Part shown: one piece after another, positions 1-64,000 of the stretch
Layout of the letters: the number at the start of each line of letters is the position of its first letter
Position numbering within the stretch: the stretch's first letter is position 1
Translations under genes and position numbers: made by a program
Notes under the pieces: generated by a model
Told to the model about the DNA's origin: nothing
Seen by the model: the letters and a program-made list of their open reading frames with translations, nothing else
Databases searched by the model: none
Assembly: GCF_000154845.1 (NCBI RefSeq)
Contig: NZ_DS981496.1
Span: 1 to 64,000, forward strand
Direction of reading: 5' to 3'
Origin: Phocaeicola coprocola DSM 17136
GTDB lineage: Bacteria > Bacteroidota > Bacteroidia > Bacteroidales > Bacteroidaceae
DNA: 64,000 bases

Positions 1-876
1 GTCCGTGGAGAAATACAGCTGCCATTTGTCCGTTCTTCCATCCATAGGATACCATACAGCTAAGCTCACAAAACGTTTGAGTGCTTTGGAGTATGCTTTC
101 AGTCCATAAAGTTTACCCTTGTTCACTTTATACTCGGTACATCTTGTGATGTCCAGATTTTCAAAATCAATCTTTCCGTCATACAATTTTGGACGTCCGC
201 GTTTTCCTGTCCTATTTTCTAAGGTGGGATAAAACAACACTGCATCATTTCTGAAGCGGCTTATAACGTGGAATCCGTTCTCACACAATGGTTTGATGAA
301 AGTTGCCTTTGAAAAGAACGCATCACATACGACAGTGCCAGAAATACGTTTCAGATGTTCCTGTATGCTGATAAGGTAAGAACTGTACCAGTCTACAAGA
401 TTCTTCCCGTAGCTTTCCAACGTTGCGTTATCAGGTGTCTGTACAGAGCCCAAAGTCATACATTCATGGTTGTCAACGTCTATAACTCCAATACCGGTTA
501 TTTCCAGTCCACGTTTGTATTCACCGGCACAACCGGACCAGAAATAGCCAATCCACGGCGTTTTGCTGCCTGATTTTGGAATGAAAGACGGATCAACGGC
601 TATCGCCTTGCGACCACCTTTAAGGTGTTCCCTGATGATGGCTTCATTGAAGGAAAACCAGTCAAAGTCATCATTCTCAAAATTGTTCCGGTATGTCTGT
701 TCCGAGAAACATCCATATCGTCCCATTTGAAGGAAATTGACGCGGTTAGGTATAGCCATGAACAATTTCATTGCATCCATGAATACTTTCTGAAAAGATT
801 TGCTTATATTTACAACTGATTCGAGAGCGTTTCTGCACTCGGATTGGTATTGCATAAGGAGTGATTCTTTAGTCAT
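1..876 (-). CDS. DDE transposase, N-terminal part (runs off window edge)
   Basis: The minus strand is open from an ATG at 876 to the first base, giving about 292 residues without a stop, so the C-terminus lies outside the window. The protein begins MTKESLLMQYQSE. It contains AVDPSFIPKSG followed by GYFWSGCAGEYKRGLEI, a pattern of IS4/IS701-like DDE transposases in which the Asp of AVDPS is probably the first catalytic acid. A second Asp lies in VVCDAFF, and RKLYDG-like basic residues follow near the edge. The third catalytic residue is not visible. The IS family was assigned from memory of the motif, not from a search. No terminal inverted repeat was recognised in the bases after 876. Confidence 0.8.
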   Translation of the reverse strand, partial: MTKESLLMQYQSECRNALESVVNISKSFQKVFMDAMKLFMAIPNRVNFLQMGRYGCFSEQTYRNNFENDDFDWFSFNEAIIREHLKGGRKAIAVDPSFIPKSGSKTPWIGYFWSGCAGEYKRGLEITGIGVIDVDNHECMTLGSVQTPDNATLESYGKNLVDWYSSYLISIQEHLKRISGTVVCDAFFSKATFIKPLCENGFHVISRFRNDAVLFYPTLENRTGKRGRPKLYDGKIDFENLDITRCTEYKVNKGKLYGLKAYSKALKRFVSLAVWYPMDGRTDKWQLYFSTD

Positions 877-1380
877 AATTAAAAGTGGTGGAATACTTCT
901 AATTTACTAATAATCAACAAATTATGCAATACTTTTTCTGTTGGTTTTCAGCTGTTTAGCATATCTTTTTCATCCCTTTTCTTACTCCTTGACGATTCAT
1001 TCTTGACAGTATTTCAATGATCTCTTGAATATATTTTTGAACCGGATTATGCCGATTCTATGTTTAATTTTAATTTATCGGTAAAAATTTACCGAAGTAT
1101 TGCTTGTTTTCATCTCAATGAAAACATTGATACTTTTTTTAAAGGTTTTTGTGTCTTTTTGCCTTATGTTTTTTGTCGAACGACAAAAATATAAAATAAT
1201 TTATATAAGATGTAATAAAAAGTAATATTTTTTGTTCGTTTTTCTACTTTCTGCATACTGACACTATATGTATGCTTTATTTATGTACTGTTTTAGAAAG
1301 ATCGTTCAGGGGTTTCTGTCCGCTTGTTCGTGTGTTTGCCGGAAATTCGTTACCTTTGCGTCCGAAATCAATAAGAAAAG
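877..1380. other. Intergenic region with two tight inverted repeats
   Basis: No gene is visible in these 504 bases. Two short inverted repeats, each with a two-base AA spacer, stand out: TCGGTAAA/TTTACCGA at 1078-1095 and TTTTTGTCG/CGACAAAAA at 1170-1189. The left part probably contains the end of the transposon whose transposase is at 1-876. The right part carries the promoter of the U32 gene. Confidence 0.6.
1351..1358 (+). promoter_or_regulatory. -7 box of the U32 gene promoter
   Basis: TACCTTTG matches the Bacteroides -7 consensus TAnnTTTG and lies 22 bp before the ATG at 1381. No TTTG stands at the ideal 19-21 bp spacing, so only the -7 element is supported. Confidence 0.55.
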
Positions 1381-2643
1381 ATGAATTACTCAATAAAGGA
1401 CTTCGAAATTATGGCACCGGTCGGCTCTCGAGAGTCGCTGGCTGCGGCTATTCATGCAGGAGCAGATTCTATCTATTTCGGCATTGAAAGCCTGAATATG
1501 CGTGCCCGTTCTGCAAATACGTTTACTGTTGATGACTTGCGTGAGATAGCGAAAGTATGTGACGAGAATGGGGTGAAAAGCTACCTTACGGTAAATACTA
1601 TTATTTATGATGAGGATCTGGCTCTGATGCGGAAAATTGTAGATGCTGCAAAAGAAGCCGGTATTAGCGCTGTGATTGCTGCCGACGTAGCTGTCATGGC
1701 ATACTGTAATCAGATAGGACAGGAGGTACATTTGTCTACTCAGCTGAATATCAGTAATGCGGAAGCTTTGAAATTTTATTCGCAGTTTGCCGATGTAGTA
1801 GTCTTGGCCCGTGAATTGAATCTGAAGCAAGTACGTAAAATTTATGATGCTATTCAGGAACAGCATATTACGGGACCTATGGGGCAGCCTGTACGTATCG
1901 AAATGTTCTGTCACGGAGCTTTGTGTATGGCCGTATCGGGTAAATGTTATCTGAGTTTGAATGAATTGAATGCTTCGGCAAACCGTGGAGCTTGTATGCA
2001 GGTATGCCGTCGTTCGTATATTGTGAAGGATAAGGAAAGCGATATCGAACTGGAAATAGATAACCAGTATATCATGTCGCCCAAGGACTTGAAGACTATT
2101 CATTTCATGGATGAGATGATAGAGGCTGGAGTGCGGGTGTTCAAAATCGAAGGTCGTGCACGTGGACCTGAGTATGTACGAACTGTAGTGGAATGTTATA
2201 AGGAGGCTATACGCTCGTATCTGGAAGGTACTTTTACAGAAGAGAAGAAAGCTGACTGGGATACTCGTCTCAAGACTGTATTCAACCGTGGATTCTGGAA
2301 CGGTTATTATCTGGGACAACGTCTGGGTGAATGGAGCAAGAACTATGGTTCGGAGGCTACCGAACGTAAGGTATATGCCGGACGTGGTATCAAATATTTC
2401 TCGAATATCGGGGTAGCTGAATTCCTGATCGAAGCTTCCGAAATAAAAGTTGGAGATAAACTTCTGATTACAGGTCCTACTACGGGAGCCATGTATGTTA
2501 CTTTGGAAGAAGCACGTGTTGACCTGAAACCGGTAGATGTGGTAAAGAAGGGGGTACATGTTTCGTTTAAGGTACCCGACCGTATTCGTCCTAGCGACAA
2601 GCTTTATCGTATAGTTCCTGCCGATGAGTTGAAAAAGAAATAA
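1381..2643 (+). CDS. trhP: U32 family peptidase-like protein (TrhP/YegQ type, tRNA hydroxylation)
   Basis: The product has 420 residues and starts with the U32 signature APVGSRESLAAAIHAGADSIYFG-type TIM-barrel entry (residues 11-33). It has the family core EMFCHGALCMAVSGKC and the following RGACMQVCRRSY, whose cysteines in characterised relatives (TrhP, RlhA, UbiU/V) bind an iron-sulfur cluster. The C-terminal part with LLITGPTTG fits the beta-barrel extension seen in TrhP/YegQ, which makes 5-hydroxyuridine at the tRNA wobble base. Many databases call such proteins collagenase-like peptidases. The tRNA role is inferred from family resemblance. The gene stands alone, with its own promoter and terminator. 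Confidence 0.8.
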   Translation: MNYSIKDFEIMAPVGSRESLAAAIHAGADSIYFGIESLNMRARSANTFTVDDLREIAKVCDENGVKSYLTVNTIIYDEDLALMRKIVDAAKEAGISAVIAADVAVMAYCNQIGQEVHLSTQLNISNAEALKFYSQFADVVVLARELNLKQVRKIYDAIQEQHITGPMGQPVRIEMFCHGALCMAVSGKCYLSLNELNASANRGACMQVCRRSYIVKDKESDIELEIDNQYIMSPKDLKTIHFMDEMIEAGVRVFKIEGRARGPEYVRTVVECYKEAIRSYLEGTFTEEKKADWDTRLKTVFNRGFWNGYYLGQRLGEWSKNYGSEATERKVYAGRGIKYFSNIGVAEFLIEASEIKVGDKLLITGPTTGAMYVTLEEARVDLKPVDVVKKGVHVSFKVPDRIRPSDKLYRIVPADELKKK

Positions 2644-2664
2644 TTTCTATTATTATCACATTGC

Positions 2665-2726
2665 AATATCCTCTTTATACATTATTCTCCAATGAAAAAA
2701 GTATAAAGAGGATATTTTATTTTTTT
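2665..2726 (+). terminator. Rho-independent terminator after the U32 gene
   Basis: A perfect 16-bp stem (2665-2680 with 2701-2716, core ATCCTCTTTATAC) is followed by a T-rich run, 21 bp after the stop codon. Confidence 0.85.
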
Positions 2727-2787
2727 CTGTGCATACTTTGCAAAAAACAACAGCATCTTTTACTGAAAACATCGAGAATTTTTAATT

Positions 2788-2824
2788 TTTTTTGTACGAA
2801 GGTTCGTCGAGTTTGTACAAAAAA
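2788..2824. repeat. Bipartite AT-rich element, copy 1
   Basis: TTTTTTGTACGAA, 11 variable bases, then TTTGTACAAAAAA. The same arrangement with the same spacing occurs at 31331-31366. Both copies lie between convergent genes and follow a TTTTTAATTTTT stretch. Function unknown. Confidence 0.6.
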
Positions 2825-2881
2825 AACAGGGCTCATGCCGACATTGTGAAAGGAACTTTGTCATCTAAGTAGCATGAGCCC
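2820..2881 (-). terminator. Terminator of the maturase gene (minus strand)
   Basis: GGGCTCATGC (2829-2838) pairs with GCATGAGCCC (2872-2881). On the minus strand the stem is followed by a run of T (plus-strand A run 2818-2826), which suits the end of the gene at 2923-4149. The loop is long at 33 nt. Confidence 0.6.
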
Positions 2882-2922
2882 GTTATATCTTTATTAGTGA
2901 ATGATAAGTCTTTCGGCCTTGG

Positions 2923-4149
2923 TTATAATGTGCCTTTTCTGATAGCTTCCATGATATTGGCAGGTGGACGCTGAGCCAGTAATTCTTTTTTCATAAAATC
3001 CATGTAAGGAGCTACATGGTCGAAATACTGATAGTAACCTTTGCATAAGTAATTTAGTCCGGTTTCTCCGGAAGCTGTTTTGCAAAAACGGTTTTTGGGA
3101 CATTCTCCGTTGCATGCAAAGAGATACTGACATTCCTTGCATTGTGTCGGCAGTTTCTCAGATTTATCCCGGCCGAACTGTAATTGCTTTTCACTGTACA
3201 TCATTTCTACCAGCGATTTTGAATAAATGTTTCCTAATTTGTACTGTGGAAATACGAAGTGGTCGCAAGCATATACATCGCCGTTGAATTCGATTACTCC
3301 GGCATGGCCACAATTTTTTGCCAAAGAGCAAACTCCAGGTTGCTCACCTACCCAGTTGGCAAGTGTAGCATCGAATAATTGTATAAAATATTCGCCGACA
3401 TCATTTCGTACCCATTCATCGAAAATGGTACAGAGAAAGTTTCCCCATTGTTCGGGAGTAACGGAAAAATCGGTTACGGTTTCTGTTGCTCCTTCCTCTA
3501 CCGAGGCTAGATAACGCCCGTCGGAATGTTGGAATATACGCTCTACGATGGGAGTAAACTGTATGTATCGGCACCCTATTTCCTTAAAGAAGTGATAGAA
3601 ATCGAGCGGATAGTCAGCATTGAAATCATTTACTACTGCAAGTGCATTCCATTCTACCTGATGTTTGTTTAACAGGTTGATACCTTGCATTACTTTTACA
3701 AATGAAGGTTTTCCCTGCTTGTTCTTCCGGTATTCGTCGTGAAACTCCTGCGGCCCGTCAATAGAAACACCTACCAGCCAGTGATTGTCGTGGAAAAAAC
3801 GGCACCAGTCATCGGTCAGGAGAGTTCCGTTGGTCTGAATACAGTTGTCGATTGTTCTGCCTCCTGCATATTTTCTTTGTAAGGCAACTACCTTCTTATA
3901 GAAGTCGAGTGGGCGCATCAGTGTTTCTCCACCATGCCAGGTGAAGAGGACTTGTGGCATAGTCTGACTTTCGATATATTCTTTGATAAACTTTTCCAAT
4001 AGTTCATCTGTCATTATCTGCCTGGGGTTGTCCTGGTAAAGTTTAGCCTTTTCCAGGTAGTAGCAGTAATGGCATGCCAGGTTGCAAAGAGAACCCACTG
4101 GTTTTGCCATGATATACATCGGGCGTGCAAACGGGGCGAATGTGTTCAT
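2923..4149 (-). CDS. Anaerobic sulfatase-maturating enzyme family radical SAM protein
   Basis: The product has 408 residues. The radical SAM cluster motif CNLACHYC places Cys22, Cys26 and Cys29 as ligands of the SAM-binding [4Fe-4S] cluster. A cysteine-rich SPASM region follows from about residue 270 (CSLAKNCGHAGV, DVYACDHFVFP, CKECQYLFACNGECPKNRFC), providing two auxiliary clusters. This is the layout of anSME enzymes (ChuR in B. thetaiotaomicron), which oxidise an active-site Cys or Ser of sulfatases to formylglycine. No sulfatase gene is in this window, so the partner would be elsewhere. The gene follows murI on the same strand with a 43-bp gap and may be co-transcribed. Confidence 0.88.
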   Translation of the reverse strand: MNTFAPFARPMYIMAKPVGSLCNLACHYCYYLEKAKLYQDNPRQIMTDELLEKFIKEYIESQTMPQVLFTWHGGETLMRPLDFYKKVVALQRKYAGGRTIDNCIQTNGTLLTDDWCRFFHDNHWLVGVSIDGPQEFHDEYRKNKQGKPSFVKVMQGINLLNKHQVEWNALAVVNDFNADYPLDFYHFFKEIGCRYIQFTPIVERIFQHSDGRYLASVEEGATETVTDFSVTPEQWGNFLCTIFDEWVRNDVGEYFIQLFDATLANWVGEQPGVCSLAKNCGHAGVIEFNGDVYACDHFVFPQYKLGNIYSKSLVEMMYSEKQLQFGRDKSEKLPTQCKECQYLFACNGECPKNRFCKTASGETGLNYLCKGYYQYFDHVAPYMDFMKKELLAQRPPANIMEAIRKGTL

Positions 4150-4192
4150 TATTGTATGATATTAGGTTAGGAGTGATTCTATTTATCAGGTA

Positions 4193-5023
4193 TTATTCTA
4201 GTGTAATACTTTTTACATGTACTTTCTGATGCAGGAAGATGGATGCTGCTTCCTGAAACTTTTCAACAGATTCGGTTGTGAGAAACTCACAGGTTCCGCC
4301 TGCTGTGCAACGTGTTCTTATCTCCGAGTGACGGCGGAGGTAATCTTTTAAACTGGCTGCTACGTATTCTCCTTGAGCTACCAGACGGATATGTGGGGGG
4401 GTGAACTGACGTATTTTCTCTATCAGCAAGGGATAGTGTGTACAGCCTAAGATGATGGTATCTATTTTCGGATCTTGTTCCAAAAGTTGATTAATATATT
4501 CCTGTACAAAATAATCTGCTCCCGGAGAGTTGAATTCGTTGTTTTCCACTAGCGGAACCCAAAGCGGACAGGCTACACCAGTGAGTTGTATATCCGGAAA
4601 GAGCTTATGCAGTTCTATCGGGTATGACTGGGATTTTACTGTTCCGGCTGTGGCAAGCAAGCCAACATGGCGCGAAACTGTGATGTCACCGATACATTCT
4701 GCTGTAGGACGGATTACTCCCAAAACTCTACGGGTTGCATCTATATGTGGAAGATCGTTTTCCTGAATACTTCTCAGGGCCTTTGCCGAAGCAGTATTGC
4801 AGGCCAAAATGACTAATGGACAGCCTAAATCGAACAGCTTGCGTACAGCTTGCAGTGTAAACTCATAAACAACTTCGAATGATCTTGTTCCGTATGGGGT
4901 ACGGGCATTGTCCCCCAGATAGATATAATCGTACTGAGGCAGTAATTCACGGATTTTATCAAGGATTGTCAGCCCTCCATATCCGGAATCAAATACTCCG
5001 ATTGGTCCTGTGGCAGAAAGCAT
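4193..5023 (-). CDS. murI: Glutamate racemase
   Basis: The product has 276 residues, a usual length for MurI. It converts L-glutamate to D-glutamate for peptidoglycan. Visible signatures are GVFDSGYGGLT (Asp12), LACNTASA with catalytic Cys75, and ILGCTHYPLL with the second catalytic Cys194. The gene lies downstream of the bamA-skp genes on the same strand but is separated from them by a terminator-like hairpin, so it probably has its own promoter or depends on read-through. The start at 5023 gives a normal short N-terminus before the PIGVFDSG strand. Confidence 0.95.
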   Translation of the reverse strand: MLSATGPIGVFDSGYGGLTILDKIRELLPQYDYIYLGDNARTPYGTRSFEVVYEFTLQAVRKLFDLGCPLVILACNTASAKALRSIQENDLPHIDATRRVLGVIRPTAECIGDITVSRHVGLLATAGTVKSQSYPIELHKLFPDIQLTGVACPLWVPLVENNEFNSPGADYFVQEYINQLLEQDPKIDTIILGCTHYPLLIEKIRQFTPPHIRLVAQGEYVAASLKDYLRRHSEIRTRCTAGGTCEFLTTESVEKFQEAASIFLHQKVHVKSITLE

Positions 5024-5044
5024 GGATATGACTTGATTAAGTGT

Positions 5045-5100
5045 GAAAAAATAATTGTCATTGACCTCACCCTTTTGGCTGGAGTGAGAGCCAATGACAA
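5045..5100 (-). terminator. Terminator between the Skp-like genes and murI
   Basis: TTGTCATTG (5055-5063) pairs with CAATGACAA (5092-5100), with an inner CTCAC/GTGAG extension. On the minus strand it is followed by TTATTTTTTC. It would end transcripts of the envelope gene cluster. Confidence 0.75.
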
Positions 5101-5130
5101 CTTTATTTTGTTACGTTGAAAACGTATTTC

Positions 5131-5679
5131 TTATTGAGCAGGAGCTGCTGCTGGTGCTGCTGCAGGAACAGCTGTCAGGCTGATACCTAATTTTGTTTTG
5201 ATATCATTTGTAACGTCCTTAGACATCGTGTCGTTGATGTAAGGAATATCTGTACGGTTCAGGTCGAACACATAAGTATAACCACCTGCTGCACCGATTG
5301 CTTTTACTGCATCTTCCAGTTTCTTATAGATAGGTTCCATCATATCTGCATAAGCTTTTTGCAACTGCTGCTGTGCATCTTGCTGGAACTGCATTCCTTT
5401 GTCAGACAGCTCTTGTAATTCTTTCTGACGACGTTCCTGGATATTTTGTGGAAGAGTTTTCTGTTCTTGTTGATATTCAGCAAACTTTTTGTTGAATTCA
5501 TCAGAAGCACGTTTGATTTCGTCTTCATACTGTTTCTGCAATGCCTGAATGTCTGTCTGAGCTTTTGTATATTCTGGCATCACAGGGATAATGTCCATAG
5601 ACTTGAAGTGTGCGAACTTCTGTGCGAATACGCTCATAGGAGCGATAAGTAAAAGTAATAAAGCAATTTTTTTCAACAT
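5131..5679 (-). CDS. Skp/OmpH family periplasmic chaperone
   Basis: The product has 182 residues, with a signal peptide (MLKKIALLLLLIAPMSVFA) cleaved before QKFAHF. A long charged helical region (about residues 35-110) gives the coiled-coil tentacles of Skp, and a C-terminal tail is rich in Ala, Pro and Gln. Skp-type chaperones hold unfolded outer-membrane proteins on their way to BamA. The gene is the second of two Skp-like genes directly downstream of bamA, which supports that role. A -7 box at 5747-5754 suggests it can also be transcribed on its own. Membership is clear from composition and context, but specific client proteins are not known. Confidence 0.88.
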   Translation of the reverse strand: MLKKIALLLLLIAPMSVFAQKFAHFKSMDIIPVMPEYTKAQTDIQALQKQYEDEIKRASDEFNKKFAEYQQEQKTLPQNIQERRQKELQELSDKGMQFQQDAQQQLQKAYADMMEPIYKKLEDAVKAIGAAGGYTYVFDLNRTDIPYINDTMSKDVTNDIKTKLGISLTAVPAAAPAAAPAQ

Positions 5680-5746
5680 AATCTTATTATTTCTATTTGT
5701 TATTAATTTATTTCCGTTTTTTATTTGCTGTCTTTCTTAGACTTTG

Positions 5747-5754
5747 CAAAAGTA
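5747..5754 (-). promoter_or_regulatory. -7 box before the second Skp-like gene
   Basis: Reads TACTTTTG on the minus strand (TAnnTTTG consensus), 68 bp upstream of the start at 5679 and just after the stop of the preceding gene. Confidence 0.5.
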
Positions 5755-5759
5755 TAAAA

Positions 5760-6272
5760 TTAATTTGAATATCCTAATTTAGCGAGCACTTCGTTGCTGA
5801 TGTCTATACGTGGAGAAGCAAAAATCATGCTTTGTGCTGATGCTCGGTCGATTACTGCATCATAATTTTTCTGTGTTGCAATATCTTTAATAGCATTGTA
5901 TATGGCATCCTGAATAGGAGTAATCAGTTCCTGACGTTTTTTCATGCCTTCACCTTCGGGACCAAAATACTTTTTCCGTAAATCTGCTGCTTCTTTTTCT
6001 TTGGCGATAATGGCATTTTCTTGTGCGGTTTTTTGAGTAGCTGATAAGTTAGAAGCGTTTTTCTGATACTCATCATACATTGTTTTCGCTTCTTGAGCTT
6101 TAGCTTCTACTTCACTTTGCCATTGTTTTGACAGGCTTTCCATTTGCTGGTTCGCTTGTTCATAGGCAGGGATTTGTTTCAGGATATACTCCATATCCAC
6201 CAAAGCAAATCGCTGAGCTTGTGCTGCTATACTGCACACGAGCAATGCTGCTAGAAAGAAAACTTTTTTCAT
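5760..6272 (-). CDS. Skp/OmpH family periplasmic chaperone
   Basis: The product has 170 residues when started at the ATG at 6272, which gives a good signal peptide (MKKVFFLAALLVCSIAAQA) before QRFALVDMEYIL. An in-frame upstream extension to 6371 is translated from a repeat sequence and is rejected. The mature part has the OmpH opening strand and an extended, charge-rich coiled-coil region (residues about 40-115), then VIDRAS and a C-terminal NEVLAKLGYSN. It sits between bamA and a second Skp paralogue. The two proteins are similar in plan but clearly diverged, suggesting an old duplication and possibly a mixed oligomer. Confidence 0.88.
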   Translation of the reverse strand: MKKVFFLAALLVCSIAAQAQRFALVDMEYILKQIPAYEQANQQMESLSKQWQSEVEAKAQEAKTMYDEYQKNASNLSATQKTAQENAIIAKEKEAADLRKKYFGPEGEGMKKRQELITPIQDAIYNAIKDIATQKNYDAVIDRASAQSMIFASPRIDISNEVLAKLGYSN

Positions 6273-6293
6273 AAGCAATGTTGTTTTTAAATG

Positions 6294-6373
6294 TAATGAA
6301 GAATGATAAATGAAGAACTGGCTGTTAGCCATGGCTTTGGATTCTTCATTTCTCATTCTTCTATTCTTCATTA
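6294..6373. repeat. Imperfect palindrome of AATGAAGAATG type
   Basis: TAATGAAGAAT and AAATGAAGAA on the left mirror ATTCTTCATTA and TTCTTCATTT on the right, around a GGCT/AGCC centre. It fills most of the bamA-skp intergenic gap. The sequence type recurs in Bacteroides genomes and is often mistranslated as MKNEE-like N-terminal extensions. Confidence 0.6.
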
Positions 6374-6389
6374 AATTGGTTTGTCTGTA

Positions 6390-9029
6390 TTAGAACTCTT
6401 GTCCGATGATGAAGTGGAACTGGCTTCCGCTATATTGAGTAGAACCGTTGATCTTATCGAAACCATAAGCCCAGTCAATACCCATCATACCAATCATCGG
6501 CAGGAAGATACGTACACCTACTCCGGCAGAACGTTTCAACTGGAACGGGTTGAAGTTACTTACATCATTCCAAGCGTTACCTGCTTCTACAAATCCCAAA
6601 GCATAGATACTTGTTGAATTTTCCAACATCAACGGATAACGTAATTCAGCTCCCAGGCGGATGTAAGCATAACCTTCACTACCGTACGGAGTTAAAGATC
6701 CGTTTTCGTAACCACGCAATGCGATTGTTTCTGAAGCGTAGTTGTAACTATATCCTGTCATACCGTCACCACCTACATAGAATGTTTCAAACGGTGAGCG
6801 TTTGTATTTGTTGAAGTGTCCCAGAATACCAAACTCTGTACGTGTCATGATAACCGGACATTTCTGGATATCCATCAGGGCTGTATAAGTTTTTGCTTTG
6901 AATTTCCATTTGTGGTATTCAATCCACTTATACATGCTGGCTGCTTCATCATAATTATTCTTTCCATAAGTAGAATAATCTTTCTTACTGAACAGTGAGT
7001 AAGGCGGAGTAATCTGCAAAGAAGCGCTGAATTCAGAACCGTAACGCGGGAATATCGGGTTATCGGTTGAGTTACGTGATAATGTCAGGTTCAGGCTTAA
7101 GCTGTTACAGTTACCGGTATTCATGTACTGTCCGTTGTTCAGCATGATATACAGATAGCTCCAGTCTTTCAACATGAATCGCTGGTAAGATAATTCTGCC
7201 ATTAATGTAAAGTAGTCGTCCGGCCAGCGTAGACGTTTACCCCAACCTAATGACAATCCGAACATCTTAATAGACTTGTCAGGGTCGTAATATGATTCGT
7301 AATTGTCATAATAACCACCATAGTAGTTTCCATATCCACTTAAGTAGTTATAGTAGTTGTTCATATATGCAGAGTTGTAATACTGACTGCTGACGTCTGT
7401 CTGTACAGAGTAGAATGCTGATACAGACAATGAATTAGGACGTTTTCCACCAAACCAGGGATCAAGGAATGATATACTGTATGACTGGTAGTACTGTCCG
7501 TTGGTTTGTCCACTGATGGTCAATGTCTGACCGTCACCTTGTGGAAGGAATCCACGGAAGTTATCATTCTTGCGGAACAAGTTTGCAAATGAGAAGTTTG
7601 TAAACTTCAAACTCAATTTACCAATAATACCTGTCTGTCCCCAACCAGCTGAGAATTCTACCTGGTCGTTTGCTTTTGATTCAAGTCCCCAGTTAATATC
7701 AACTGTTCCATTTTCGTAATTTGGCTGAACATCTGGTTTGATATTTTCCGGATTGAAGTGTCCCATCTGTGCAATTTCACGGTAAGAACGTTCAAGAGCT
7801 TCTTTACTGAACAAGTCTCCCGGACGGGTACGAAGTTCACGGCGGACTACATTTTCATACAATCGGTCGTTACCGTTGATACGTACATGACTGATACTTG
7901 CCTGTGGACCTTCTACGATACGCATTTCCAAGTCGATAGAGTCACCGTCGATATTAACTTCTACCGGATCAAGGTGATAGAATACGTAACCACGGTTGTA
8001 ATAATTGTTACCGATAGCATCTTCATCGTTACTGATACGGTCGTTCAACAGTTTCTGGTTGTATACATCTCCTCGCTTCATTCGAAGTTGTTCATTCAGG
8101 AGGTCTGAAGGATAAACTGTATTACCTACCCATGTAATATCTCGCAGATAATATTTGTTACCTTCATAAATCTTCATGTAGACATCTACTGTCTTTTCAT
8201 CATAGGGAGTAACGCTGTCTATCTCGATGATTGCATCACGATATCCCAGCTCATTATATTTGTCTATGATCTTCTGCTTGTCTTCTTGGTATCTTTCATC
8301 GATGAACTTCTTGGCACGGAATAAGTTGACCAGTTTTCCTTTTTCATTGGTCTTTTTCATAACGCGCTTCAATTTCTTGTCTGTCAGTACACTGTTGCCA
8401 TCGATTGTAATCTTGTGGACTTTTACTTTATCTTTCTTATCGATGTTTACATCAACATATACCTGTTCCTTGTTTGCAGGATCTTCGCTTTCTACAATAT
8501 TGACTTCTGCGTTTTTGAAACCTTTATCATCGAAATGTCTTTTGATAATGATCTTTGCACGGTCTATCAGGTTAGGAGTAACCTGGCTTCCTTTTGCCAT
8601 ACCCAATTTTGCCTGCAAGTCTTCACGTTCGCTTTTCTTTACTCCGTGGAATCGGATATCAGTAATACGTGGGCGTAAAGACAAATGGATATACAGATAG
8701 ATTTTATTGTCTTCTATTTTTTCTGCTGTGATTTTAACATCAGAGAATAACCCGTGACGCCAGTAGCGTTTGATAGCACTGGTAATGTCATCACCCGGTA
8801 CAGTGATTGTCTGTCCTACGGCAAGTCCTGAGATTCCAATCAAGACATAGTCTTCGTAGTTTTCAATATCTGTAACTTTTATGTCGGCAATTTCATACTT
8901 TTTGGGTGTTCCATTATACAAAATTACCGGCTGGTCGTTTTCTGTTTTGTTATTTTCTTGTGCATTAACAGTTGAATAGCTGAAAATGCAAGCCAAAGCC
9001 AATAGAATGATAGAAAGACAGTATCGCAT
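6390..9029 (-). CDS. bamA: BamA, outer membrane protein assembly factor
   Basis: The product has 879 residues. A signal peptide (MRYCLSIILLALACIFSYSTVNA) precedes five POTRA repeats (about residues 45-420; for example ITDIRFHGVKKSE and VHKITIDGNSVL). The Omp85 beta-barrel follows and ends in an aromatic C-terminus (FHFIIGQEF), the usual beta-signal. It inserts barrel proteins into the outer membrane. The gene starts 3 bp after uppS ends and is followed by two Skp-like chaperones, a coherent envelope-biogenesis operon. An unusual Tyr/Asn/Gly-rich stretch at about residues 545-586 is probably a surface loop. It is longer than the E. coli protein, as is common in Bacteroidetes. Confidence 0.95.
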   Translation of the reverse strand: MRYCLSIILLALACIFSYSTVNAQENNKTENDQPVILYNGTPKKYEIADIKVTDIENYEDYVLIGISGLAVGQTITVPGDDITSAIKRYWRHGLFSDVKITAEKIEDNKIYLYIHLSLRPRITDIRFHGVKKSEREDLQAKLGMAKGSQVTPNLIDRAKIIIKRHFDDKGFKNAEVNIVESEDPANKEQVYVDVNIDKKDKVKVHKITIDGNSVLTDKKLKRVMKKTNEKGKLVNLFRAKKFIDERYQEDKQKIIDKYNELGYRDAIIEIDSVTPYDEKTVDVYMKIYEGNKYYLRDITWVGNTVYPSDLLNEQLRMKRGDVYNQKLLNDRISNDEDAIGNNYYNRGYVFYHLDPVEVNIDGDSIDLEMRIVEGPQASISHVRINGNDRLYENVVRRELRTRPGDLFSKEALERSYREIAQMGHFNPENIKPDVQPNYENGTVDINWGLESKANDQVEFSAGWGQTGIIGKLSLKFTNFSFANLFRKNDNFRGFLPQGDGQTLTISGQTNGQYYQSYSISFLDPWFGGKRPNSLSVSAFYSVQTDVSSQYYNSAYMNNYYNYLSGYGNYYGGYYDNYESYYDPDKSIKMFGLSLGWGKRLRWPDDYFTLMAELSYQRFMLKDWSYLYIMLNNGQYMNTGNCNSLSLNLTLSRNSTDNPIFPRYGSEFSASLQITPPYSLFSKKDYSTYGKNNYDEAASMYKWIEYHKWKFKAKTYTALMDIQKCPVIMTRTEFGILGHFNKYKRSPFETFYVGGDGMTGYSYNYASETIALRGYENGSLTPYGSEGYAYIRLGAELRYPLMLENSTSIYALGFVEAGNAWNDVSNFNPFQLKRSAGVGVRIFLPMIGMMGIDWAYGFDKINGSTQYSGSQFHFIIGQEF

Positions 9030-9032
9030 TTT

Positions 9033-9770
9033 TTACTTCAATATTTGTTCACTTGTTTTGCCAAATCGGCGTTCTCTTCGTTGATAATCACAGATTGCTT
9101 TACATAATTCTTCTTCCTTGAAGTCAGGCCAGAATGTATCGCAAAAATAAAGTTCGGAATAGGCACATTGCCATAGCATATAGTTGCTGAGGCGGATTTC
9201 TCCTCCTGTCCGTATCAGCAGGTCGGGATCAGGCATAAAGTTGGTTGCCAGATATTGGCTGACCGTTTGATCGGTTATATCATTTATATTCAGCTCTCCA
9301 CAAGCCACCTTCTCTGATATTTCTTTGACTGCTTTGGTTATTTCCCATTTTGAAGAATAACTCAATGCCAATACCAGACACATACCGGTGTTTTTTGAAG
9401 TTCGTTGTACACATTGATTCAGACGATTCAGTACATCGGCTGGTAATTTTTCAGTTTCTCCAATAATACGGAAACTGATATTGTTTTTCATAAAGGTTTC
9501 TTCTTCGATAGAATCTATCAGAAGACTCATTAATGCTGCTACTTCGTCTGCTGGGCGATTCCAGTTCTCGGTAGAAAAAGTATAAAGTGTGAGATATTTT
9601 ACTCCCAGATTTGATGCTTCTTCTGCAATGACATGAACAGTTTCTGCACCCGCCTGATGTCCGAGCGAACGAACTAGTCCTCGCTGTTTTGCCCATCGCC
9701 CGTTTCCATCCATGATGATGGCGATGTGGGCGGGGATTCGTGTCTTATCCACTTGGTCTTTATATAGCAT
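9033..9770 (-). CDS. uppS: Undecaprenyl diphosphate synthase (cis-prenyltransferase)
   Basis: The product has 245 residues, standard for the family. It elongates farnesyl diphosphate with isopentenyl units to the C55 carrier lipid used for peptidoglycan and surface glycans. The N-terminal [14 protein letters not shown] contains the catalytic Asp21. The C-terminal part has [18 protein letters not shown] and a final FWPDF, all typical. It is tightly linked to bamA downstream (3-bp gap) and follows the DUF6242-like lipoprotein gene by 21 bp. The three probably form one transcription unit. Confidence 0.95.
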
Positions 9771-9791
9771 AGCTTTCGGATTATAAATGTA

Positions 9792-11249
9792 TTATTCCCA
9801 TTTAGGAAGGAATCCAAAATGGTTAATTCGTCCTCTACTCATGTATCCGTTGTTCCAGATTATCCAAATAAAGTTATCTTTGTCAACAACACACGAATAA
9901 CTTCCTTCACCCTTAACTTTTCCTCTGTTATACAATTCTACGAAAGATGTACCTTCTGTAGCAAATGTCATATCTTCTTTAACGGTTTCCCATGTCAGAC
10001 CGTTATCTGTAGAACAGAAGAGTGTACTGAACGGATTCTTATAGTCTGTATAATCTTTACTTGTAATTTCACCGCCGAATACATATAGCTTCTTGTTATA
10101 ATAAATCAATGAAGGATCAACAATATTCGGGCATCTGAAGGTGTCTGCTTCTTCATAATTATAAGTGCTCCATGTATTATCGTTTGTCAGGCGTGTAGAA
10201 ACGATACCAGAACCATCTGCTTTTTCTGTATTATATCCCATAACGACAGCACGGGTCAGGCTGGTATTGTAAGAAACCGGAATATTTACCGATAATGTTC
10301 TTGTACCTTTGCTAGGAAAATCTGTTATATTATAATTTTCTGTTGTTCCACTATTGGCTTGTACATCATATATATACGATTCATCTTTGGCAGTGCGTGC
10401 ATATAACAGATTGTCTATGCCAGCAAGAAGTTGAGACAAATTAGAAACCGAAGATGCTTCGCAACCATTATCTGTCAGTTTATACAAAACCTGTTCTACG
10501 AGGAAGTAAATATTACCTTGGCAAAGTGTTGCAGAGTAAGTATCTGTAGCATCAGGCAAATTAATTGTTGTCCATGATGTTCCAGGCGTTCCGTTTGAAA
10601 CAGACGTGTATTCAACTACCTGTTTGCCATTCTGTGTAGTTCCGAATACATAAATCTTATCATTGGCATAAACTGCTTTTTGTTTGATTAAAGTGCCGGA
10701 AGTAAATCCTGCTCCGATGGGTTCTTTTGTCCATTGTAAAGAGTCAGGTTCCTGATTGTGAACATTGATTTTTACACGATAAGCCTTACCCATTACGCCG
10801 CTATAAGCCAAAACTTTGAAAGAAAGTCCTTCTGTTGGAGCAAATGCAAAGTTGATAGAATCGCTTGAAGTCCAGAGAGTGTCTTTGGCTTCAGCTCCTT
10901 CTGAATCGATTTTACCATACAGAATGTAATCAGTGTCAGCTGTGATTTTTGTGAGCACTCTTGAGATATCAGTTCCAACAGGAAGTGAATCTTTATTCTC
11001 AATGGTTCTCATAGCCTGATTGATGGTGAAAGGATAATTTGCCATGGAAATGGTATCCGTATATGTAGAATCTTCTCCTTTCGAGTCTTTTCCAACTCTC
11101 TTGACATGCAGTGTACCAAGTGAGAATGAAGTAATGCTTGTCTCAGAACTATAAGTAACCTGCTCAATATCATTGTCCAGACATGAAGTCATTGCAGACA
11201 TTGTGACGAGTAAGCTAACTAGCAGTATGGGTAAAAACTTTATTTTCAT
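9792..11249 (-). CDS. DUF6242-like lipoprotein, predicted kelch-type propeller
   Basis: The product has 485 residues. A lipobox ends in TSC with Cys23 as the acylated residue, so this is a lipoprotein. Residues 30-150 resemble an immunoglobulin-like N-terminal region. From about residue 180 there are repeated short blocks of the type KIYVFGTTQNGK, KLYVFGGEI and NIYFLVEQVLY separated by about 50 residues, which suggests a six- or seven-bladed propeller. The gene heads the uppS-bamA operon, and a linked envelope role is plausible but unproven. The DUF6242 name is from memory of this gene neighbourhood in Bacteroides; no enzymatic motif is visible. Confidence 0.7.
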   Translation of the reverse strand: MKIKFLPILLVSLLVTMSAMTSCLDNDIEQVTYSSETSITSFSLGTLHVKRVGKDSKGEDSTYTDTISMANYPFTINQAMRTIENKDSLPVGTDISRVLTKITADTDYILYGKIDSEGAEAKDTLWTSSDSINFAFAPTEGLSFKVLAYSGVMGKAYRVKINVHNQEPDSLQWTKEPIGAGFTSGTLIKQKAVYANDKIYVFGTTQNGKQVVEYTSVSNGTPGTSWTTINLPDATDTYSATLCQGNIYFLVEQVLYKLTDNGCEASSVSNLSQLLAGIDNLLYARTAKDESYIYDVQANSGTTENYNITDFPSKGTRTLSVNIPVSYNTSLTRAVVMGYNTEKADGSGIVSTRLTNDNTWSTYNYEEADTFRCPNIVDPSLIYYNKKLYVFGGEITSKDYTDYKNPFSTLFCSTDNGLTWETVKEDMTFATEGTSFVELYNRGKVKGEGSYSCVVDKDNFIWIIWNNGYMSRGRINHFGFLPKWE

Positions 11250-11277
11250 TTATAAAATTGTCTTTGATTACAAGTTG

Positions 11278-11285
11278 CAAAAGTA
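11278..11285 (-). promoter_or_regulatory. -7 box of the DUF6242-uppS-bamA operon
   Basis: TACTTTTG on the minus strand fits TAnnTTTG and lies 29 bp before the start at 11249. It would drive the envelope operon. Confidence 0.5.
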
Positions 11286-11382
11286 GAAAGTTTTTTTTCG
11301 AATAGGAACTTTTATATCAAGTTTTATATAAAATTATGGATAAGCGTAACTTTTTTATCTGTGAATTGGCATATTTTTGTGC

Positions 11383-12417
11383 TTATTTTTCATAATGAAT
11401 GATTGTGTTTTTATCTTTTGACAAAACCTGTTTGCCATATCCTGCAGGAACAACAGGGTGTTTTACTCCTTTATGGAGTAGTGCTTCAGAGTATTCTATA
11501 TAAATTTCATCCCATATTTCTTCGTCAATAAACGATTGCAAGAGTTGACTGCCTCCTTCTACGAGTAATGACTGAAGTTTGTTTTCGTATAATATTTGTA
11601 ATATTTGTGGCAGAATATTCTGATTGAAATCCAGTTTGTAGTAAATAATATTTGTCGTCGATTCTTTTTCTAAAGCTGTAAATACCCATGTCGGGGTCTT
11701 ACCGTCGAATAATTTTAAGTTCAAAGGCAGAGTCAGCTCTTTATCTATAACCAGTCGGATAGGGTTTTTACCATACCAGTTGCGTGTTGTGAGTGAAGGG
11801 TTATCCAGTAAGGCTGTTTTACGTCCGACCAGGATAGCTTGATGTTCTGCCCGTTGCTTATGTACATACATAGATGTTATTGGAGTAGAAAGTATAACAG
11901 GCTGGCCGCTTTCACGATTCACGTCAATAAATCCGTCTGCCGATTCTGCCCATTTTAAAGTTATGTATGGGCGTTTCTGGATATTGAAAGTAACGAAACG
12001 TTTTATTAATGCCCGACATTCATTCTCCAGAACTCCGACTGTTACCTCGATTCCGGCATCTCTTAATTTCTGTATACCTCTGCCTGAAACAAGTGAAAAA
12101 GGATCGACACATCCTACTACTACGCGAGGAATTCCTTTACTTATAATTAAATCGGCACAAGGAGGTGTTTTCCCATAGTGAGAGCATGGTTCCAGACTGA
12201 CATAAATAGTAGATTTTTTAAGCAAGCTCTCATCTTTTACAGAACGGATTGCGTTGACTTCGGCATGGCCTTCTCCGCAACGTACGTGGTAACCTTCACC
12301 GATAATACGATCGTTGCAGACAATTACGGCTCCTACCATTGGATTTGGTGCAGCATTGCACATCCCGTTACGCGCCAGCTGTATGCAGCGGCGGATATAT
12401 TTTTCATCTTTTGTCAT
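11383..12417 (-). CDS. ribD: Bifunctional riboflavin biosynthesis deaminase/reductase
   Basis: The product has 344 residues with two domains. The N-terminal zinc deaminase has HAEVNAIR (His51, Glu53) and EPCSHYGKTPPC (Cys78, Cys87). The C-terminal reductase (from about residue 150) has TLKWAESADGFID, ILVGRKTALLDNPSLTTR and LLVEGGSQLLQSF. It catalyses the second and third steps from GTP to riboflavin. No other rib gene is nearby, as usual for scattered rib genes in Bacteroidetes. It is divergent from prmC with only 34 bp between the two start codons, so promoters must overlap one or both genes. Confidence 0.95.
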   Translation of the reverse strand: MTKDEKYIRRCIQLARNGMCNAAPNPMVGAVIVCNDRIIGEGYHVRCGEGHAEVNAIRSVKDESLLKKSTIYVSLEPCSHYGKTPPCADLIISKGIPRVVVGCVDPFSLVSGRGIQKLRDAGIEVTVGVLENECRALIKRFVTFNIQKRPYITLKWAESADGFIDVNRESGQPVILSTPITSMYVHKQRAEHQAILVGRKTALLDNPSLTTRNWYGKNPIRLVIDKELTLPLNLKLFDGKTPTWVFTALEKESTTNIIYYKLDFNQNILPQILQILYENKLQSLLVEGGSQLLQSFIDEEIWDEIYIEYSEALLHKGVKHPVVPAGYGKQVLSKDKNTIIHYEK

Positions 12418-12438
12418 ATTCGGTTTGTTTTTTATTCT

Positions 12439-12446
12439 TACATTTG
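12439..12446 (+). promoter_or_regulatory. -7 box immediately before prmC
   Basis: TACATTTG matches TAnnTTTG but ends only 5 bp before the ATG at 12452. If used, it would give a leaderless or nearly leaderless prmC transcript. Confidence 0.4.
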
Positions 12447-12451
12447 TACCT

Positions 12452-13294
12452 ATGCATCCTATTTATACTTACATCAGGCAGACGCTTGCAGGAGTTTACC
12501 CGGAAGAGGAAACAGCGGCATTGGCAAAGTGGATATTGACAGATGTATTTTGTCTGTCCACCACGGAACTCTATGCGGGCAAAGATATGAATTTTTCTAA
12601 GAACGAGTGTGACAGGCTGGAAGATATTCTTTCCCGCCTGAAACGATATGAGCCTTTACAATACATATTGGGTAAGGTCGATTTTTGTGGATTACCTTTT
12701 GAAGTGGCACCTGGAGCCTTAATCCCCCGGCCCGAAACTGCTGAACTGATAGACTGGATTATCTCGGATTACACAGATAAAGCCGGAGTACGGATTTTGG
12801 ATGTAGGAACGGGTAGTGGCTGTATACCTATCGTATTGGGCAAAAAATTAAAACAAAGTAAAATAACTTCATGGGACGTGTCAGAAAAAGCATTGGATAT
12901 TGCTCGGCGGAATAAACTTCTCAACCAGGTTGATATCACTTTAGCTCAAGTCGATATCTTCGATACTGCGTTACCGGATATTCATGTCGATGTTCTGGTG
13001 AGCAATCCTCCGTATATTACAGAGAAAGAACGTAGCGGGATGGAGCGAAACGTATTGGATTGGGAGCCTGAACTCGCTTTGTTTGTTCCGGATAGTGATC
13101 CGCTTTTATTCTACCGACGGATAGCAGAAGTAGGTTGTGACATTTTAGTTTCAGGTGGTACTTTGTATTATGAGATTAATCGGGCATATGGCAAAGAAAC
13201 AGTGCAGTTGCTTGAAGGAATGGGGTATCAATCTGTAGAATTAAGAAAAGATATGTTTGGCAACGACCGTATGATAAAAGCATTCAGACCATGA
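12452..13294 (+). CDS. prmC: Release factor glutamine N5-methyltransferase
   Basis: The product has 280 residues when started at 12452 (MHPIYTYIRQ). The frame is open further upstream, but that part overlaps ribD and is not family-like. PrmC methylates the Gln of the GGQ motif in release factors RF1 and RF2. It has an N-terminal helical domain, the SAM-binding motif LDVGTGSGC (residues 116-124), and the substrate motif SNPPYI with NPPY at 185-188. The last bases overlap recX (ATGA at 13291-13294), so the two are translationally coupled. Confidence 0.93.
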   Translation: MHPIYTYIRQTLAGVYPEEETAALAKWILTDVFCLSTTELYAGKDMNFSKNECDRLEDILSRLKRYEPLQYILGKVDFCGLPFEVAPGALIPRPETAELIDWIISDYTDKAGVRILDVGTGSGCIPIVLGKKLKQSKITSWDVSEKALDIARRNKLLNQVDITLAQVDIFDTALPDIHVDVLVSNPPYITEKERSGMERNVLDWEPELALFVPDSDPLLFYRRIAEVGCDILVSGGTLYYEINRAYGKETVQLLEGMGYQSVELRKDMFGNDRMIKAFRP

Positions 13295-13770
13295 AAGAAT
13301 ATACCGAAGATGAATTGAAATATAAAGCCGAAGCATATTGCTCAACGGCCGAACATTGCCCTTCTGAAGTAATATCTAAGTTGAATCTTTGGGGAGCCGA
13401 TGATGTAGTGACAGAACATATTCTGGAGCATTTGAAAAAAGAACGTTATCTGGATACTCAGCGCTTTTGTAAAGCTTTTGCTTGCGATAAATATCGGTTT
13501 GCGCGTTGGGGTAGGATGAAAATTGCTCAGGCACTTCGTCAGAAGCAACTTTCTTCGGAAGATATTGCTGCAGGTCTGGATGAAATAGACGAAACCGAAT
13601 ACTGTGAGAACTTGAAAGAACTGTTGCGTCAGAAGAGTAAAACTGTTTCGGGGAAAAACGAATACGAACGCAATACAAAACTTATTCGTTTTGCTGTAGG
13701 CAGAGGGTTTACAGTAGATGAGGTGTTGCGCTATATTAAACAGAAAGATCCTGATGAATTTATGGACTGA
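13291..13770 (+). CDS. recX: RecX family regulatory protein
   Basis: The product has 159 residues. RecX binds and inhibits RecA filaments. The protein is almost all helical with the three-helix repeats of the family: residues 25-60 (SKLNLWG, ILEHLKKERYLDTQRFCKAF), then KYRFARWGRMKIAQALRQKQLS, the most conserved segment, and a less conserved C-terminal repeat. It overlaps the prmC stop by 4 bp and the following comF start by 17 bp. No recA gene is in the window. Confidence 0.85.
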   Translation: MKEYTEDELKYKAEAYCSTAEHCPSEVISKLNLWGADDVVTEHILEHLKKERYLDTQRFCKAFACDKYRFARWGRMKIAQALRQKQLSSEDIAAGLDEIDETEYCENLKELLRQKSKTVSGKNEYERNTKLIRFAVGRGFTVDEVLRYIKQKDPDEFMD

Positions 13771-14443
13771 CATACGGGATTTCCTTTTTCCTCGCTTATG
13801 CCTGTCGTGTGGGAAGAAACTCTTGCAAAGCGAAGACGGACTTTGTATATCCTGTTTTTCGTCATTACCATATACGCATTTAGGTAATACTTCAGGCAAT
13901 GAAATGGAGAAATGCTTTTGGGGACGTTTTCCGGTTGTTCGTGCTTCTTCACTTTTTTATTATGCAAAAGGAGGAGATGTGGCTCAGATTTTATATGCCA
14001 TGAAATATCATGCGCGGAAAAAACTTTGTTGCAGGATGGGTGAATATATGGCTGGAGAATTGTGTGATTCCGGCTTTTTTGAAGGAATAGATTATCTGCT
14101 TCCGGTTCCTTTGTTCTCTTCCCGATTGCGTCAGCGAGGATATAACCAAAGTGAGCTTCTGGCGCGGGGGATATCATGTGTAACGGGTATCCCTCTCTGT
14201 ACAGATGCAGTAGTGCGCTCTCGTAATAATGCGACTCAAACCCACAAAAGCGGTTATGCACGTTGGCAAAATGTAGACCGGCTGTTTTTGCCTACACCCC
14301 ATGCTGCAAACTTGCATGATAAACATATTTTGCTGGTTGATGATGTTCTTACTACAGGAGCTACGCTGGTAGCTTGTGCCGACGCACTGCTTGGAGTGGA
14401 AAATATAAAGATTAGTGTGTTGACTTTGGCATGGGCCCGATGA
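13754..14443 (+). CDS. ComF family phosphoribosyltransferase-like protein
   Basis: The product has 229 residues from the ATG at 13754 (MNLWTDIRDFLFPRLC). A start at 13718 would add an unlikely leader inside recX. The N-terminal zinc ribbon CLSCGKK...LCISC and the C-terminal PRPP-binding loop ILLVDDVLTTGATL are typical of ComF/GntX proteins. Between them is PVPLFSSRLRQRGYNQSELLA, the family signature. In naturally competent bacteria ComF helps DNA uptake. Its role in Bacteroides is not established. Confidence 0.88.
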   Translation: MNLWTDIRDFLFPRLCLSCGKKLLQSEDGLCISCFSSLPYTHLGNTSGNEMEKCFWGRFPVVRASSLFYYAKGGDVAQILYAMKYHARKKLCCRMGEYMAGELCDSGFFEGIDYLLPVPLFSSRLRQRGYNQSELLARGISCVTGIPLCTDAVVRSRNNATQTHKSGYARWQNVDRLFLPTPHAANLHDKHILLVDDVLTTGATLVACADALLGVENIKISVLTLAWAR

Positions 14444-14505
14444 ACAAAATGATTTCTTTAACTAAAAAAGATACACATATATTTCCTAATCACGTAGGAT
14501 TTACA

Positions 14506-14513
14506 TAATTTTG
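14506..14513 (+). promoter_or_regulatory. -7 box of pyrE
   Basis: TAATTTTG (TAnnTTTG) lies 29 bp before the pyrE ATG at 14543, in the 99-bp gap after comF. Confidence 0.5.
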
Positions 14514-14542
14514 CACCAACGTTTATCAGATATATTAAGGTT

Positions 14543-15178
14543 ATGAAAGCTTTGGAAAGATTATTTGCAGAAAAATTGCTGAAAGTAAAAGCCGTAAAGA
14601 TTCAGCCGGCTAACCCGTTTACTTGGGCTTCTGGTTGGAAATCGCCTATTTATTGCGACAACCGCAAGACTTTGTCTTATCCAGCATTACGTAATTTCGT
14701 GAAGTTGGAGCTTTGCCGCGTTATTCTTGAAAAGTTTGGTGAGGTAGACGCTATTGCCGGCGTAGCAACAGGAGCTATCGCTCAGGGTGCTTTGGTGGCA
14801 GAAGAATTGAACCTCCCGTTTGTATATGTACGTTCAAGTCCAAAAGATCATGGACTCGAAAACTTGATTGAAGGTGAACTTCGTCCGGGTATGAAAGTTG
14901 TTGTAGTAGAAGATTTGATTTCTACAGGTGGCAGCAGCTTGAAGGCTGTTGATGCTATTCGTCGTAATGGATGCGATGTTATCGGTATGGTAGCTTCGTT
15001 CACTTACGGTTTCGATGTATCAGCAGAAGCATTCAAGAATGCAAAAGTAGAGCTGGTTACATTGACCAACTACAATGCAGTGTTGGATGCAGCTTTGAAG
15101 ACTGATTATATTGACGAACAGGATATACCGGTTCTTCAGGCTTGGAGAGAAGATCCTGCACACTGGACTGGAAAATAA
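14543..15178 (+). CDS. pyrE: Orotate phosphoribosyltransferase
   Basis: The product has 211 residues. It joins orotate to PRPP to give OMP in pyrimidine synthesis. The PRPP loop VVVVEDLISTGGSSL lies at about residues 116-130, and KDHG and ASGWKSPIYCDNR are the orotate-side family motifs. It is followed by a long perfect hairpin and then an SRPBCC-like gene and argH, the order commonly seen in Bacteroides. Confidence 0.95.
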   Translation: MKALERLFAEKLLKVKAVKIQPANPFTWASGWKSPIYCDNRKTLSYPALRNFVKLELCRVILEKFGEVDAIAGVATGAIAQGALVAEELNLPFVYVRSSPKDHGLENLIEGELRPGMKVVVVEDLISTGGSSLKAVDAIRRNGCDVIGMVASFTYGFDVSAEAFKNAKVELVTLTNYNAVLDAALKTDYIDEQDIPVLQAWREDPAHWTGK

Positions 15179-15199
15179 TTGAAATTAAATAATTATACT

Positions 15200-15272
15200 G
15201 AGCACGGATTACACGGAGTGCACGGTTTTTGTCAGCAAACCGTGTTTTCTGTGTAATCCGTGCTCTTTTTTT
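15200..15272 (+). terminator. Long hairpin terminator after pyrE
   Basis: An almost continuous stem (GAGCACGGATTACACGG at 15200-15216 with the matching strand at 15249-15265, plus an inner CACGGTTT/AAACCGTG) is followed by TTTTTTT. The CACGGATTACACGG word belongs to a repeat type scattered in Bacteroides genomes. Confidence 0.85.
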
Positions 15273-15282
15273 ATAAAAGATT

Positions 15283-15708
15283 ATGGTACAATTTGAAAGC
15301 ACAGTAAAACATATACCTTATAGCCAAGAGCGGGTATATAATAAATTGTCGGATTTAAGCAATCTGGAATCAGTGCGCGACCGTCTGGATATGATGAAAG
15401 ATAAGTTGGGTGGTAAAATAGAGGACTTGTCTTTCGACCGTGATTCATTAACATTAAAAGTACAAGGTATCAATTTGACATTGCGTATCATCGAACGTGA
15501 ACCGATGAAGTGTGTTAAGTTCGAAGGCGACAAAACTCCTGTTCCATTGAATTTATGGATACAAATACTTCCGGTAACAGAAGCAGAGGCTAAAATTAAA
15601 GTAACCATTCGTGCCGAAGTGAATATGTTTATGAAAGCTATGATTTCTAAACCGTTGCAGGAAGGAGTAGAAAGACTGGCAGATATGTTAGCTATGATAC
15701 CTTATTAA
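15283..15708 (+). CDS. SRPBCC-like small-ligand-binding fold protein
   Basis: The product has 141 residues with no signal peptide. The pattern of an N-terminal strand with FESTVKHIPYSQERVYNKLSD, a helix, then an antiparallel sheet with an acidic/basic alternation and a long C-terminal helix (KPLQEGVERLADMLAMIPY) fits the START/SRPBCC helix-grip fold. No catalytic residues are evident and I do not know its ligand. It lies 11 bp before argH and is probably co-transcribed, which makes a metabolic role possible but unproven. Confidence 0.7.
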   Translation: MVQFESTVKHIPYSQERVYNKLSDLSNLESVRDRLDMMKDKLGGKIEDLSFDRDSLTLKVQGINLTLRIIEREPMKCVKFEGDKTPVPLNLWIQILPVTEAEAKIKVTIRAEVNMFMKAMISKPLQEGVERLADMLAMIPY

Positions 15709-15719
15709 AAAATAGAACT

Positions 15720-17060
15720 ATGGCTCAGAAACTTTGGGAAAAAAGCGTTCAGGTAAATGAGGAAATAGACCGTTTTACCGTAGGAAAAGACCGTGAGCTG
15801 GACCTTTATCTGGCTAAGCATGATGTTTTAGGTTCGATGGCTCATATTACTATGCTTGAAAGTATTGGTCTGTTGTCGGCAGATGAGTTGCAGGTTTTAT
15901 TGGCAGAACTGAAGAATATTTACGCTTCTGCCGAACGTGGCGAGTTTGTCATCGAAGACGGAATAGAAGATGTACATTCACAAGTAGAGCTGATGCTGAC
16001 TCGTAAGTTGGGAGATGTTGGAAAAAAGATACATAGCGGGCGCTCGCGAAATGATCAGGTACTGGTCGATTTGAAACTCTTTACTCGCGAGCAACTTAAG
16101 CAGATTGCTGAGGCTGTGGAAGATTTGTTCCATGTATTGATTTCTCAGAGTAATAAATATAAAGATGTATTGATGCCGGGATATACCCATTTGCAGATAG
16201 CTATGCCTTCTTCATTTGGCTTGTGGTTTGGTGCTTATGCCGAGAGCCTGGTTGACGACATGATGTTTTTGCAGGCAGCATATAAAATGTGTAACCGCAA
16301 TCCTTTAGGTTCGGCAGCCGGTTATGGTTCATCTTTCCCGCTCGATCGCGAAATGACGACCCGCCTTTTGGGATTCGATTCAATGAATTATAATGTGGTT
16401 TATGCTCAGATGGGACGTGGAAAGATGGAGCGCAATGTGGCATTTGCATTGGCTTCTATCGCCGGAACCATTTCGAAAATGGCTTTTGATGCTTGTATGT
16501 TCAGCAGCCAGAACTTTGGCTTTGTGAAGCTCCCCGACGAATGTACCACAGGTTCTAGTATCATGCCTCATAAAAAGAATCCGGATGTATTTGAGTTGAC
16601 TCGTGCAAAATGTAACAAGTTGCAGTCACTCCCTCAGCAGATTATGATGATAATGAATAATCTTCCTTCCGGATATTTCCGTGATTTGCAAATTATCAAA
16701 GAGGTTTTCCTTCCCGCATTCGAAGAATTGAAAGATTGTCTGCGTATGTCTGCTTACATTATGGATAAGATAAAGGTAAATGAGCATATATTGGACGATG
16801 ATAAATATCTGTATATATTCAGTGTGGAAGAAGTTAACCGTCTGGCAGCAGAAGGTATGCCTTTCCGTGATGCTTATAAGAAAGTAGGATTGGATATTGA
16901 AGCTGGCAAATTTACTCATAACAAACAGGTGCATCATACCCATGCCGGAAGTATAGGTAATTTATGCAATGATAAAATAGTCGGTTTAATGGAAGAAATA
17001 TCGAAAGGGTTTAACTTCTCAGCAGTAGAACAAGCTGAAAAAAGCCTTTTAGGTCGATAA
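15720..17060 (+). CDS. argH: Argininosuccinate lyase
   Basis: The product has 446 residues. It splits argininosuccinate into arginine and fumarate. The aspartase/fumarase superfamily signature GSSIMPHKKNPD with the catalytic Ser is present, together with HSGRSRNDQV and TGSSIM context and the TVGKDRELD N-terminal segment. The length is slightly below the 450-460 of other bacteria but the core is complete. No other arg gene is adjacent. Confidence 0.95.
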   Translation: MAQKLWEKSVQVNEEIDRFTVGKDRELDLYLAKHDVLGSMAHITMLESIGLLSADELQVLLAELKNIYASAERGEFVIEDGIEDVHSQVELMLTRKLGDVGKKIHSGRSRNDQVLVDLKLFTREQLKQIAEAVEDLFHVLISQSNKYKDVLMPGYTHLQIAMPSSFGLWFGAYAESLVDDMMFLQAAYKMCNRNPLGSAAGYGSSFPLDREMTTRLLGFDSMNYNVVYAQMGRGKMERNVAFALASIAGTISKMAFDACMFSSQNFGFVKLPDECTTGSSIMPHKKNPDVFELTRAKCNKLQSLPQQIMMIMNNLPSGYFRDLQIIKEVFLPAFEELKDCLRMSAYIMDKIKVNEHILDDDKYLYIFSVEEVNRLAAEGMPFRDAYKKVGLDIEAGKFTHNKQVHHTHAGSIGNLCNDKIVGLMEEISKGFNFSAVEQAEKSLLGR

Positions 17061-17095
17061 AATATATTTTTTTGTAAAGAAAACGGGAGAAATGT

Positions 17096-17126
17096 TTGGA
17101 GCTTATTATAAAACTCCCTACATTTG
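17096..17126 (+). promoter_or_regulatory. Promoter of the tRNA-Gly/tRNA-Leu pair
   Basis: TTTG at 17096-17099 and TACATTTG at 17119-17126, spaced by 19 bp, match the full Bacteroides -33/-7 consensus. The tRNA-Gly begins 12 bp later. Confidence 0.8.
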
Positions 17127-17137
17127 CACCCGTAAAC

Positions 17138-17210
17138 GCGGAAATAGCTCAGTTGGTAGAGCATAACCTTGCCAAGGTTAGGGTCGCGAGTTCGAGTCTC
17201 GTTTTCCGCT
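17138..17210 (+). tRNA. tRNA-Gly (GCC)
   Basis: The 73-nt cloverleaf has acceptor GCGGAAA paired with TTTCCGC, D-arm TAGCTCAGTTGGTAGAGC, anticodon loop CTTGCCAAG giving GCC, and T-loop GTTCGAGTC. CCA is not encoded. Confidence 0.95.
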
Positions 17211-17225
17211 CTTCTTTGAAAGGCT

Positions 17226-17310
17226 GCTCGAATGGTGGAATCGGTAGACACGAGGGACTTAAAATCCCTTGGCCATTGCGGCTGTGCGGGTTCAAGTCCC
17301 GCTTCGAGTA
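17226..17310 (+). tRNA. tRNA-Leu (TAA)
   Basis: An 85-nt class II tRNA. Acceptor GCTCGAA pairs with TTCGAGT (one G-U pair). The anticodon loop reads ACTTAAAAT with anticodon TAA, followed by a long variable arm and GTTCAAGTC T-loop. It lies 15 bp after tRNA-Gly in the same transcript. Confidence 0.95.
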
Positions 17311-17312
17311 CG

Positions 17313-17362
17313 AAATAAAAATCGCAATTATCTGGATAGCAGGTAGTTGCGATTTTTATTTT
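17313..17362 (+). terminator. Terminator of the Gly/Leu tRNA operon
   Basis: AAATAAAAATCGCAA pairs with TTGCGATTTTTATTT, followed by T-rich sequence, right after tRNA-Leu. Confidence 0.8.
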
Positions 17363-17419
17363 ATATACTTGCACCACATTTGGAATCAACGTAAAAACGG
17401 ATCAAGGGTCAGTAGAAAT

Positions 17420-18412
17420 TTAGTGGGGATACGCATATAGCTTCGCAATGCGGAATAAAAAGAACTTCTTATCAGCTACTCCTCTTAGATTTGCTCTGAA
17501 CAGTTTAATTTTTGCATTGAACGATTCTGCCATCGCATTTGAAGAACGATGGTTGTAGAAATTCAGTATTTCATCATAGTGCTCATAGAAAGTAGCAGCA
17601 ATGACATTAAAAGAATGCATCCCTGCTTCTTCTACTTTATTATACCATCGTGCCATAGCCAGACGTGCAGCGTCCTTTATGGTGTTCTTAGAGAAAATCA
17701 TCCGCAGGGAATGGCACAAACCGTATGCCTTTTTGATGTCAGGGTATTCCTCAAATAGGATTGCTGCCCTTTGCTTCTGTTTTTCTGTCCATTTATCAGC
17801 TGACTTGAAAAGCAGATACCGGGAGCGTATAAGTAATTCCCTACGGGTATCGCCATTGGAATATCGGTATGGGACATAATCTTCGTTCTTCCGCTTAGCT
17901 TCTTCCATTTCCTCATTGGCCTGCTGTATGGCATCCCAACGGTGTTTGATGCGTAATTCTTGCACAGCATCACAAGCTAATCTCTGAATGTGAAAACGGT
18001 CTATCACACGGCTGGCTTCAGGAAATGCAGTCCGTACAATCTTGCGCATGGAGTCTGAAAGGTCAAGTGTCACTTCTTTAACGGCATAACGGCTTTCCTC
18101 GTCAATTCGTTGCAGCACAGCTATTACATCCTCTGATTTAGTTCCTGCCACGACAGCTACCAGGGAGCACTCTCTCGTACAGGCATCACGGTTGGTTACA
18201 AAGGTGTAAAGTTCACCGTTGGAGAGTGAGGTCTCGTCAATCGCCAGATACGGTCCCATATTTTCCGGAAACAGCATCCATTCACCGGCATGGGATAACT
18301 GTTCCCAATTACGATATCCGCTGAGGACCTCCTTGTACTGTTTTTCAAATGTATGACCATCTATATGATAGAATTCCTCAAGCGTACGGCAGGTCACTGG
18401 GGATGTCTCCAT
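17420..18412 (-). CDS. ISAon1-type transposase, catalytic part (copy 1)
   Basis: The product has 330 residues. It has the DDE layout of ISL3-like transposases: YLAIDETSL (Asp59), VTLDLSDSM followed by DRFHIQRL (second Asp about 117), a long charged insertion with KWTEKQKQR, and NAMAESFNAKIK containing the terminal Glu. The ORF overlaps the preceding N-terminal ORF by 35 bp in the +1 frame and has a stop codon just upstream of its ATG. It may therefore be made by re-initiation or a +1 shift. The sequence is intact and identical in protein to copy 3. Confidence 0.92.
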   Translation of the reverse strand: METSPVTCRTLEEFYHIDGHTFEKQYKEVLSGYRNWEQLSHAGEWMLFPENMGPYLAIDETSLSNGELYTFVTNRDACTRECSLVAVVAGTKSEDVIAVLQRIDEESRYAVKEVTLDLSDSMRKIVRTAFPEASRVIDRFHIQRLACDAVQELRIKHRWDAIQQANEEMEEAKRKNEDYVPYRYSNGDTRRELLIRSRYLLFKSADKWTEKQKQRAAILFEEYPDIKKAYGLCHSLRMIFSKNTIKDAARLAMARWYNKVEEAGMHSFNVIAATFYEHYDEILNFYNHRSSNAMAESFNAKIKLFRANLRGVADKKFFLFRIAKLYAYPH

Positions 18413-18764
18413 ACGTTTCTTTTAAAAAAGCCCCAAATTCTTTGGAGTATCTGGTTCCCTTGGCTACAACATCGAGGTCGATGGGAATACTGAAACTTTT
18501 ACCTGTGCGCAAGTCCGTCCAACGACGACGTCTGATCTTGAGGATTACCTTATGGTCCCGTATGGGAAAGTCTGTCACATTAACAGCTTCCATAAAACCT
18601 TTGGATTCAAAATGTTCGTCATTGCTTAACTTGGGATTCATCTTTTCATCCAGACTAATATGAATCTCTTGAGAGGTTTGTTCAACTCCAGAGATAAGAA
18701 AGTAATCTAATATCTGAGCCGGCAACACGAGGCTGGCTAGCATGTTCAAATAATCGTTTTTCAT
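18378..18764 (-). CDS. ISAon1-type transposase N-terminal region protein (copy 1)
   Basis: The product has 128 residues beginning MKNDYLNMLASLVLP, with the start at 18764 just inside the IS left end. An in-frame extension to 18869 reads out through the terminal repeat and is not used. It contains a basic stretch KIRRRRWTDLRTGKS at about residues 76-90, likely for DNA binding at the IS ends. It is the upstream partner of the catalytic ORF. No zinc-finger cysteines are visible. Confidence 0.88.
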   Translation of the reverse strand: MKNDYLNMLASLVLPAQILDYFLISGVEQTSQEIHISLDEKMNPKLSNDEHFESKGFMEAVNVTDFPIRDHKVILKIRRRRWTDLRTGKSFSIPIDLDVVAKGTRYSKEFGAFLKETYGDIPSDLPYA

Positions 18765-18830
18765 AATGCGAAGTAAGCAATACTTTACGAGTATAAAAAA
18801 TAATCCCCACGAAATTTCTACTGACCCGTT

Positions 18831-18870
18831 AATACTACTTGTGCACGTTCGCGAGTTTGAATCGTCCATG
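18831..18870 (+). other. Possible truncated tRNA 3' half beside IS copy 1
   Basis: CGCGAGTTTGAATCG resembles a tRNA T-arm (GAGTTYGAATC) but the 5-bp stem does not pair properly and no 5' half is found on the other side of the IS. It could be a decayed relic. Low confidence. Confidence 0.2.
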
Positions 18871-18892
18871 ATTATTTTTATTTTTAGGTTAC

Positions 18893-18924
18893 AAAAAAAG
18901 TTCGTCTTGTGAACGAACTTTTTT
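18893..18924 (-). terminator. Terminator of the tRNA-Asn array
   Basis: AAAAAAGTTCGT pairs with ACGAACTTTTTT around a short loop. It directly follows the last tRNA-Asn on the minus strand. Confidence 0.85.
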
Positions 18925-18925
18925 G

Positions 18926-18999
18926 CTCTTCAGGTTGGACTTGAACCAACGACCCTCTGATTAACAGTCAGATGCTCTAACCGACTGAGCTACTGAAGA
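18926..18999 (-). tRNA. tRNA-Asn (GTT), copy 3 of the array
   Basis: 74 nt on the minus strand. Acceptor TCTTCAG pairs with CTGAAGA, the anticodon loop is CTGTTAA with GTT, and the T-loop is GTTCAAGTC. Identical to the two copies upstream. Confidence 0.95.
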
Positions 19000-19024
19000 A
19001 GATTAATATGTTTAAAAAGAATGG

Positions 19025-19098
19025 CTCTTCAGGTTGGACTTGAACCAACGACCCTCTGATTAACAGTCAGATGCTCTAACCGACTGAGCTACTGAAGA
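19025..19098 (-). tRNA. tRNA-Asn (GTT), copy 2 of the array
   Basis: Identical 74-nt sequence to the neighbouring copies, separated from them by spacers of about 25 bp that are not similar to each other. Confidence 0.95.
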
Positions 19099-19123
19099 AT
19101 CATTTTGCAATCTGAGTATTTTG

Positions 19124-19197
19124 CTCTTCAGGTTGGACTTGAACCAACGACCCTCTGATTAACAGTCAGATGCTCTAACCGACTGAGCTACTGAAGA
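19124..19197 (-). tRNA. tRNA-Asn (GTT), copy 1 of the array
   Basis: First gene of the array in transcription order. A minus-strand -7 box TACCTTTG lies at 19220-19227, about 22 bp upstream. Confidence 0.95.
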
Positions 19198-19219
19198 AGG
19201 TTTTTTCTCAATTGCGTGG

Positions 19220-19227
19220 CAAAGGTA
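19220..19227 (-). promoter_or_regulatory. -7 box of the tRNA-Asn array
   Basis: Reads TACCTTTG on the minus strand. It is divergent from the kinase promoter box 23 bp away. Confidence 0.6.
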
Positions 19228-19250
19228 GTAGGATATTTTGAAATATGCAA

Positions 19251-19258
19251 TATCTTTG
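19251..19258 (+). promoter_or_regulatory. -7 box of the PfkB kinase gene
   Basis: TATCTTTG (TAnnTTTG) 18 bp before the ATG at 19277. Confidence 0.55.
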
Positions 19259-19276
19259 CAAAAAAAATATTGATAA

Positions 19277-20263
19277 ATGGATAAAATTATTGGAATGGGC
19301 AATGCTTTGGTCGATGTTTTGGTCTTAATCGATAGTGATGAGGTGCTAAATGACCTGAATTTGCCTAAAGGAAGTATGCAGTTAATAGACGAGGACACAT
19401 TATTTAATATACGTACTAAGACAGCTGGGCAGAAACTTCATCGGGCAACTGGAGGAGCTGCAGCTAATACAATATGTGCACTTGCAGGGCTGGATGCAGA
19501 AGTTGGATTTATTGGGAAAATTGGTACAGATGAATTCGGACAATTTTTTGAGCGGACATTAAAAAAAAGAGGAATAGAAACTTCTTTGTTGAAATGTGAC
19601 TGCCCTTCGGGAGTTGCTTCCACATTTGTATCACCTTGTGGTGAACGTACTTTTGGTACATATTTGGGAGCATCAGCCAAACTTTGTGCTGATGACTTGT
19701 CGCGTTCAATGTTCGAAGGTTATTCCTATTTTTATATTGAAGGTTATTTGTTGCAGGATCATGATCTTATTGTACGTGCCATGCAATTAGCAAAAGAGGC
19801 TGGTTTGCAAATCTGTCTTGATATGGCTAGCTACAATGTGGTTGAGGCCGAGCGTGAGTTTTTCGATATGTTGATTACAAAATATGTGGATATTGTATTT
19901 GCTAATGAAAGCGAAGCACGCGCCTATACGGGTAAAGGACCTGAAGAAGCTTTACAGGAAATATCATCTAAATGCAGCATTGTAGTCATAAAAACAGGTA
20001 AAAGTGGTTCATTGGTAAAAAAAGGTACTGAGGTTATTCGTGTAAATCCTTTCCCTGTCAAGAAAGTAGTTGATACAACGGGGGCTGGCGATTTTTATGC
20101 AGCAGGTTTCTTATATGGTCTTACATGTGGCTATTCACTTGAAAAGTGTGCACAGATAAGCTCCATTTTGGCTGGGTATGTTATTCAGACAGTGGGAACA
20201 GCCCTGACAAAGAAGAAATGGAACGAAATAAAGTTAAATATTGAGTCCGTCTTGCAGGCTTGA
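19277..20263 (+). CDS. PfkB family sugar/nucleoside kinase (adenosine kinase-like)
   Basis: The product has 328 residues. The ribokinase fold is shown by the N-terminal GMGNALVDVLV, the first signature GGAAANTICALAGL (residues 58-71), and the second signature DTTGAGDFYAAGFLYG near residue 262, whose Asp is the catalytic base and GAGD the anion hole. Bacteroidetes relatives are usually called adenosine kinase, but the phosphate acceptor cannot be read from sequence. It ends 18-42 bp before the S41 protease gene on the same strand, so the two may share a transcript. Confidence 0.85.
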   Translation: MDKIIGMGNALVDVLVLIDSDEVLNDLNLPKGSMQLIDEDTLFNIRTKTAGQKLHRATGGAAANTICALAGLDAEVGFIGKIGTDEFGQFFERTLKKRGIETSLLKCDCPSGVASTFVSPCGERTFGTYLGASAKLCADDLSRSMFEGYSYFYIEGYLLQDHDLIVRAMQLAKEAGLQICLDMASYNVVEAEREFFDMLITKYVDIVFANESEARAYTGKGPEEALQEISSKCSIVVIKTGKSGSLVKKGTEVIRVNPFPVKKVVDTTGAGDFYAAGFLYGLTCGYSLEKCAQISSILAGYVIQTVGTALTKKKWNEIKLNIESVLQA

Positions 20264-20305
20264 GCAGAATAATATGTTTATTTGCAAGCTAAAATCATGA
20301 TAGCT

Positions 20306-22009
20306 ATGAATACAAAAAGAACGCTGATTGGAGCTTTTATCATTTTTCTTGGTTTGGGACTTTCCAGCTTTAAAGATGATGACCGTAATTTTCAGATATC
20401 AAAGAATCTGGATATTTTCAATTCTATTTTTAAGGAGCTGGATTTATTTTATGTAGATACTATCGATCCTGAAAAAATGATTCAAAATGGGGTTAACGGT
20501 ATGCTGGCTCTGACCGACCCATATACCGAGTATTATCCGGAGGAAGGTATCAGCAGTCTGAAAGAAATGATTACGGGAAAGTATGGTGGTATCGGAGCTG
20601 CTATACGATATTATAAGAAAAAAGATCGTATTGCCATTGTGGAACCTACTGAAGGTATGCCGGCTGCAGAAGCTGGTGTAAAGGCGGGCGATATTATTCT
20701 TTCGGTTGGTGGAAAGGAAATGCTGAGAGGAAATATGAACCCTCAGGAATTTTCATCGAAAGTAAGTGAGGCTTTGCGTGGTGAACCGGGTACTTCTTTT
20801 GTTTTAAAAGTGCTTCGTCCATTGAAGAACGATAGTACCGTGATGGAGTTTAAAATTACGCGCAAGAATATCCGTAACAATCCGGTTCCTTATTATGGTA
20901 TAATTAAAGATAGTATAGGCTATTTGTCGCTGACTGGTTTTACAGATAATTGTGCCAAGGATGTGAAAAAGGCATTTATTGAGTTAAAGCAGCGTGGAGC
21001 TAAGTCTTTAGTGATAGATTTACGAGATAATGGAGGAGGTTCTTTGCAGGAAGCTGTAGAAATTATTAACTTTTTTGTGACGAAAGGAAAAGAAATAGTA
21101 GTGACGAAAGGAAAAATTCGTCAGGCTGCCAGTTCATTCAAAACTCAGAATGAACCAATAGATACAGAAATGCCTCTGGCTGTGCTTGTAAATGGTAATA
21201 CGGCTTCTGCTTCTGAAATTTTGAGCGGTTCTATGCAAGATATGGATCGTGCGGTGATTATTGGTACGCGTACTTATGGAAAGGGTCTGGTGCAGACTAC
21301 TCGCCCATTGCCGTATAATGGTACATTGAAGGTTACTACATCTAAATATTATATTCCAAGTGGCCGTTGCATTCAGGCTATCGATTATGCAAAGAAGAAT
21401 GCAGACGGTTCGGTAGCACGTATCCCTGATAGTTTGACAACTGTATTCCATACAGCTGCCGGACGTGAAGTTCGTGACGGTGGAGGTATTCGTCCGGATA
21501 TTGAAGTGAAAGGGGATAAGTTCCCGAATATATTGTTCTATTTGATGAACGATGATTTGATTTTTGATTATGTTACTCAGTATTGTCTGACGCATCCTGC
21601 TGTTACTTCTGTCGATTCGATACGGATTACTGATGCTGATTATGCTGAATTTAAGAAACAAGTCAAGGCTGCTAATTTTACTTACGACCGTCAGAGTGAA
21701 GGACTTTTAAAGACGTTGAAAGAAGTTGCCGAATTTGAAGGCTATATGGAAGGGGCAGCAGAGGAGTTTAAGGCTTTGGAACAAAAGTTGAATCATAACT
21801 TGGACCGTGATCTTGATTATTTTGCAAAACCGATAAAAGAACAAATTGCTGAAGAAATAGCAACCCGATATTTTTATCAGCGTGGAGCTGTTATGCAACG
21901 TCTGAAAGACGATGAGGACTTGGATAAAGCTATTGAAGTTCTGAATTCTCCAGAAAAATACAAGGAGATATTGTCGGTTCCAGTGAAAGTTGCAGAGAAG
22001 CAGAAATAG
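20306..22009 (+). CDS. S41 family C-terminal processing peptidase
   Basis: The product has 567 residues from MNTKRTLIG; in-frame ATGs at 20282 and 20297 are possible alternatives. An N-terminal hydrophobic segment (residues 5-18) serves as signal or anchor. A PDZ domain follows (about 80-170, IAIVEPTEGMPAAEAGVKAGDIIL), then the tail-specific protease domain with NTASASEILSG carrying the catalytic Ser and RTYGKGLVQ with the Lys of the Ser/Lys dyad. A helical C-terminal extension rich in Glu and Lys completes it. It degrades or trims periplasmic proteins at their C-termini. A strong terminator follows. Confidence 0.92.
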   Translation: MNTKRTLIGAFIIFLGLGLSSFKDDDRNFQISKNLDIFNSIFKELDLFYVDTIDPEKMIQNGVNGMLALTDPYTEYYPEEGISSLKEMITGKYGGIGAAIRYYKKKDRIAIVEPTEGMPAAEAGVKAGDIILSVGGKEMLRGNMNPQEFSSKVSEALRGEPGTSFVLKVLRPLKNDSTVMEFKITRKNIRNNPVPYYGIIKDSIGYLSLTGFTDNCAKDVKKAFIELKQRGAKSLVIDLRDNGGGSLQEAVEIINFFVTKGKEIVVTKGKIRQAASSFKTQNEPIDTEMPLAVLVNGNTASASEILSGSMQDMDRAVIIGTRTYGKGLVQTTRPLPYNGTLKVTTSKYYIPSGRCIQAIDYAKKNADGSVARIPDSLTTVFHTAAGREVRDGGGIRPDIEVKGDKFPNILFYLMNDDLIFDYVTQYCLTHPAVTSVDSIRITDADYAEFKKQVKAANFTYDRQSEGLLKTLKEVAEFEGYMEGAAEEFKALEQKLNHNLDRDLDYFAKPIKEQIAEEIATRYFYQRGAVMQRLKDDEDLDKAIEVLNSPEKYKEILSVPVKVAEKQK

Positions 22010-22098
22010 GAAACTGTAAGATAGAAGATGAGCCATCAAATCAAATTATAGGAAAAGATGGAATCTCTAATTTGAAGCTTACACATCACTTATAGATG

Positions 22099-22147
22099 AA
22101 AAGGGTCGTATCATTACTCAAAATGAGGTTTGATACGACCCTTTTTT
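22099..22147 (+). terminator. Terminator after the S41 peptidase gene
   Basis: AAAAGGGTCGTATCA pairs with TGATACGACCCTTTT, followed by a T run. Confidence 0.9.
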
Positions 22148-22459
22148 AACCTTTTAGTTTATGCTTTTAAAGTAAGACCTTTTCTGTTTTGACGCGTTCT
22201 TTATTGACAAAAGCTTATACCTGCGGCTTCTTATTTATAAAGAGCAAGAACAGAGAAAGAATCTCAAAATAAAAGCAGAGATAAGCTTATTTATAATCTA
22301 TCATTGTTTCTCCGATAACACTTTTCAAGCCATCAATGACTCATTGATATATATGAATTTGAACAATAACGTAAACAGAGGGTTTGTCTATAAAACGATA
22401 TTAATAATCAGTCTATTGAATATGTTTATCAGATACTAATAATCTATAAGTTATAACAT
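22148..22459. other. Intergenic, no gene recognised
   Basis: About 310 AT-rich bases between two terminators. No ORF with family-like sequence, no tRNA and no clear promoter were found. Confidence 0.5.
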
Positions 22460-22524
22460 AAAAACTCCTGCTTTTAGCCCTATATCGAAATGAGCAAAGA
22501 CTAAAGCAGGAGATTTTTATTTTT
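22460..22524 (-). terminator. Bidirectional-looking terminator distal to ispG
   Basis: CTCCTGCTTT (22465-22474) pairs with AAAGCAGGAG (22503-22512). T-rich runs exist on both strands. It lies about 125 bp past the ispG stop on the minus strand. Confidence 0.65.
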
Positions 22525-22649
22525 AAGTTTTAATCTATAAGATTTTTACTTTCACAGTTTTATTTTGAGGCAGCTCCATTCTTTGAAATCTATTCTGTAA
22601 TATTACATTTGATAGTACAGAATACTGATTTTTTGCTTGAGATTGCAGT

Positions 22650-24494
22650 TTATTTTTCCTTGTAATCTCCGTTCGCCTTAATTAGTTCAATCAGCTTTTC
22701 TACTGCCTGCTCTTCCGGAATATTCTTTTCAATACATTCTTTTTTCTTGTACAGGCTGATTTTGCCTCGTCCGGCCCCTACGTAACCATAGTCTGCATCT
22801 GCCATTTCACCGGGACCATTGACAATACAGCCCATGATGCCGATCTTGAGCCCTTTCAGGTGCGAGGTCGCAGCTTTGATACGAGCGATGGTAGCTTCCA
22901 GATCGTATAGCGTACGTCCACAGCCGGGACAGGAAATATATTCTGTCTTCGATGTACGCGCTCTGCCTGCTTGTAGAATGCCGAATGCAGTTTCATCTAC
23001 TTTCTCATCAGTAATAGCATTTCCGTGATTATATAGTAAAATACCGTCGCAGAAACCATCAAATATCAATGCTCCCATATCGACTGCCGATTTGATCTGC
23101 AAATCTTCTGTATTGTTTTCCTGATAAAATTGGAAGAATACCAATGGATTGGTTAAACCTTGATTCATCAGTTGATGTGCGATTCCCCGAAATTCGCCGA
23201 GACGATTCGGATGATTACTTTGGGCAATGATAACAACTTCTGGATGCATGCGCAGACAAGCTGTAGCTTCTTCATTCAGTCCCATATATGGAGTGAATAA
23301 GAATTTGACTTTTGCATTGCAGTGGTGCAACTCAACCAGTTGCTGGTAATTGAAGGCAGGATAAGTTCCCTCTTCTCCTTTCCATATGTTTGCATCTACA
23401 ATGTAGCCGATATTGGTACGACGCATTTCAGGAAGCTGCTGTCCGCAATAGATGTAGTCCGGACAGAACTGCTCATTGATTTGCATATTACCGTCAAGAC
23501 GGGCAGATATAACAACCGGTACATGTTCACCTCCAATATTTTCAACAGCTGTTGTATGGCGTCGGTTTGGATTGGTATAGTTAAATTCGGCTGCTTCTGC
23601 TCCTGGTATATAGGGATGATTCTCGCGTTGGAGTACATAATCCACCAGTTTGCGGGCTACTGGGATTTCTGCTTCAGGAGCTTCACTCAGTGAAACGCGG
23701 ATAGTATCTCCTAATCCGTCACACAACAAAGCGCCGATACCTAATGCCGATTTGATACGTCCGTCTTCTCCATCACCAGCTTCGGTAACTCCCAGATGAA
23801 GAGGGAATGACATACCTTCCTTTTCCATCTGTTCTGCCAGCAGTCGGACTGTCTTGACCATTACGACCGTATTGGAGGCTTTGATGGAAATAACGACGTT
23901 CATGAACTGTTCATCTACACAGATACGGAGAAATTCCATACACGATTCTACCATACCTTCAGGAGTATCACCATAACGTGACATGATACGGTCGGACAAT
24001 GAACCGTGATTTACTCCAATACGGATAGCAGTATGATTCTCTTTACAGATATTTAGGAATGGAATGAAGCGGTCACGTATCTTCTGAATTTCCTGAGCAT
24101 ATTCTTCATCCGTATATTCCAGTTTCTTGAAAGTGCGCGCGGCATCTACATAATTTCCCGGATTGATGCGTACTCCTTCAGCATACAATGCTGCTACTTC
24201 TGCCACTTTGGGATTAAAGTGCACATCGGCTATCAGCGGAGTGTCGTACCCTTGTGAACGCAGTCCGATATTGATATTCTTTAAGTTTTCAGCTTCACGT
24301 ACTCCCTGAGTAGTGAGGCGTACATATTCACCTCCTGCTTCAATGATGCGTTTAGCTTGTTCTACACAGGCCTCAGTATCCATTGTGACCGTATTGGTCA
24401 TACTTTGTATACGGATAGGATTAGTGCCACCCATAGGAGTGGCACCAACATATACCTCATTTGCCTCTCGGCGTGAATAGTTGAAGTAATCCAT
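22650..24494 (-). CDS. ispG: 4-hydroxy-3-methylbut-2-enyl diphosphate synthase (long form)
   Basis: The product has 614 residues. It is the penultimate enzyme of the MEP isoprenoid pathway. The N-terminal TIM barrel (GGTNPIRIQSMTNT, HFNPKVAEVAAL, RINPGNY, RIGVNHGSLSDR) is separated from the C-terminal [4Fe-4S] domain (SCPGCGRTLYDLE, GIMGCIVNGPGEM) by an insertion of about 250 residues. The insertion is typical of the three-domain IspG of Bacteroidetes, Chlamydia and plants. All three cluster cysteines are visible. The start codon overlaps the purE stop by one base, so the genes are coupled. Confidence 0.95.
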   Translation of the reverse strand: MDYFNYSRREANEVYVGATPMGGTNPIRIQSMTNTVTMDTEACVEQAKRIIEAGGEYVRLTTQGVREAENLKNINIGLRSQGYDTPLIADVHFNPKVAEVAALYAEGVRINPGNYVDAARTFKKLEYTDEEYAQEIQKIRDRFIPFLNICKENHTAIRIGVNHGSLSDRIMSRYGDTPEGMVESCMEFLRICVDEQFMNVVISIKASNTVVMVKTVRLLAEQMEKEGMSFPLHLGVTEAGDGEDGRIKSALGIGALLCDGLGDTIRVSLSEAPEAEIPVARKLVDYVLQRENHPYIPGAEAAEFNYTNPNRRHTTAVENIGGEHVPVVISARLDGNMQINEQFCPDYIYCGQQLPEMRRTNIGYIVDANIWKGEEGTYPAFNYQQLVELHHCNAKVKFLFTPYMGLNEEATACLRMHPEVVIIAQSNHPNRLGEFRGIAHQLMNQGLTNPLVFFQFYQENNTEDLQIKSAVDMGALIFDGFCDGILLYNHGNAITDEKVDETAFGILQAGRARTSKTEYISCPGCGRTLYDLEATIARIKAATSHLKGLKIGIMGCIVNGPGEMADADYGYVGAGRGKISLYKKKECIEKNIPEEQAVEKLIELIKANGDYKEK

Positions 24495-25003
24495 TAATTT
24501 GTTTTATAAGCGTATTTTACTTCTTTCAATTCTTCGTTAGCTTTGACTATCTTATTTTTCAGACCTTCCTTGTAAGCTGCAAATTTTTCGGCGAGTCCTT
24601 CATCAGATAATGCCAACATTTGTACTGCAAGGATAGCTGCATTCATAGCACCATTGATAGCAACTGTTGCTACAGGTATGCCGGGAGGCATCTGGATGAT
24701 AGAATAAAGCGCATCCACTCCATCGAGCACAGAACCTTTTACGGGAACTCCGATAACAGGAAGTGTAGTATTCGCTGCAATCACGCCTGGCAAAGCTGCA
24801 GCCATTCCTGCTGCTGCAATAATGACTTTAATACCTCGTCCGGCAGCTTCTTTTGCGAATTTTTCCACTTCAGCAGGTGTACGGTGTGCCGAAAGAGCAT
24901 TCATTTCGAAAGGAACTTGCATTTCGTCGAGCAGTTTCGCCGCTTTCTCCATAACAGGAAGATCGGACGTACTACCCATGATGATACTTACAATTGGTTT
25001 CAT
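24494..25003 (-). CDS. purE: N5-carboxyaminoimidazole ribonucleotide mutase
   Basis: The product has 169 residues, a class I PurE. It moves the carboxyl group of N5-CAIR in purine synthesis. It has the substrate loop IMGSTSDLPVM (residues 8-18), the catalytic SAHRTP (His40) and AAAGMAAALPGVIAA. No purK is adjacent. It lies between gcvH (16-bp gap) and ispG (one-base overlap) in a compact minus-strand operon. Confidence 0.95.
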   Translation of the reverse strand: MKPIVSIIMGSTSDLPVMEKAAKLLDEMQVPFEMNALSAHRTPAEVEKFAKEAAGRGIKVIIAAAGMAAALPGVIAANTTLPVIGVPVKGSVLDGVDALYSIIQMPPGIPVATVAINGAMNAAILAVQMLALSDEGLAEKFAAYKEGLKNKIVKANEELKEVKYAYKTN

Positions 25004-25019
25004 GTCTGTTTATTTAGTT

Positions 25020-25400
25020 TTATTCATTAATGATCTGTTTGTATGCTTCAGCATCCAGCAGTTCATCCATTTCTGTAGTGTCAGTTGGTTTGATCTTGAT
25101 TAGCCAGCCGTCACCATATGGATCTTTGTTTACCAGTTCCGGATGTTCTTCCAGCTCTGGATTGATTTCAAGTACTTCGCCACCAATGGGAAGGAAAAGG
25201 TCGGATACAGTTTTTACAACTTCAATGGTTCCGAATACTTCACCTTTTTCTAGAGTTTCACCTTCGGTCGTTACATCTACAAAGACGATGTCGCCCAATT
25301 GTTCTTGTGCATAATCTGTAATTCCTACATAAGCTTCATCACCTTCCAGACGAATCCATTCGTGTTCGTTCGTGTACTTTACATTAGTTGGGAAATTCAT
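25020..25400 (-). CDS. gcvH: Glycine cleavage system H protein
   Basis: The product has 126 residues. It is the lipoyl carrier that shuttles the aminomethyl group between the P and T proteins. The lipoylation site is Lys63 in the context EVVKTVSDLF, and the N-terminal YTNEHEWIRLEGDEAYVGITDYA is typical. The P and T genes are not in the window. Confidence 0.95.
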   Translation of the reverse strand: MNFPTNVKYTNEHEWIRLEGDEAYVGITDYAQEQLGDIVFVDVTTEGETLEKGEVFGTIEVVKTVSDLFLPIGGEVLEINPELEEHPELVNKDPYGDGWLIKIKPTDTTEMDELLDAEAYKQIINE

Positions 25401-25435
25401 AATCTTAGTATTTTAGAGGTTAATATAATTATGTT

Positions 25436-26116
25436 TCAAATAAACAAAATTCCAGTGATACCGCAAAACAAACCGACTAAAAAACCTCCTCCAACTTCGT
25501 TTAAAGTATGTTGGCGGACGATGATTCGTGCGGAACCTAACATTCCTGCCAGTAAAATAAAACCGCAGAGCCACCAGATAGGATTGAACTGGAAAATGAA
25601 ACTGTATGAAAGTAATCCTCCGATAATCATACCACAGCTGGCCATGTGAGTACTGATTTTCCATTTCAAGTTGATACTGGTACAGATAACCATACAAAGC
25701 AGAGTAGCTATGATTATTCCGCTCATATAGCGTGGAAGATGAATCCGGTACATGGTCAGAAAACATCCTGTATAACTCATGATCGTAATCAGGTATGGCA
25801 GAAAGCGTTTCTCTCTCTTCCCCAGCTCCCGTAACGTCCAGCCATTGATTTTCTGAAGAAGGTATATACCAAGCATCGGAAGGAGAATGGTAAAGCAATA
25901 TACCATGATCAGAACTGTCAGTTTATATTGCAGGGGGAGTATTCGTAAATATGTAAAAAAGAAAAGCAGCAAAAACGCTACAAAAGGAACCATAAAAGGT
26001 GTAAATATGGCAGAGATGATACGTGCTGCCATAAATAGTGCATCTTTAGGCTCTTTTGTTGTTTCCTGAGAAGGAGCATGATATGTTAACTGATCGGGAA
26101 TATTAGTTTCTTCCAT
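25436..26116 (-). CDS. PAP2-like integral membrane protein
   Basis: The product has 226 residues with about six hydrophobic segments (residues 28-60, 65-85, 103-120, 128-146, 155-173 and 180-220). The last loops hold STHMASCG and GSARIIVRQHTLNEVGGG, resembling the PSGH and SRx5HxxxD phosphatase motifs of PAP2 proteins. The Asp of the last motif is Glu, and the first Lys/Arg motif is only weakly recognisable. It could be a lipid phosphatase or a degenerate relative without that activity. It is 35 bp upstream of gcvH on the same strand. Confidence 0.65.
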   Translation of the reverse strand: MEETNIPDQLTYHAPSQETTKEPKDALFMAARIISAIFTPFMVPFVAFLLLFFFTYLRILPLQYKLTVLIMVYCFTILLPMLGIYLLQKINGWTLRELGKREKRFLPYLITIMSYTGCFLTMYRIHLPRYMSGIIIATLLCMVICTSINLKWKISTHMASCGMIIGGLLSYSFIFQFNPIWWLCGFILLAGMLGSARIIVRQHTLNEVGGGFLVGLFCGITGILFI

Positions 26117-26148
26117 CCTTGTGTTATGATTGTTTTTTGTCGTTTGGT

Positions 26149-27627
26149 TTATCTTCTTAGTCGTGCGACTGGAATGTTAAGCTGCTGGCGGTATTTGGCA
26201 ACCGTACGTCGTGCTATCGGATATCCTTTTTCTTTTAGCATGTCGGCCAGTTCGTCATCGGTGTAAGGTTTATCCTTATTTTCCTTGTCGATACACTCTT
26301 TCAGAAACTGTTTGATTTCACGCACAGACAATTCTTCTCCGTTTTCTGTTACATATCCGTCGCTGAAGAAAAACTTGAGTGGATATATTCCGAAGTTAGT
26401 CTGTACATATTTGCTGTTGCTCACTCGTGAAATTGTTGAAATATCCAGTTGTGCACGTTCGGCCACATCTTTCAGTATCATAGGTCGGAGTGAAGACTCA
26501 TCACCATCCTGGAAGAACGGTCGTTGCAAGTCTATAATAGCCTGCATCGTACTGAGCAATGTCTGCTGGCGTTGTTTAACAGCATTGATAAATCCCTGAG
26601 CTGCATCTACCTTTTGCTTGAGGAATAATAATGCGTTTTTCGATTCCTTACTTTGATTAGCTTTATTGCGTGTATGCTCATCAAGCATTTCAGTAAATTC
26701 ACGGCTTAAGCGCAGTTCAGGAACATTCCGGTTGTTGAGGCTAAGATGAATAGTACCGTCTTCTTCTGTCTCAACAATAAAATCAGGAATAATTTGCTGC
26801 AAGTTTTTACCGATTGTTTCTCCCATGGAACTTCCCGGACGCGGATTCAGCTTGGTCAGCTCCACTACGGCTGCATTATATTGTTCTTCAGTTATCCCTA
26901 ACTTTTGTAATATTTTATCTTTATTTTTCTTGGTGAAATCATCGCAACATTTGTTGATGATATCATATTCTATTTGTTTCAACGGAGAGTTTTCTTTCCG
27001 CTTGATTTGCAGCAAGAGGCATTCCTGAAGGCTTCGTGCTCCTATTCCCGCAGGATCAAAATCCTGTATGATAGACAAGATATGCTCCAGTTGTTCAGGA
27101 GTTGTATAAATACCCTGATAGATGGCAAGTTCGTCCATCAGGGCTTCTGTTGTTTTTCTCAATAAACCGTCATCATCCAAAGAGCCGATAAGATACTCGC
27201 CTAGTTGTTTTTCTTCGGGAGTAAGGTCTTGCATGTCAAGCTGCTCTTTCAGCGTTTCGTAAAATGAAACACTGTCCGAAAAAGGGATCTCTTCGGGAGT
27301 TTCTCCCTTAGAACGGTTGTTCTCCTGAAGCTTATAGTCGGGAATGTCATCCTCTGTGCGATAATCTCCCAACGACAAATCATCATTATAGTCGGTTCCG
27401 GATTCTTCATTTTCATCGGCAGGATAGTCATCTTCATGTCCCTCAGCCTCTTCAGTATGTTCTTTGCCTTCTTCTAGAGCAGGATTGTCCAAAAGTTCAG
27501 AATGAATACGTTCTTCCAATTCTACAGTAGGCAGCTCTAATAATTTGACTGCCAATATCTGCTGTGGAGATAAAGTCTGAACCTGCTGCTGGGCCTGAGT
27601 TTGTACTTGACGTGAATTTATAGCCAT
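26149..27627 (-). CDS. rpoN: RNA polymerase sigma-54 factor
   Basis: The product has 492 residues. Region I is Gln-rich (QVQTQAQQQVQTLSPQQILAVKLLELP) and interacts with enhancer-binding activators. Region II (residues 50-120) is acidic. The C-terminal region has the core-binding and helix-turn-helix parts and ends with the RpoN box ARRTVAKYR, which recognises the -24 element. No sigma-54 activator gene is in the window. Confidence 0.95.
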   Translation of the reverse strand: MAINSRQVQTQAQQQVQTLSPQQILAVKLLELPTVELEERIHSELLDNPALEEGKEHTEEAEGHEDDYPADENEESGTDYNDDLSLGDYRTEDDIPDYKLQENNRSKGETPEEIPFSDSVSFYETLKEQLDMQDLTPEEKQLGEYLIGSLDDDGLLRKTTEALMDELAIYQGIYTTPEQLEHILSIIQDFDPAGIGARSLQECLLLQIKRKENSPLKQIEYDIINKCCDDFTKKNKDKILQKLGITEEQYNAAVVELTKLNPRPGSSMGETIGKNLQQIIPDFIVETEEDGTIHLSLNNRNVPELRLSREFTEMLDEHTRNKANQSKESKNALLFLKQKVDAAQGFINAVKQRQQTLLSTMQAIIDLQRPFFQDGDESSLRPMILKDVAERAQLDISTISRVSNSKYVQTNFGIYPLKFFFSDGYVTENGEELSVREIKQFLKECIDKENKDKPYTDDELADMLKEKGYPIARRTVAKYRQQLNIPVARLRR

Positions 27628-27652
27628 AAAAATGAATTTGATTTTTTCGCTG

Positions 27653-27660
27653 CAAAAATA
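27653..27660 (-). promoter_or_regulatory. -7 box of rpoN
   Basis: TATTTTTG on the minus strand, 26 bp before the rpoN ATG at 27627. Confidence 0.4.
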
Positions 27661-27742
27661 AACAATTAGATACGGATTATATGGTTTTCACTTAATTTTA
27701 TTTTATGTGGACAACCAGCTTCTCTACCAATATCTGTGGAAT

Positions 27743-29407
27743 TTAATATCTGAAACTGCTTCCTCCCAAGAACTCGCGCAACAAGGAAGTCGGCGGAAGT
27801 TCATTGTCTTGTACTGAAACAAAATAGGCAAGGAAACGCAGAAGGCGGTGAGCTTCCGAGTATGCCGGACAGTTATTGGGTACCTTTCGTAAAATGGGTT
27901 CTGCATAGTCCTTTAACACGGCAAGTTCGAAGAGCAGAGCCGAGTTGAACATTGCATCTGCATATTCCTGATAAGGGAATATCCATTTGTCTTCCCCTGC
28001 ACGGACACTTTCCCATCGAGAAATTGTCGCTTCTGCCGAGTAATTGCGGTATCGGTAATCGCGTATGATTCGGCGTAGCAACCGGTTGTCGGTGGTAGGA
28101 ATATAATTATGGTTGTCGAGTGAGATTGTAGTCAGGGCAGATACATATATCTTATATTTATTGGCTGCCGGAATATTGGGGGTCAGTGCCGGATTCAGCG
28201 CATGTATCCCTTCCAGTATCAATATCATATTTTCGTCAATATGCAGTTTCTTGCCACTGTTCTCGCGTTTGCCGGTTGTAAAATTAAATCGGGGTAATTC
28301 AATTTCCTTACCATCTAACAACTCCTTTAACTGAGCTTCGAAGAAAGGAAGATCCAGCGCGTACAGTGACTCGAAATCGTGTTCACCGTTTTCATCGAGT
28401 GGAGTATCTTCTCTGTTTACAAAATAATCATCCAGTGAAATCGGATAAGGCTTCAGCCCGTTGGTCATTAACTGAATACTGAGACGTTTGCTGAACGTAG
28501 TCTTTCCCGAAGATGACGGTCCGGAAATCAATACCAGTTTCACTCTTTCTCCATTTTGGTTCCGGTGAGTGATTTCGTCGGCTATATGTGCAATTTTCTT
28601 TTCTTGCAGTGCTTCCGATACATTTATCAGGTCGGTAGCATGTCCGTTGTTGCAGGCTATGTTGAAATCCCCAACCGTACTGATTCCCAATATCTGGTTC
28701 CAGCGGTGATATTCCTGAAATACCTCCAGCATCTTTTCCTGTTTTACAAGTTCCTCCAGTTTTTGCGGGTTTTTTCTGTTTGGAATACGCAGCAACAATC
28801 CGTCATAGTATTTTACTATATCGAACAGTTTGATGTATCCTGTACTTGGAACCAGACTGCCATAATAATAGTCGATGGTATCTCCTAATCTGTAATAGAA
28901 AGTATATAACTGTCCGGAAGTCTTCAGCAGTTTTGCTTTGTCCATCATTCCTCTTTGGGTGAATAATTCGACGGCCTGTTCTGTATGGCACTCTATACGT
29001 TGGAAAGGAATGTTGTCGGTAATTATTTCCTGCATTTTCTGCTTGATACGTGTAACATCATCCAAACCAATGGAACGGTCCAGATGCAGCGTACAGTAAT
29101 AACCCTTCGATACGGGATGTTCCAGGGAAATGCTTCCCTGCGGATAAAGCTCTTCTACAGCTTTTACAAGGATGAAACAAAGCGATCGGAAATAGGTACG
29201 CATGCCCGACGGATTAGTTATATCAAGAAACTCAATATCTTTATTGTAATATACCTTAAAGTTGAGCCCTTCTACCTTATTGTTAACTTTCGCACTGACA
29301 GGTCCGTAGGGCATTTCTAAATTAAAACCATTATAAATATCCAAAAGCGTGCTTCCCTCGGGGAAATCTTTTGTTAAATTGTTATTTTTGCAATATATTT
29401 GTAGCAT
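27743..29407 (-). CDS. TGS/ThrRS-like domain fused to uridine kinase-type P-loop kinase
   Basis: The product has 554 residues. Residues 1-65 resemble a TGS domain (GSTLLDIYNG, VSAKVNNKVEGL). Residues 70-240 resemble the second additional domain of threonyl-tRNA synthetase (YFRSLCFILVKAVEELYP, SKGYYCTLH). From about 285 there is a phosphoribulokinase/uridine kinase domain with the P-loop GPSSSGKTTFSKRL and the later DDYFVNREDTP. Such fusions are annotated as nucleoside kinases in Bacteroidetes and Firmicutes; the true substrate is not clear from sequence. It lies upstream of rpoN on the same strand with a 115-bp gap and a rpoN -7 box between. Confidence 0.88.
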   Translation of the reverse strand: MLQIYCKNNNLTKDFPEGSTLLDIYNGFNLEMPYGPVSAKVNNKVEGLNFKVYYNKDIEFLDITNPSGMRTYFRSLCFILVKAVEELYPQGSISLEHPVSKGYYCTLHLDRSIGLDDVTRIKQKMQEIITDNIPFQRIECHTEQAVELFTQRGMMDKAKLLKTSGQLYTFYYRLGDTIDYYYGSLVPSTGYIKLFDIVKYYDGLLLRIPNRKNPQKLEELVKQEKMLEVFQEYHRWNQILGISTVGDFNIACNNGHATDLINVSEALQEKKIAHIADEITHRNQNGERVKLVLISGPSSSGKTTFSKRLSIQLMTNGLKPYPISLDDYFVNREDTPLDENGEHDFESLYALDLPFFEAQLKELLDGKEIELPRFNFTTGKRENSGKKLHIDENMILILEGIHALNPALTPNIPAANKYKIYVSALTTISLDNHNYIPTTDNRLLRRIIRDYRYRNYSAEATISRWESVRAGEDKWIFPYQEYADAMFNSALLFELAVLKDYAEPILRKVPNNCPAYSEAHRLLRFLAYFVSVQDNELPPTSLLREFLGGSSFRY

Positions 29408-29497
29408 AATTGTAATATGTGTTACTAACTCGGTGATTTGGCAATTAATTTACACATTAAACAATTAAGAGCCTACCTCCGACTTAATTAATTACAA

Positions 29498-31192
29498 ATG
29501 GAATATACTTTTTATGATTTTTTAGCGTTGCTCGGTTCGTTAGCGCTTTTCCTTTATGGAATGAAAATCATGAGTGAGGGGCTTCAGAAGTTTGCCGGTG
29601 ACAGACTTCGTAGTATCCTGACCGCTATGACGACCAACAGAGTGACCGGTGTATTGACTGGTGTGCTTATTACGGCCTTAATTCAATCTTCTTCTGCTAC
29701 GACAGTTATGGTGGTCAGCTTTGTCAATGCAGGATTGCTGACCCTTTCACAATCCATAGGTGTAATTATGGGAGCCAATATTGGTACTACCGTTACCGCT
29801 TGGATTATTTCCGCTCTCGGCTTTAAAGTCGATATTTCTTTATTCTCTTTACCTCTTCTGGCTTTTGGTATTCCGCTTTTATTTTCTCAAAAGAGTTCCC
29901 GTAAGTCTATCGGTGAGTTTATTTTCGGTTTTGCTTTCCTGTTTATGGGATTGAACTTACTGAAAACCAATGCTCCAGACTTGAGCGCCAACCCTGATAT
30001 GTTGGCTTTCGTCCAGAATTATACCGATATGGGATTCATTTCCGTACTTCTGTTTGTCTTTATCGGTACTATCCTGACCATGATTGTACAGGCGTCTGCG
30101 GCAACGATGGCGATTACGCTTATCATGTGTGCTAACGGATGGATCAGCTTTGAGCTGGGAGCAGCACTGGTGCTGGGAGAGAATATCGGTACTACCATTA
30201 CGGCAAATCTTGCTGCTCTGACTGCCAATACTCAGGCCAGACGAGCTGCTATGGCTCACCTGATGTTTAATATATTTGGTGTAATCTGGGTTTTGATATT
30301 GTTTAAGCCGTTCCTGTCGATGGTAGACTGGATAATTTCTGACTTTATGAATATCAGTGAAGCTGACGGTGCTGCTGTTTCATTTAAATTATCGGCGTTC
30401 CATACTTGCTTCAATGTATGCAATGTGCTGATTCTGATATGGTTCGTTAAGCTGATAGAAAAAACAGTCTGCAAGCTTATTCCTCAAAAGGAACAGGAAG
30501 AAGAGTATCGCCTGCAATTTATTACTGGTGGTATGTTGTCGACAGCCGAACTTTCTGTTTTGCAGGCTCGTAAAGAAATCAACCTTTTTGCAGAGCGCAT
30601 CCAGCGGATGTTCCGTATGGTTCGTGATTTGTTACATACGGAAAATGAGAATGATTTTAATAAATTGTTCAGCCGTATAGAGAAATACGAGAATATCAGT
30701 GACAATATGGAGGTAGAGATTGCCAACTATCTGAATCAGGTTTCTGAAGGTCGTTTGAGTTCGGAAAGTAAACTTCAGATACGTGAAATGCTCCGTGAAG
30801 TAACAGAAATAGAAAGTATTGGTGATAGCTGTTACAACCTGGCAAGAACTATTAACCGTAAGCGCAGAGGAAATATTGATTTTACAGAAAAGCAATATGA
30901 GCATATTCATCAGATGTTTGCTTTGACTGACAATGCACTGACGCAGATGATAAAGCTGGTGGAAGATGTGCATCATATCGTAGATGTGAACAAATCATTT
31001 AATCTGGAGAATGAAATCAATAACTACCGCAATCAGCTGAAGAATCAGAACATAGTCGATGTGAACAATAAAGAATATAGCTATCAGATGGGTATCCACT
31101 ATATGGACATTATCGGTGAATGTGAAAAGCTGGGCGATTATGTAGTGAATGTGGTAGAAGCACATTCTGATGTAAAGGAGAAAAAAGCTTGA
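29498..31192 (+). CDS. Na/Pi cotransporter family protein with PhoU-like tail
   Basis: The product has 564 residues. The N-terminal half has eight or more hydrophobic segments containing two inverted QSSSATT-type repeats: ALIQSSSATTVMVVSF (about 63-78) and the second MIVQASAATMAITLIM. Each is followed by GANIGTT or GENIGTT, the hallmark of NptA/YjbB transporters. The C-terminal 220 residues are helical and PhoU-like. It probably imports or exports phosphate in exchange with sodium. It is monocistronic with its own terminator. Confidence 0.92.
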   Translation: MEYTFYDFLALLGSLALFLYGMKIMSEGLQKFAGDRLRSILTAMTTNRVTGVLTGVLITALIQSSSATTVMVVSFVNAGLLTLSQSIGVIMGANIGTTVTAWIISALGFKVDISLFSLPLLAFGIPLLFSQKSSRKSIGEFIFGFAFLFMGLNLLKTNAPDLSANPDMLAFVQNYTDMGFISVLLFVFIGTILTMIVQASAATMAITLIMCANGWISFELGAALVLGENIGTTITANLAALTANTQARRAAMAHLMFNIFGVIWVLILFKPFLSMVDWIISDFMNISEADGAAVSFKLSAFHTCFNVCNVLILIWFVKLIEKTVCKLIPQKEQEEEYRLQFITGGMLSTAELSVLQARKEINLFAERIQRMFRMVRDLLHTENENDFNKLFSRIEKYENISDNMEVEIANYLNQVSEGRLSSESKLQIREMLREVTEIESIGDSCYNLARTINRKRRGNIDFTEKQYEHIHQMFALTDNALTQMIKLVEDVHHIVDVNKSFNLENEINNYRNQLKNQNIVDVNNKEYSYQMGIHYMDIIGECEKLGDYVVNVVEAHSDVKEKKA

Positions 31193-31218
31193 GAAAATAA
31201 ATAGAACAGGCTATATAT

Positions 31219-31265
31219 AAAGGGCATCTGCATGTTTTTCAGAACGTGGAGATGCCCTTTTTTTA
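31219..31265 (+). terminator. Terminator after the Na/Pi cotransporter
   Basis: AAAGGGCATCT pairs with AGATGCCCTTT, followed by a long T run. Confidence 0.9.
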
Positions 31266-31330
31266 CTCTAGACTATTGTTATAAAAATAATTCAGCAATT
31301 TTTCATTAAAACTTCTCGATGTTTTTTAAT

Positions 31331-31366
31331 TTTTTGTACGAATACTCAGGAGATTTGTACAAAAAA
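31331..31366. repeat. Bipartite AT-rich element, copy 2
   Basis: TTTTTGTACGAA, 11 variable bases, then TTTGTACAAAAAA; the same design as 2788-2824. It lies between the terminator of the Na/Pi gene and the end of the convergent ABC permease gene. Confidence 0.6.
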
Positions 31367-31441
31367 TGAGCAAGATTTCAGCATGGTTTTCTTGTAGTTT
31401 CCGCGACTTATTCTTGATATCTGTCGAAAGAGATTGTTTGA

Positions 31442-32506
31442 CTACTGTTGTTTGCGGTAACTATGTATCGCCCAGCTGTATAAGATTGTTGCAAAGCAGG
31501 ATAATACACAAAGTTGTTGCACGATATCGCCGATACCGCTCCCTTTTAGATATACCATACGCATCATTTCCATGAAGTAGCGTAGCGGATTGATATAAGT
31601 GATGTACTGTGCCCAGTCGGGCATACTGCTGATGGGTGTGAACAGGCCACTCATCAGAATAAAAATAAGCATGCAGAACCACATGACGAACATAGCCTGT
31701 TGCATGGTAGACGAATAATTGGAAATGACCAGTCCGAGTCCTGACATGACCAGTACAAATATGAGTGTTGCCAGATAGATGGTGAATATGCTTCCTGCAG
31801 GTGTCAGGCCATATACGGCCCATGCAAGCAGCATGCACAGATTCAATACAATAAAGCCTATAAGCCAATAAGGAAGCAGCTTGGAAAGAGTAAAGGTAAA
31901 GCGGCTTACCGGAGTGACATTAATTTGCTCAATGGTACCGGCTTCTTTTTCACCAACTACATTCAAGGCAGGCAGAAATCCGCAAAGCATAACCAGCAGC
32001 ATAGTCATCAGGGCAGGAACCATAAAGGTTTTATAGTCCAGATGTGGATTGAAACGGTACCGGATTGAAGTTACCGATGTAGATTGTGGGTTAAGTATCT
32101 GTTGCAGATATGTATTCCCTAATCCTCCTTTTGTTCCATTTACGGCATTAATGGCTACCAAAGCCGATGCCGGACGTCCGTTGACTTGTTCTTTTTCAAA
32201 TCCTTTAGGAATTTCCAATAACATGTCAGCCTGATTTCTTTCGATGCATTCCACCGCTTTGTGATAAGTATCCGGAAGTGCAACTAACTTGAAATAGGGA
32301 GAAGATTCTATCCGGTGTGTCAGTCGGAGAGAAGAAGGGGTATGGTCATTGTCTATGATGGCTATACGTAAGTCTTCTATTTCCAGCGTAGCAGCCCATG
32401 GCATCACCAGCATGATCATACATGGGAATATCAGAATCAGGCGGGGCAGGAAACTGTTCCGTATAAGATGCTTGAACTCTTTTTCTATGAGGTATCGTAA
32501 TATCAT
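31442..32506 (-). CDS. ABC-2 type transporter permease
   Basis: The product has 354 residues. One N-terminal membrane segment (LILIFPCMIMLVMPWAA) is followed by a large extracytoplasmic domain (residues 45-170) and five more membrane segments in the C-terminal half, with GEKEAGTIEQINVTPVSRF between the second and third. This is the YhhJ/YbhR plan of the membrane part of a drug or lipid exporter. Normally it works with a second permease, an ATPase, an HlyD-type periplasmic adaptor and TolC. Here the rest of the operon is lost or broken, so this permease may be non-functional unless partners are elsewhere. Confidence 0.88.
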   Translation of the reverse strand: MILRYLIEKEFKHLIRNSFLPRLILIFPCMIMLVMPWAATLEIEDLRIAIIDNDHTPSSLRLTHRIESSPYFKLVALPDTYHKAVECIERNQADMLLEIPKGFEKEQVNGRPASALVAINAVNGTKGGLGNTYLQQILNPQSTSVTSIRYRFNPHLDYKTFMVPALMTMLLVMLCGFLPALNVVGEKEAGTIEQINVTPVSRFTFTLSKLLPYWLIGFIVLNLCMLLAWAVYGLTPAGSIFTIYLATLIFVLVMSGLGLVISNYSSTMQQAMFVMWFCMLIFILMSGLFTPISSMPDWAQYITYINPLRYFMEMMRMVYLKGSGIGDIVQQLCVLSCFATILYSWAIHSYRKQQ

Positions 32507-32515
32507 ATTCTTTAT

Positions 32516-32827
32516 TTACTCTAAGCGGTTTTTAAATATTTTAGAGGTAATACCTATTAGTATCACAGCCATAAACAGGAGTACACATACTTCTTTCCAT
32601 ACATAAGATAGCGGTACTCCTTCTATCATCAGTTGTCTTACCAGTGATACATACCAGCGGGCAGGAATGGCACAGGAGATCCATTGCAGTATAGCTGGCA
32701 TACTTTCTATCGGGAAAATGATTCCTGATAAAATGATAGTAGGTATCATCAGTACCATTGCCGAGGCTAGCAGGGCAGCTACCTGCGTGTGGGTGATGCA
32801 CGATATGAGCAGTCCAAGAGCAAGGGT
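32516..32827 (-). pseudogene. ABC-2 permease, C-terminal fragment
   Basis: About 103 codons in a frame different from the upstream tolC fragment: LALGLLISCITHTQVAALLASAMV, then IILSGIIFPIESMPAILQWIS and a basic C-terminus. This matches the last three membrane segments of an ABC-2 permease paralogous to the one at 31442-32506. The N-terminal two thirds are missing and the sequence joins a tolC fragment at about 32825-32833. It is read as the right-hand remnant of a deletion. Confidence 0.85.
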
Positions 32828-33437
32828 TTTCTGAGAGTTGTATACGCTGTTGCTTTGTGTTTAGTATTTCTACTTTTACAGCATCCACATCGGCATCATT
32901 GGCTATACCGTTATTTCGGTAAGCTTCTATATTCTTTAAGTTTCTTTGTAAGTTATCATGGAGCAGAGCGTTCTGATGCAACTGTTCGTTTAAGAGTAAT
33001 ATCCCGAAGAATACCTGATTGACTTGTTCGTTCAGTGCATACATGCTTACGTCCAGTTGATACTTATTTTCTTGCGAAACGGCTTTGATCTCTTTTTTCT
33101 GGTGATGAATCTGTCCGCCGTCCCAAATGTTTTGCTGAACTTCTATCAGTGCCTGATACTGGTCTTTGGGCAATCCTTTGATACCTATTCCCGGAATATC
33201 TATCGGGAATGTAGTTGCATCGCTCTGGTAAGATGCTTTGCCGCTGATATTGATTTGTGGAAGGTTACCTTTGGATGCGTTCGAAAGATTATATTGTTCA
33301 GCAAGTTGAATGAGGTTATATTGTCTGACCAGGGGATAATTCTCTTGTGCAGCATGCCTGCATTCGTCTAGTGTAACTTGTGCCCTTGTGGATATGGCAA
33401 CTGTAAAAAACATAATGAAGAAAAGAATCCGTTTCAT
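32828..33437 (-). pseudogene. TolC-family efflux protein, N-terminal fragment
   Basis: About 203 codons with a signal peptide (MKRILFFIMFFTVAISTRA) and TolC repeats (VTLDECRHAAQENYPLVRQYN, ISGKASYQSDATTFP, IEVQQNIWDGGQIHHQ), then ILNTKQQRIQLSE, where the TolC frame ends by fusion to the permease fragment. A complete protein of this family has about 420-440 residues. The open frame continues 95 residues into out-of-frame permease sequence. Its own promoter box (33464-33471) is intact, so the fusion may still be transcribed. Confidence 0.88.
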
Positions 33438-33463
33438 TGTTTGTCGTTTTTATTGTTCTGATA

Positions 33464-33471
33464 CAAAGTTA
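33464..33471 (-). promoter_or_regulatory. -7 box of the broken tolC operon
   Basis: TAACTTTG on the minus strand (TAnnTTTG), 27 bp before the tolC start. Confidence 0.5.
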
Positions 33472-33568
33472 AATGCTTTCAGTATATACATAAGGCTCCA
33501 TTGGTTGTTGTAAATGTCCTAATTGTTCGATAATGTGCGAAAAATAGCTTCTTATAGGGCTATATTAT

Positions 33569-33576
33569 TATCTTTG
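33569..33576 (+). promoter_or_regulatory. -7 box of the AraC regulator at 33597
   Basis: TATCTTTG, 20 bp before the ATG. It is divergent from the tolC promoter. Confidence 0.5.
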
Positions 33577-33596
33577 CGGGAAATGAGAATGTTATC

Positions 33597-34502
33597 ATGG
33601 AACAGAATAATCTTTTACTCTTAGCTTTAAAGCAGATATTTGAACTTTCCGCTATACCTTGTAATAAATATCGGTTTGTTTCTGCCGAACTGGGTTTTGT
33701 CCGTTCAATGAGAGGAGTATTGGAAATTTCAGAGCAGATATTTGCTTTCGGCCAGCCTTATCGTCTGACGGAAGGTCGTGTCTTGTTTATGCATGCCGGG
33801 TGTATTCGTGTGCGAGCGAATCTTATAGAATTGACGCTTAAACCTCATCAGTTGATTGTAGCTTCACCAGGTACAATACTTCAGGTAATTGAAATATCGA
33901 AAGATTGTGAATTGGAAATGTTTGCCTTTACCAATGGCCTCATGGAAGGTTGGCAAAAAGAAGTATTGTTGCAGACCTTTTTGCAAGGAAGACTTTATGT
34001 ACAGCTTGATTTACCGGAAAAGGAAGAAAAACGGATTGCTGCCTTTTTCGATTTATTGTGGGATATCGTACACGATAAGCCTTTCCCTCGAGATATGGTA
34101 AGAAGTCTTATTTCGGCTTTGTTTCATCAGATAAATATATATCGTATGAGGGAAATATCGGAAGAAAGCGGTCGGCTCACGCGTCAGGAAGAAGTTTTCA
34201 ACAGATTTTTGTCGCTTGTTAATAAGTATGCCATACACGAAAGAAGTGTAGTGTTTTATGCCGACAGGCTGTACCTGACTCCCCGTTATCTGAGTACATT
34301 GATAAAACAGACAAGTGACCGTACAGTGATGGACTGGGTGAATGAGGCTGTAGTGCAAGAAGCAAAATTGTTACTTCGTCATTCTGATAAACTGGTTTAT
34401 CAGATAGCTGATGAATTGAACTTTCCGAATGCATCTTTCTTCTGCAAATATTTCCGGAGACTGACGGGTAAGACACCTCATGAATATAGGCATGGAAAAT
34501 AA
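33597..34502 (+). CDS. AraC family transcriptional regulator
   Basis: The product has 301 residues. A cupin-like sensor half (residues 35-160) is followed by the two helix-turn-helix AraC domain (residues 200-300) with VVFYADRLYLTPRYLSTLIKQTSDRTVMDW and YQIADELNFPNASFFCKYFRRLTGKTPHEYR. It is divergent from the tolC/ABC operon (159 bp between starts) and was probably its local regulator. With the operon largely deleted, its target may be lost. Confidence 0.92.
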   Translation: MEQNNLLLLALKQIFELSAIPCNKYRFVSAELGFVRSMRGVLEISEQIFAFGQPYRLTEGRVLFMHAGCIRVRANLIELTLKPHQLIVASPGTILQVIEISKDCELEMFAFTNGLMEGWQKEVLLQTFLQGRLYVQLDLPEKEEKRIAAFFDLLWDIVHDKPFPRDMVRSLISALFHQINIYRMREISEESGRLTRQEEVFNRFLSLVNKYAIHERSVVFYADRLYLTPRYLSTLIKQTSDRTVMDWVNEAVVQEAKLLLRHSDKLVYQIADELNFPNASFFCKYFRRLTGKTPHEYRHGK

Positions 34503-34548
34503 AAAACACAGGTACAGACTGATAATCATGTCCATACCTGTGTTTTAT
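34501..34548. terminator. Bidirectional terminator between araC and FKBP gene
   Basis: AAAACACAGGTA pairs with TACCTGTGTTTT with A/T tracts on both sides. It serves two convergent genes. Confidence 0.8.
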
Positions 34549-34567
34549 AAGATGAAATAATCAGTTA

Positions 34568-35443
34568 TTATTTCTTATCTTCTTTTTCGATGCTAACCAA
34601 TTCTACTTCAAAAATCAATGTAGAGAACGGTTTGATTTTACCAGTTTCACGTGAGCCATAAGCCAGTTCCTGAGGAATATACAATTCCCATTTAGATCCT
34701 ACCGGCATCATAGTCAGAGCTTCTGTCCATCCTTTGATTACCTGGTTTGCACGGAAAGTAGTTGGCTCTTTACGGTCGTAAGAGCTGTCGAACTGAGTTC
34801 CGTCGATTAAAGTACCTTTATAATTAACTTTAACTCTTGCTGTTTCTCCAGGAATTTCACCTTTACCCTCAGTGATTACTTTATATTGCAGACCACTTGC
34901 AGTTACTTTTACTCCTTCTTTGCTCTTGTTAGTAGCCAGGAAGTCTTCGTTCTGTTTTTTATAGTCAGCATATTTTGTTTCCAAAGCTTTTTCTTTAATA
35001 GCTTCTGCCTTAGCATTTACATATACAGCAGCAGAATCAGGAGCAACGAGTGCCTGCTTCTTTACAGCAGAAACGAAACCAGCCAAGAAGTTTTCTTTGC
35101 TTAAGTTCTGTGTAGAGTCGCCGTTGAAGATACGATCGTTGATAGCGTCGAACATATCACCACTTACTTGCTGTCCGATCTGGATACCAGCCATGTAAGC
35201 TTTCTGTTTTGCATCTGTCTGTTTCAAACCTTCTTCAATACCTCTGATGAAGTCTGCCATGTGAGTAGAATCGATACCCAGACGTCCCATAGCGTATTCT
35301 TGCAATCCTTGTGTGTTGCTGACACCCATCATATAAGAAAGAGTATCAACATCGCTTTTCATGTTTGCCTTTGGGCTCTGAGCTGTACATGATGCCAGTC
35401 CAGTTGCGGCTGCAAACATCATGATTAAAGAACTTTTTTTCAT
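34568..35443 (-). CDS. FKBP-type peptidyl-prolyl isomerase lipoprotein
   Basis: The product has 291 residues. The lipobox GLASC places the acylated Cys at 19. Residues 30-160 form the FKBP_N dimerisation region (VDTLSYMMGVSNTQGLQ, AGIQIGQQV). The C-terminal 100 residues form the FKBP domain (VKVNYKGTLIDGTQFDSSYDR, ALTMMPVGSKWELYIPQELAYGSRE). It would assist folding of exported proteins. It lies immediately downstream of a shorter paralogue (194 residues) on the same strand with a 46-bp gap. Confidence 0.93.
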   Translation of the reverse strand: MKKSSLIMMFAAATGLASCTAQSPKANMKSDVDTLSYMMGVSNTQGLQEYAMGRLGIDSTHMADFIRGIEEGLKQTDAKQKAYMAGIQIGQQVSGDMFDAINDRIFNGDSTQNLSKENFLAGFVSAVKKQALVAPDSAAVYVNAKAEAIKEKALETKYADYKKQNEDFLATNKSKEGVKVTASGLQYKVITEGKGEIPGETARVKVNYKGTLIDGTQFDSSYDRKEPTTFRANQVIKGWTEALTMMPVGSKWELYIPQELAYGSRETGKIKPFSTLIFEVELVSIEKEDKK

Positions 35444-35489
35444 TTACTTTATATTTTAAATTATAATTTTACTGATTTGCTTTTGTGTA

Positions 35490-36074
35490 TTAGAGCACCT
35501 CTATTAATTCAACTTCGAAGATAAGTGTGCTGTGAGGAGGGATCATTTCACCAGCTCCCTGTGCTCCGTATGCCAGTTCAGAAGGGATATAAAGTTTCCA
35601 TTTTGCACCTTCCGACATCAACTGCAATGCTTCAACCCAACCTTTGATAACTTGGTTTACTCCAAATACGGCAGGTTCACCACGCTTGATAGAACTGTCG
35701 AACAATGTTCCGTCTATTAATGTACCTTCATAGTGACAACGTACGCGGTCAGTTGCTTTAGGCTGTTTGCCGTTACCTTCGGTTATAACTTCATATTGCA
35801 GTCCGCTAGGTAAAGTTACTACTTTAGGGTTTTTCTTGTTTTCTTCGAGGAACTGCTTTCCTTTTGCTATGTTTTCAGCATTCATTTTTTCTTCCAACTC
35901 AGTGAAATATTTATTCACGATTTCACGAGCTTCGGTGTGAGTGATTGCTGTTTGGTTTCCCTCTAATACGTCTTTGATAGCCTGTGCAAAGTCGTTTACT
36001 TCAATGCCGCGGGCACCCATGCTCAGCAGGTTTTGGCCTATACCCAGACCAATGGCGTAACTGAATTTGTCCAT
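35490..36074 (-). CDS. FKBP-type peptidyl-prolyl isomerase (FklB-like)
   Basis: The product has 194 residues without a signal peptide, so it is probably cytoplasmic. The N-terminal helical FKBP_N part (KFSYAIGLGIGQNLLSMGARGIEV) is followed by a complete FKBP domain (VRCHYEGTLIDGTLFDSS, LQLMSEGAKWKLYIPSELAYG). Together with the following lipoprotein paralogue it makes a two-gene operon from a -7 box at 36117-36124. Confidence 0.92.
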   Translation of the reverse strand: MDKFSYAIGLGIGQNLLSMGARGIEVNDFAQAIKDVLEGNQTAITHTEAREIVNKYFTELEEKMNAENIAKGKQFLEENKKNPKVVTLPSGLQYEVITEGNGKQPKATDRVRCHYEGTLIDGTLFDSSIKRGEPAVFGVNQVIKGWVEALQLMSEGAKWKLYIPSELAYGAQGAGEMIPPHSTLIFEVELIEVL

Positions 36075-36116
36075 GTGATTATATTTATTAGTGTGTAATA
36101 TTCTTTAAAAGCACGG

Positions 36117-36124
36117 CAAAGGTA
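36117..36124 (-). promoter_or_regulatory. -7 box of the FKBP operon
   Basis: TACCTTTG on the minus strand, 43 bp before the FklB-like start. Confidence 0.55.
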
Positions 36125-36212
36125 TCTTTTTTCTTTGAATATGAGGCTTTTTGAGCGATTAAAAATTCTTATTTTTGTGACTGTATATAAAATGAAAAGA
36201 AAATATCTGCCT

Positions 36213-36920
36213 ATGAAAAAGCTGGTGATACTGACTGGAGCAGGGATGAGTGCTGAAAGTGGCATTAGTACATTCCGCGATTCGGGAGGTCTGTGGGATC
36301 GTTATCCGGTAGAACAAGTAGCTACTCCCGAAGGATATGCTGCTAACCCGAAGCTGGTAATAGATTTTTATAATGAACGCCGTAAACAATTGCTTACAGT
36401 CAAGCCTAACAGGGGGCATGAGCTGATAGCTGAGTTGGAGAATTTTTTTGATGTAACTGTTGTTACACAGAATGTTGATAACTTGCATGAACGTGCAGGC
36501 AGTCATCATGTTATTCATTTGCATGGGGAACTGACAAAGGTTACATCTAGTTGGCAACCGAATAACCCGAAATATATAAAAGAACTAAAACCGGAAGAAT
36601 ATGAGGTGAAAATGGGAGATACGGCGGCCGATGGTTCTCAGTTACGCCCGTTTATCGTTTGGTTTGGTGAGGCTGTCCCAATGATAGAAACTGCCATTGA
36701 CTACGCGGAGCAAGCTGATATTTTTGTCATTATCGGAACATCTCTGAATGTGTATCCGGCAGCAGGACTGTTAAATTATGTTCCAGCCCATGTCTCGGTT
36801 TATCTTATAGATCCGAAAGAAGTTGCCATAACTTCGGGCAGGCATGTAAATGTTATTCGCAAGGGAGCCTCCGAAGGAATGTGTGAACTTAAAAAGATGT
36901 TACTAAATGAAACAGCGTAA
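36213..36920 (+). CDS. cobB: NAD-dependent protein deacylase (sirtuin, class III-like)
   Basis: The product has 235 residues from the ATG at 36213 (MKKLVILTGAGMSAESGIS); an upstream in-frame start at 36135 adds residues before the NAD fold. Signatures are GAGMSAESGISTFRDSGGLW, TQNVDNLHERAG, catalytic IHLHG (His104) and IIGTSLNVYPA. Tyr53 and Arg56 (FYNERRKQL) form the YxxR motif of class III sirtuins that remove succinyl-type groups. The two zinc CxxC pairs normally found between HLHG and the second Rossmann part are absent. It may need no zinc or use other ligands. Confidence 0.9.
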   Translation: MKKLVILTGAGMSAESGISTFRDSGGLWDRYPVEQVATPEGYAANPKLVIDFYNERRKQLLTVKPNRGHELIAELENFFDVTVVTQNVDNLHERAGSHHVIHLHGELTKVTSSWQPNNPKYIKELKPEEYEVKMGDTAADGSQLRPFIVWFGEAVPMIETAIDYAEQADIFVIIGTSLNVYPAAGLLNYVPAHVSVYLIDPKEVAITSGRHVNVIRKGASEGMCELKKMLLNETA

Positions 36921-36992
36921 ACAATTTCTTTCTATATTTGTTTTCATATTAAAGAAATAATTAATACTAACTTAGAATAAAACGATAAAATT

Positions 36993-37157
36993 ATGAAGAA
37001 GTACATTTGCACAGTATGCGATTGGGTTTATGATCCTGAAGTTGGAGATCCTGAAGGTGGCATTGCACCGGGAACAGCATTTGAGGATATTCCGGAAGAT
37101 TGGGTTTGCCCGGTTTGTGGTGTCGGAAAAGAAGATTTCCAGCCGGTAGAAGAATAA
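36993..37157 (+). CDS. Rubredoxin
   Basis: A small gene of 54 codons. The product begins [15 protein letters not shown] and ends [14 protein letters not shown], giving the two CxxC pairs that bind one iron. [11 protein letters not shown] in between is typical. It transfers electrons, for example to rubrerythrin or superoxide reductase, in anaerobes exposed to oxygen. It lies 72 bp after the sirtuin gene and is followed by a strong terminator. Confidence 0.95.
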
Positions 37158-37177
37158 TCTCGGTTTGAAATATACGT

Positions 37178-37234
37178 AAAAAGTTTCGGCTTGTTTGTGG
37201 ATTTTCCTAAACAAGCCGAAACTTTTTTATTTTT
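37178..37234 (+). terminator. Terminator after rubredoxin
   Basis: AAAAAGTTTCGGCTTGTTT pairs with AAACAAGCCGAAACTTTTT, followed by more T. Confidence 0.9.
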
Positions 37235-37320
37235 CATATTTTCTAATCAGTGATGGCCTATAAATATATGTTTGTTATATAATTTAACATTCTACGTATT
37301 ATATCATACAGTTTTATTCG

Positions 37321-37328
37321 TATATTTG
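37321..37328 (+). promoter_or_regulatory. -7 box of the alcohol dehydrogenase gene
   Basis: TATATTTG (TAnnTTTG), 31 bp before the ATG at 37360. Confidence 0.5.
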
Positions 37329-37359
37329 AACATATACAAACTTTAAAAACCTGAATATT

Positions 37360-38532
37360 ATGAACGCAAATCCTGTTTTCAGTTTGCATATCCCAACAAG
37401 AATCTTGTTTGGATGTGGTGAGATAAAGAAGTTGGCAACCGAAACACTTCCCGGAAAAAAGGCGATGATTATTATTTCCGGTGGAACTTCAATGAGAAAA
37501 TACGGATATTTAGATAAGGTAATCGGCTTCTTGACAGAAAATGATGTAGCATCTGTTGTTTATGATAAAATACTTCCCAATCCTATTAAATCGCATGTAA
37601 TGGAAGCTGCGGCGATCTGTCGGGAACAAGGATGTGATTTTATTATAGGATTAGGTGGAGGAAGTACCATCGATTCTGCTAAGGCTATTGCTGTGATGGC
37701 ATGTAATGATGGAGATTTCTGGAATTATGTAACAGGTGGAAGTGGTAAAGGACGTCCGGTAACAAAAGCTCTTCCAATTATTGCTATCCCTACTACTGCC
37801 GGAACGGGTACGGAGGCTGATCCGTGGGCTGTAATTACAAATGAAGAAAAACAAGAAAAGATCGGTTTTGGATGCAGTCTTACTTTCCCGGCTCTTTCTA
37901 TCATTGATCCGGAATTGATGATTTCGATACCTCCGCATTTAACAGCTTATCAAGGTTTTGATGCTTTCTTCCATGCTGCTGAAGGTTTTATTGCAAATTG
38001 TGCTACTCCAATTAGCGATCTTTATGCTTTAGAGGCTATACGTTTGCTTTATAAATATCTTCCAGTAGCTGTAAACGACGGTAAGAATTTAAAGGCACGT
38101 GCAAAAGTTGCTTGGGCTAGTACGCTTGCCGGATTGGTAGAAGCAACTTCCAGTTGTACTTCTGAACATTCTATGGAGCACGCAATGAGTGCATATTATC
38201 CACAGTTGCCTCATGGTGCTGGACTGATAGCGCTTAGTGAAGCATATTTCGAAACTTTCCGTAATGATTGTATGAAGCGTTACATGAAAATGGCAGATGT
38301 AATGACGCAGCAGAAGAGTAATCGTCCAAGTGACTTTATTGATGCATTGGCTCGTATGAAAAAGGAATGTCATGTGGACAATATAAAATTGAGCGAGTGG
38401 GGGCTGAAAGAAGAAGACCTTCCGAAGATGGTTCAGAATGCTCGTGATACAATGGGCGGATTATTTACATTAGATCCACGTCCGTTGACTGATGATGAAG
38501 TTTTGAATATCTATAGACAATCGTATAAATAA
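37360..38532 (+). CDS. Iron-containing alcohol dehydrogenase
   Basis: The product has 390 residues, a group III alcohol dehydrogenase (BDH-like). The NAD(P) part has GGGSTIDSAKAIAV. The metal site residues lie in GFDAFFHAAEGF and HSMEHAMSAYYPQLPHGAGL, where two His and an Asp would bind Fe2+. PTTAGTGTEAD is the usual signature. The substrate cannot be fixed from sequence; butanol- or lactaldehyde-type short-chain reactions are common for relatives. It is monocistronic between two terminators, next to a broken AraC gene. Confidence 0.9.
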   Translation: MNANPVFSLHIPTRILFGCGEIKKLATETLPGKKAMIIISGGTSMRKYGYLDKVIGFLTENDVASVVYDKILPNPIKSHVMEAAAICREQGCDFIIGLGGGSTIDSAKAIAVMACNDGDFWNYVTGGSGKGRPVTKALPIIAIPTTAGTGTEADPWAVITNEEKQEKIGFGCSLTFPALSIIDPELMISIPPHLTAYQGFDAFFHAAEGFIANCATPISDLYALEAIRLLYKYLPVAVNDGKNLKARAKVAWASTLAGLVEATSSCTSEHSMEHAMSAYYPQLPHGAGLIALSEAYFETFRNDCMKRYMKMADVMTQQKSNRPSDFIDALARMKKECHVDNIKLSEWGLKEEDLPKMVQNARDTMGGLFTLDPRPLTDDEVLNIYRQSYK

Positions 38533-38551
38533 GTAGTTTGATGTAGATTGT

Positions 38552-38612
38552 AAAAAATGGTATGTGCAAATAGAATTCTTTTATTCTCTTTTTCACATAC
38601 CATTTTATTTTA
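38552..38612 (+). terminator. Terminator after the alcohol dehydrogenase
   Basis: AAAATGGTATGTG pairs with CACATACCATTTT, followed by a T-rich run. Confidence 0.85.
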
Positions 38613-38684
38613 TTGAAACATAAGAAGATAATTTTAAAGAGGTAATAAAGCTATTTTTTACAGGTTAGAGTTACTTGTCACAAG

Positions 38685-39561
38685 TTATCTTTTACGATAT
38701 TTGAGTGGAGAAACTCCTGTTGCTTTTACGAAAAACTTTCCAAAGACAGACTGATCAGAAAAGTCTAGTTCATCTGCTATTTCCTTTATCCCCATATCAG
38801 TAGTATCTAATAGTCTTTTAGCTTCTGTGCAGAGAAGTTCTGATATATGAAAGTGAACTGTATGTCCTGTAATGTTCTTTACGATTCTGGATAGATAGGT
38901 TGTTGAGATGTTTAAATTGTTTGCATAAAATAGTATGTCATGGTGCTTTCTGTAATTATGACTTGAAAGTTTTTTGAAATTACGAAATATCTCGTCGGTG
39001 CGCTTGATGCAAATTGATACTTCCTGATTATTCTGGCATAGTATATCTGTTATTTGTAGTAATAAAAAATTGCACAAATGACTGATTATACCACTCTTAT
39101 AGAAACGGAACTGTTCTAAACTCTCAGAAATTAAATGCATTGTTTCTTGTAAGTAACTGAGTGTACTTGTGTTTAGAGAAAGAATGGGTTATTATTTCTT
39201 CTGAGTCTTTCTCTTGAAGTTGTAGGCAAGGTGTTGAGGCTGTTTGTTTTAACAGGTTAAAATCGGGGGTAATAGGTAGCGCACATAGAAAGTCGGGTAA
39301 TATGTGCATCACTTTCATTTCGAAGTCGGACGAACATTCTTTGATATGAATGATGTGTTGGGGAATAATAATAAATATTCCATTTTGACAGATATGATGG
39401 GTATTATAGTTTATCTTAAGCTTAATATATCCCTTCGTGCAAATACCGAAAATGAATCCTTTGAATACAAATGATTGTTCGTGCACATTGGGGCCTAATA
39501 TATCTGATAAGTCTTTGAAGATAATCGTTTCTTTTTCTATGAGATTTTCTTGAGATATCAT
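38685..39561 (-). pseudogene. AraC family regulator broken by a frameshift
   Basis: Two overlapping minus-strand frames together make one AraC protein. 39124-39561 has the cupin-like sensor (residues 1-125, GTKGYIKLKI-like strands, IIIPQHIIHIKE). 38685-39140 has the middle helix and the DNA-binding domain (ILFYANNLNISTTYLSRIVKNITG, IKEIADELDFSDQSVFGKFF). In the downstream frame SLNTSTLSYLQETMHLISES reads naturally before residue 1 of the second ORF, placing the shift near 39180-39195. The gene sits between the alcohol dehydrogenase and a divergent outer-membrane barrel gene and may have controlled one of them. A sequencing error is an alternative. Confidence 0.85.
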
Positions 39562-39635
39562 GATTCTCTTATTTATGTATTTGCAAAAATAAGAATGATA
39601 ATAAATTTAATGGTGTTTGAGGAAGTTTTATTTTC

Positions 39636-39643
39636 TAACTTTG
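39636..39643 (+). promoter_or_regulatory. -7 box of the outer-membrane barrel gene
   Basis: TAACTTTG 40 bp before the ATG. A TTTG at 39616-39619 is slightly too close (16 bp) for an ideal -33 box. Confidence 0.5.
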
Positions 39644-39683
39644 CAGCCGTTTTTTAATTAATGGTTATTAATAAGTGTAGATT

Positions 39684-40421
39684 ATGATGATGAAAACAGT
39701 CCGAAATGCAATATTATTACTTTGGGGCGTACTTATTTGTTATCCGGTTGGAATGAAAGCTCAAGACAAGTTCGATGCAAGTGTTGGTATGGATTTAGTA
39801 AGTGGCTATATTTGGCGTGGTCAGGATTTGGGAAATGTCAGCATTCAGCCAGAAGTGTCGTTGGCTTACAAAGGTTTTTCTCTTACAGGATGGGGAACTG
39901 TTGGATTTGATAAAGATGATATAAAAGAGTTTGATCTGACCTTAGGTTATGAAGTGAAAGGATTCAGTTGCTCTGTAACTGATTATTGGACTAATGGTGG
40001 ACCGGGATACTTCCACTATGGGGCACATAATACGAGTCATACATTTGAAGCGCAGATTGGATATGACTTTGGCTTCTTATCGGTGGACTGGTTTACGAAC
40101 TTTGCTGGAAATATCGGTTATAAAGCAGATGGAAGTAAAGCTTATGCTTCCTATTTTTCAGTTTCTGTTCCTTTTGTTTTGGGAGGACTAGACTGGACTG
40201 TAGAGGCTGGAGCAACTCCTTGGGAAAATGATTTCTATACAGGAGGAGAAAATTCCAGTTATTCGAAAGATATGATAAATGGTTTTGCTGTTTGTGAAGT
40301 AGGTATAGAGGCTTCGAAAGAAATAAAGATTTCGGAAAGTTGGTCATTGCCTCTTTTTGCTAAAGCAATATGGAATCCTTCTACGGAAGGGCTTTATTTT
40401 GTTGCGGGATTAAGTTTTTAA
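39684..40421 (+). CDS. Predicted outer-membrane beta-barrel protein
   Basis: The product has 245 residues. A signal peptide (about residues 1-26, VLICYPVGMKA) precedes QDKFDASVGMDLVSGYIWRGQDLG. The rest is alternating aromatic/glycine strands and ends in a terminal Phe (LYFVAGLSF), as in outer-membrane barrels. The opening resembles small porin-like proteins of the TorF/DUF3187 kind. I do not recognise a specific family. Its neighbours are a broken AraC gene and SusR, and no functional link is evident. Confidence 0.7.
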   Translation: MMMKTVRNAILLLWGVLICYPVGMKAQDKFDASVGMDLVSGYIWRGQDLGNVSIQPEVSLAYKGFSLTGWGTVGFDKDDIKEFDLTLGYEVKGFSCSVTDYWTNGGPGYFHYGAHNTSHTFEAQIGYDFGFLSVDWFTNFAGNIGYKADGSKAYASYFSVSVPFVLGGLDWTVEAGATPWENDFYTGGENSSYSKDMINGFAVCEVGIEASKEIKISESWSLPLFAKAIWNPSTEGLYFVAGLSF

Positions 40422-40434
40422 TATGTGCAAAAAT

Positions 40435-40480
40435 CAAATAGCCTCTCAAAAATGAATTTTATGAGGGGCTATTTGTTTTA
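40435..40480. terminator. Terminator between the barrel gene and susR
   Basis: CAAATAGCCTCT pairs with AGGGGCTATTTG (one G-T pair), with T-rich sequence downstream on the plus strand. It serves convergent genes. Confidence 0.75.
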
Positions 40481-40517
40481 TATATTTTCCATTAAAACAA
40501 GGCTGGTGATCGATTTG

Positions 40518-42140
40518 CTATAGATTCATTACTTCTTGTTCGAAATGATCTTTGTCACCTTTCGCTCTATTGCGTATTTTGCTGCGATAGTTGTAAACAG
40601 TCGCTAGTGAATAACCCAAAAAATGGGCGATACGATTGGCATCGGTTACTCCCAAACGTATTAAAGCGAAAATACGGAGTTCTGTGTTTAGTATTTCACC
40701 CGGTTTAGGGTATATTTTCCCTTCATCTGTTAGTAATTTATTGAAGTCCTCTATAAAATTAGGGAACAACTCTAAAAATGATTTATCGAATTCATTATAG
40801 AAATTCTTCCGTTCGTCACGAAGGAACTGTTCAGAACGTATAGCTTTGAATAGATCATCAATACGTGAAGCCATTGCAAGTTTTTCCAACGAACGGCGAT
40901 ATTGCTCAAGCTTTTCAAGATAACTGACACAACGATCCAGATACCGTGCTATGTATACTTCTTTAATCTTTCCGGTTTGGGCCAAACTTTCGTTGGCTGC
41001 TTGCAGTTCTTTGTTGGAAAGGTATAAATGTTTTCGTGTGATAGATAATTTTTTCAGACCATAATACAAGTATGATGCTAGGATAATTAATAGAACGGCT
41101 AATATTCCCATGCATACTAAGAGTATGACAACCATTCTTTTTTCTTGAGCTTCTTTTTGAGAATATGCATGGTCGATAATTGGATAAAATTCTGTAACTT
41201 CGGCAAAACGCAGACGAGCGTTGCAGGCTACGGCATCTTCCATAGAACAACTTAAGTAGCTATATGCTCTTTTTAAATCGCCATGACGATAGATGAGTCG
41301 TGCCAGTTTTTGTAGCGAGGCATATTCTCTGACAGATGTGCTTAAATCAATGATTGCAGTTTGCGCCAGATAATAGATTTGCATATCAGGTTCGTTTTTT
41401 ACCTCATATGCCATTGATAATGTATAATATATATATGCCTTTTGCCTTAAATCAAGGGACGTAGTAAGCATTTGATTAAGCATGGGAAGGGCTTTATCCG
41501 GTTGTGCAGAAAGAATGAATCTCTCTGCTAAAACAATATTGCGATCTACTCCGGAATCGATACTATTCATTATCGAATCACGATATAAATCTGTCAGATG
41601 TAAATATTTTTGTTTAGCATCATGTCCTATAGTGTAGTCGGCTAACCATCCGTAGCATGTACGTGCTGTAAAGTAATAGTATATTAAGTTTTTCTTGTCT
41701 AATTTACTGGGAGATATTTGTTGTAACTCTGTTAATGCTTCATTGTACATACCCATGACTCCCATGACTTCTGCACGATTGATAATGATTTCGTCATGTA
41801 ACTCCGGCTTATTTAATAATAGTGCATATTCCGATTTTTTGTTTATATAATACAGAGCTGAGTCTGCTTGATAATGTAAATATAGTCCGAGTAATTCATT
41901 ACATAGTTTATACTTGTCTTCTTCTGTTGTTGCGTAATGTAGTTGCTGTTTAAGTTGAGATATTGTTGTTTCTCGTTCAGTGCGAAAAGAAGCTTTCTTA
42001 GTAATGACTTCATCGAGTTGCTGCAAAACTTTTTCATGATTAGCTTGTTGTGCTTGAGCAGACAGGGTTAATAAAATCATACTGGTTAATAGCCAGATGA
42101 ATTTATATCTTGCTATGAAAATACGGATATTTTGTTTCAT
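40518..42140 (-). CDS. susR: SusR-like membrane-bound starch regulator
   Basis: The product has 540 residues, the length of B. thetaiotaomicron SusR. An N-terminal membrane or signal segment ([17 protein letters not shown]) is followed by TPR-like helices (about residues 35-320), a membrane segment (about 337-362, [18 protein letters not shown]), a coiled linker, and a C-terminal helix-turn-helix region ([27 protein letters not shown]). SusR senses maltose and longer oligomers in the periplasm and activates the sus genes. It is divergent from susA with a 216-bp shared control region, the arrangement known for sus loci. Confidence 0.9.
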
Positions 42141-44210
<2,070 letters not shown>

Positions 44211-44325
44211 TGGATTTATATTTATTGCTCCTGTCTTATGAGTCAATTATCTGAAATATAATTAATTAAATGTTTTGTAGATTTGTATTTTTCATATGAA
44301 AGAAATAACAAACTGATAACGCATT

Positions 44326-44333
44326 TAATTTTG
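44326..44333 (+). promoter_or_regulatory. Possible -7 box before susB
   Basis: TAATTTTG in the 166-bp susA-susB gap, 43 bp before the susB ATG. It could give susB a promoter of its own. Confidence 0.4.
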
Positions 44334-44340
44334 CTTATGA

Positions 44341-46557
<2,217 letters not shown>

Positions 46558-46578
46558 TATCAGGCATTGTTTTATTGT

Positions 46579-46616
46579 AATATATCAGAGAGGTTATTTT
46601 CCTTCTCTGATATATT
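46579..46616 (+). other. Hairpin between susB and susC
   Basis: AATATATCAGAGAGG faces CCTTCTCTGATATATT with one bulge. No T run follows, so it is more likely an RNA-stability or processing hairpin than a terminator. Confidence 0.4.
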
Positions 46617-46731
46617 ATACAATCTTTAAGATAAAAAGATAATTGTTTCCAGTAGGTATTTAATATATAGTTCAATCTGCACGTTTATAGATTGTAGCCA
46701 AGAGAATTTTCTTAACTTTAAAATTAATAAT

Positions 46732-49707
46732 ATGAACAAGAATCTATTTATTAAACACACAGGAAAGTGTCTACTATTGACGATAGTAGGTATGCTTATT
46801 TCCTTCCAAGTATTAGCCCAAAACTTGGCGGTTAAAGGGAGTGTTGTAGACAAAAACGGAGAGGCTATTATTGGAGCTAATATTTTGGTGAAGGGTACAA
46901 CCAATGGTTCAATTACTGATTTTGATGGTAATTTTACTTTGGAGGCTAAAAAAGGTGATATCTTAGTTTTCTCTTTTATCGGTTATAAAAACCAGGAGCT
47001 TCCTGCTGCTGCTAATATGAAGGTCGTTCTTCATGAAGATACCGAAGTCTTGGATGACGTTATTGTTATTGGTTATGCTACGGGAAGCCAGCGTACTGTT
47101 TCTGGTGCAATCCAGCGTGTCGGACGTGAAGATATGAATGCTGGCGTTGTAACGAATCCATTGCAGGCCATAAAGGGTAAAGTGGCTGGTGTAAATATTC
47201 AGAAATCTGGTGGTGACCCGACTGCATCAGCTTCTATTCGTGTACGTGGTACAACTTCTTTGTCTGGTGGTAATGATCCATTGGTTATCATTGATGGAGT
47301 TTTTGGAGATTTGAGTATGTTGAATGCTATCTCTCCTGCTGATATTGAAAGTTTTACAGTTTTGAAAGATGCTTCAGAAACAGCTCAGTATGGTTCAAGA
47401 GGTGCTAGTGGAGTAATTGTAGTTACTACAATTAAAGGTAAAAATGGTGTTAAGACTTTAAGTTATGATGGTAGCTTTGGTGTGGAAACCGTTTATAAGA
47501 ACTTGGAAATGCTGGATGCCAATACATATCGTCAGGTTGTGGCTGATAGAGGATATGCCAATGCTTTAGATATGGGATATGATACTAATTTTATTGAAGC
47601 AATGCAGCAGACAGGTTATACGCAGAATCATCGTCTTTCTTTTGGAGGTGGTACAGAGTCGTCTAATTATCGTGCTTCTATTGGTGTTATTGATCAAAAG
47701 GGTATCATTAAGGATAATTATATGCGTAACTATACAGCTAAACTGGATGCTTCGCAAACAATGTTTAATGATAAGGTAAAAATTGAATTTGGAATGTTTG
47801 GTTCTAAAGTTGATAAACGTTACTTGAATGATTATCAGAAGACATTCTATTCTGCAGCTGCATTTAATCCTACTTTCCCTGATTTTGCGAATGAAGATGG
47901 ATCATGGCCGGAAGATCCTAATGCAAATGAAACACAGAATCCTTTGGGACGTTTGACAATAAAGGATATAGAATCAAATAGCTACATTAATACAAATGCG
48001 CGTATAACATGGACTGTAATTGACGGATTAAAATTGAGTGCTTTTGGTTCATATACTTATAATGTAAAAGAAAATTCAAAATATACTCCAAACAATATTA
48101 AAGCAGGACAAGGACAGAGTGGTATTGCTGAAAAGTCTGATAACAAGAGTGGTGTGTTGTTAGGCAACTTTACTGCAAATTATAAGAAAGCATTTGGAAA
48201 GCATTATATTGATATTTTAGGACTTGCTGAGTTACAAGATTATAAATATACTGGTTTTGGTGCTAAATCAAAGCAGTTTGGTACTAACTTCTTCGAGTAT
48301 AATAATTTAGGCGCTGGTGGAGAAGTTAAATATGGAGATGTCAGCTCATACTCTAATGGTTATTCAATAGCTTCATTTATGGGACGTTTCAATTATAGTT
48401 TTGCTGATAAATATATTGCAACTGTAAATATGCGTGCCGATGGTTCTTCTAAATTAGGAGCAAATAATAAATGGGGATTTTTCCCTTCTGCATCATTGGC
48501 TTGGGTTTTGAAGGAAGAAAGTTTCTTGAAAGATGTAGATGTTGTTTCCAATTTAAAAATAAGAACTGGTTATGGTCTTACTGGTAACCAGGATGCCATT
48601 AGTGCATATAACTCGTTGAAGTTGATGAGTCCGACAGGTGTAACTACAGTAAATGGCAAGCCTGTTGTTACATACGGAATCAATCGTAATGATAATCCTG
48701 ACTTGAAGTGGGAGGTAAAACGCATGTTTGATATTGGTATTGATGCAGGATTTTTCGAGGATCGTTTGACTGGAACATTAGATTATTATTATTCAAAGAC
48801 TAGCGATCTGTTATATAATTATGCCGTACCTGTTCCTCCTTTTGCATTCAATACTTTGTTGGCTAATTTGGGAGAAATGGAAAATACCGGTATTGAAGTT
48901 GCAGTGACAGGTGTTCCTGTAAAAACTAAAGATATGGAATTGACTATTTCTGCAAACTTCTCATGGCAAAAGAATAAATTGCTGTCTTTGAGTGGCTCTT
49001 ATATGGGACAATCATTGAGTGCTAAGGAATACATGAATTTGGGAGGAATGAATGGCGCTGGATTTATCGGAGGAAATAATCAGGTTATTTATCAGATGGT
49101 AGGACAACCCTTGGGAGTATTCTATTTACCTAAATGTGATGGACTCATTGATATGAATGGTAATGGTGAGTATACTTATCATATTCTTGACATTGATGGT
49201 CAAGAAGGTATAGATCTTTCTGATGGAAAGGACCGCTATATAGCAGGACAAGCTATGCCGAAGTTCTATTTGGGTGGTAATATTAGTTTCCGTTACAAAC
49301 AGTTTGATATCCAGACTCAGTTCAGTGGTGCGTTTGGGCATAAAATTTATAATGGAACCTCTTTGTCATACATGAATATGAGCTTATTCCCTACTTACAA
49401 CGTAATGAAAGGCGCTCCTGAAAAGAATATTCATGACCAGACTGTAACTGACTATTGGTTGGAAAGAGGAGATTATGTACATATTGATTATGTAACATTA
49501 GGATGGAATCTGAATACTAAGAATTTAAAGAACATTAATTCGTTAAGATTGACATTCTCTGTAAATAATTTGGCTACTATTACTAATTATTCAGGATTGT
49601 CACCAATGATTAATAGCTCTACTGTTGGAAGTGATTTAGGTGTTGATGATAAGCGCTTCTATCCGCTTACACGTACTTACTCACTGGGACTTAGTCTTAA
49701 CTTTTAA
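46732..49707 (+). CDS. susC: SusC-type TonB-dependent outer-membrane transporter
   Basis: The product has 991 residues. A signal peptide precedes the carboxypeptidase-regulatory-like domain (residues 30-105, GSVVDKNGEAIIGANILVKGTTNGSITDFDGNF). The TonB box region with DDVIVIGYATGSQ follows, then the plug (residues 125-235, SIRVRGTTSLSGGNDPLVIIDGV) and a 22-strand barrel ending in SLGLSLNF. It imports starch oligosaccharides with energy from TonB. The gene abuts susD, as in all Sus-like systems. It is also homologous to OsuA of the B. fragilis starch locus. Confidence 0.95.
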   Translation: MNKNLFIKHTGKCLLLTIVGMLISFQVLAQNLAVKGSVVDKNGEAIIGANILVKGTTNGSITDFDGNFTLEAKKGDILVFSFIGYKNQELPAAANMKVVLHEDTEVLDDVIVIGYATGSQRTVSGAIQRVGREDMNAGVVTNPLQAIKGKVAGVNIQKSGGDPTASASIRVRGTTSLSGGNDPLVIIDGVFGDLSMLNAISPADIESFTVLKDASETAQYGSRGASGVIVVTTIKGKNGVKTLSYDGSFGVETVYKNLEMLDANTYRQVVADRGYANALDMGYDTNFIEAMQQTGYTQNHRLSFGGGTESSNYRASIGVIDQKGIIKDNYMRNYTAKLDASQTMFNDKVKIEFGMFGSKVDKRYLNDYQKTFYSAAAFNPTFPDFANEDGSWPEDPNANETQNPLGRLTIKDIESNSYINTNARITWTVIDGLKLSAFGSYTYNVKENSKYTPNNIKAGQGQSGIAEKSDNKSGVLLGNFTANYKKAFGKHYIDILGLAELQDYKYTGFGAKSKQFGTNFFEYNNLGAGGEVKYGDVSSYSNGYSIASFMGRFNYSFADKYIATVNMRADGSSKLGANNKWGFFPSASLAWVLKEESFLKDVDVVSNLKIRTGYGLTGNQDAISAYNSLKLMSPTGVTTVNGKPVVTYGINRNDNPDLKWEVKRMFDIGIDAGFFEDRLTGTLDYYYSKTSDLLYNYAVPVPPFAFNTLLANLGEMENTGIEVAVTGVPVKTKDMELTISANFSWQKNKLLSLSGSYMGQSLSAKEYMNLGGMNGAGFIGGNNQVIYQMVGQPLGVFYLPKCDGLIDMNGNGEYTYHILDIDGQEGIDLSDGKDRYIAGQAMPKFYLGGNISFRYKQFDIQTQFSGAFGHKIYNGTSLSYMNMSLFPTYNVMKGAPEKNIHDQTVTDYWLERGDYVHIDYVTLGWNLNTKNLKNINSLRLTFSVNNLATITNYSGLSPMINSSTVGSDLGVDDKRFYPLTRTYSLGLSLNF

Positions 49708-49719
49708 ATGAATGTTACT

Positions 49720-51363
49720 ATGAAAAGAAAATTATTATATAGCTTTTTTATTGCTGCTGCAATGAGTTTTAGTGGATGTTCTTCTTTCTTGGAAGAAAAT
49801 CCTGTTGATCAGATGCCGGAAAGTGAAGCCTATAAAAATCCGGAAATGATTTATTTAAATACAGTTGCTAACCTTTATACAAAGATTGGCGCAGATGCAG
49901 GAGGAAGTGGTTTGGCTGGAACAGACAGAGGACTTTATGACTTGAATACATTTTGTGCCGATGATGCTATCCTCCCGACAAGAGGTGGTGACTGGGACGA
50001 TGGTGGATTGTGGAGAGATCTGTTCACTCATAACTGGGGTGTAAATAATGGACTTATCATATCTACTTGGGACTATCTGTATGGAGTGATTGTACAGTGC
50101 AATCAATCTATAGATAAATTGACTGAGTTGAAAGAGTTGGATCCAAGCAATGAATATTTTGATATTTATAAGGCTGAAGTCCGGGGAATTCGTGCTATGT
50201 ATTATTATTATTTATTGGATATGTTTGCACGTGTACCAATTGTTGAATCTTCATTAACTCAGATGAAGGATGTCAAACAGTCAGAACGCAGTGAGGTTTT
50301 CAATTTTGTAAAGAAAGAGCTGGAAGAATCTATTCCATTGTTAGCTGACGAAAAAAGTGCTGATCTGGGAGAGTATTATGGGCGTATGACTAAGGCTGTT
50401 GCTTACTTCCTTATGGCTAAGTTGGCTTTGAATGCTGAAGTTTATACTGATAACGACTGGACAGACCAATCTCGTCCTGATGGAAAGAATATTAAATTTA
50501 CAGTGGATGGCACAGAAAAAAATTGCTGGGAAGCTACCGTCGCTTATTGTGATAAAATCAAGGAGTGTGGATATTCTTTAAATCAGGGAACAAATGGATT
50601 CCTTTCTAACTTCGTAGTTAATAATGAAGGATCTAAGGAAAATATTTTTGTTATTCCAATGGATCCAACCTTGTATAAAGCTCGTAATATGTATCTGGTA
50701 CGTTCACGCCATTATGATGTTGGTAAAGCATTAGGATTTGGTAATGGAGGTTGGAACGGATCTGCTGCTACTATTGAAGCAATGAAAGCATTTGGGTACG
50801 GAACTGCAACTCCTGATCCTCGTTTGGAATTAACTTATTATACAGGCCGGGTTGTTGTAAACGGGCAAGAAGTTATTAACAGTGAAACTGGAAAACCTTT
50901 GGAATATTTACCAATGGCAATCAGGCTTCAATTCGATAAGAGTGATACTAGCATGAAGATGGCTGGAGCACGAATGTATAAGTACGCAGATGATCCGACT
51001 GCAACCGAAGATGGACAGTGTCCTCATAACGACTGGGTATTGTTCCGTTATGCAGATGTTGTATTGATGCGTGCTGAGGCTTTGATTCGTAATGGTCAAA
51101 GCGGACAGGCTGATTTAGATGAAGTCAGAAATCGTGTTGGAGCACCTCATGCAGATGCTACTTTAAGTAATTTGTTGAAAGAACGTATGTTGGAACTGGC
51201 ATGGGAAGGATGGAGACGTCAGGATTTGGTTCGTTTTGGTAAGTTTAATGATGCTATAACTGATCGTCCTAAGACAGAAGCTTATTTACAAGTGTTCCCG
51301 ATTCATGCTAACACTTTGGCTGTCAATCAGAATTTGACACAAAATCCGGGATATTCAAAATAA
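49720..51363 (+). CDS. susD: SusD/RagB-type surface starch-binding lipoprotein
   Basis: The product has 547 residues from MKRKLLYSFF; an in-frame ATG at 49708 adds four residues. The lipobox ends in SGC with the Cys 20 residues from this start. TPR helices (RAMYYYYLLDMFARVPIVE, AKLALNAEVYT) and the C-terminal ELAWEGWRRQDLVRFGKF are the SusD hallmarks. SusD binds starch helices and caps SusC as a lid. The sequence differs strongly from B. thetaiotaomicron SusD and belongs to the wider SusD family, so starch specificity rests on context. It starts within 12 bp of the susC stop. Confidence 0.92.
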   Translation: MKRKLLYSFFIAAAMSFSGCSSFLEENPVDQMPESEAYKNPEMIYLNTVANLYTKIGADAGGSGLAGTDRGLYDLNTFCADDAILPTRGGDWDDGGLWRDLFTHNWGVNNGLIISTWDYLYGVIVQCNQSIDKLTELKELDPSNEYFDIYKAEVRGIRAMYYYYLLDMFARVPIVESSLTQMKDVKQSERSEVFNFVKKELEESIPLLADEKSADLGEYYGRMTKAVAYFLMAKLALNAEVYTDNDWTDQSRPDGKNIKFTVDGTEKNCWEATVAYCDKIKECGYSLNQGTNGFLSNFVVNNEGSKENIFVIPMDPTLYKARNMYLVRSRHYDVGKALGFGNGGWNGSAATIEAMKAFGYGTATPDPRLELTYYTGRVVVNGQEVINSETGKPLEYLPMAIRLQFDKSDTSMKMAGARMYKYADDPTATEDGQCPHNDWVLFRYADVVLMRAEALIRNGQSGQADLDEVRNRVGAPHADATLSNLLKERMLELAWEGWRRQDLVRFGKFNDAITDRPKTEAYLQVFPIHANTLAVNQNLTQNPGYSK

Positions 51364-51390
51364 AGAAAACCTTATAGAATAAAGAAACAT

Positions 51391-52092
51391 ATGAAAACAT
51401 ATTTCAAATATATAGCATTGACCTTATTGCTTGCTTTGGGGCTTGTAAGTTGTGAAGATAATGAAAACTGGCGAATTATTCCATATGAACCGGAACCTGA
51501 GGCTCCGGTTGATGGGCCTGAACAGTTGTATGTGGTTGGTGCTCACCAAAATTGGGCTCCAGATGCAGCTGTTATAGGAAAACTTTATCCAATAGACGCT
51601 ATGGGTAATTATGCCGGATATGCTTATTTGAACGGTGAATACAAATGTACTTCACAGCAAAATTGGAGTGGCCCTAATTATGGAGCAGGTTCGACTGAAG
51701 GAACATTGTCGACAGCTGAGGATGCTGGTAACCTGACTGCAGAAGAAGGGTATTATTATCTTACTTTTAATATCAAAGAGCTTACATATACAGTTCAGCT
51801 TGTAAACTTTGGTGTTATTGGAGATGCTACTCCTGGTGGCTGGAATGAAGATACCGATTTAGTTTATGATCCAGCTGATCTAAAGTTGAAAGTAGATATG
51901 ACATTGACAGACGGTACGATTAAGTTTCGTGCAAACGATCAGTGGGATGTTCCTAATGGAGATTTTGGTGCAGGAGATAGTGAAGGCAAATTGGCTCCAA
52001 AAGGAAATAACATTAGTGTGACGGCTGGTGATTATCAAGTGGTAGTAGATCTTTCGACTCCGGATTATACTTATGAATTGATAGCTAAATAA
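51391..52092 (+). CDS. susE: SusE/SusF-like surface starch-binding lipoprotein (short)
   Basis: The product has 233 residues. The lipobox LVSC marks Cys21. An N-terminal Pro-rich linker (EPEPEAPVDGPE) is followed by two repeated beta-domains, QLYVVGAHQNWAPDAA (residues 45-140) and NFGVIGDATPGGWNEDTD (141-233). Both carry the GWN/NW pattern of SusE/SusF carbohydrate-binding modules. Classic SusE has three such domains and about 387 residues, so this is shorter by one domain, like OsuC of B. fragilis. It is 27 bp after susD. Confidence 0.85.
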   Translation: MKTYFKYIALTLLLALGLVSCEDNENWRIIPYEPEPEAPVDGPEQLYVVGAHQNWAPDAAVIGKLYPIDAMGNYAGYAYLNGEYKCTSQQNWSGPNYGAGSTEGTLSTAEDAGNLTAEEGYYYLTFNIKELTYTVQLVNFGVIGDATPGGWNEDTDLVYDPADLKLKVDMTLTDGTIKFRANDQWDVPNGDFGAGDSEGKLAPKGNNISVTAGDYQVVVDLSTPDYTYELIAK

Positions 52093-52107
52093 TTAAATTA
52101 ATATTAG

Positions 52108-52154
52108 GAGTGCGTCGATAGGGCTTTGCCAGATTGTACGCACTCTTTTTTTCT
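52108..52154 (+). terminator. Terminator-like hairpin between susE and the GH13 gene
   Basis: GAGTGCGT pairs with ACGCACTC around a 22-nt loop, followed by TTTTTTTTC. The hairpin ends 8 bp before the ATG of the next gene. It probably attenuates the distal gene. Confidence 0.8.
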
Positions 52155-52161
52155 TCTATCT

Positions 52162-54525
52162 ATGAAAAACTATATATTGACTTATATATTGTTAGCACTG
52201 GGGTTTATTACTTCATGTAGTGATACCGATTCGAATACTTTGCCTGGTGGTGTAACAGATAATTTGAAAGAAGGCTTTACTTATTTACCGGAAACTCCCG
52301 ATGCTGACCAGCCTCTCACGATTACATTTAAGGCGTCACCGACTTCTGCTTTATATGGATATGTTGGTGATGTATACTTGCATACAGGAATAGTAAGTGA
52401 GGGAGTGTGGCTGTATGTGCCTGCAGATTGGAATGAAAATATTGAAAAGTGTAAGTTTACTAAAAGTCAAACTGAGGCTAATGTATGGACCATTACTCTT
52501 TCTCCGTCTATTCGGGAATGGTTTGCTTCCGGTACAACTCCTGTTGAACAATTGGGAATTATCATTCGTAGTGCAGATGGTAGTAAAAAAGGTATTGACA
52601 AAGATCAGTTTGTGAATGTTACGGATATGAAATATCATGGATTCGTTCCTGGTAAGGTTCAGGAGAAATCACTTCCTTCAGGGGTGCAGGAAGGAATTAA
52701 TTTGGATATAGATAATTGTACCGTGACATTAGTTCTGTATGATAAAGCAACTGATGGAAGTCATAAAGACTATGCGTATGTTGTAGGAGATTTTAATGAG
52801 TGGACATTGGCTAATGATGAAACATCCCAGATGTATCGTGATGAAGCAACAGGATGCTGGTGGATTACAATTTCTGATTTAGATCCTGCAAAGGAGTATC
52901 GTTTTCAGTATTATGTAGGGACTTTAACAGGTGATGTCATGCGACTGGCAGATCCTTATTCTGAAAAGATACTGGATCCGGATAACGATAAATATATTGC
53001 AGCATCTACTTATCCGGTTACAGAAAGGCAATATCCTGATAAAGGCATAGGCATCGTGTCTGTTTTTAAGCTACAGCGAGAAGAATATAGCTGGATAAAT
53101 ACAGATTTTAAGATAAAAGATGCTGATAATCTGATGATTTATGAAATGTTGTTACGTGACTTTACAGAAAGTGGTGATTTGAATGGAGCTATACAAAAGT
53201 TAGATTACTTACAGGCCTTAGGCATCAATGCCGTTGAGTTGATGCCTGTACAAGAGTTTGATGGGAACAATAGCTGGGGGTATAATCCTTGTTTTTTCTT
53301 TGCATTGGATAAGGCTTATGGTACAAAAGAAATGTATAAACGTTTCATTGATGAATGTCATTCTAGGGGAATAGCTGTTTTGTTTGATGTCGTTTACAAT
53401 CATGCCACGGGAAATATGCCATATGCAAGACTATATTGGAACAATTCCAAAGGATGTCCTGCGGTCAATAATCCATGGTTTAACGAAGCAGCACCACATC
53501 CATTTAGTGTTTTCAATGATTTTAATCACGAGTCAGAGTTAACACGTCGTTTTGTAAAGCGCAATCTTAAATTTCTTTTGGATGAATATAAAATAGATGG
53601 ATTCCGTTTCGATTTAACAAAGGGATTTACAAATAAGACAAGTAATGAAGGTACTTCCGGAAATTATGATGCTAGTCGTGTAGCCATTTTAAAGGATTAT
53701 TATCTGGCTATTAAAGAAGTCAATCCAGACGCTATTATGATTTGCGAACATTTGGCAGGTATTGAGGAGGAAAGCGAATTGTCACAAATAGGAATGAAGT
53801 TATGGCGTAATATGAATAATGCTTATTGTCAGTCTGCAATGGGATGGAGTGAAGGAAGTGGTTTTACTGGACTTACTACCTTTAATACGACTATGAAAGA
53901 AGGTGGATGGGTTGGTTACATGGAAAGTCATGACGAAGAGCGGTGTGCTTATAAACAAACCCAATGGGGAAATGGATTATTACAAACCGATTTGTCTGTA
54001 CAGATGCAACAACTAGAGGCAAATGCTGCTTTCTTCTTTATGGTATCAGGACCTAAAATGATCTGGCAATTCGGAGAATTGGGATATGATATTTCGAGAG
54101 ATGCTAACCAGCAAGGAGAAGTTATTTCTGGTGAAGATCACAAGACAGATCCTAAGCCTGTTTTATGGTCTTATAAAGATATACCAGAAAGAAATGAATT
54201 ATATACCACTTATAGTCGGTTGTTAGCATTGCGTAAGGCATATCCTGATGTCTTTGGCCAAAATGCCTTTAAGGAATGGAGGGTTTCTGATAATGATTGG
54301 AATGACGGACGCTATATCCGTTTGGAAACTGTTGATGGTAAACAACTTGTTGTCGTAGGTAACTTTACTGACCGACCTGTTGATATGCAGTATGTATTCC
54401 CTGTAACGGGAGAATGGTATAACTTCTGTAAAGAAGGAATGCCAGAAATCATTACGGCTACACATTTGGAGGTTCCAGCACACAGTTTTGGCTTATATAC
54501 GAATTTCTCTATTCCTGTAAAATAG
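52162..54525 (+). CDS. Surface GH13 alpha-amylase/pullulanase-like lipoprotein
   Basis: The product has 787 residues from the ATG at 52162; the ORF extends further up through the terminator and is not used there. The lipobox FITSC gives Cys19. Residues 30-165 form a SusE-like or starch-binding N-terminal domain. Residues 180-300 form a CBM48/E-set domain (VVGDFNEWTLAND). The GH13 barrel follows with Asp484 in GFRFDLTKGF, Glu529 in MICEHLAG and Asp591 in MESHDEER. It replaces SusG in this locus and would cut starch at the cell surface, like OsuD in B. fragilis. Confidence 0.88.
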   Translation: MKNYILTYILLALGFITSCSDTDSNTLPGGVTDNLKEGFTYLPETPDADQPLTITFKASPTSALYGYVGDVYLHTGIVSEGVWLYVPADWNENIEKCKFTKSQTEANVWTITLSPSIREWFASGTTPVEQLGIIIRSADGSKKGIDKDQFVNVTDMKYHGFVPGKVQEKSLPSGVQEGINLDIDNCTVTLVLYDKATDGSHKDYAYVVGDFNEWTLANDETSQMYRDEATGCWWITISDLDPAKEYRFQYYVGTLTGDVMRLADPYSEKILDPDNDKYIAASTYPVTERQYPDKGIGIVSVFKLQREEYSWINTDFKIKDADNLMIYEMLLRDFTESGDLNGAIQKLDYLQALGINAVELMPVQEFDGNNSWGYNPCFFFALDKAYGTKEMYKRFIDECHSRGIAVLFDVVYNHATGNMPYARLYWNNSKGCPAVNNPWFNEAAPHPFSVFNDFNHESELTRRFVKRNLKFLLDEYKIDGFRFDLTKGFTNKTSNEGTSGNYDASRVAILKDYYLAIKEVNPDAIMICEHLAGIEEESELSQIGMKLWRNMNNAYCQSAMGWSEGSGFTGLTTFNTTMKEGGWVGYMESHDEERCAYKQTQWGNGLLQTDLSVQMQQLEANAAFFFMVSGPKMIWQFGELGYDISRDANQQGEVISGEDHKTDPKPVLWSYKDIPERNELYTTYSRLLALRKAYPDVFGQNAFKEWRVSDNDWNDGRYIRLETVDGKQLVVVGNFTDRPVDMQYVFPVTGEWYNFCKEGMPEIITATHLEVPAHSFGLYTNFSIPVK

Positions 54526-54531
54526 TGCAAG

Positions 54532-54577
54532 AAAGGGAACATATCGTTTACGGCTTTAAAGGTATGTTCCCTTTTAT
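54532..54577. terminator. Terminator at the end of the starch operon
   Basis: AAAGGGAACATA pairs with TATGTTCCCTTT, followed by TATTGTG. It also faces the convergent AraC gene. Confidence 0.8.
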
Positions 54578-54590
54578 TGTGTGTATATTG

Positions 54591-55436
54591 TTATCTTGCT
54601 TGACTTCTAAATTCTTTGGGTGACATTCCTGTATTTTTCTTGAAAAAGCGACTTAAGTATGACTGATCGGGGAAGTTGAAATGCTGTGCTATTTCGGTAA
54701 CCGATAAATGTGGGTCATCCAATAACACTTTGATTTCGGCTGTTAATTGCTCATCGATCAACTGTTTGGGAGTTCTTCCGTTTACATATAAAGCAATAAT
54801 CTCATTCAAATATCGTGATGTGATACATAGCTTGTCGGCATAAAAAGCTACCTGATGCTCTCGTGTACTATATTCTCTTACAAGTTGCAGAAACTGATAA
54901 TAGAGAATCTGTTTGCGACTGTATTGTTTTTTCACAGCCAGTTTTTCCTGAATAGTATTGAATAACCACATCAATAGACTTTGTAGAAAGTTATATTCCT
55001 GCTGTTGGCGGAATTGAGGTGTATTGTCCATGAATTGCATTTGTGCCATGTCCATCCATAAATTTATTTCTTTCCATGTCTTTTGGCTTCGTTCGTCCTC
55101 TGTATGATGATAACAGGGATGTTCATGTGTATAATTATAATAGGGAGTATCAATTGGTAGTACTGCTTTTAGAAAAACCTCTTGTGGAAACATCAGAATA
55201 CGTGCTTTAAAGTCGTACGATGATTGTACCACTTGTATCAGGCTGCCAGTCAGAAAGATTAACTCAGTCTGTTCTTCGAATATATATTGTTGTACACCAG
55301 TCGAAATAAGCGCTTGTCCGTGTGTACATATTAAATAGATACCACATTTAAAGTGACATGGCTTTTGTTTGAGCTGGGCCAGATCAGTTTCTTCGTATAA
55401 AATATATCGTGTGTCTGACGGTAATGAATATGGCAT
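54591..55436 (-). CDS. AraC family regulator of the first araC-MFS pair
   Basis: The product has 281 residues from the ATG at 55436 (MPYSLPSDTRYILYEETDL); the longer frame to 55643 crosses the divergent promoter and is rejected. The N-terminal cupin-like sensor (residues 20-130) is followed by two HTH motifs (HQVAFYADKLCITSRYLNEIIALYVNGRTPKQL, VTEIAQHFNFPDQSYLSRFFKKNTGMSPKEFR). It is about half identical by eye to the regulator at 56847-57698. It is divergent from a Bcr/CflA exporter that it probably controls. Confidence 0.92.
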   Translation of the reverse strand: MPYSLPSDTRYILYEETDLAQLKQKPCHFKCGIYLICTHGQALISTGVQQYIFEEQTELIFLTGSLIQVVQSSYDFKARILMFPQEVFLKAVLPIDTPYYNYTHEHPCYHHTEDERSQKTWKEINLWMDMAQMQFMDNTPQFRQQQEYNFLQSLLMWLFNTIQEKLAVKKQYSRKQILYYQFLQLVREYSTREHQVAFYADKLCITSRYLNEIIALYVNGRTPKQLIDEQLTAEIKVLLDDPHLSVTEIAQHFNFPDQSYLSRFFKKNTGMSPKEFRSQAR

Positions 55437-55458
55437 GAATGACTTCTGTTTTATACCG

Positions 55459-55466
55459 CAAATATA
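55459..55466 (-). promoter_or_regulatory. -7 box of the first AraC gene
   Basis: TATATTTG on the minus strand, 22 bp before the start. Confidence 0.55.
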
Positions 55467-55493
55467 CTTATATTCTCTGATGAAATATACATA

Positions 55494-55525
55494 TGTTCCT
55501 AAAATGAAATGTTTTGTACTTTTAA
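55494..55525. promoter_or_regulatory. Predicted AraC operator, copy 1
   Basis: A 32-bp block (TGTTCCTAAA at the left, GTTTTGT in the right half) recurs at 57756-57787. It lies 27 bp from the AraC -7 box and 28 bp from the MFS -7 box. Two TGTT words spaced by 16 bp suggest AraC half-sites. Confidence 0.6.
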
Positions 55526-55553
55526 AGAAATAAATCGTTCTGTGAGAATGGCG

Positions 55554-55561
55554 TAATTTTG
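55554..55561 (+). promoter_or_regulatory. -7 box of the first MFS exporter
   Basis: TAATTTTG, 11 bp before the ATG at 55573. Confidence 0.55.
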
Positions 55562-55572
55562 CAGTCGAAAAA

Positions 55573-56841
55573 ATGAAGGTAAAAAAGATGATAACGACGA
55601 AGAAACAAGATTCAAAGCTATTTATACTGATATTTTTAGGCATGTTAAGTGCATTTGGTCCTTTTGTTATGGATATGTATCTGCCTACATTGCCTGCTAT
55701 GTCCGATTATTTTCATACAACTTCCTCTATGGTTCAGCTGGGACTTACTTCCAGTATGGTAGGACTAGCTATTGGTCAATTGATTTTTGGTCCGTTAAGT
55801 GATAAATATGGTCGTCAACGTCCATTGATAATTGCTTTATTCTTGTTTCTGTTTTCTACAGTCGGATGTATTTTTTCGCAAAATATCATGCAGTTTGTGG
55901 TATTGCGTTTTGTACAGGGAGTAGCTGGAGCTGGTGGCGTAGTTCTTTCTCGTTCGATAGCTACTGATAAATATTCAGCACGTGAATTGGCTACTATGTT
56001 AGCTATAATCGGAGCTATTAATGGTATTGCTACGGTAGCTGCTCCGATAGCAGGAGGAGTATTGGCAGAGGGTGCAGGATGGCATGGCATCTTTTGGTTT
56101 TTATTTTTGTTGGGAGGCGTATTGCTGTGCTGTAGTTTTCGTATGCAAGAATCGTTACCTGCACATCGCCGCCCGGAAGTGAATTGGAAAGGTATATGCC
56201 GAAATTTTGGTACAGTATTGAGTAACCGCCGATATTTATTTTATATTCTGCAATATGGCTTTACGATGGGAGTACTTTTTGTAAATATTGCTTCAGCTCC
56301 TTTTATTATGCAGCAGCACTATGGATTATCTCCTATGATGTTCAGCTTGTGTTTTGGAATCAATGCTATCGCTATGGTTATTTCTTCTACTATATCAGTT
56401 AAGCTTCCTACTATGGAACATGCTTTGCATATCGGTAGTAATGGCATGCTGGTCGTTTCTGCTTGTCTGCTTGTTTGTCTTTCACTGAATTGTAACTTTT
56501 GGATATATGAAATATTGATTTTCTGTTTACTTGCTATGGTGGGTATGAGTTATACTGCATCAAATGCTTTGGCAATGGATTGCGAACGCAGATATGCTGG
56601 TATTGCTTCTGCTCTGTTGGGAGCTATTGGTTTTCTGTTTGGTGGATTAGTCCCTCCTTTAGCAGGTTTAGGCGATATGATGTACACGGCAGGAGTGCTG
56701 TTCCTGGCTGGAGCTGTCTGTGCATATCTCTGCGCAAGATATGCGATGCCAGTTCGAGAGGGTGAAAAAAATCTGTTGTATCGCATATGTTATGTTATGA
56801 TTCATTTACCCTATACTATTATAAATAGAAAACGTGGATAA
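55573..56841 (+). CDS. Bcr/CflA-type MFS drug exporter, first copy
   Basis: The product has 422 residues and 12 predicted membrane segments. The Bcr/CflA hallmark FVMDMYLPTLPAM lies in the first segment (residues 31-45), and the MFS loop motif GPLSDKYGRQRPL follows segment 2. RFVQGVAGAGGVVLSR is the family motif in segment 4. It exports small drugs or metabolites by proton antiport; the substrate is unknown. It ends 5 bp from the convergent AraC gene of the second pair. The C-terminus is about 26 residues longer than the paralogue. Confidence 0.9.
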   Translation: MKVKKMITTKKQDSKLFILIFLGMLSAFGPFVMDMYLPTLPAMSDYFHTTSSMVQLGLTSSMVGLAIGQLIFGPLSDKYGRQRPLIIALFLFLFSTVGCIFSQNIMQFVVLRFVQGVAGAGGVVLSRSIATDKYSARELATMLAIIGAINGIATVAAPIAGGVLAEGAGWHGIFWFLFLLGGVLLCCSFRMQESLPAHRRPEVNWKGICRNFGTVLSNRRYLFYILQYGFTMGVLFVNIASAPFIMQQHYGLSPMMFSLCFGINAIAMVISSTISVKLPTMEHALHIGSNGMLVVSACLLVCLSLNCNFWIYEILIFCLLAMVGMSYTASNALAMDCERRYAGIASALLGAIGFLFGGLVPPLAGLGDMMYTAGVLFLAGAVCAYLCARYAMPVREGEKNLLYRICYVMIHLPYTIINRKRG

Positions 56842-56846
56842 AATAT

Positions 56847-57698
56847 TTAAAGCTTGTTCCGACTCCGAAATTCTTTGGGTGACATACCTGTGTTCTTTTT
56901 GAAAAAGCGGCTCATATTGGCTGGCTCTTGAAAATTGAATAGCTGAGCTATTTCCATTATAGACAGACTAGGATTACTTAATTGTACTTTTAACTCGGCT
57001 GTGAGCTGTTCGTCTATAAGCTGTTTGGGTGTACGTCCATTAGAGTATTGAATAACGACTTCGTTCAGGTAACGCGGTGTAATACAAAGTTGGTTAGCGT
57101 AATAGTTTATTTGATGTTCCTGAGTACTATGCTCTCGTAATAAGACCATAAAACGGTGATACAATATTTGTTTTCTACTATACTTGTTATGTATGGAGAG
57201 ATATTGTTGTGGAATCGTATTGAATATCCACATAAACAAACTTTGTAGAAAATTTTGTTCTAGTTGCTCCCGAAAATATTTGGCAGGGTGACTGAAAAGA
57301 AGTTCTGCCATATCCATCCATTGATTTACTCGTTTCCAGCTTGCTAAACTTGTATCGTTTGCTGCATGGTTAAAGTAAGGCGCTTCACTCATGTAGTTAA
57401 AGTAAGAAGTGTCAATAGGTAAGGCTGCTTTTAGAAAAATATTTTTAGGAAATAGCAACATTCTTACCTTAAAGTCAGGAGAAGGTTTGATGACTTCGAT
57501 AAGACTTCCTGCTAGAAAAATCAGTTCCGATGTTTTACAGAAATCATATTGTTCTACTCCTGTAGAAATAATACTTCTGCCGCTTATGCAAAGCAGTTGT
57601 ATACCACACTCAAACCGAAAGGGGCGTTTTGTGAGTGAAGATAGATCGGTTTCTTCATATCGCATAATCGATGTATCAGAAGGAAAAGAAGATATCAT
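56847..57698 (-). CDS. AraC family regulator of the second araC-MFS pair
   Basis: The product has 283 residues and is a close paralogue of the regulator at 54591-55436 along its whole length (shared YEETDLSSL/YEETDLAQL opening, RTPKQLIDEQLTAE, FKKNTGMSPKEFRS). It has the N-terminal sensor and two HTH motifs. It is divergent from the second MFS exporter (147 bp between starts). In the second HTH, FNFQEPANMSRFF replaces FNFPDQSYLSRFF, so DNA or ligand preference may have shifted. Confidence 0.92.
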   Translation of the reverse strand: MISSFPSDTSIMRYEETDLSSLTKRPFRFECGIQLLCISGRSIISTGVEQYDFCKTSELIFLAGSLIEVIKPSPDFKVRMLLFPKNIFLKAALPIDTSYFNYMSEAPYFNHAANDTSLASWKRVNQWMDMAELLFSHPAKYFREQLEQNFLQSLFMWIFNTIPQQYLSIHNKYSRKQILYHRFMVLLREHSTQEHQINYYANQLCITPRYLNEVVIQYSNGRTPKQLIDEQLTAELKVQLSNPSLSIMEIAQLFNFQEPANMSRFFKKNTGMSPKEFRSRNKL

Positions 57699-57720
57699 GA
57701 TAGTGTTCTGTTTATGTAGG

Positions 57721-57728
57721 CAAATGTA
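57721..57728 (-). promoter_or_regulatory. -7 box of the second AraC gene
   Basis: TACATTTG on the minus strand, 22 bp before the start, the same distance as in the first pair. Confidence 0.55.
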
Positions 57729-57755
57729 GTAATTTGTTGGTGAAAAAACTGCCTT

Positions 57756-57787
57756 TGTTCCTAAATTGATAGGTTTTGTGCTGTAAA
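57756..57787. promoter_or_regulatory. Predicted AraC operator, copy 2
   Basis: Begins TGTTCCTAAA and contains GTTTTGT in the same position as 55494-55525, at identical distances from both -7 boxes. Confidence 0.6.
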
Positions 57788-57815
57788 ACGCTGATATGTA
57801 TGTTGAAAAGTTCTT

Positions 57816-57823
57816 TATTTTTG
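57816..57823 (+). promoter_or_regulatory. -7 box of the second MFS exporter
   Basis: TATTTTTG, 22 bp before the ATG at 57846. Confidence 0.5.
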
Positions 57824-57845
57824 CAGCGGTAAAAAATAGAGTAAA

Positions 57846-59036
57846 ATGAAAGGCAAAAAGAATTCAAAAGTATTTATACTAGTGTTTTTAGGTATGCTTA
57901 CAGCATTTGGACCATTTGTTACGGATATGTATCTGCCTACTTTACCAGCTATGTCTGAATATTTCCATACAACTTCTTCGATGGTACAGTTAGGTCTTAC
58001 GGCAAGTATGATTGGACTTGCTGCTGGACAGTTGCTTTTCGGACCATTAAGCGATAAATATGGTCGTCGGTTGCCACTTATTATATCAATGACTTTGTTT
58101 GCTGTTGCTACTATTGGATGTATATATTCTTATACTATAATGCAGTTTGTTGGTTGGCGCTTGATACAAGGTATAGCCGGAGCAGGAGGTATTGTTATTT
58201 CACGTTCAGTTGCAGCTGACAAATACTCTGGACGTGAGTTGGCAAAGATGCTTGCCTTGATTGGTGCCATTAATGGGGTAGCCCCTGTAGCAGCACCTAT
58301 GGGAGGAGGATTTCTAGCTGGAAGTGTGGGTTGGACTGGTATTTTCTGGTGCCTTTTTGTATTAGGGATAATATTGCTTTTGGGTAGTATACACTTTGAA
58401 GAGTCGCTTCCGGTTGAGGATAGAAAAGAGAAAAGTTGGAGGTCTGTTTTTCGTAGCTTCATCGATGTTCTTCGCAATTCTAGTTATGTGTGCTATACGT
58501 TACAGTTTGGTTTTGCACAAGGAGTATTGTTTGCTAACATAGCTTCGGCACCGTTTATTATGCAACAACATTACGGATTTTCTCCGTTGATGTTTAGTAT
58601 ATGTTTTGGTATCAATGCCCTATTCATTGTTATATCAGCAGCTTCGGCTATCAAGTTTCGTCGGCTGGAACAGGCTTTGCATTATGGTAGCACTGGAATG
58701 GTCGTCGTTTCTGCATTGCTTTTAGTAGCGTTAGTTTTAGATTGCAATTTTTGGATATATGAATTATTGTTGATTGGTCTTTTGTCAATGCTTGGACTTA
58801 CTTTTACAGCTTCCAATACATTGGCCATGGATTGCGAACACAATAATGCAGGAATGGCATCGGCATTATTGGGAGCTTTAGGATTTGCTTTTGGAGGAAT
58901 TGTTTCACCATTGGTAGGTCTTGGTAATATAATGGTTTCTACAGGAATAATTTTTCTTATGGGTTCTATCTGCTCATATGTCTGTACGCGTTATGCTTTG
59001 CATAGAAATCTTAAAACAGTATGTCAACGTTCGTGA
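57846..59036 (+). CDS. Bcr/CflA-type MFS drug exporter, second copy
   Basis: The product has 396 residues and 12 membrane segments, paralogous to the exporter at 55573-56841 (shared FGPFVTDMYLPTLPAM, GPLSDKYGRRLPL, RLIQGIAGAGGIVISR). Together with its divergent AraC gene it forms a duplicated regulatory-transport module. It ends 136 bp before a tRNA-Leu. Substrate unknown. Confidence 0.9.
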   Translation: MKGKKNSKVFILVFLGMLTAFGPFVTDMYLPTLPAMSEYFHTTSSMVQLGLTASMIGLAAGQLLFGPLSDKYGRRLPLIISMTLFAVATIGCIYSYTIMQFVGWRLIQGIAGAGGIVISRSVAADKYSGRELAKMLALIGAINGVAPVAAPMGGGFLAGSVGWTGIFWCLFVLGIILLLGSIHFEESLPVEDRKEKSWRSVFRSFIDVLRNSSYVCYTLQFGFAQGVLFANIASAPFIMQQHYGFSPLMFSICFGINALFIVISAASAIKFRRLEQALHYGSTGMVVVSALLLVALVLDCNFWIYELLLIGLLSMLGLTFTASNTLAMDCEHNNAGMASALLGALGFAFGGIVSPLVGLGNIMVSTGIIFLMGSICSYVCTRYALHRNLKTVCQRS

Positions 59037-59102
59037 AAGATATACTTGGAGGGTATAAAAATATCAAAATGTTGAGTGTGGAGAGAAAAAACGAGAGAAA
59101 TA

Positions 59103-59134
59103 TTTGGAAGATTAGAAAGATGTTCATATCTTTG
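59103..59134 (+). promoter_or_regulatory. Promoter of tRNA-Leu (CAA)
   Basis: TTTG at 59103-59106 and TATCTTTG at 59127-59134, spaced by 20 bp, match the Bacteroides -33/-7 consensus. Confidence 0.75.
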
Positions 59135-59172
59135 CACCGCAATTAAGGAAAAACATATTCCTGATAGTAGTT

Positions 59173-59256
59173 GCCCAGATGGCGGAATCGGTAGACGCGC
59201 TGGTCTCAAACACCAGTGGAGTAACATCCATCCCGGTTCGACCCCGGGTCTGGGTA
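59173..59256 (+). tRNA. tRNA-Leu (CAA)
   Basis: An 84-nt class II tRNA. Acceptor GCCCAGA pairs with TCTGGGT. The anticodon loop CTCAAAC between CTGGT and ACCAG gives CAA, followed by a long variable arm and GTTCGACCC T-loop. Confidence 0.95.
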
Positions 59257-59263
59257 CAGAAAG

Positions 59264-59302
59264 AAAGGCTAAGTAATTGATAATTCATTACTTAGCTTTT
59301 TC
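59264..59302 (+). terminator. Terminator after tRNA-Leu (CAA)
   Basis: GCTAAGTAAT pairs with ATTACTTAGC, followed by TTTTTC. Confidence 0.8.
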
Positions 59303-59312
59303 GTATGCTCGG

Positions 59313-59359
59313 CATGAGTATTAGCTAACGGGTGCAAGTCCCCAATGAGCCCTAATAGC
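59313..59359 (+). other. Possible group II intron domain I remnant
   Basis: CTAACGGGTGCAAGTCCCC followed by TGAGCCCTAATAGC resembles the GGGTGnAAGTCCC segment of bacterial group II introns. It is cut off by the IS at 59360 and no reverse transcriptase is nearby. From memory of the motif only. Confidence 0.25.
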
Positions 59360-59422
59360 GGGTCAGTAGAAATTTAGTGGGGATTATTTTTTATACTCGT
59401 AAAGTATTGCTTACTTCGCATT

Positions 59423-59809
59423 ATGAAAAACGATTATTTGAATATGCTAGCCAGCCTCGTGTTGCCGGCTCAGATATTAGATTACTTTCTTATCTCTGGA
59501 GTTGAACAAACCTCTCAAGAGATTCATATTAGTCTGGATGAAAAGATGAATTCCAAGTTAAGCAATGACGAACATTTTGAATCCAAAGGTTTTATGGAAG
59601 CTGTTAATGTGACAGACTTTCCCATACGGGACCATAAGGTAATCCTCAAGATCAGACGTCGTCGTTGGACGGACTTGCGCACAGGTAAAAGTTTCAGTAT
59701 TCCCATCGACCTCGATGTTGTAGCCAAGGGAACCAGATACTCCAAAGAATTTGGGGCTTTTTTAAAAGAAACGTATGGAGACATCCCCAGTGACCTGCCG
59801 TACGCTTGA
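59423..59809 (+). CDS. ISAon1-type transposase N-terminal region protein (copy 2)
   Basis: The product has 128 residues, intact and the same as the other two copies except for Ser instead of Pro in MNSKLSN. It has the basic KIRRRRWTDLRTGKS stretch for presumed end binding. Because the downstream catalytic ORF of this copy is frameshifted, the product could only help transposition together with another copy's transposase. Confidence 0.88.
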   Translation: MKNDYLNMLASLVLPAQILDYFLISGVEQTSQEIHISLDEKMNSKLSNDEHFESKGFMEAVNVTDFPIRDHKVILKIRRRRWTDLRTGKSFSIPIDLDVVAKGTRYSKEFGAFLKETYGDIPSDLPYA

Positions 59810-60766
59810 GGAATTCTATCATATAGATGGTCATACATTTGAAAACAGTACAAGGAGGTTCTCAGCGGATATCGTAATTGGGAACAGTTATCCCATGCCG
59901 GTGAATGGATGCTGTTTCCGGAAAATATGGGACCGTATCTGGCGATTGACGAGACCTCACTCTCTAACGGTGAACTTTACACCTTTGTAACCAACCGTGA
60001 TGCCTGTACGAGAGAGTGCTCCCTGGTAGCTGTCGTGGCAGGAACTAAATCAGAGGATGTAATAGCTGTGCTGCAACGAATTGACGAGGAAAGCCGTTAT
60101 GCCGTTAAAGAAGTGACACTTGACCTTTCAGACTCCATGCGCAAGATTGTACGGACTGCATTTCCTGAAGCCAGCCGTGTGATAGACCGTTTTCACATTC
60201 AGAGATTAGCTTGTGATGCCGTGCAAGAATTACGCATCAAACACCGTTGGGATGCCATACAGCAGGCCAATGAGGAAATGGAAGAAGCTAAGCGGAAGAA
60301 CGAAGATTATGTCCCATACCGATATTCCAATGGCGATACCCGTAGGGAATTACTTATACGCTCCCGGTATCTGCTTTTCAAGTCAGCTGATAAATGGACA
60401 GAAAAACAGAAGCAAAGGGCAGCAATCCTATTTGAGGAATACCCTGACATCAAAAAGGCATACGGTTTGTGCCATTCCCTGCGGATGATTTTCTCTAAGA
60501 ACACCATAAAGGACGCTGCACGTCTGGCTATGGCACGATGGTATAATAAAGTAGAAGAAGCAGGGATGCATTCTTTTAATGTCATTGCTGCTACTTTCTA
60601 TGAGCACTATGATGAAATACTGAATTTCTACAACCATCGTTCTTCAAATGCGATGGCAGAATCGTTCAATGCAAAAATTAAACTGTTCAGAGCAAATCTA
60701 AGAGGCGTAGCTGATAAGAAGTTCTTTTTATTCCGCATTGCGAAGCTATATGCGTATCCCCACTAA
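59775..60766 (+). pseudogene. ISAon1-type transposase, frameshifted (copy 2)
   Basis: The first 23 codons match the intact transposase, then the frame changes at the four-A run 59842-59845 (five A in the other copies) and stops at 59990. The rest, from an internal ATG at 59909, restores the catalytic part (285 residues including all three acids). A protein starting there would lack about the first 45 residues. It is probably inactive. Confidence 0.9.
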
Positions 60767-60806
60767 ATTTCTACTGACCCAGAATATCAGCAAATTACAA
60801 AGAAGA

Positions 60807-60846
60807 TAAAACAAAAGCGACAAGCAATTTTCACTGCTTGTCGCCT
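60807..60846 (-). terminator. Terminator of tRNA-Pro
   Basis: GCGACAAGCA pairs with TGCTTGTCGC. On the minus strand a T-rich run follows. Confidence 0.8.
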
Positions 60847-60850
60847 TATG

Positions 60851-60923
60851 TCGGAATGAGGCGACTCGAACGCCCGACCCCTACGTCCCGAACGTAGTGC
60901 GCTACCAACTGCGCTACATTCCG
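60851..60923 (-). tRNA. tRNA-Pro (CGG)
   Basis: 73 nt on the minus strand. Acceptor CGGAATG pairs with CATTCCG. The anticodon loop TTCGGGA gives CGG, and the T-loop is GTTCGAGTC. Confidence 0.95.
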
Positions 60924-61037
60924 AATGCAATTTTTCTTATTTGCGGTTGCAAAGATATGTATATTTTAGGAACCAGCCAAATAAATAAGTGAAAAAATGG
61001 ATAAAAATATTTTGATTCATTTTATAATGGAAAAATA

Positions 61038-61068
61038 TTTGTAAACTTCAAAACTTTGCTTACCTTTG
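61038..61068 (+). promoter_or_regulatory. Promoter of tRNA-Phe
   Basis: TTTG at 61038-61041 and TACCTTTG at 61061-61068, spaced by 19 bp, the full Bacteroides consensus. Confidence 0.8.
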
Positions 61069-61089
61069 CAACCGCAAACGAGAAAGATT

Positions 61090-61162
61090 GGTGCCATAGC
61101 TCAGTTGGTAGAGCAAAGGACTGAAAATCCTTGTGTCCCCGGTTCGATTCCTGGTGGCACCA
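61090..61162 (+). tRNA. tRNA-Phe (GAA)
   Basis: 73 nt. Acceptor GGTGCCA pairs with TGGCACC. The anticodon loop ACTGAAAAT gives GAA, and the T-loop is GTTCGATTC. Confidence 0.95.
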
Positions 61163-61167
61163 CCTGC

Positions 61168-61217
61168 AAAACTCCGAAATGCTTCATTATCAAGCGTTTC
61201 GGAGTTTTTCGTTTTAG
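61168..61217 (+). terminator. Terminator after tRNA-Phe
   Basis: AAAACTCCGAAA pairs with TTTCGGAGTTTT, followed by T-rich sequence. Confidence 0.85.
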
Positions 61218-61313
61218 CAGATAGCGCTGAGTTACCTATAAGGTAATCATCTGAAACTGTTTAAATCGCCTTGATTAAATACCATTAAAGACTTCCTTTT
61301 AATCTTCAAACCG

Positions 61314-61321
61314 ATTAAAGC
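61314..61321. repeat. Target site duplication of IS copy 3, left
   Basis: ATTAAAGC before the IS is repeated exactly at 62744-62751 after it. Confidence 0.9.
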
Positions 61322-61384
61322 GGGTCAGTAGAAATTTCGTGGGGATTATTTTTTATACTCGTAAAGTATTGCTTACTTCGCATT

Positions 61385-61771
61385 ATGAAAAACGATTATT
61401 TGAACATGCTAGCCAGCCTCGTGTTGCCGGCTCAGATATTAGATTACTTTCTTATCTCTGGAGTTGAACAAACCTCTCAAGAGATTCATATTAGTCTGGA
61501 TGAAAAGATGAATCCCAAGTTAAGCAATGACGAACATTTTGAATCCAAAGGTTTTATGGAAGCTGTTAATGTGACAGACTTTCCCATACGGGACCATAAG
61601 GTAATCCTCAAGATCAGACGTCGTCGTTGGACGGACTTGCGCACAGGTAAAAGTTTCAGTATTCCCATCGACCTCGATGTTGTAGCCAAGGGAACCAGAT
61701 ACTCCAAAGAATTTGGGGCTTTTTTAAAAGAAACGTATGGAGACATCCCCAGTGACCTGCCGTACGCTTGA
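61385..61771 (+). CDS. ISAon1-type transposase N-terminal region protein (copy 3)
   Basis: The product has 128 residues, identical to copy 1. It ends 35 bp inside the catalytic ORF in another frame. Its likely role is recognition of the terminal repeats through the basic KIRRRRWTDLRTGKS segment. Confidence 0.88.
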   Translation: MKNDYLNMLASLVLPAQILDYFLISGVEQTSQEIHISLDEKMNPKLSNDEHFESKGFMEAVNVTDFPIRDHKVILKIRRRRWTDLRTGKSFSIPIDLDVVAKGTRYSKEFGAFLKETYGDIPSDLPYA

Positions 61772-62729
61772 GGAATTCTATCATATAGATGGTCATACAT
61801 TTGAAAAACAGTACAAGGAGGTCCTCAGCGGATATCGTAATTGGGAACAGTTATCCCATGCCGGTGAATGGATGCTGTTTCCGGAAAATATGGGACCGTA
61901 TCTGGCGATTGACGAGACCTCACTCTCCAACGGTGAACTTTACACCTTTGTAACCAACCGTGATGCCTGTACGAGAGAGTGCTCCCTGGTAGCTGTCGTG
62001 GCAGGAACTAAATCAGAGGATGTAATAGCTGTGCTGCAACGAATTGACGAGGAAAGCCGTTATGCCGTTAAAGAAGTGACACTTGACCTTTCAGACTCCA
62101 TGCGCAAGATTGTACGGACTGCATTTCCTGAAGCCAGCCGTGTGATAGACCGTTTTCACATTCAGAGATTAGCTTGTGATGCTGTGCAGGAATTACGCAT
62201 CAAACACCGTTGGGATGCCATACAGCAGGCCAATGAGGAAATGGAAGAAGCTAAGCGGAAGAACGAAGATTATGTCCCATACCGATATTCCAATGGCGAT
62301 ACCCGTAGGGAATTACTTATACGCTCCCGGTATCTGCTTTTCAAGTCAGCTGATAAATGGACGGAAAAACAGAAGCAAAGGGCAGCAATCCTATTTGAGG
62401 AATACCCTGACATCAAAAAGGCATACGGTTTGTGCCATTCCCTGCGGATGATTTTCTCTAAGAACACCATAAAGGACGCTGCACGTCTGGCTATGGCACG
62501 ATGGTATAATAAAGTAGAAGAAGCAGGGATGCATTCTTTTAATGTCATTGCTGCTACTTTCTATGAGCACTATGATGAAATACTGAATTTCTACAACCAT
62601 CGTTCTTCAAATGCGATGGCAGAATCGTTCAATGCAAAAATTAAACTGTTCAGAGCAAATCTAAGAGGAGTAGCTGATAAGAAGTTCTTTTTATTCCGCA
62701 TTGCGAAGCTATATGCGTATCCCCACTAA
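61737..62729 (+). CDS. ISAon1-type transposase, catalytic part (copy 3)
   Basis: The product has 330 residues, identical in protein to copy 1. The DDE acids are Asp59 (LAIDETSL), an Asp in VTLDLSDSM and the Glu of NAMAESFNAK. The upstream frame is closed by TAA at 61725-61727, so the protein either starts at its own ATG (coupled to the end of the N-terminal ORF) or is joined by a +1 shift within 61728-61771. Confidence 0.93.
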   Translation: METSPVTCRTLEEFYHIDGHTFEKQYKEVLSGYRNWEQLSHAGEWMLFPENMGPYLAIDETSLSNGELYTFVTNRDACTRECSLVAVVAGTKSEDVIAVLQRIDEESRYAVKEVTLDLSDSMRKIVRTAFPEASRVIDRFHIQRLACDAVQELRIKHRWDAIQQANEEMEEAKRKNEDYVPYRYSNGDTRRELLIRSRYLLFKSADKWTEKQKQRAAILFEEYPDIKKAYGLCHSLRMIFSKNTIKDAARLAMARWYNKVEEAGMHSFNVIAATFYEHYDEILNFYNHRSSNAMAESFNAKIKLFRANLRGVADKKFFLFRIAKLYAYPH

Positions 62730-62743
62730 ATTTCTACTGACCC

Positions 62744-62751
62744 ATTAAAGC
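62744..62751. repeat. Target site duplication of IS copy 3, right
   Basis: ATTAAAGC, identical to 61314-61321. Confidence 0.9.
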
Positions 62752-63582
62752 GCCAATAAAAAAAGGCCAGCACTCACACCCTTCTTATTCGTAGTACATT
62801 CTTTTCCCTCTCGTTCCGAAAGCATCATAGAAGCACAATCCCGTAAATTAGGCACACTACCTTGAACGTGCATCATAAACAAAGAAAACACAATAACCCC
62901 AATGACACGATGACACTTTGACCTTATTGAACTTTTTGACCTTTTACCCTTTTTCCACATTATAAACCATCACACCTATAACCGAAGAACCGAGAGCTAC
63001 ATACAACCTTATATTTATAACCGTCAGCCCATAGAACACCGAACCCATATACAAGGCTATCTAGATGAGCAAAGATACCAACAACAAGAGCAACAAGTAT
63101 CTTGGTCGTCAGATTGATTGTTTTCAGTTGCTTCAATTCATTTATCCCTCAAACAGTGCTATCTAAGGTTATTGAACGCTAATACTTAAGTTATTTATTC
63201 TGTGTTTCTTATGCATTAAATACCCATACAGCTCAAACACAATCAAACATTAGTTAATTAATTCACATTACTTTATACATTTTTCATCAGGTAAACAGGT
63301 AAAATACATCACAACAAACCACTACTTTTGTATTCTGTGCCTATGTAACAAAACCACTTCCAAGAACAATATCTATACCTACGGCAAGACTGATGGCAAG
63401 AAGTTCAAGCTGGCCGAAGTGAATCTATGCCTCTGTTTTGAAACGCATCCGGTATGCCGGTAGTGAGACGGACATTTTTTTGCTGATTACAAGCAAAATA
63501 TTCCACTCTACAGCAGGTAATTAAGGATTATTATCCTATCTTTGGATAAGATAGAATGCCGTTCTGCGATTACAACATAAAT
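62752..63582. other. Gene-poor region before the last gene
   Basis: About 830 bases without a convincing gene. A 71-codon minus-strand frame at 62745-62960 has no family-like features and runs to the IS edge. 63340-63480 contains short frames (GKTDGKKFKLAEVNL; IRYAGSETDIF) that look like decayed coding sequence. A TATCTTTG -7 box lies at 63537-63544. Confidence 0.5.
63537..63544 (+). promoter_or_regulatory. -7 box of the DUF2750-like gene
   Basis: TATCTTTG, 38 bp before the ATG at 63583. Confidence 0.5.
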
Positions 63583-64000
63583 ATGACAACAATGGGAAAA
63601 GAAGCAAGTCTAAATGAACTTAGGATTTCTAATGAGGAATATGAGGCTCTAACGAAGTGCCAGCCTGAAGTAAGATATCAGTATACGCTCAAAAGAATTG
63701 CTGATACTGAAACAATGTGGTCAATAGTTGGAGATAAAAACTCCTTTGCGATTCAGTCTTTTGGAAAAGAACGACTACTTCCGATATGGTCTTCCAAAGA
63801 ATATGCTCAAGCATTTTGTATGAAAGAGAATGCAGATTGCGAAAGTATTGCTATAACTCTTGATTCTTTTGAAGAATCTGTAATAGATTATATTTGTAAG
63901 GAAGAACTTCTTCTTAATGTTTTTCCGACAATACAAGAGCCTGTTGGCAAAATCGTAGGATTGAATACATTTGCAGAAGATTTAAGTGAAATTTTAGAAG
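63583..64000 (+). CDS. DUF2750-like protein (runs off window edge)
   Basis: The frame is open from ATG 63583 (or 63592) to the end of the window, at least 139 codons. The product has RYQYTLKRIADTETMWSIVG, then GKERLLPIWSSKEYAQAFC and a later Asp/Glu-rich helix. This pattern of a short helical start, a Trp-containing strand and the PxWxxKEYA segment resembles DUF2750 proteins, some of which are immunity-like neighbours of toxins. Function is unknown and the C-terminus is not visible. The family name is from memory. Confidence 0.6.
   Translation, partial: MTTMGKEASLNELRISNEEYEALTKCQPEVRYQYTLKRIADTETMWSIVGDKNSFAIQSFGKERLLPIWSSKEYAQAFCMKENADCESIAITLDSFEESVIDYICKEELLLNVFPTIQEPVGKIVGLNTFAEDLSEILE

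Follow-up and report, generated by a model that had tools for sequence, protein, structure and literature searches.

A putative AraC-type operator held at a fixed distance from efflux-gene promoters in Phocaeicola coprocola and other Bacteroidales

In Phocaeicola coprocola DSM 17136, two adjacent units, each composed of an araC gene that diverges from an mfs gene, carry a similar 32-bp block at the same place between the two genes. What does this block do, and does it wire the two units together? According to the original prediction, the two regulators share it as an operator to which both bind, and the paralogues may cross-regulate each other. To our knowledge, few AraC-family sites have been defined in gut Bacteroidales. 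We analysed both units within the window (the whole stretch of DNA under study, 64,000 nucleotides in length) and compared them with related loci. On recheck, the predicted coordinates of the blocks and their distances from the flanking -7 boxes all proved correct (Table 1).

Table 1. Features of the two divergent araC-mfs units, with positions in the window.
Feature	Position	Strand	Evidence or remark
araC1, AraC-family regulator, unit 1, 281 aa	54591..55436	-	HTH_18 59.0 bits, HTH_AraC 43.8 bits
araC1 promoter -7 box, CAAATATA; minus-strand reading TATATTTG	55459..55466	-	sequence; ends 28 bases before block
Operator 1, half-site 1, TATGTTCCTAAAATGAAATG	55492..55511	+	column conservation, 21-bp repeat
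32-bp block, unit 1	55494..55525	+	sequence, alignment
Operator 1, half-site 2, TTTGTACTTTTAAAGAAATA	55513..55532	+	columns 20-25, 31, 33, 36, 38 conserved
mfs1 promoter -7 box, TAATTTTG	55554..55561	+	sequence; 60 bases after block start
mfs1, Bcr/CflA-type MFS efflux transporter, 422 aa	55573..56841	+	TIGR00710 260.6 bits
araC2, AraC-family regulator, unit 2, 283 aa	56847..57698	-	HTH_18 58.0 bits
araC2 promoter -7 box, CAAATGTA; minus-strand reading TACATTTG	57721..57728	-	sequence; ends 28 bases before block
Operator 2, half-site 1, TTTGTTCCTAAATTGATAGG	57754..57773	+	operator alignment
32-bp block, unit 2	57756..57787	+	sequence, alignment
Operator 2, half-site 2, TTTGTGCTGTAAAACGCTGA	57775..57794	+	C replaces G at operator position 33
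mfs2 promoter -7 box, TATTTTTG	57816..57823	+	sequence; 60 bases after block start
mfs2, Bcr/CflA-type MFS efflux transporter, 396 aa	57846..59036	+	TIGR00710 249.4 bits

The intergenic regions of units 1 and 2 align without gaps across 136 columns. The two blocks are identical at 26 of 32 positions, 22 of which fall within the first 26, compared with 54 of 104 bases outside them (Fisher p 0.002). None of 10,000 base permutations yielded any 26-base stretch with 22 matches. The longest run of identical bases between the two regions is ten (TGTTCCTAAA), and both operators retain TTGTTCC or TGTTCC together with GTTTTGT. A scan of the window with a 24-base pattern and up to three mismatches returned two matches, both of them the blocks, where 0.01 were expected. 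Across the whole genome, a 23-base pattern was matched without mismatch at these two promoters only. We rejected a wider regulon in the P. coprocola genome because the five further matches, all at three mismatches, look like chance; the reversed control pattern gives one match. The one among these five whose surroundings were inspected lies, as judged by eye, downstream of an enolase-like gene in a TTTTGTACAA-rich stretch.

A search with an alignment as the query retrieved 80 named loci, of which the first 64 (L055-L118) were analysed. The short or distant loci L119-L134 were left out, except for L120 in alignment A3, which comprises 48 hand-picked rows. Titles of the named loci include Bacteroides, Phocaeicola, Paraprevotella, Mediterranea, Parabacteroides, and Marseilla as well as uncultured Muribaculaceae, Alistipes, and Odoribacter. 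The mfs gene diverges from araC within 700 bases in 41 of the 64 loci, and the block is present in all 41. It lies further off on the contig in 14 loci and on another stretch in three, which brings to 58 of the 64 the loci whose block precedes a related Bcr/CflA-type MFS gene. Among the remaining six, L115-L117 have no MFS match; a weak site resembling the block stands there before another gene, at 60 bases from a -7-like box. L074 and L079 each have a regulator (58% and 56% identical, respectively), but no MFS homologue was found at E 1e-60 and the operator pattern was missing as well; no block was found in L114. The block is conserved in the aligned orthologous divergent regions, and none of the 41 divergent pairs kept its genes without the block. 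It is older than P. coprocola's own pair of units. Column conservation reveals that the element extends past the 32-bp block by about two bases on the left and seven on the right.

At E 1e-45 or better, 18 of 399 genomes sampled from the family have a regulator, as do 15 of 149 and 4 of 18 genomes of two other genera; the window's genome is the only one in these samples with two. At E 1e-30, a regulator is found in 18 of 61 genomes of P. coprocola's own genus, one other of which (G026) has two, with 39% and 29% identity.

AraC1 and AraC2 are 58.5% identical, and each ends in a double helix-turn-helix (HTH) whose HTH_18 score lies above the cut-off of 33.6 bits; HTH_AraC likewise exceeds its Pfam cut-off in AraC1. 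The regulator profile matches the DNA-binding domain of AraC (2k9s, 8.2e-11), mostly across HTH2. Both regulators match AraC-type models of NCBIfam, yet no cut-off was passed. A PHROGs scan added nothing, and a single-protein search of the genome contigs gave no match. The Pfam scan returned no match for the N-terminal domain of the regulators. The AlphaFold model of AraC1 (mean pLDDT 90.3) matches ToxT, Rns, and AraC in fold comparison, and it matches the dimerisation domain of AraC (2arc) with a TM score of 0.60 by target length (E 6.2e-5). Judged by this model, the N-terminal domain of AraC1 is assigned to the AraC-type sensor/dimerisation class, which would enable the protein to dimerise.

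To delineate the operator, we reduced 43 rows to a profile of 35 non-redundant loci by removing those at least 80% alike. The information content is high at columns -2 to 25 as well as at columns 31, 33, 36, and 38; it is low from column 38 to the -7 box at columns 60-67. A direct repeat with a period of 21 scored best in this profile (0.0, with the next-best period at -18.5), and an inverted-repeat operator was rejected, its best score being -15.4. Models of half-site 1, built without the locus in question, were used to scan about 441 positions in each locus for a second half-site-like match. In 14 of the 35 loci, the best match had an offset of +21 and the same orientation, and every other offset occurred in two loci at most. 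Because +21 gave the best second match in just 14 loci, half-site 2 is the weaker copy. The full operator thus covers about 41 bp and is formed by two direct half-sites 21 bp apart, with a half-site consensus of roughly TTGTnC-N7-GnnATG. Letters typical of clade 1 (described below) are TTGTTCCTAAAATGAAATG in half-site 1 and TTTGTACAAnnTAAGnCATG in half-site 2, and the MFS -7 box follows the end of half-site 2 after about 21 bases. Judged from sequence, the block very probably serves as a binding site for a regulator, in a switch of an ordinary kind. A leader peptide or RNA element was rejected: with a position upstream of both -7 boxes and both inferred transcription starts, the site is unlikely to be an element of the mRNA.

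Each block quite probably represents the core of an AraC-type operator, through which a dimer of the divergent gene's regulator would activate the neighbouring MFS promoter. Features that can be seen in the sequence are the operator, its repeat, its constant register relative to the MFS promoter, and its co-occurrence and single co-change with the regulator.

Do the two units share their regulators? Two trees, one for regulators and one for transporters with 55 rows each, from which L060, L118, and loci without an MFS match were left out, group unit 2 with the units of P. coprophilus (DSM 18228), P. plebeius, and B. mediterraneensis (clade 2), with support of 100/100 for transporters and a weak 94/60 for regulators. 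Unit 1 falls outside this clade in both trees; the regulator tree puts it with the larger clade-1 group (93/87), and the transporter tree does not resolve its placement. By identity, AraC2 is nearer to AraC1 and MFS2 is nearer to clade 2. A mosaic origin of unit 2 was rejected, since both trees place AraC2 and MFS2 with clade 2. In scoring matrices made from 17 (clade 1) and 12 (clade 2) hand-picked rows, operator 1 reached 36.6 bits with the clade-1 matrix versus 24.3 with the clade-2 matrix. Operator 2 reached 27.9 bits with the clade-2 matrix versus 22.1 with the clade-1 matrix. The half-sites of operator 2 diverge in this respect: half-site 1 scores 18.1 for clade 1 versus 10.3 for clade 2, and half-site 2 scores 17.5 for clade 2 versus 4.1 for clade 1.

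These comparisons make it unlikely that both regulators bind one shared type of operator and thereby cross-regulate the units in this genome. The motifs common to both operators fit such sharing, as does the finding that both regulators keep Arg263 of HTH2 and part of HTH1; moreover, the 24.3 bits of operator 1 lie inside the range of clade-2 members under their own matrix (19.0-55.9). However, the old clade of unit 2 excludes unit 1, and operator 2 falls below all 17 clade-1 members, whose leave-one-out scores are 29.9 and up. The HTH2 recognition helices (DQSYLSR in AraC1, EPANMSR in AraC2) differ at five consecutive positions, DQSYL versus EPANM. Finally, the same element is conserved in genomes with a single unit, which is explained without cross-talk; its double presence here therefore reflects inherited family anatomy and is silent on cross-regulation. 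The operator that was originally predicted withstood every sequence test we made, but its sharing by both regulators is not supported, given the separate clades and the diverged operators and helices. We favour a largely separate wiring in which each regulator probably acts mainly on its own unit, with cross-binding possible, above all via half-site 1. The letters of the unit 2 operator are shifted (C33, GATAG). One may speculate, if only tentatively, that this AraC lineage has a readable recognition code, its promoter register frozen throughout Bacteroidales and its half-site letters changing in step with HTH2 residues (Arg263 with G12 and G33, as described below). If so, the EPANM helix and the C33/GATAG operator would insulate two adjacent, look-alike pump switches.

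The position of the block indicates which promoter it serves. In all 43 adjacent pairs (41 named loci and the window's two units), a TAnnTTTG -7 box begins 59-61 bases after the block start on the MFS side. The distance is 60 bases in 39 pairs and 59, 59, 59, and 61 in the others. The block lies 28-31 bases from the araC -7 box in 34 of the 43 pairs and 39, 58, 63, 183, and 240 bases from it in five more; a strict pattern found no araC -7 box in four. Because the MFS distance is constant and the araC distance is variable, the strict tie of the block is to the MFS promoter. The identical placement in both promoters that had been claimed applies to these two regions, but across genomes only the MFS distance is strictly kept. 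The fairly constant distance to the araC box suggests that the site may act on araC too.

Natural relocations of araC reveal which promoter the operator serves. In 14 loci from Cryptobacteroides and relatives, mfs lies 1.3-2.5 kb from araC. A trpS-like gene separates the operator from araC in 11 of the 11 loci for which open frames were listed (all but L089, L091, and L096); the one that was scanned matched tRNA synthetase class I W/Y. The operator lies 60 bases from the MFS -7 box in all 14 loci, each of which was included in the spacing check. The 900 bases upstream of araC in these 14 loci contain no site above 0 bits according to a matrix seeded with the window's sites, under which the window's own scores are not independent. 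In three of five genomes searched (L077, L081, and L085; the other two are L074 and L079), the operator and mfs are found on another stretch, again with 60 bases from block to MFS -7 box, and the spacing is exact in all 17 loci with araC apart. Where the two genes have separated, it is the MFS promoter that retains the operator, and araC keeps no comparable site.

A passage of PMC7366714 gives the sigma-ABfr consensus as TAnnTTTG at -7 and TTTG near -33, and adds that in Flavobacterium johnsoniae no -33 motif had been found. Consensus columns 30-59, which precede the MFS -7 box, contain no TTTG, and columns 40-59 carry at most 0.51 bits. In our model, the AraC protein of the divergent gene, composed of an AraC-like N-terminal domain (presumably dimerising and ligand-sensing) and a double HTH, would bind as a dimer to the two direct half-sites 21 bp apart. 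By its distance from the -7 box, half-site 2 would fall at the place of a -33 element; none is seen there, so the bound dimer probably stands in for it. Upon a signal, perhaps a substrate of the pump, the dimer would recruit RNA polymerase to the MFS promoter. It is from this geometry that we infer activation rather than repression, and an effect on the araC promoter is conceivable as well. Among the points against the activator model, a protein bound near the -33 region could repress, and operator 2, with C at position 33, is weak by either matrix.

Accordingly, we weighed the reverse arrangement, in which the bound AraC protein mainly represses both divergent promoters until a drug releases it, so that pump and regulator are silenced jointly. 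The location of the block about midway between the -7 boxes, with 28 bases on one side and 29 on the opposite side, fits such a repressor, and the prevailing araC spacing of 28-31 bases points the same way. Yet the 60-base MFS register outlasts the move of araC, which manages without a comparable site in its new location, and an MFS promoter with no visible -33 element fits a need for an activator. Joint repression is thus quite improbable.

Activation by the divergent gene's regulator presumes that this protein recognises the site. A stringent pattern matched six genomes in the 149-genome genus sample, all within the 15 that have the regulator; the 134 regulator-free genomes contained no match, and the control gave 0. 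The stringent match lies 70-78 bases from the regulator match in five genomes and 314 bases from it in the sixth (G514). Nine genomes have the regulator and no stringent match; the operators inspected among them show changed letters (B. fragilis type and GCCATG type). Distant relatives account for two of the nine (G470 and G526). In the B. fragilis type, Arg263 in the recognition helix of HTH2 is replaced by His (L058 and L059, 2 of 55 regulator rows), and it is retained in the other 53. The three operators assigned to this type (L058, L059, and L060) have lost both G12 and G33, which lie 21 apart. Outside this type, all 40 remaining operators of the 43 retain G12. G33 is retained by 38 of the 43, with L113 and unit 2 as additional exceptions. 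The loss of these G residues together with the Arg-to-His change belongs to one lineage and amounts to one event, and is therefore suggestive rather than proof. Co-occurrence and this single co-change make the neighbouring AraC-family protein the candidate binder.

A looser pattern (up to two mismatches) matched 23 places in 16 of the 61 genomes of P. coprocola's genus, with six control matches. Six of the 23 places are intact araC-mfs loci, which include all four matches without mismatch (two in the P. coprocola genome and one each in G009 and G048). In G053, the operator precedes a broken clade-2 mfs gene with no araC within the 5 kb examined. The other 16 places lie away from araC-mfs loci, and surroundings were inspected for one of them (G003). 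A related motif precedes a cation-efflux gene beside another AraC-family gene in L165, which indicates that this type of motif is not confined to the present family and would suit a promoter element or the site of some other, global factor. Nevertheless, close matches in the P. coprocola genome occur at these two promoters only, the stringent pattern is confined to regulator genomes in the genus sample, and in the B. fragilis type the site and the recognition helix of the regulator have changed together; we regard a global factor as highly improbable. The units are adjacent and alike in layout, but the chance that the block is a meaningless leftover of recent duplication is negligible, as fourfold-degenerate sites are near saturation (40 of 116 identical for mfs, 18 of 49 for araC), other species fall between the two units in the trees, and the block is conserved across several Bacteroidales families.

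The AraC-type reading provides an operator and a candidate binder for an efflux-pump switch that occurs in many gut Bacteroidales, including the B. fragilis group. The Arg-to-His change that accompanies the loss of G offers an opening for a clean specificity swap. Among the papers listed by literature searches, titles and opening abstracts contained nothing on this araC-mfs system; a passage of PMC11300592 links an AraC regulator to growth on heparin.

MFS1 and MFS2 resemble Bcr/CflA transporters in that both pass the TIGR00710 cut-off of 200.9 bits, and they differ from TcaB in that their scores of 301.4 and 284.7 bits for the equivalog model NF053813 lie under its cut-off of 475. The regulators share a double-HTH DNA-binding domain with AraC/XylS activators such as MarA, ToxT, and Rns; in fold comparison, ToxT and Rns rank near the top of the full-length matches to the AraC1 model, at about 9-13% identity. 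MarA binds as a monomer, whereas the regulators described here are proposed to bind as dimers. The HTH2 helix of AraC1 has the form DQ-x-Y-x-SR, as in the AraC chain of 2k9s. E. coli araC is itself a divergent regulator gene, and its araI1 site has a 21-bp period with a spacing of 11 between A-box and B-box. The present units resemble araBAD in all of these features, including the 11-base sub-box spacing, and in having two tandem, promoter-adjacent sites. Passages in PMC4760080 and PMC7499043 describe, respectively, E. coli AraC at araI1-araI2 of araBAD, where the nearer of two promoter-adjacent sites recruits RNA polymerase, and tandem repeats at AraC-type promoters. Half-site 2, which stands before the MFS -7 box, would resemble araI2, where AraC recruits the polymerase (PMC4760080). 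Unlike araBAD, however, the units of P. coprocola have a sigma-ABfr-type -7 box in place of a -10/-35 promoter, their half-sites are spelled with other letters, and their target is an efflux pump.

A pattern match, with the surroundings read, places an operator of the type found in clade 2 (the group of units to which unit 2 belongs) at L164:2288 in G053, a genome of the same genus, ahead of an mfs gene that is split into several frames. No araC was found within the 5 kb read around this operator. The sequence of the locus suggests that it is a decaying copy in which the operator has been retained. Three loci with diverged regulators and no MFS neighbour (L115, L116, and L117) carry weak block-like sites upstream of the AraC gene (9.8–17.8 bits), and a -7-like box likewise lies at 60 bases. 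The genes that follow these sites are non-MFS, with DUF169 in L117.

The two transposase gene sets downstream of unit 2 adjoin and are nearly identical.

Features flanking the two units and the related motif locus in G003
Feature	Position	Remarks
SusD-like, SusE-like, alpha-amylase-like genes, consecutive	49708-54525	upstream of unit 1; translations judged by eye
tRNA-Leu (CAA)	59173-59257	between unit 2 and insertion sequences
Transposase gene set, first	59423-60766	285-aa frame ISL3-type
Transposase gene set, second	61385-62729	counterpart of 285-aa frame is 330 aa
AraC-family gene, motif, box, cation-efflux gene	L165:800-2364 (G003)	

In G003, TGTACCAAAAATGAGATGTTTTGTG lies after another AraC-family gene, and beyond it come a TATCTTTG box and a cation-efflux gene. 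Similar motifs were matched in G012, G046, and G051; the surroundings were read in G003. Judged from its sequence, the G003 motif appears to be a related operator belonging to a different AraC branch. By eye, its box lies 50 bases past the start of TGTACCAAAAATGAGATGTTTTGTG, one helical turn shorter than the 60 bases usual at the araC-mfs loci.
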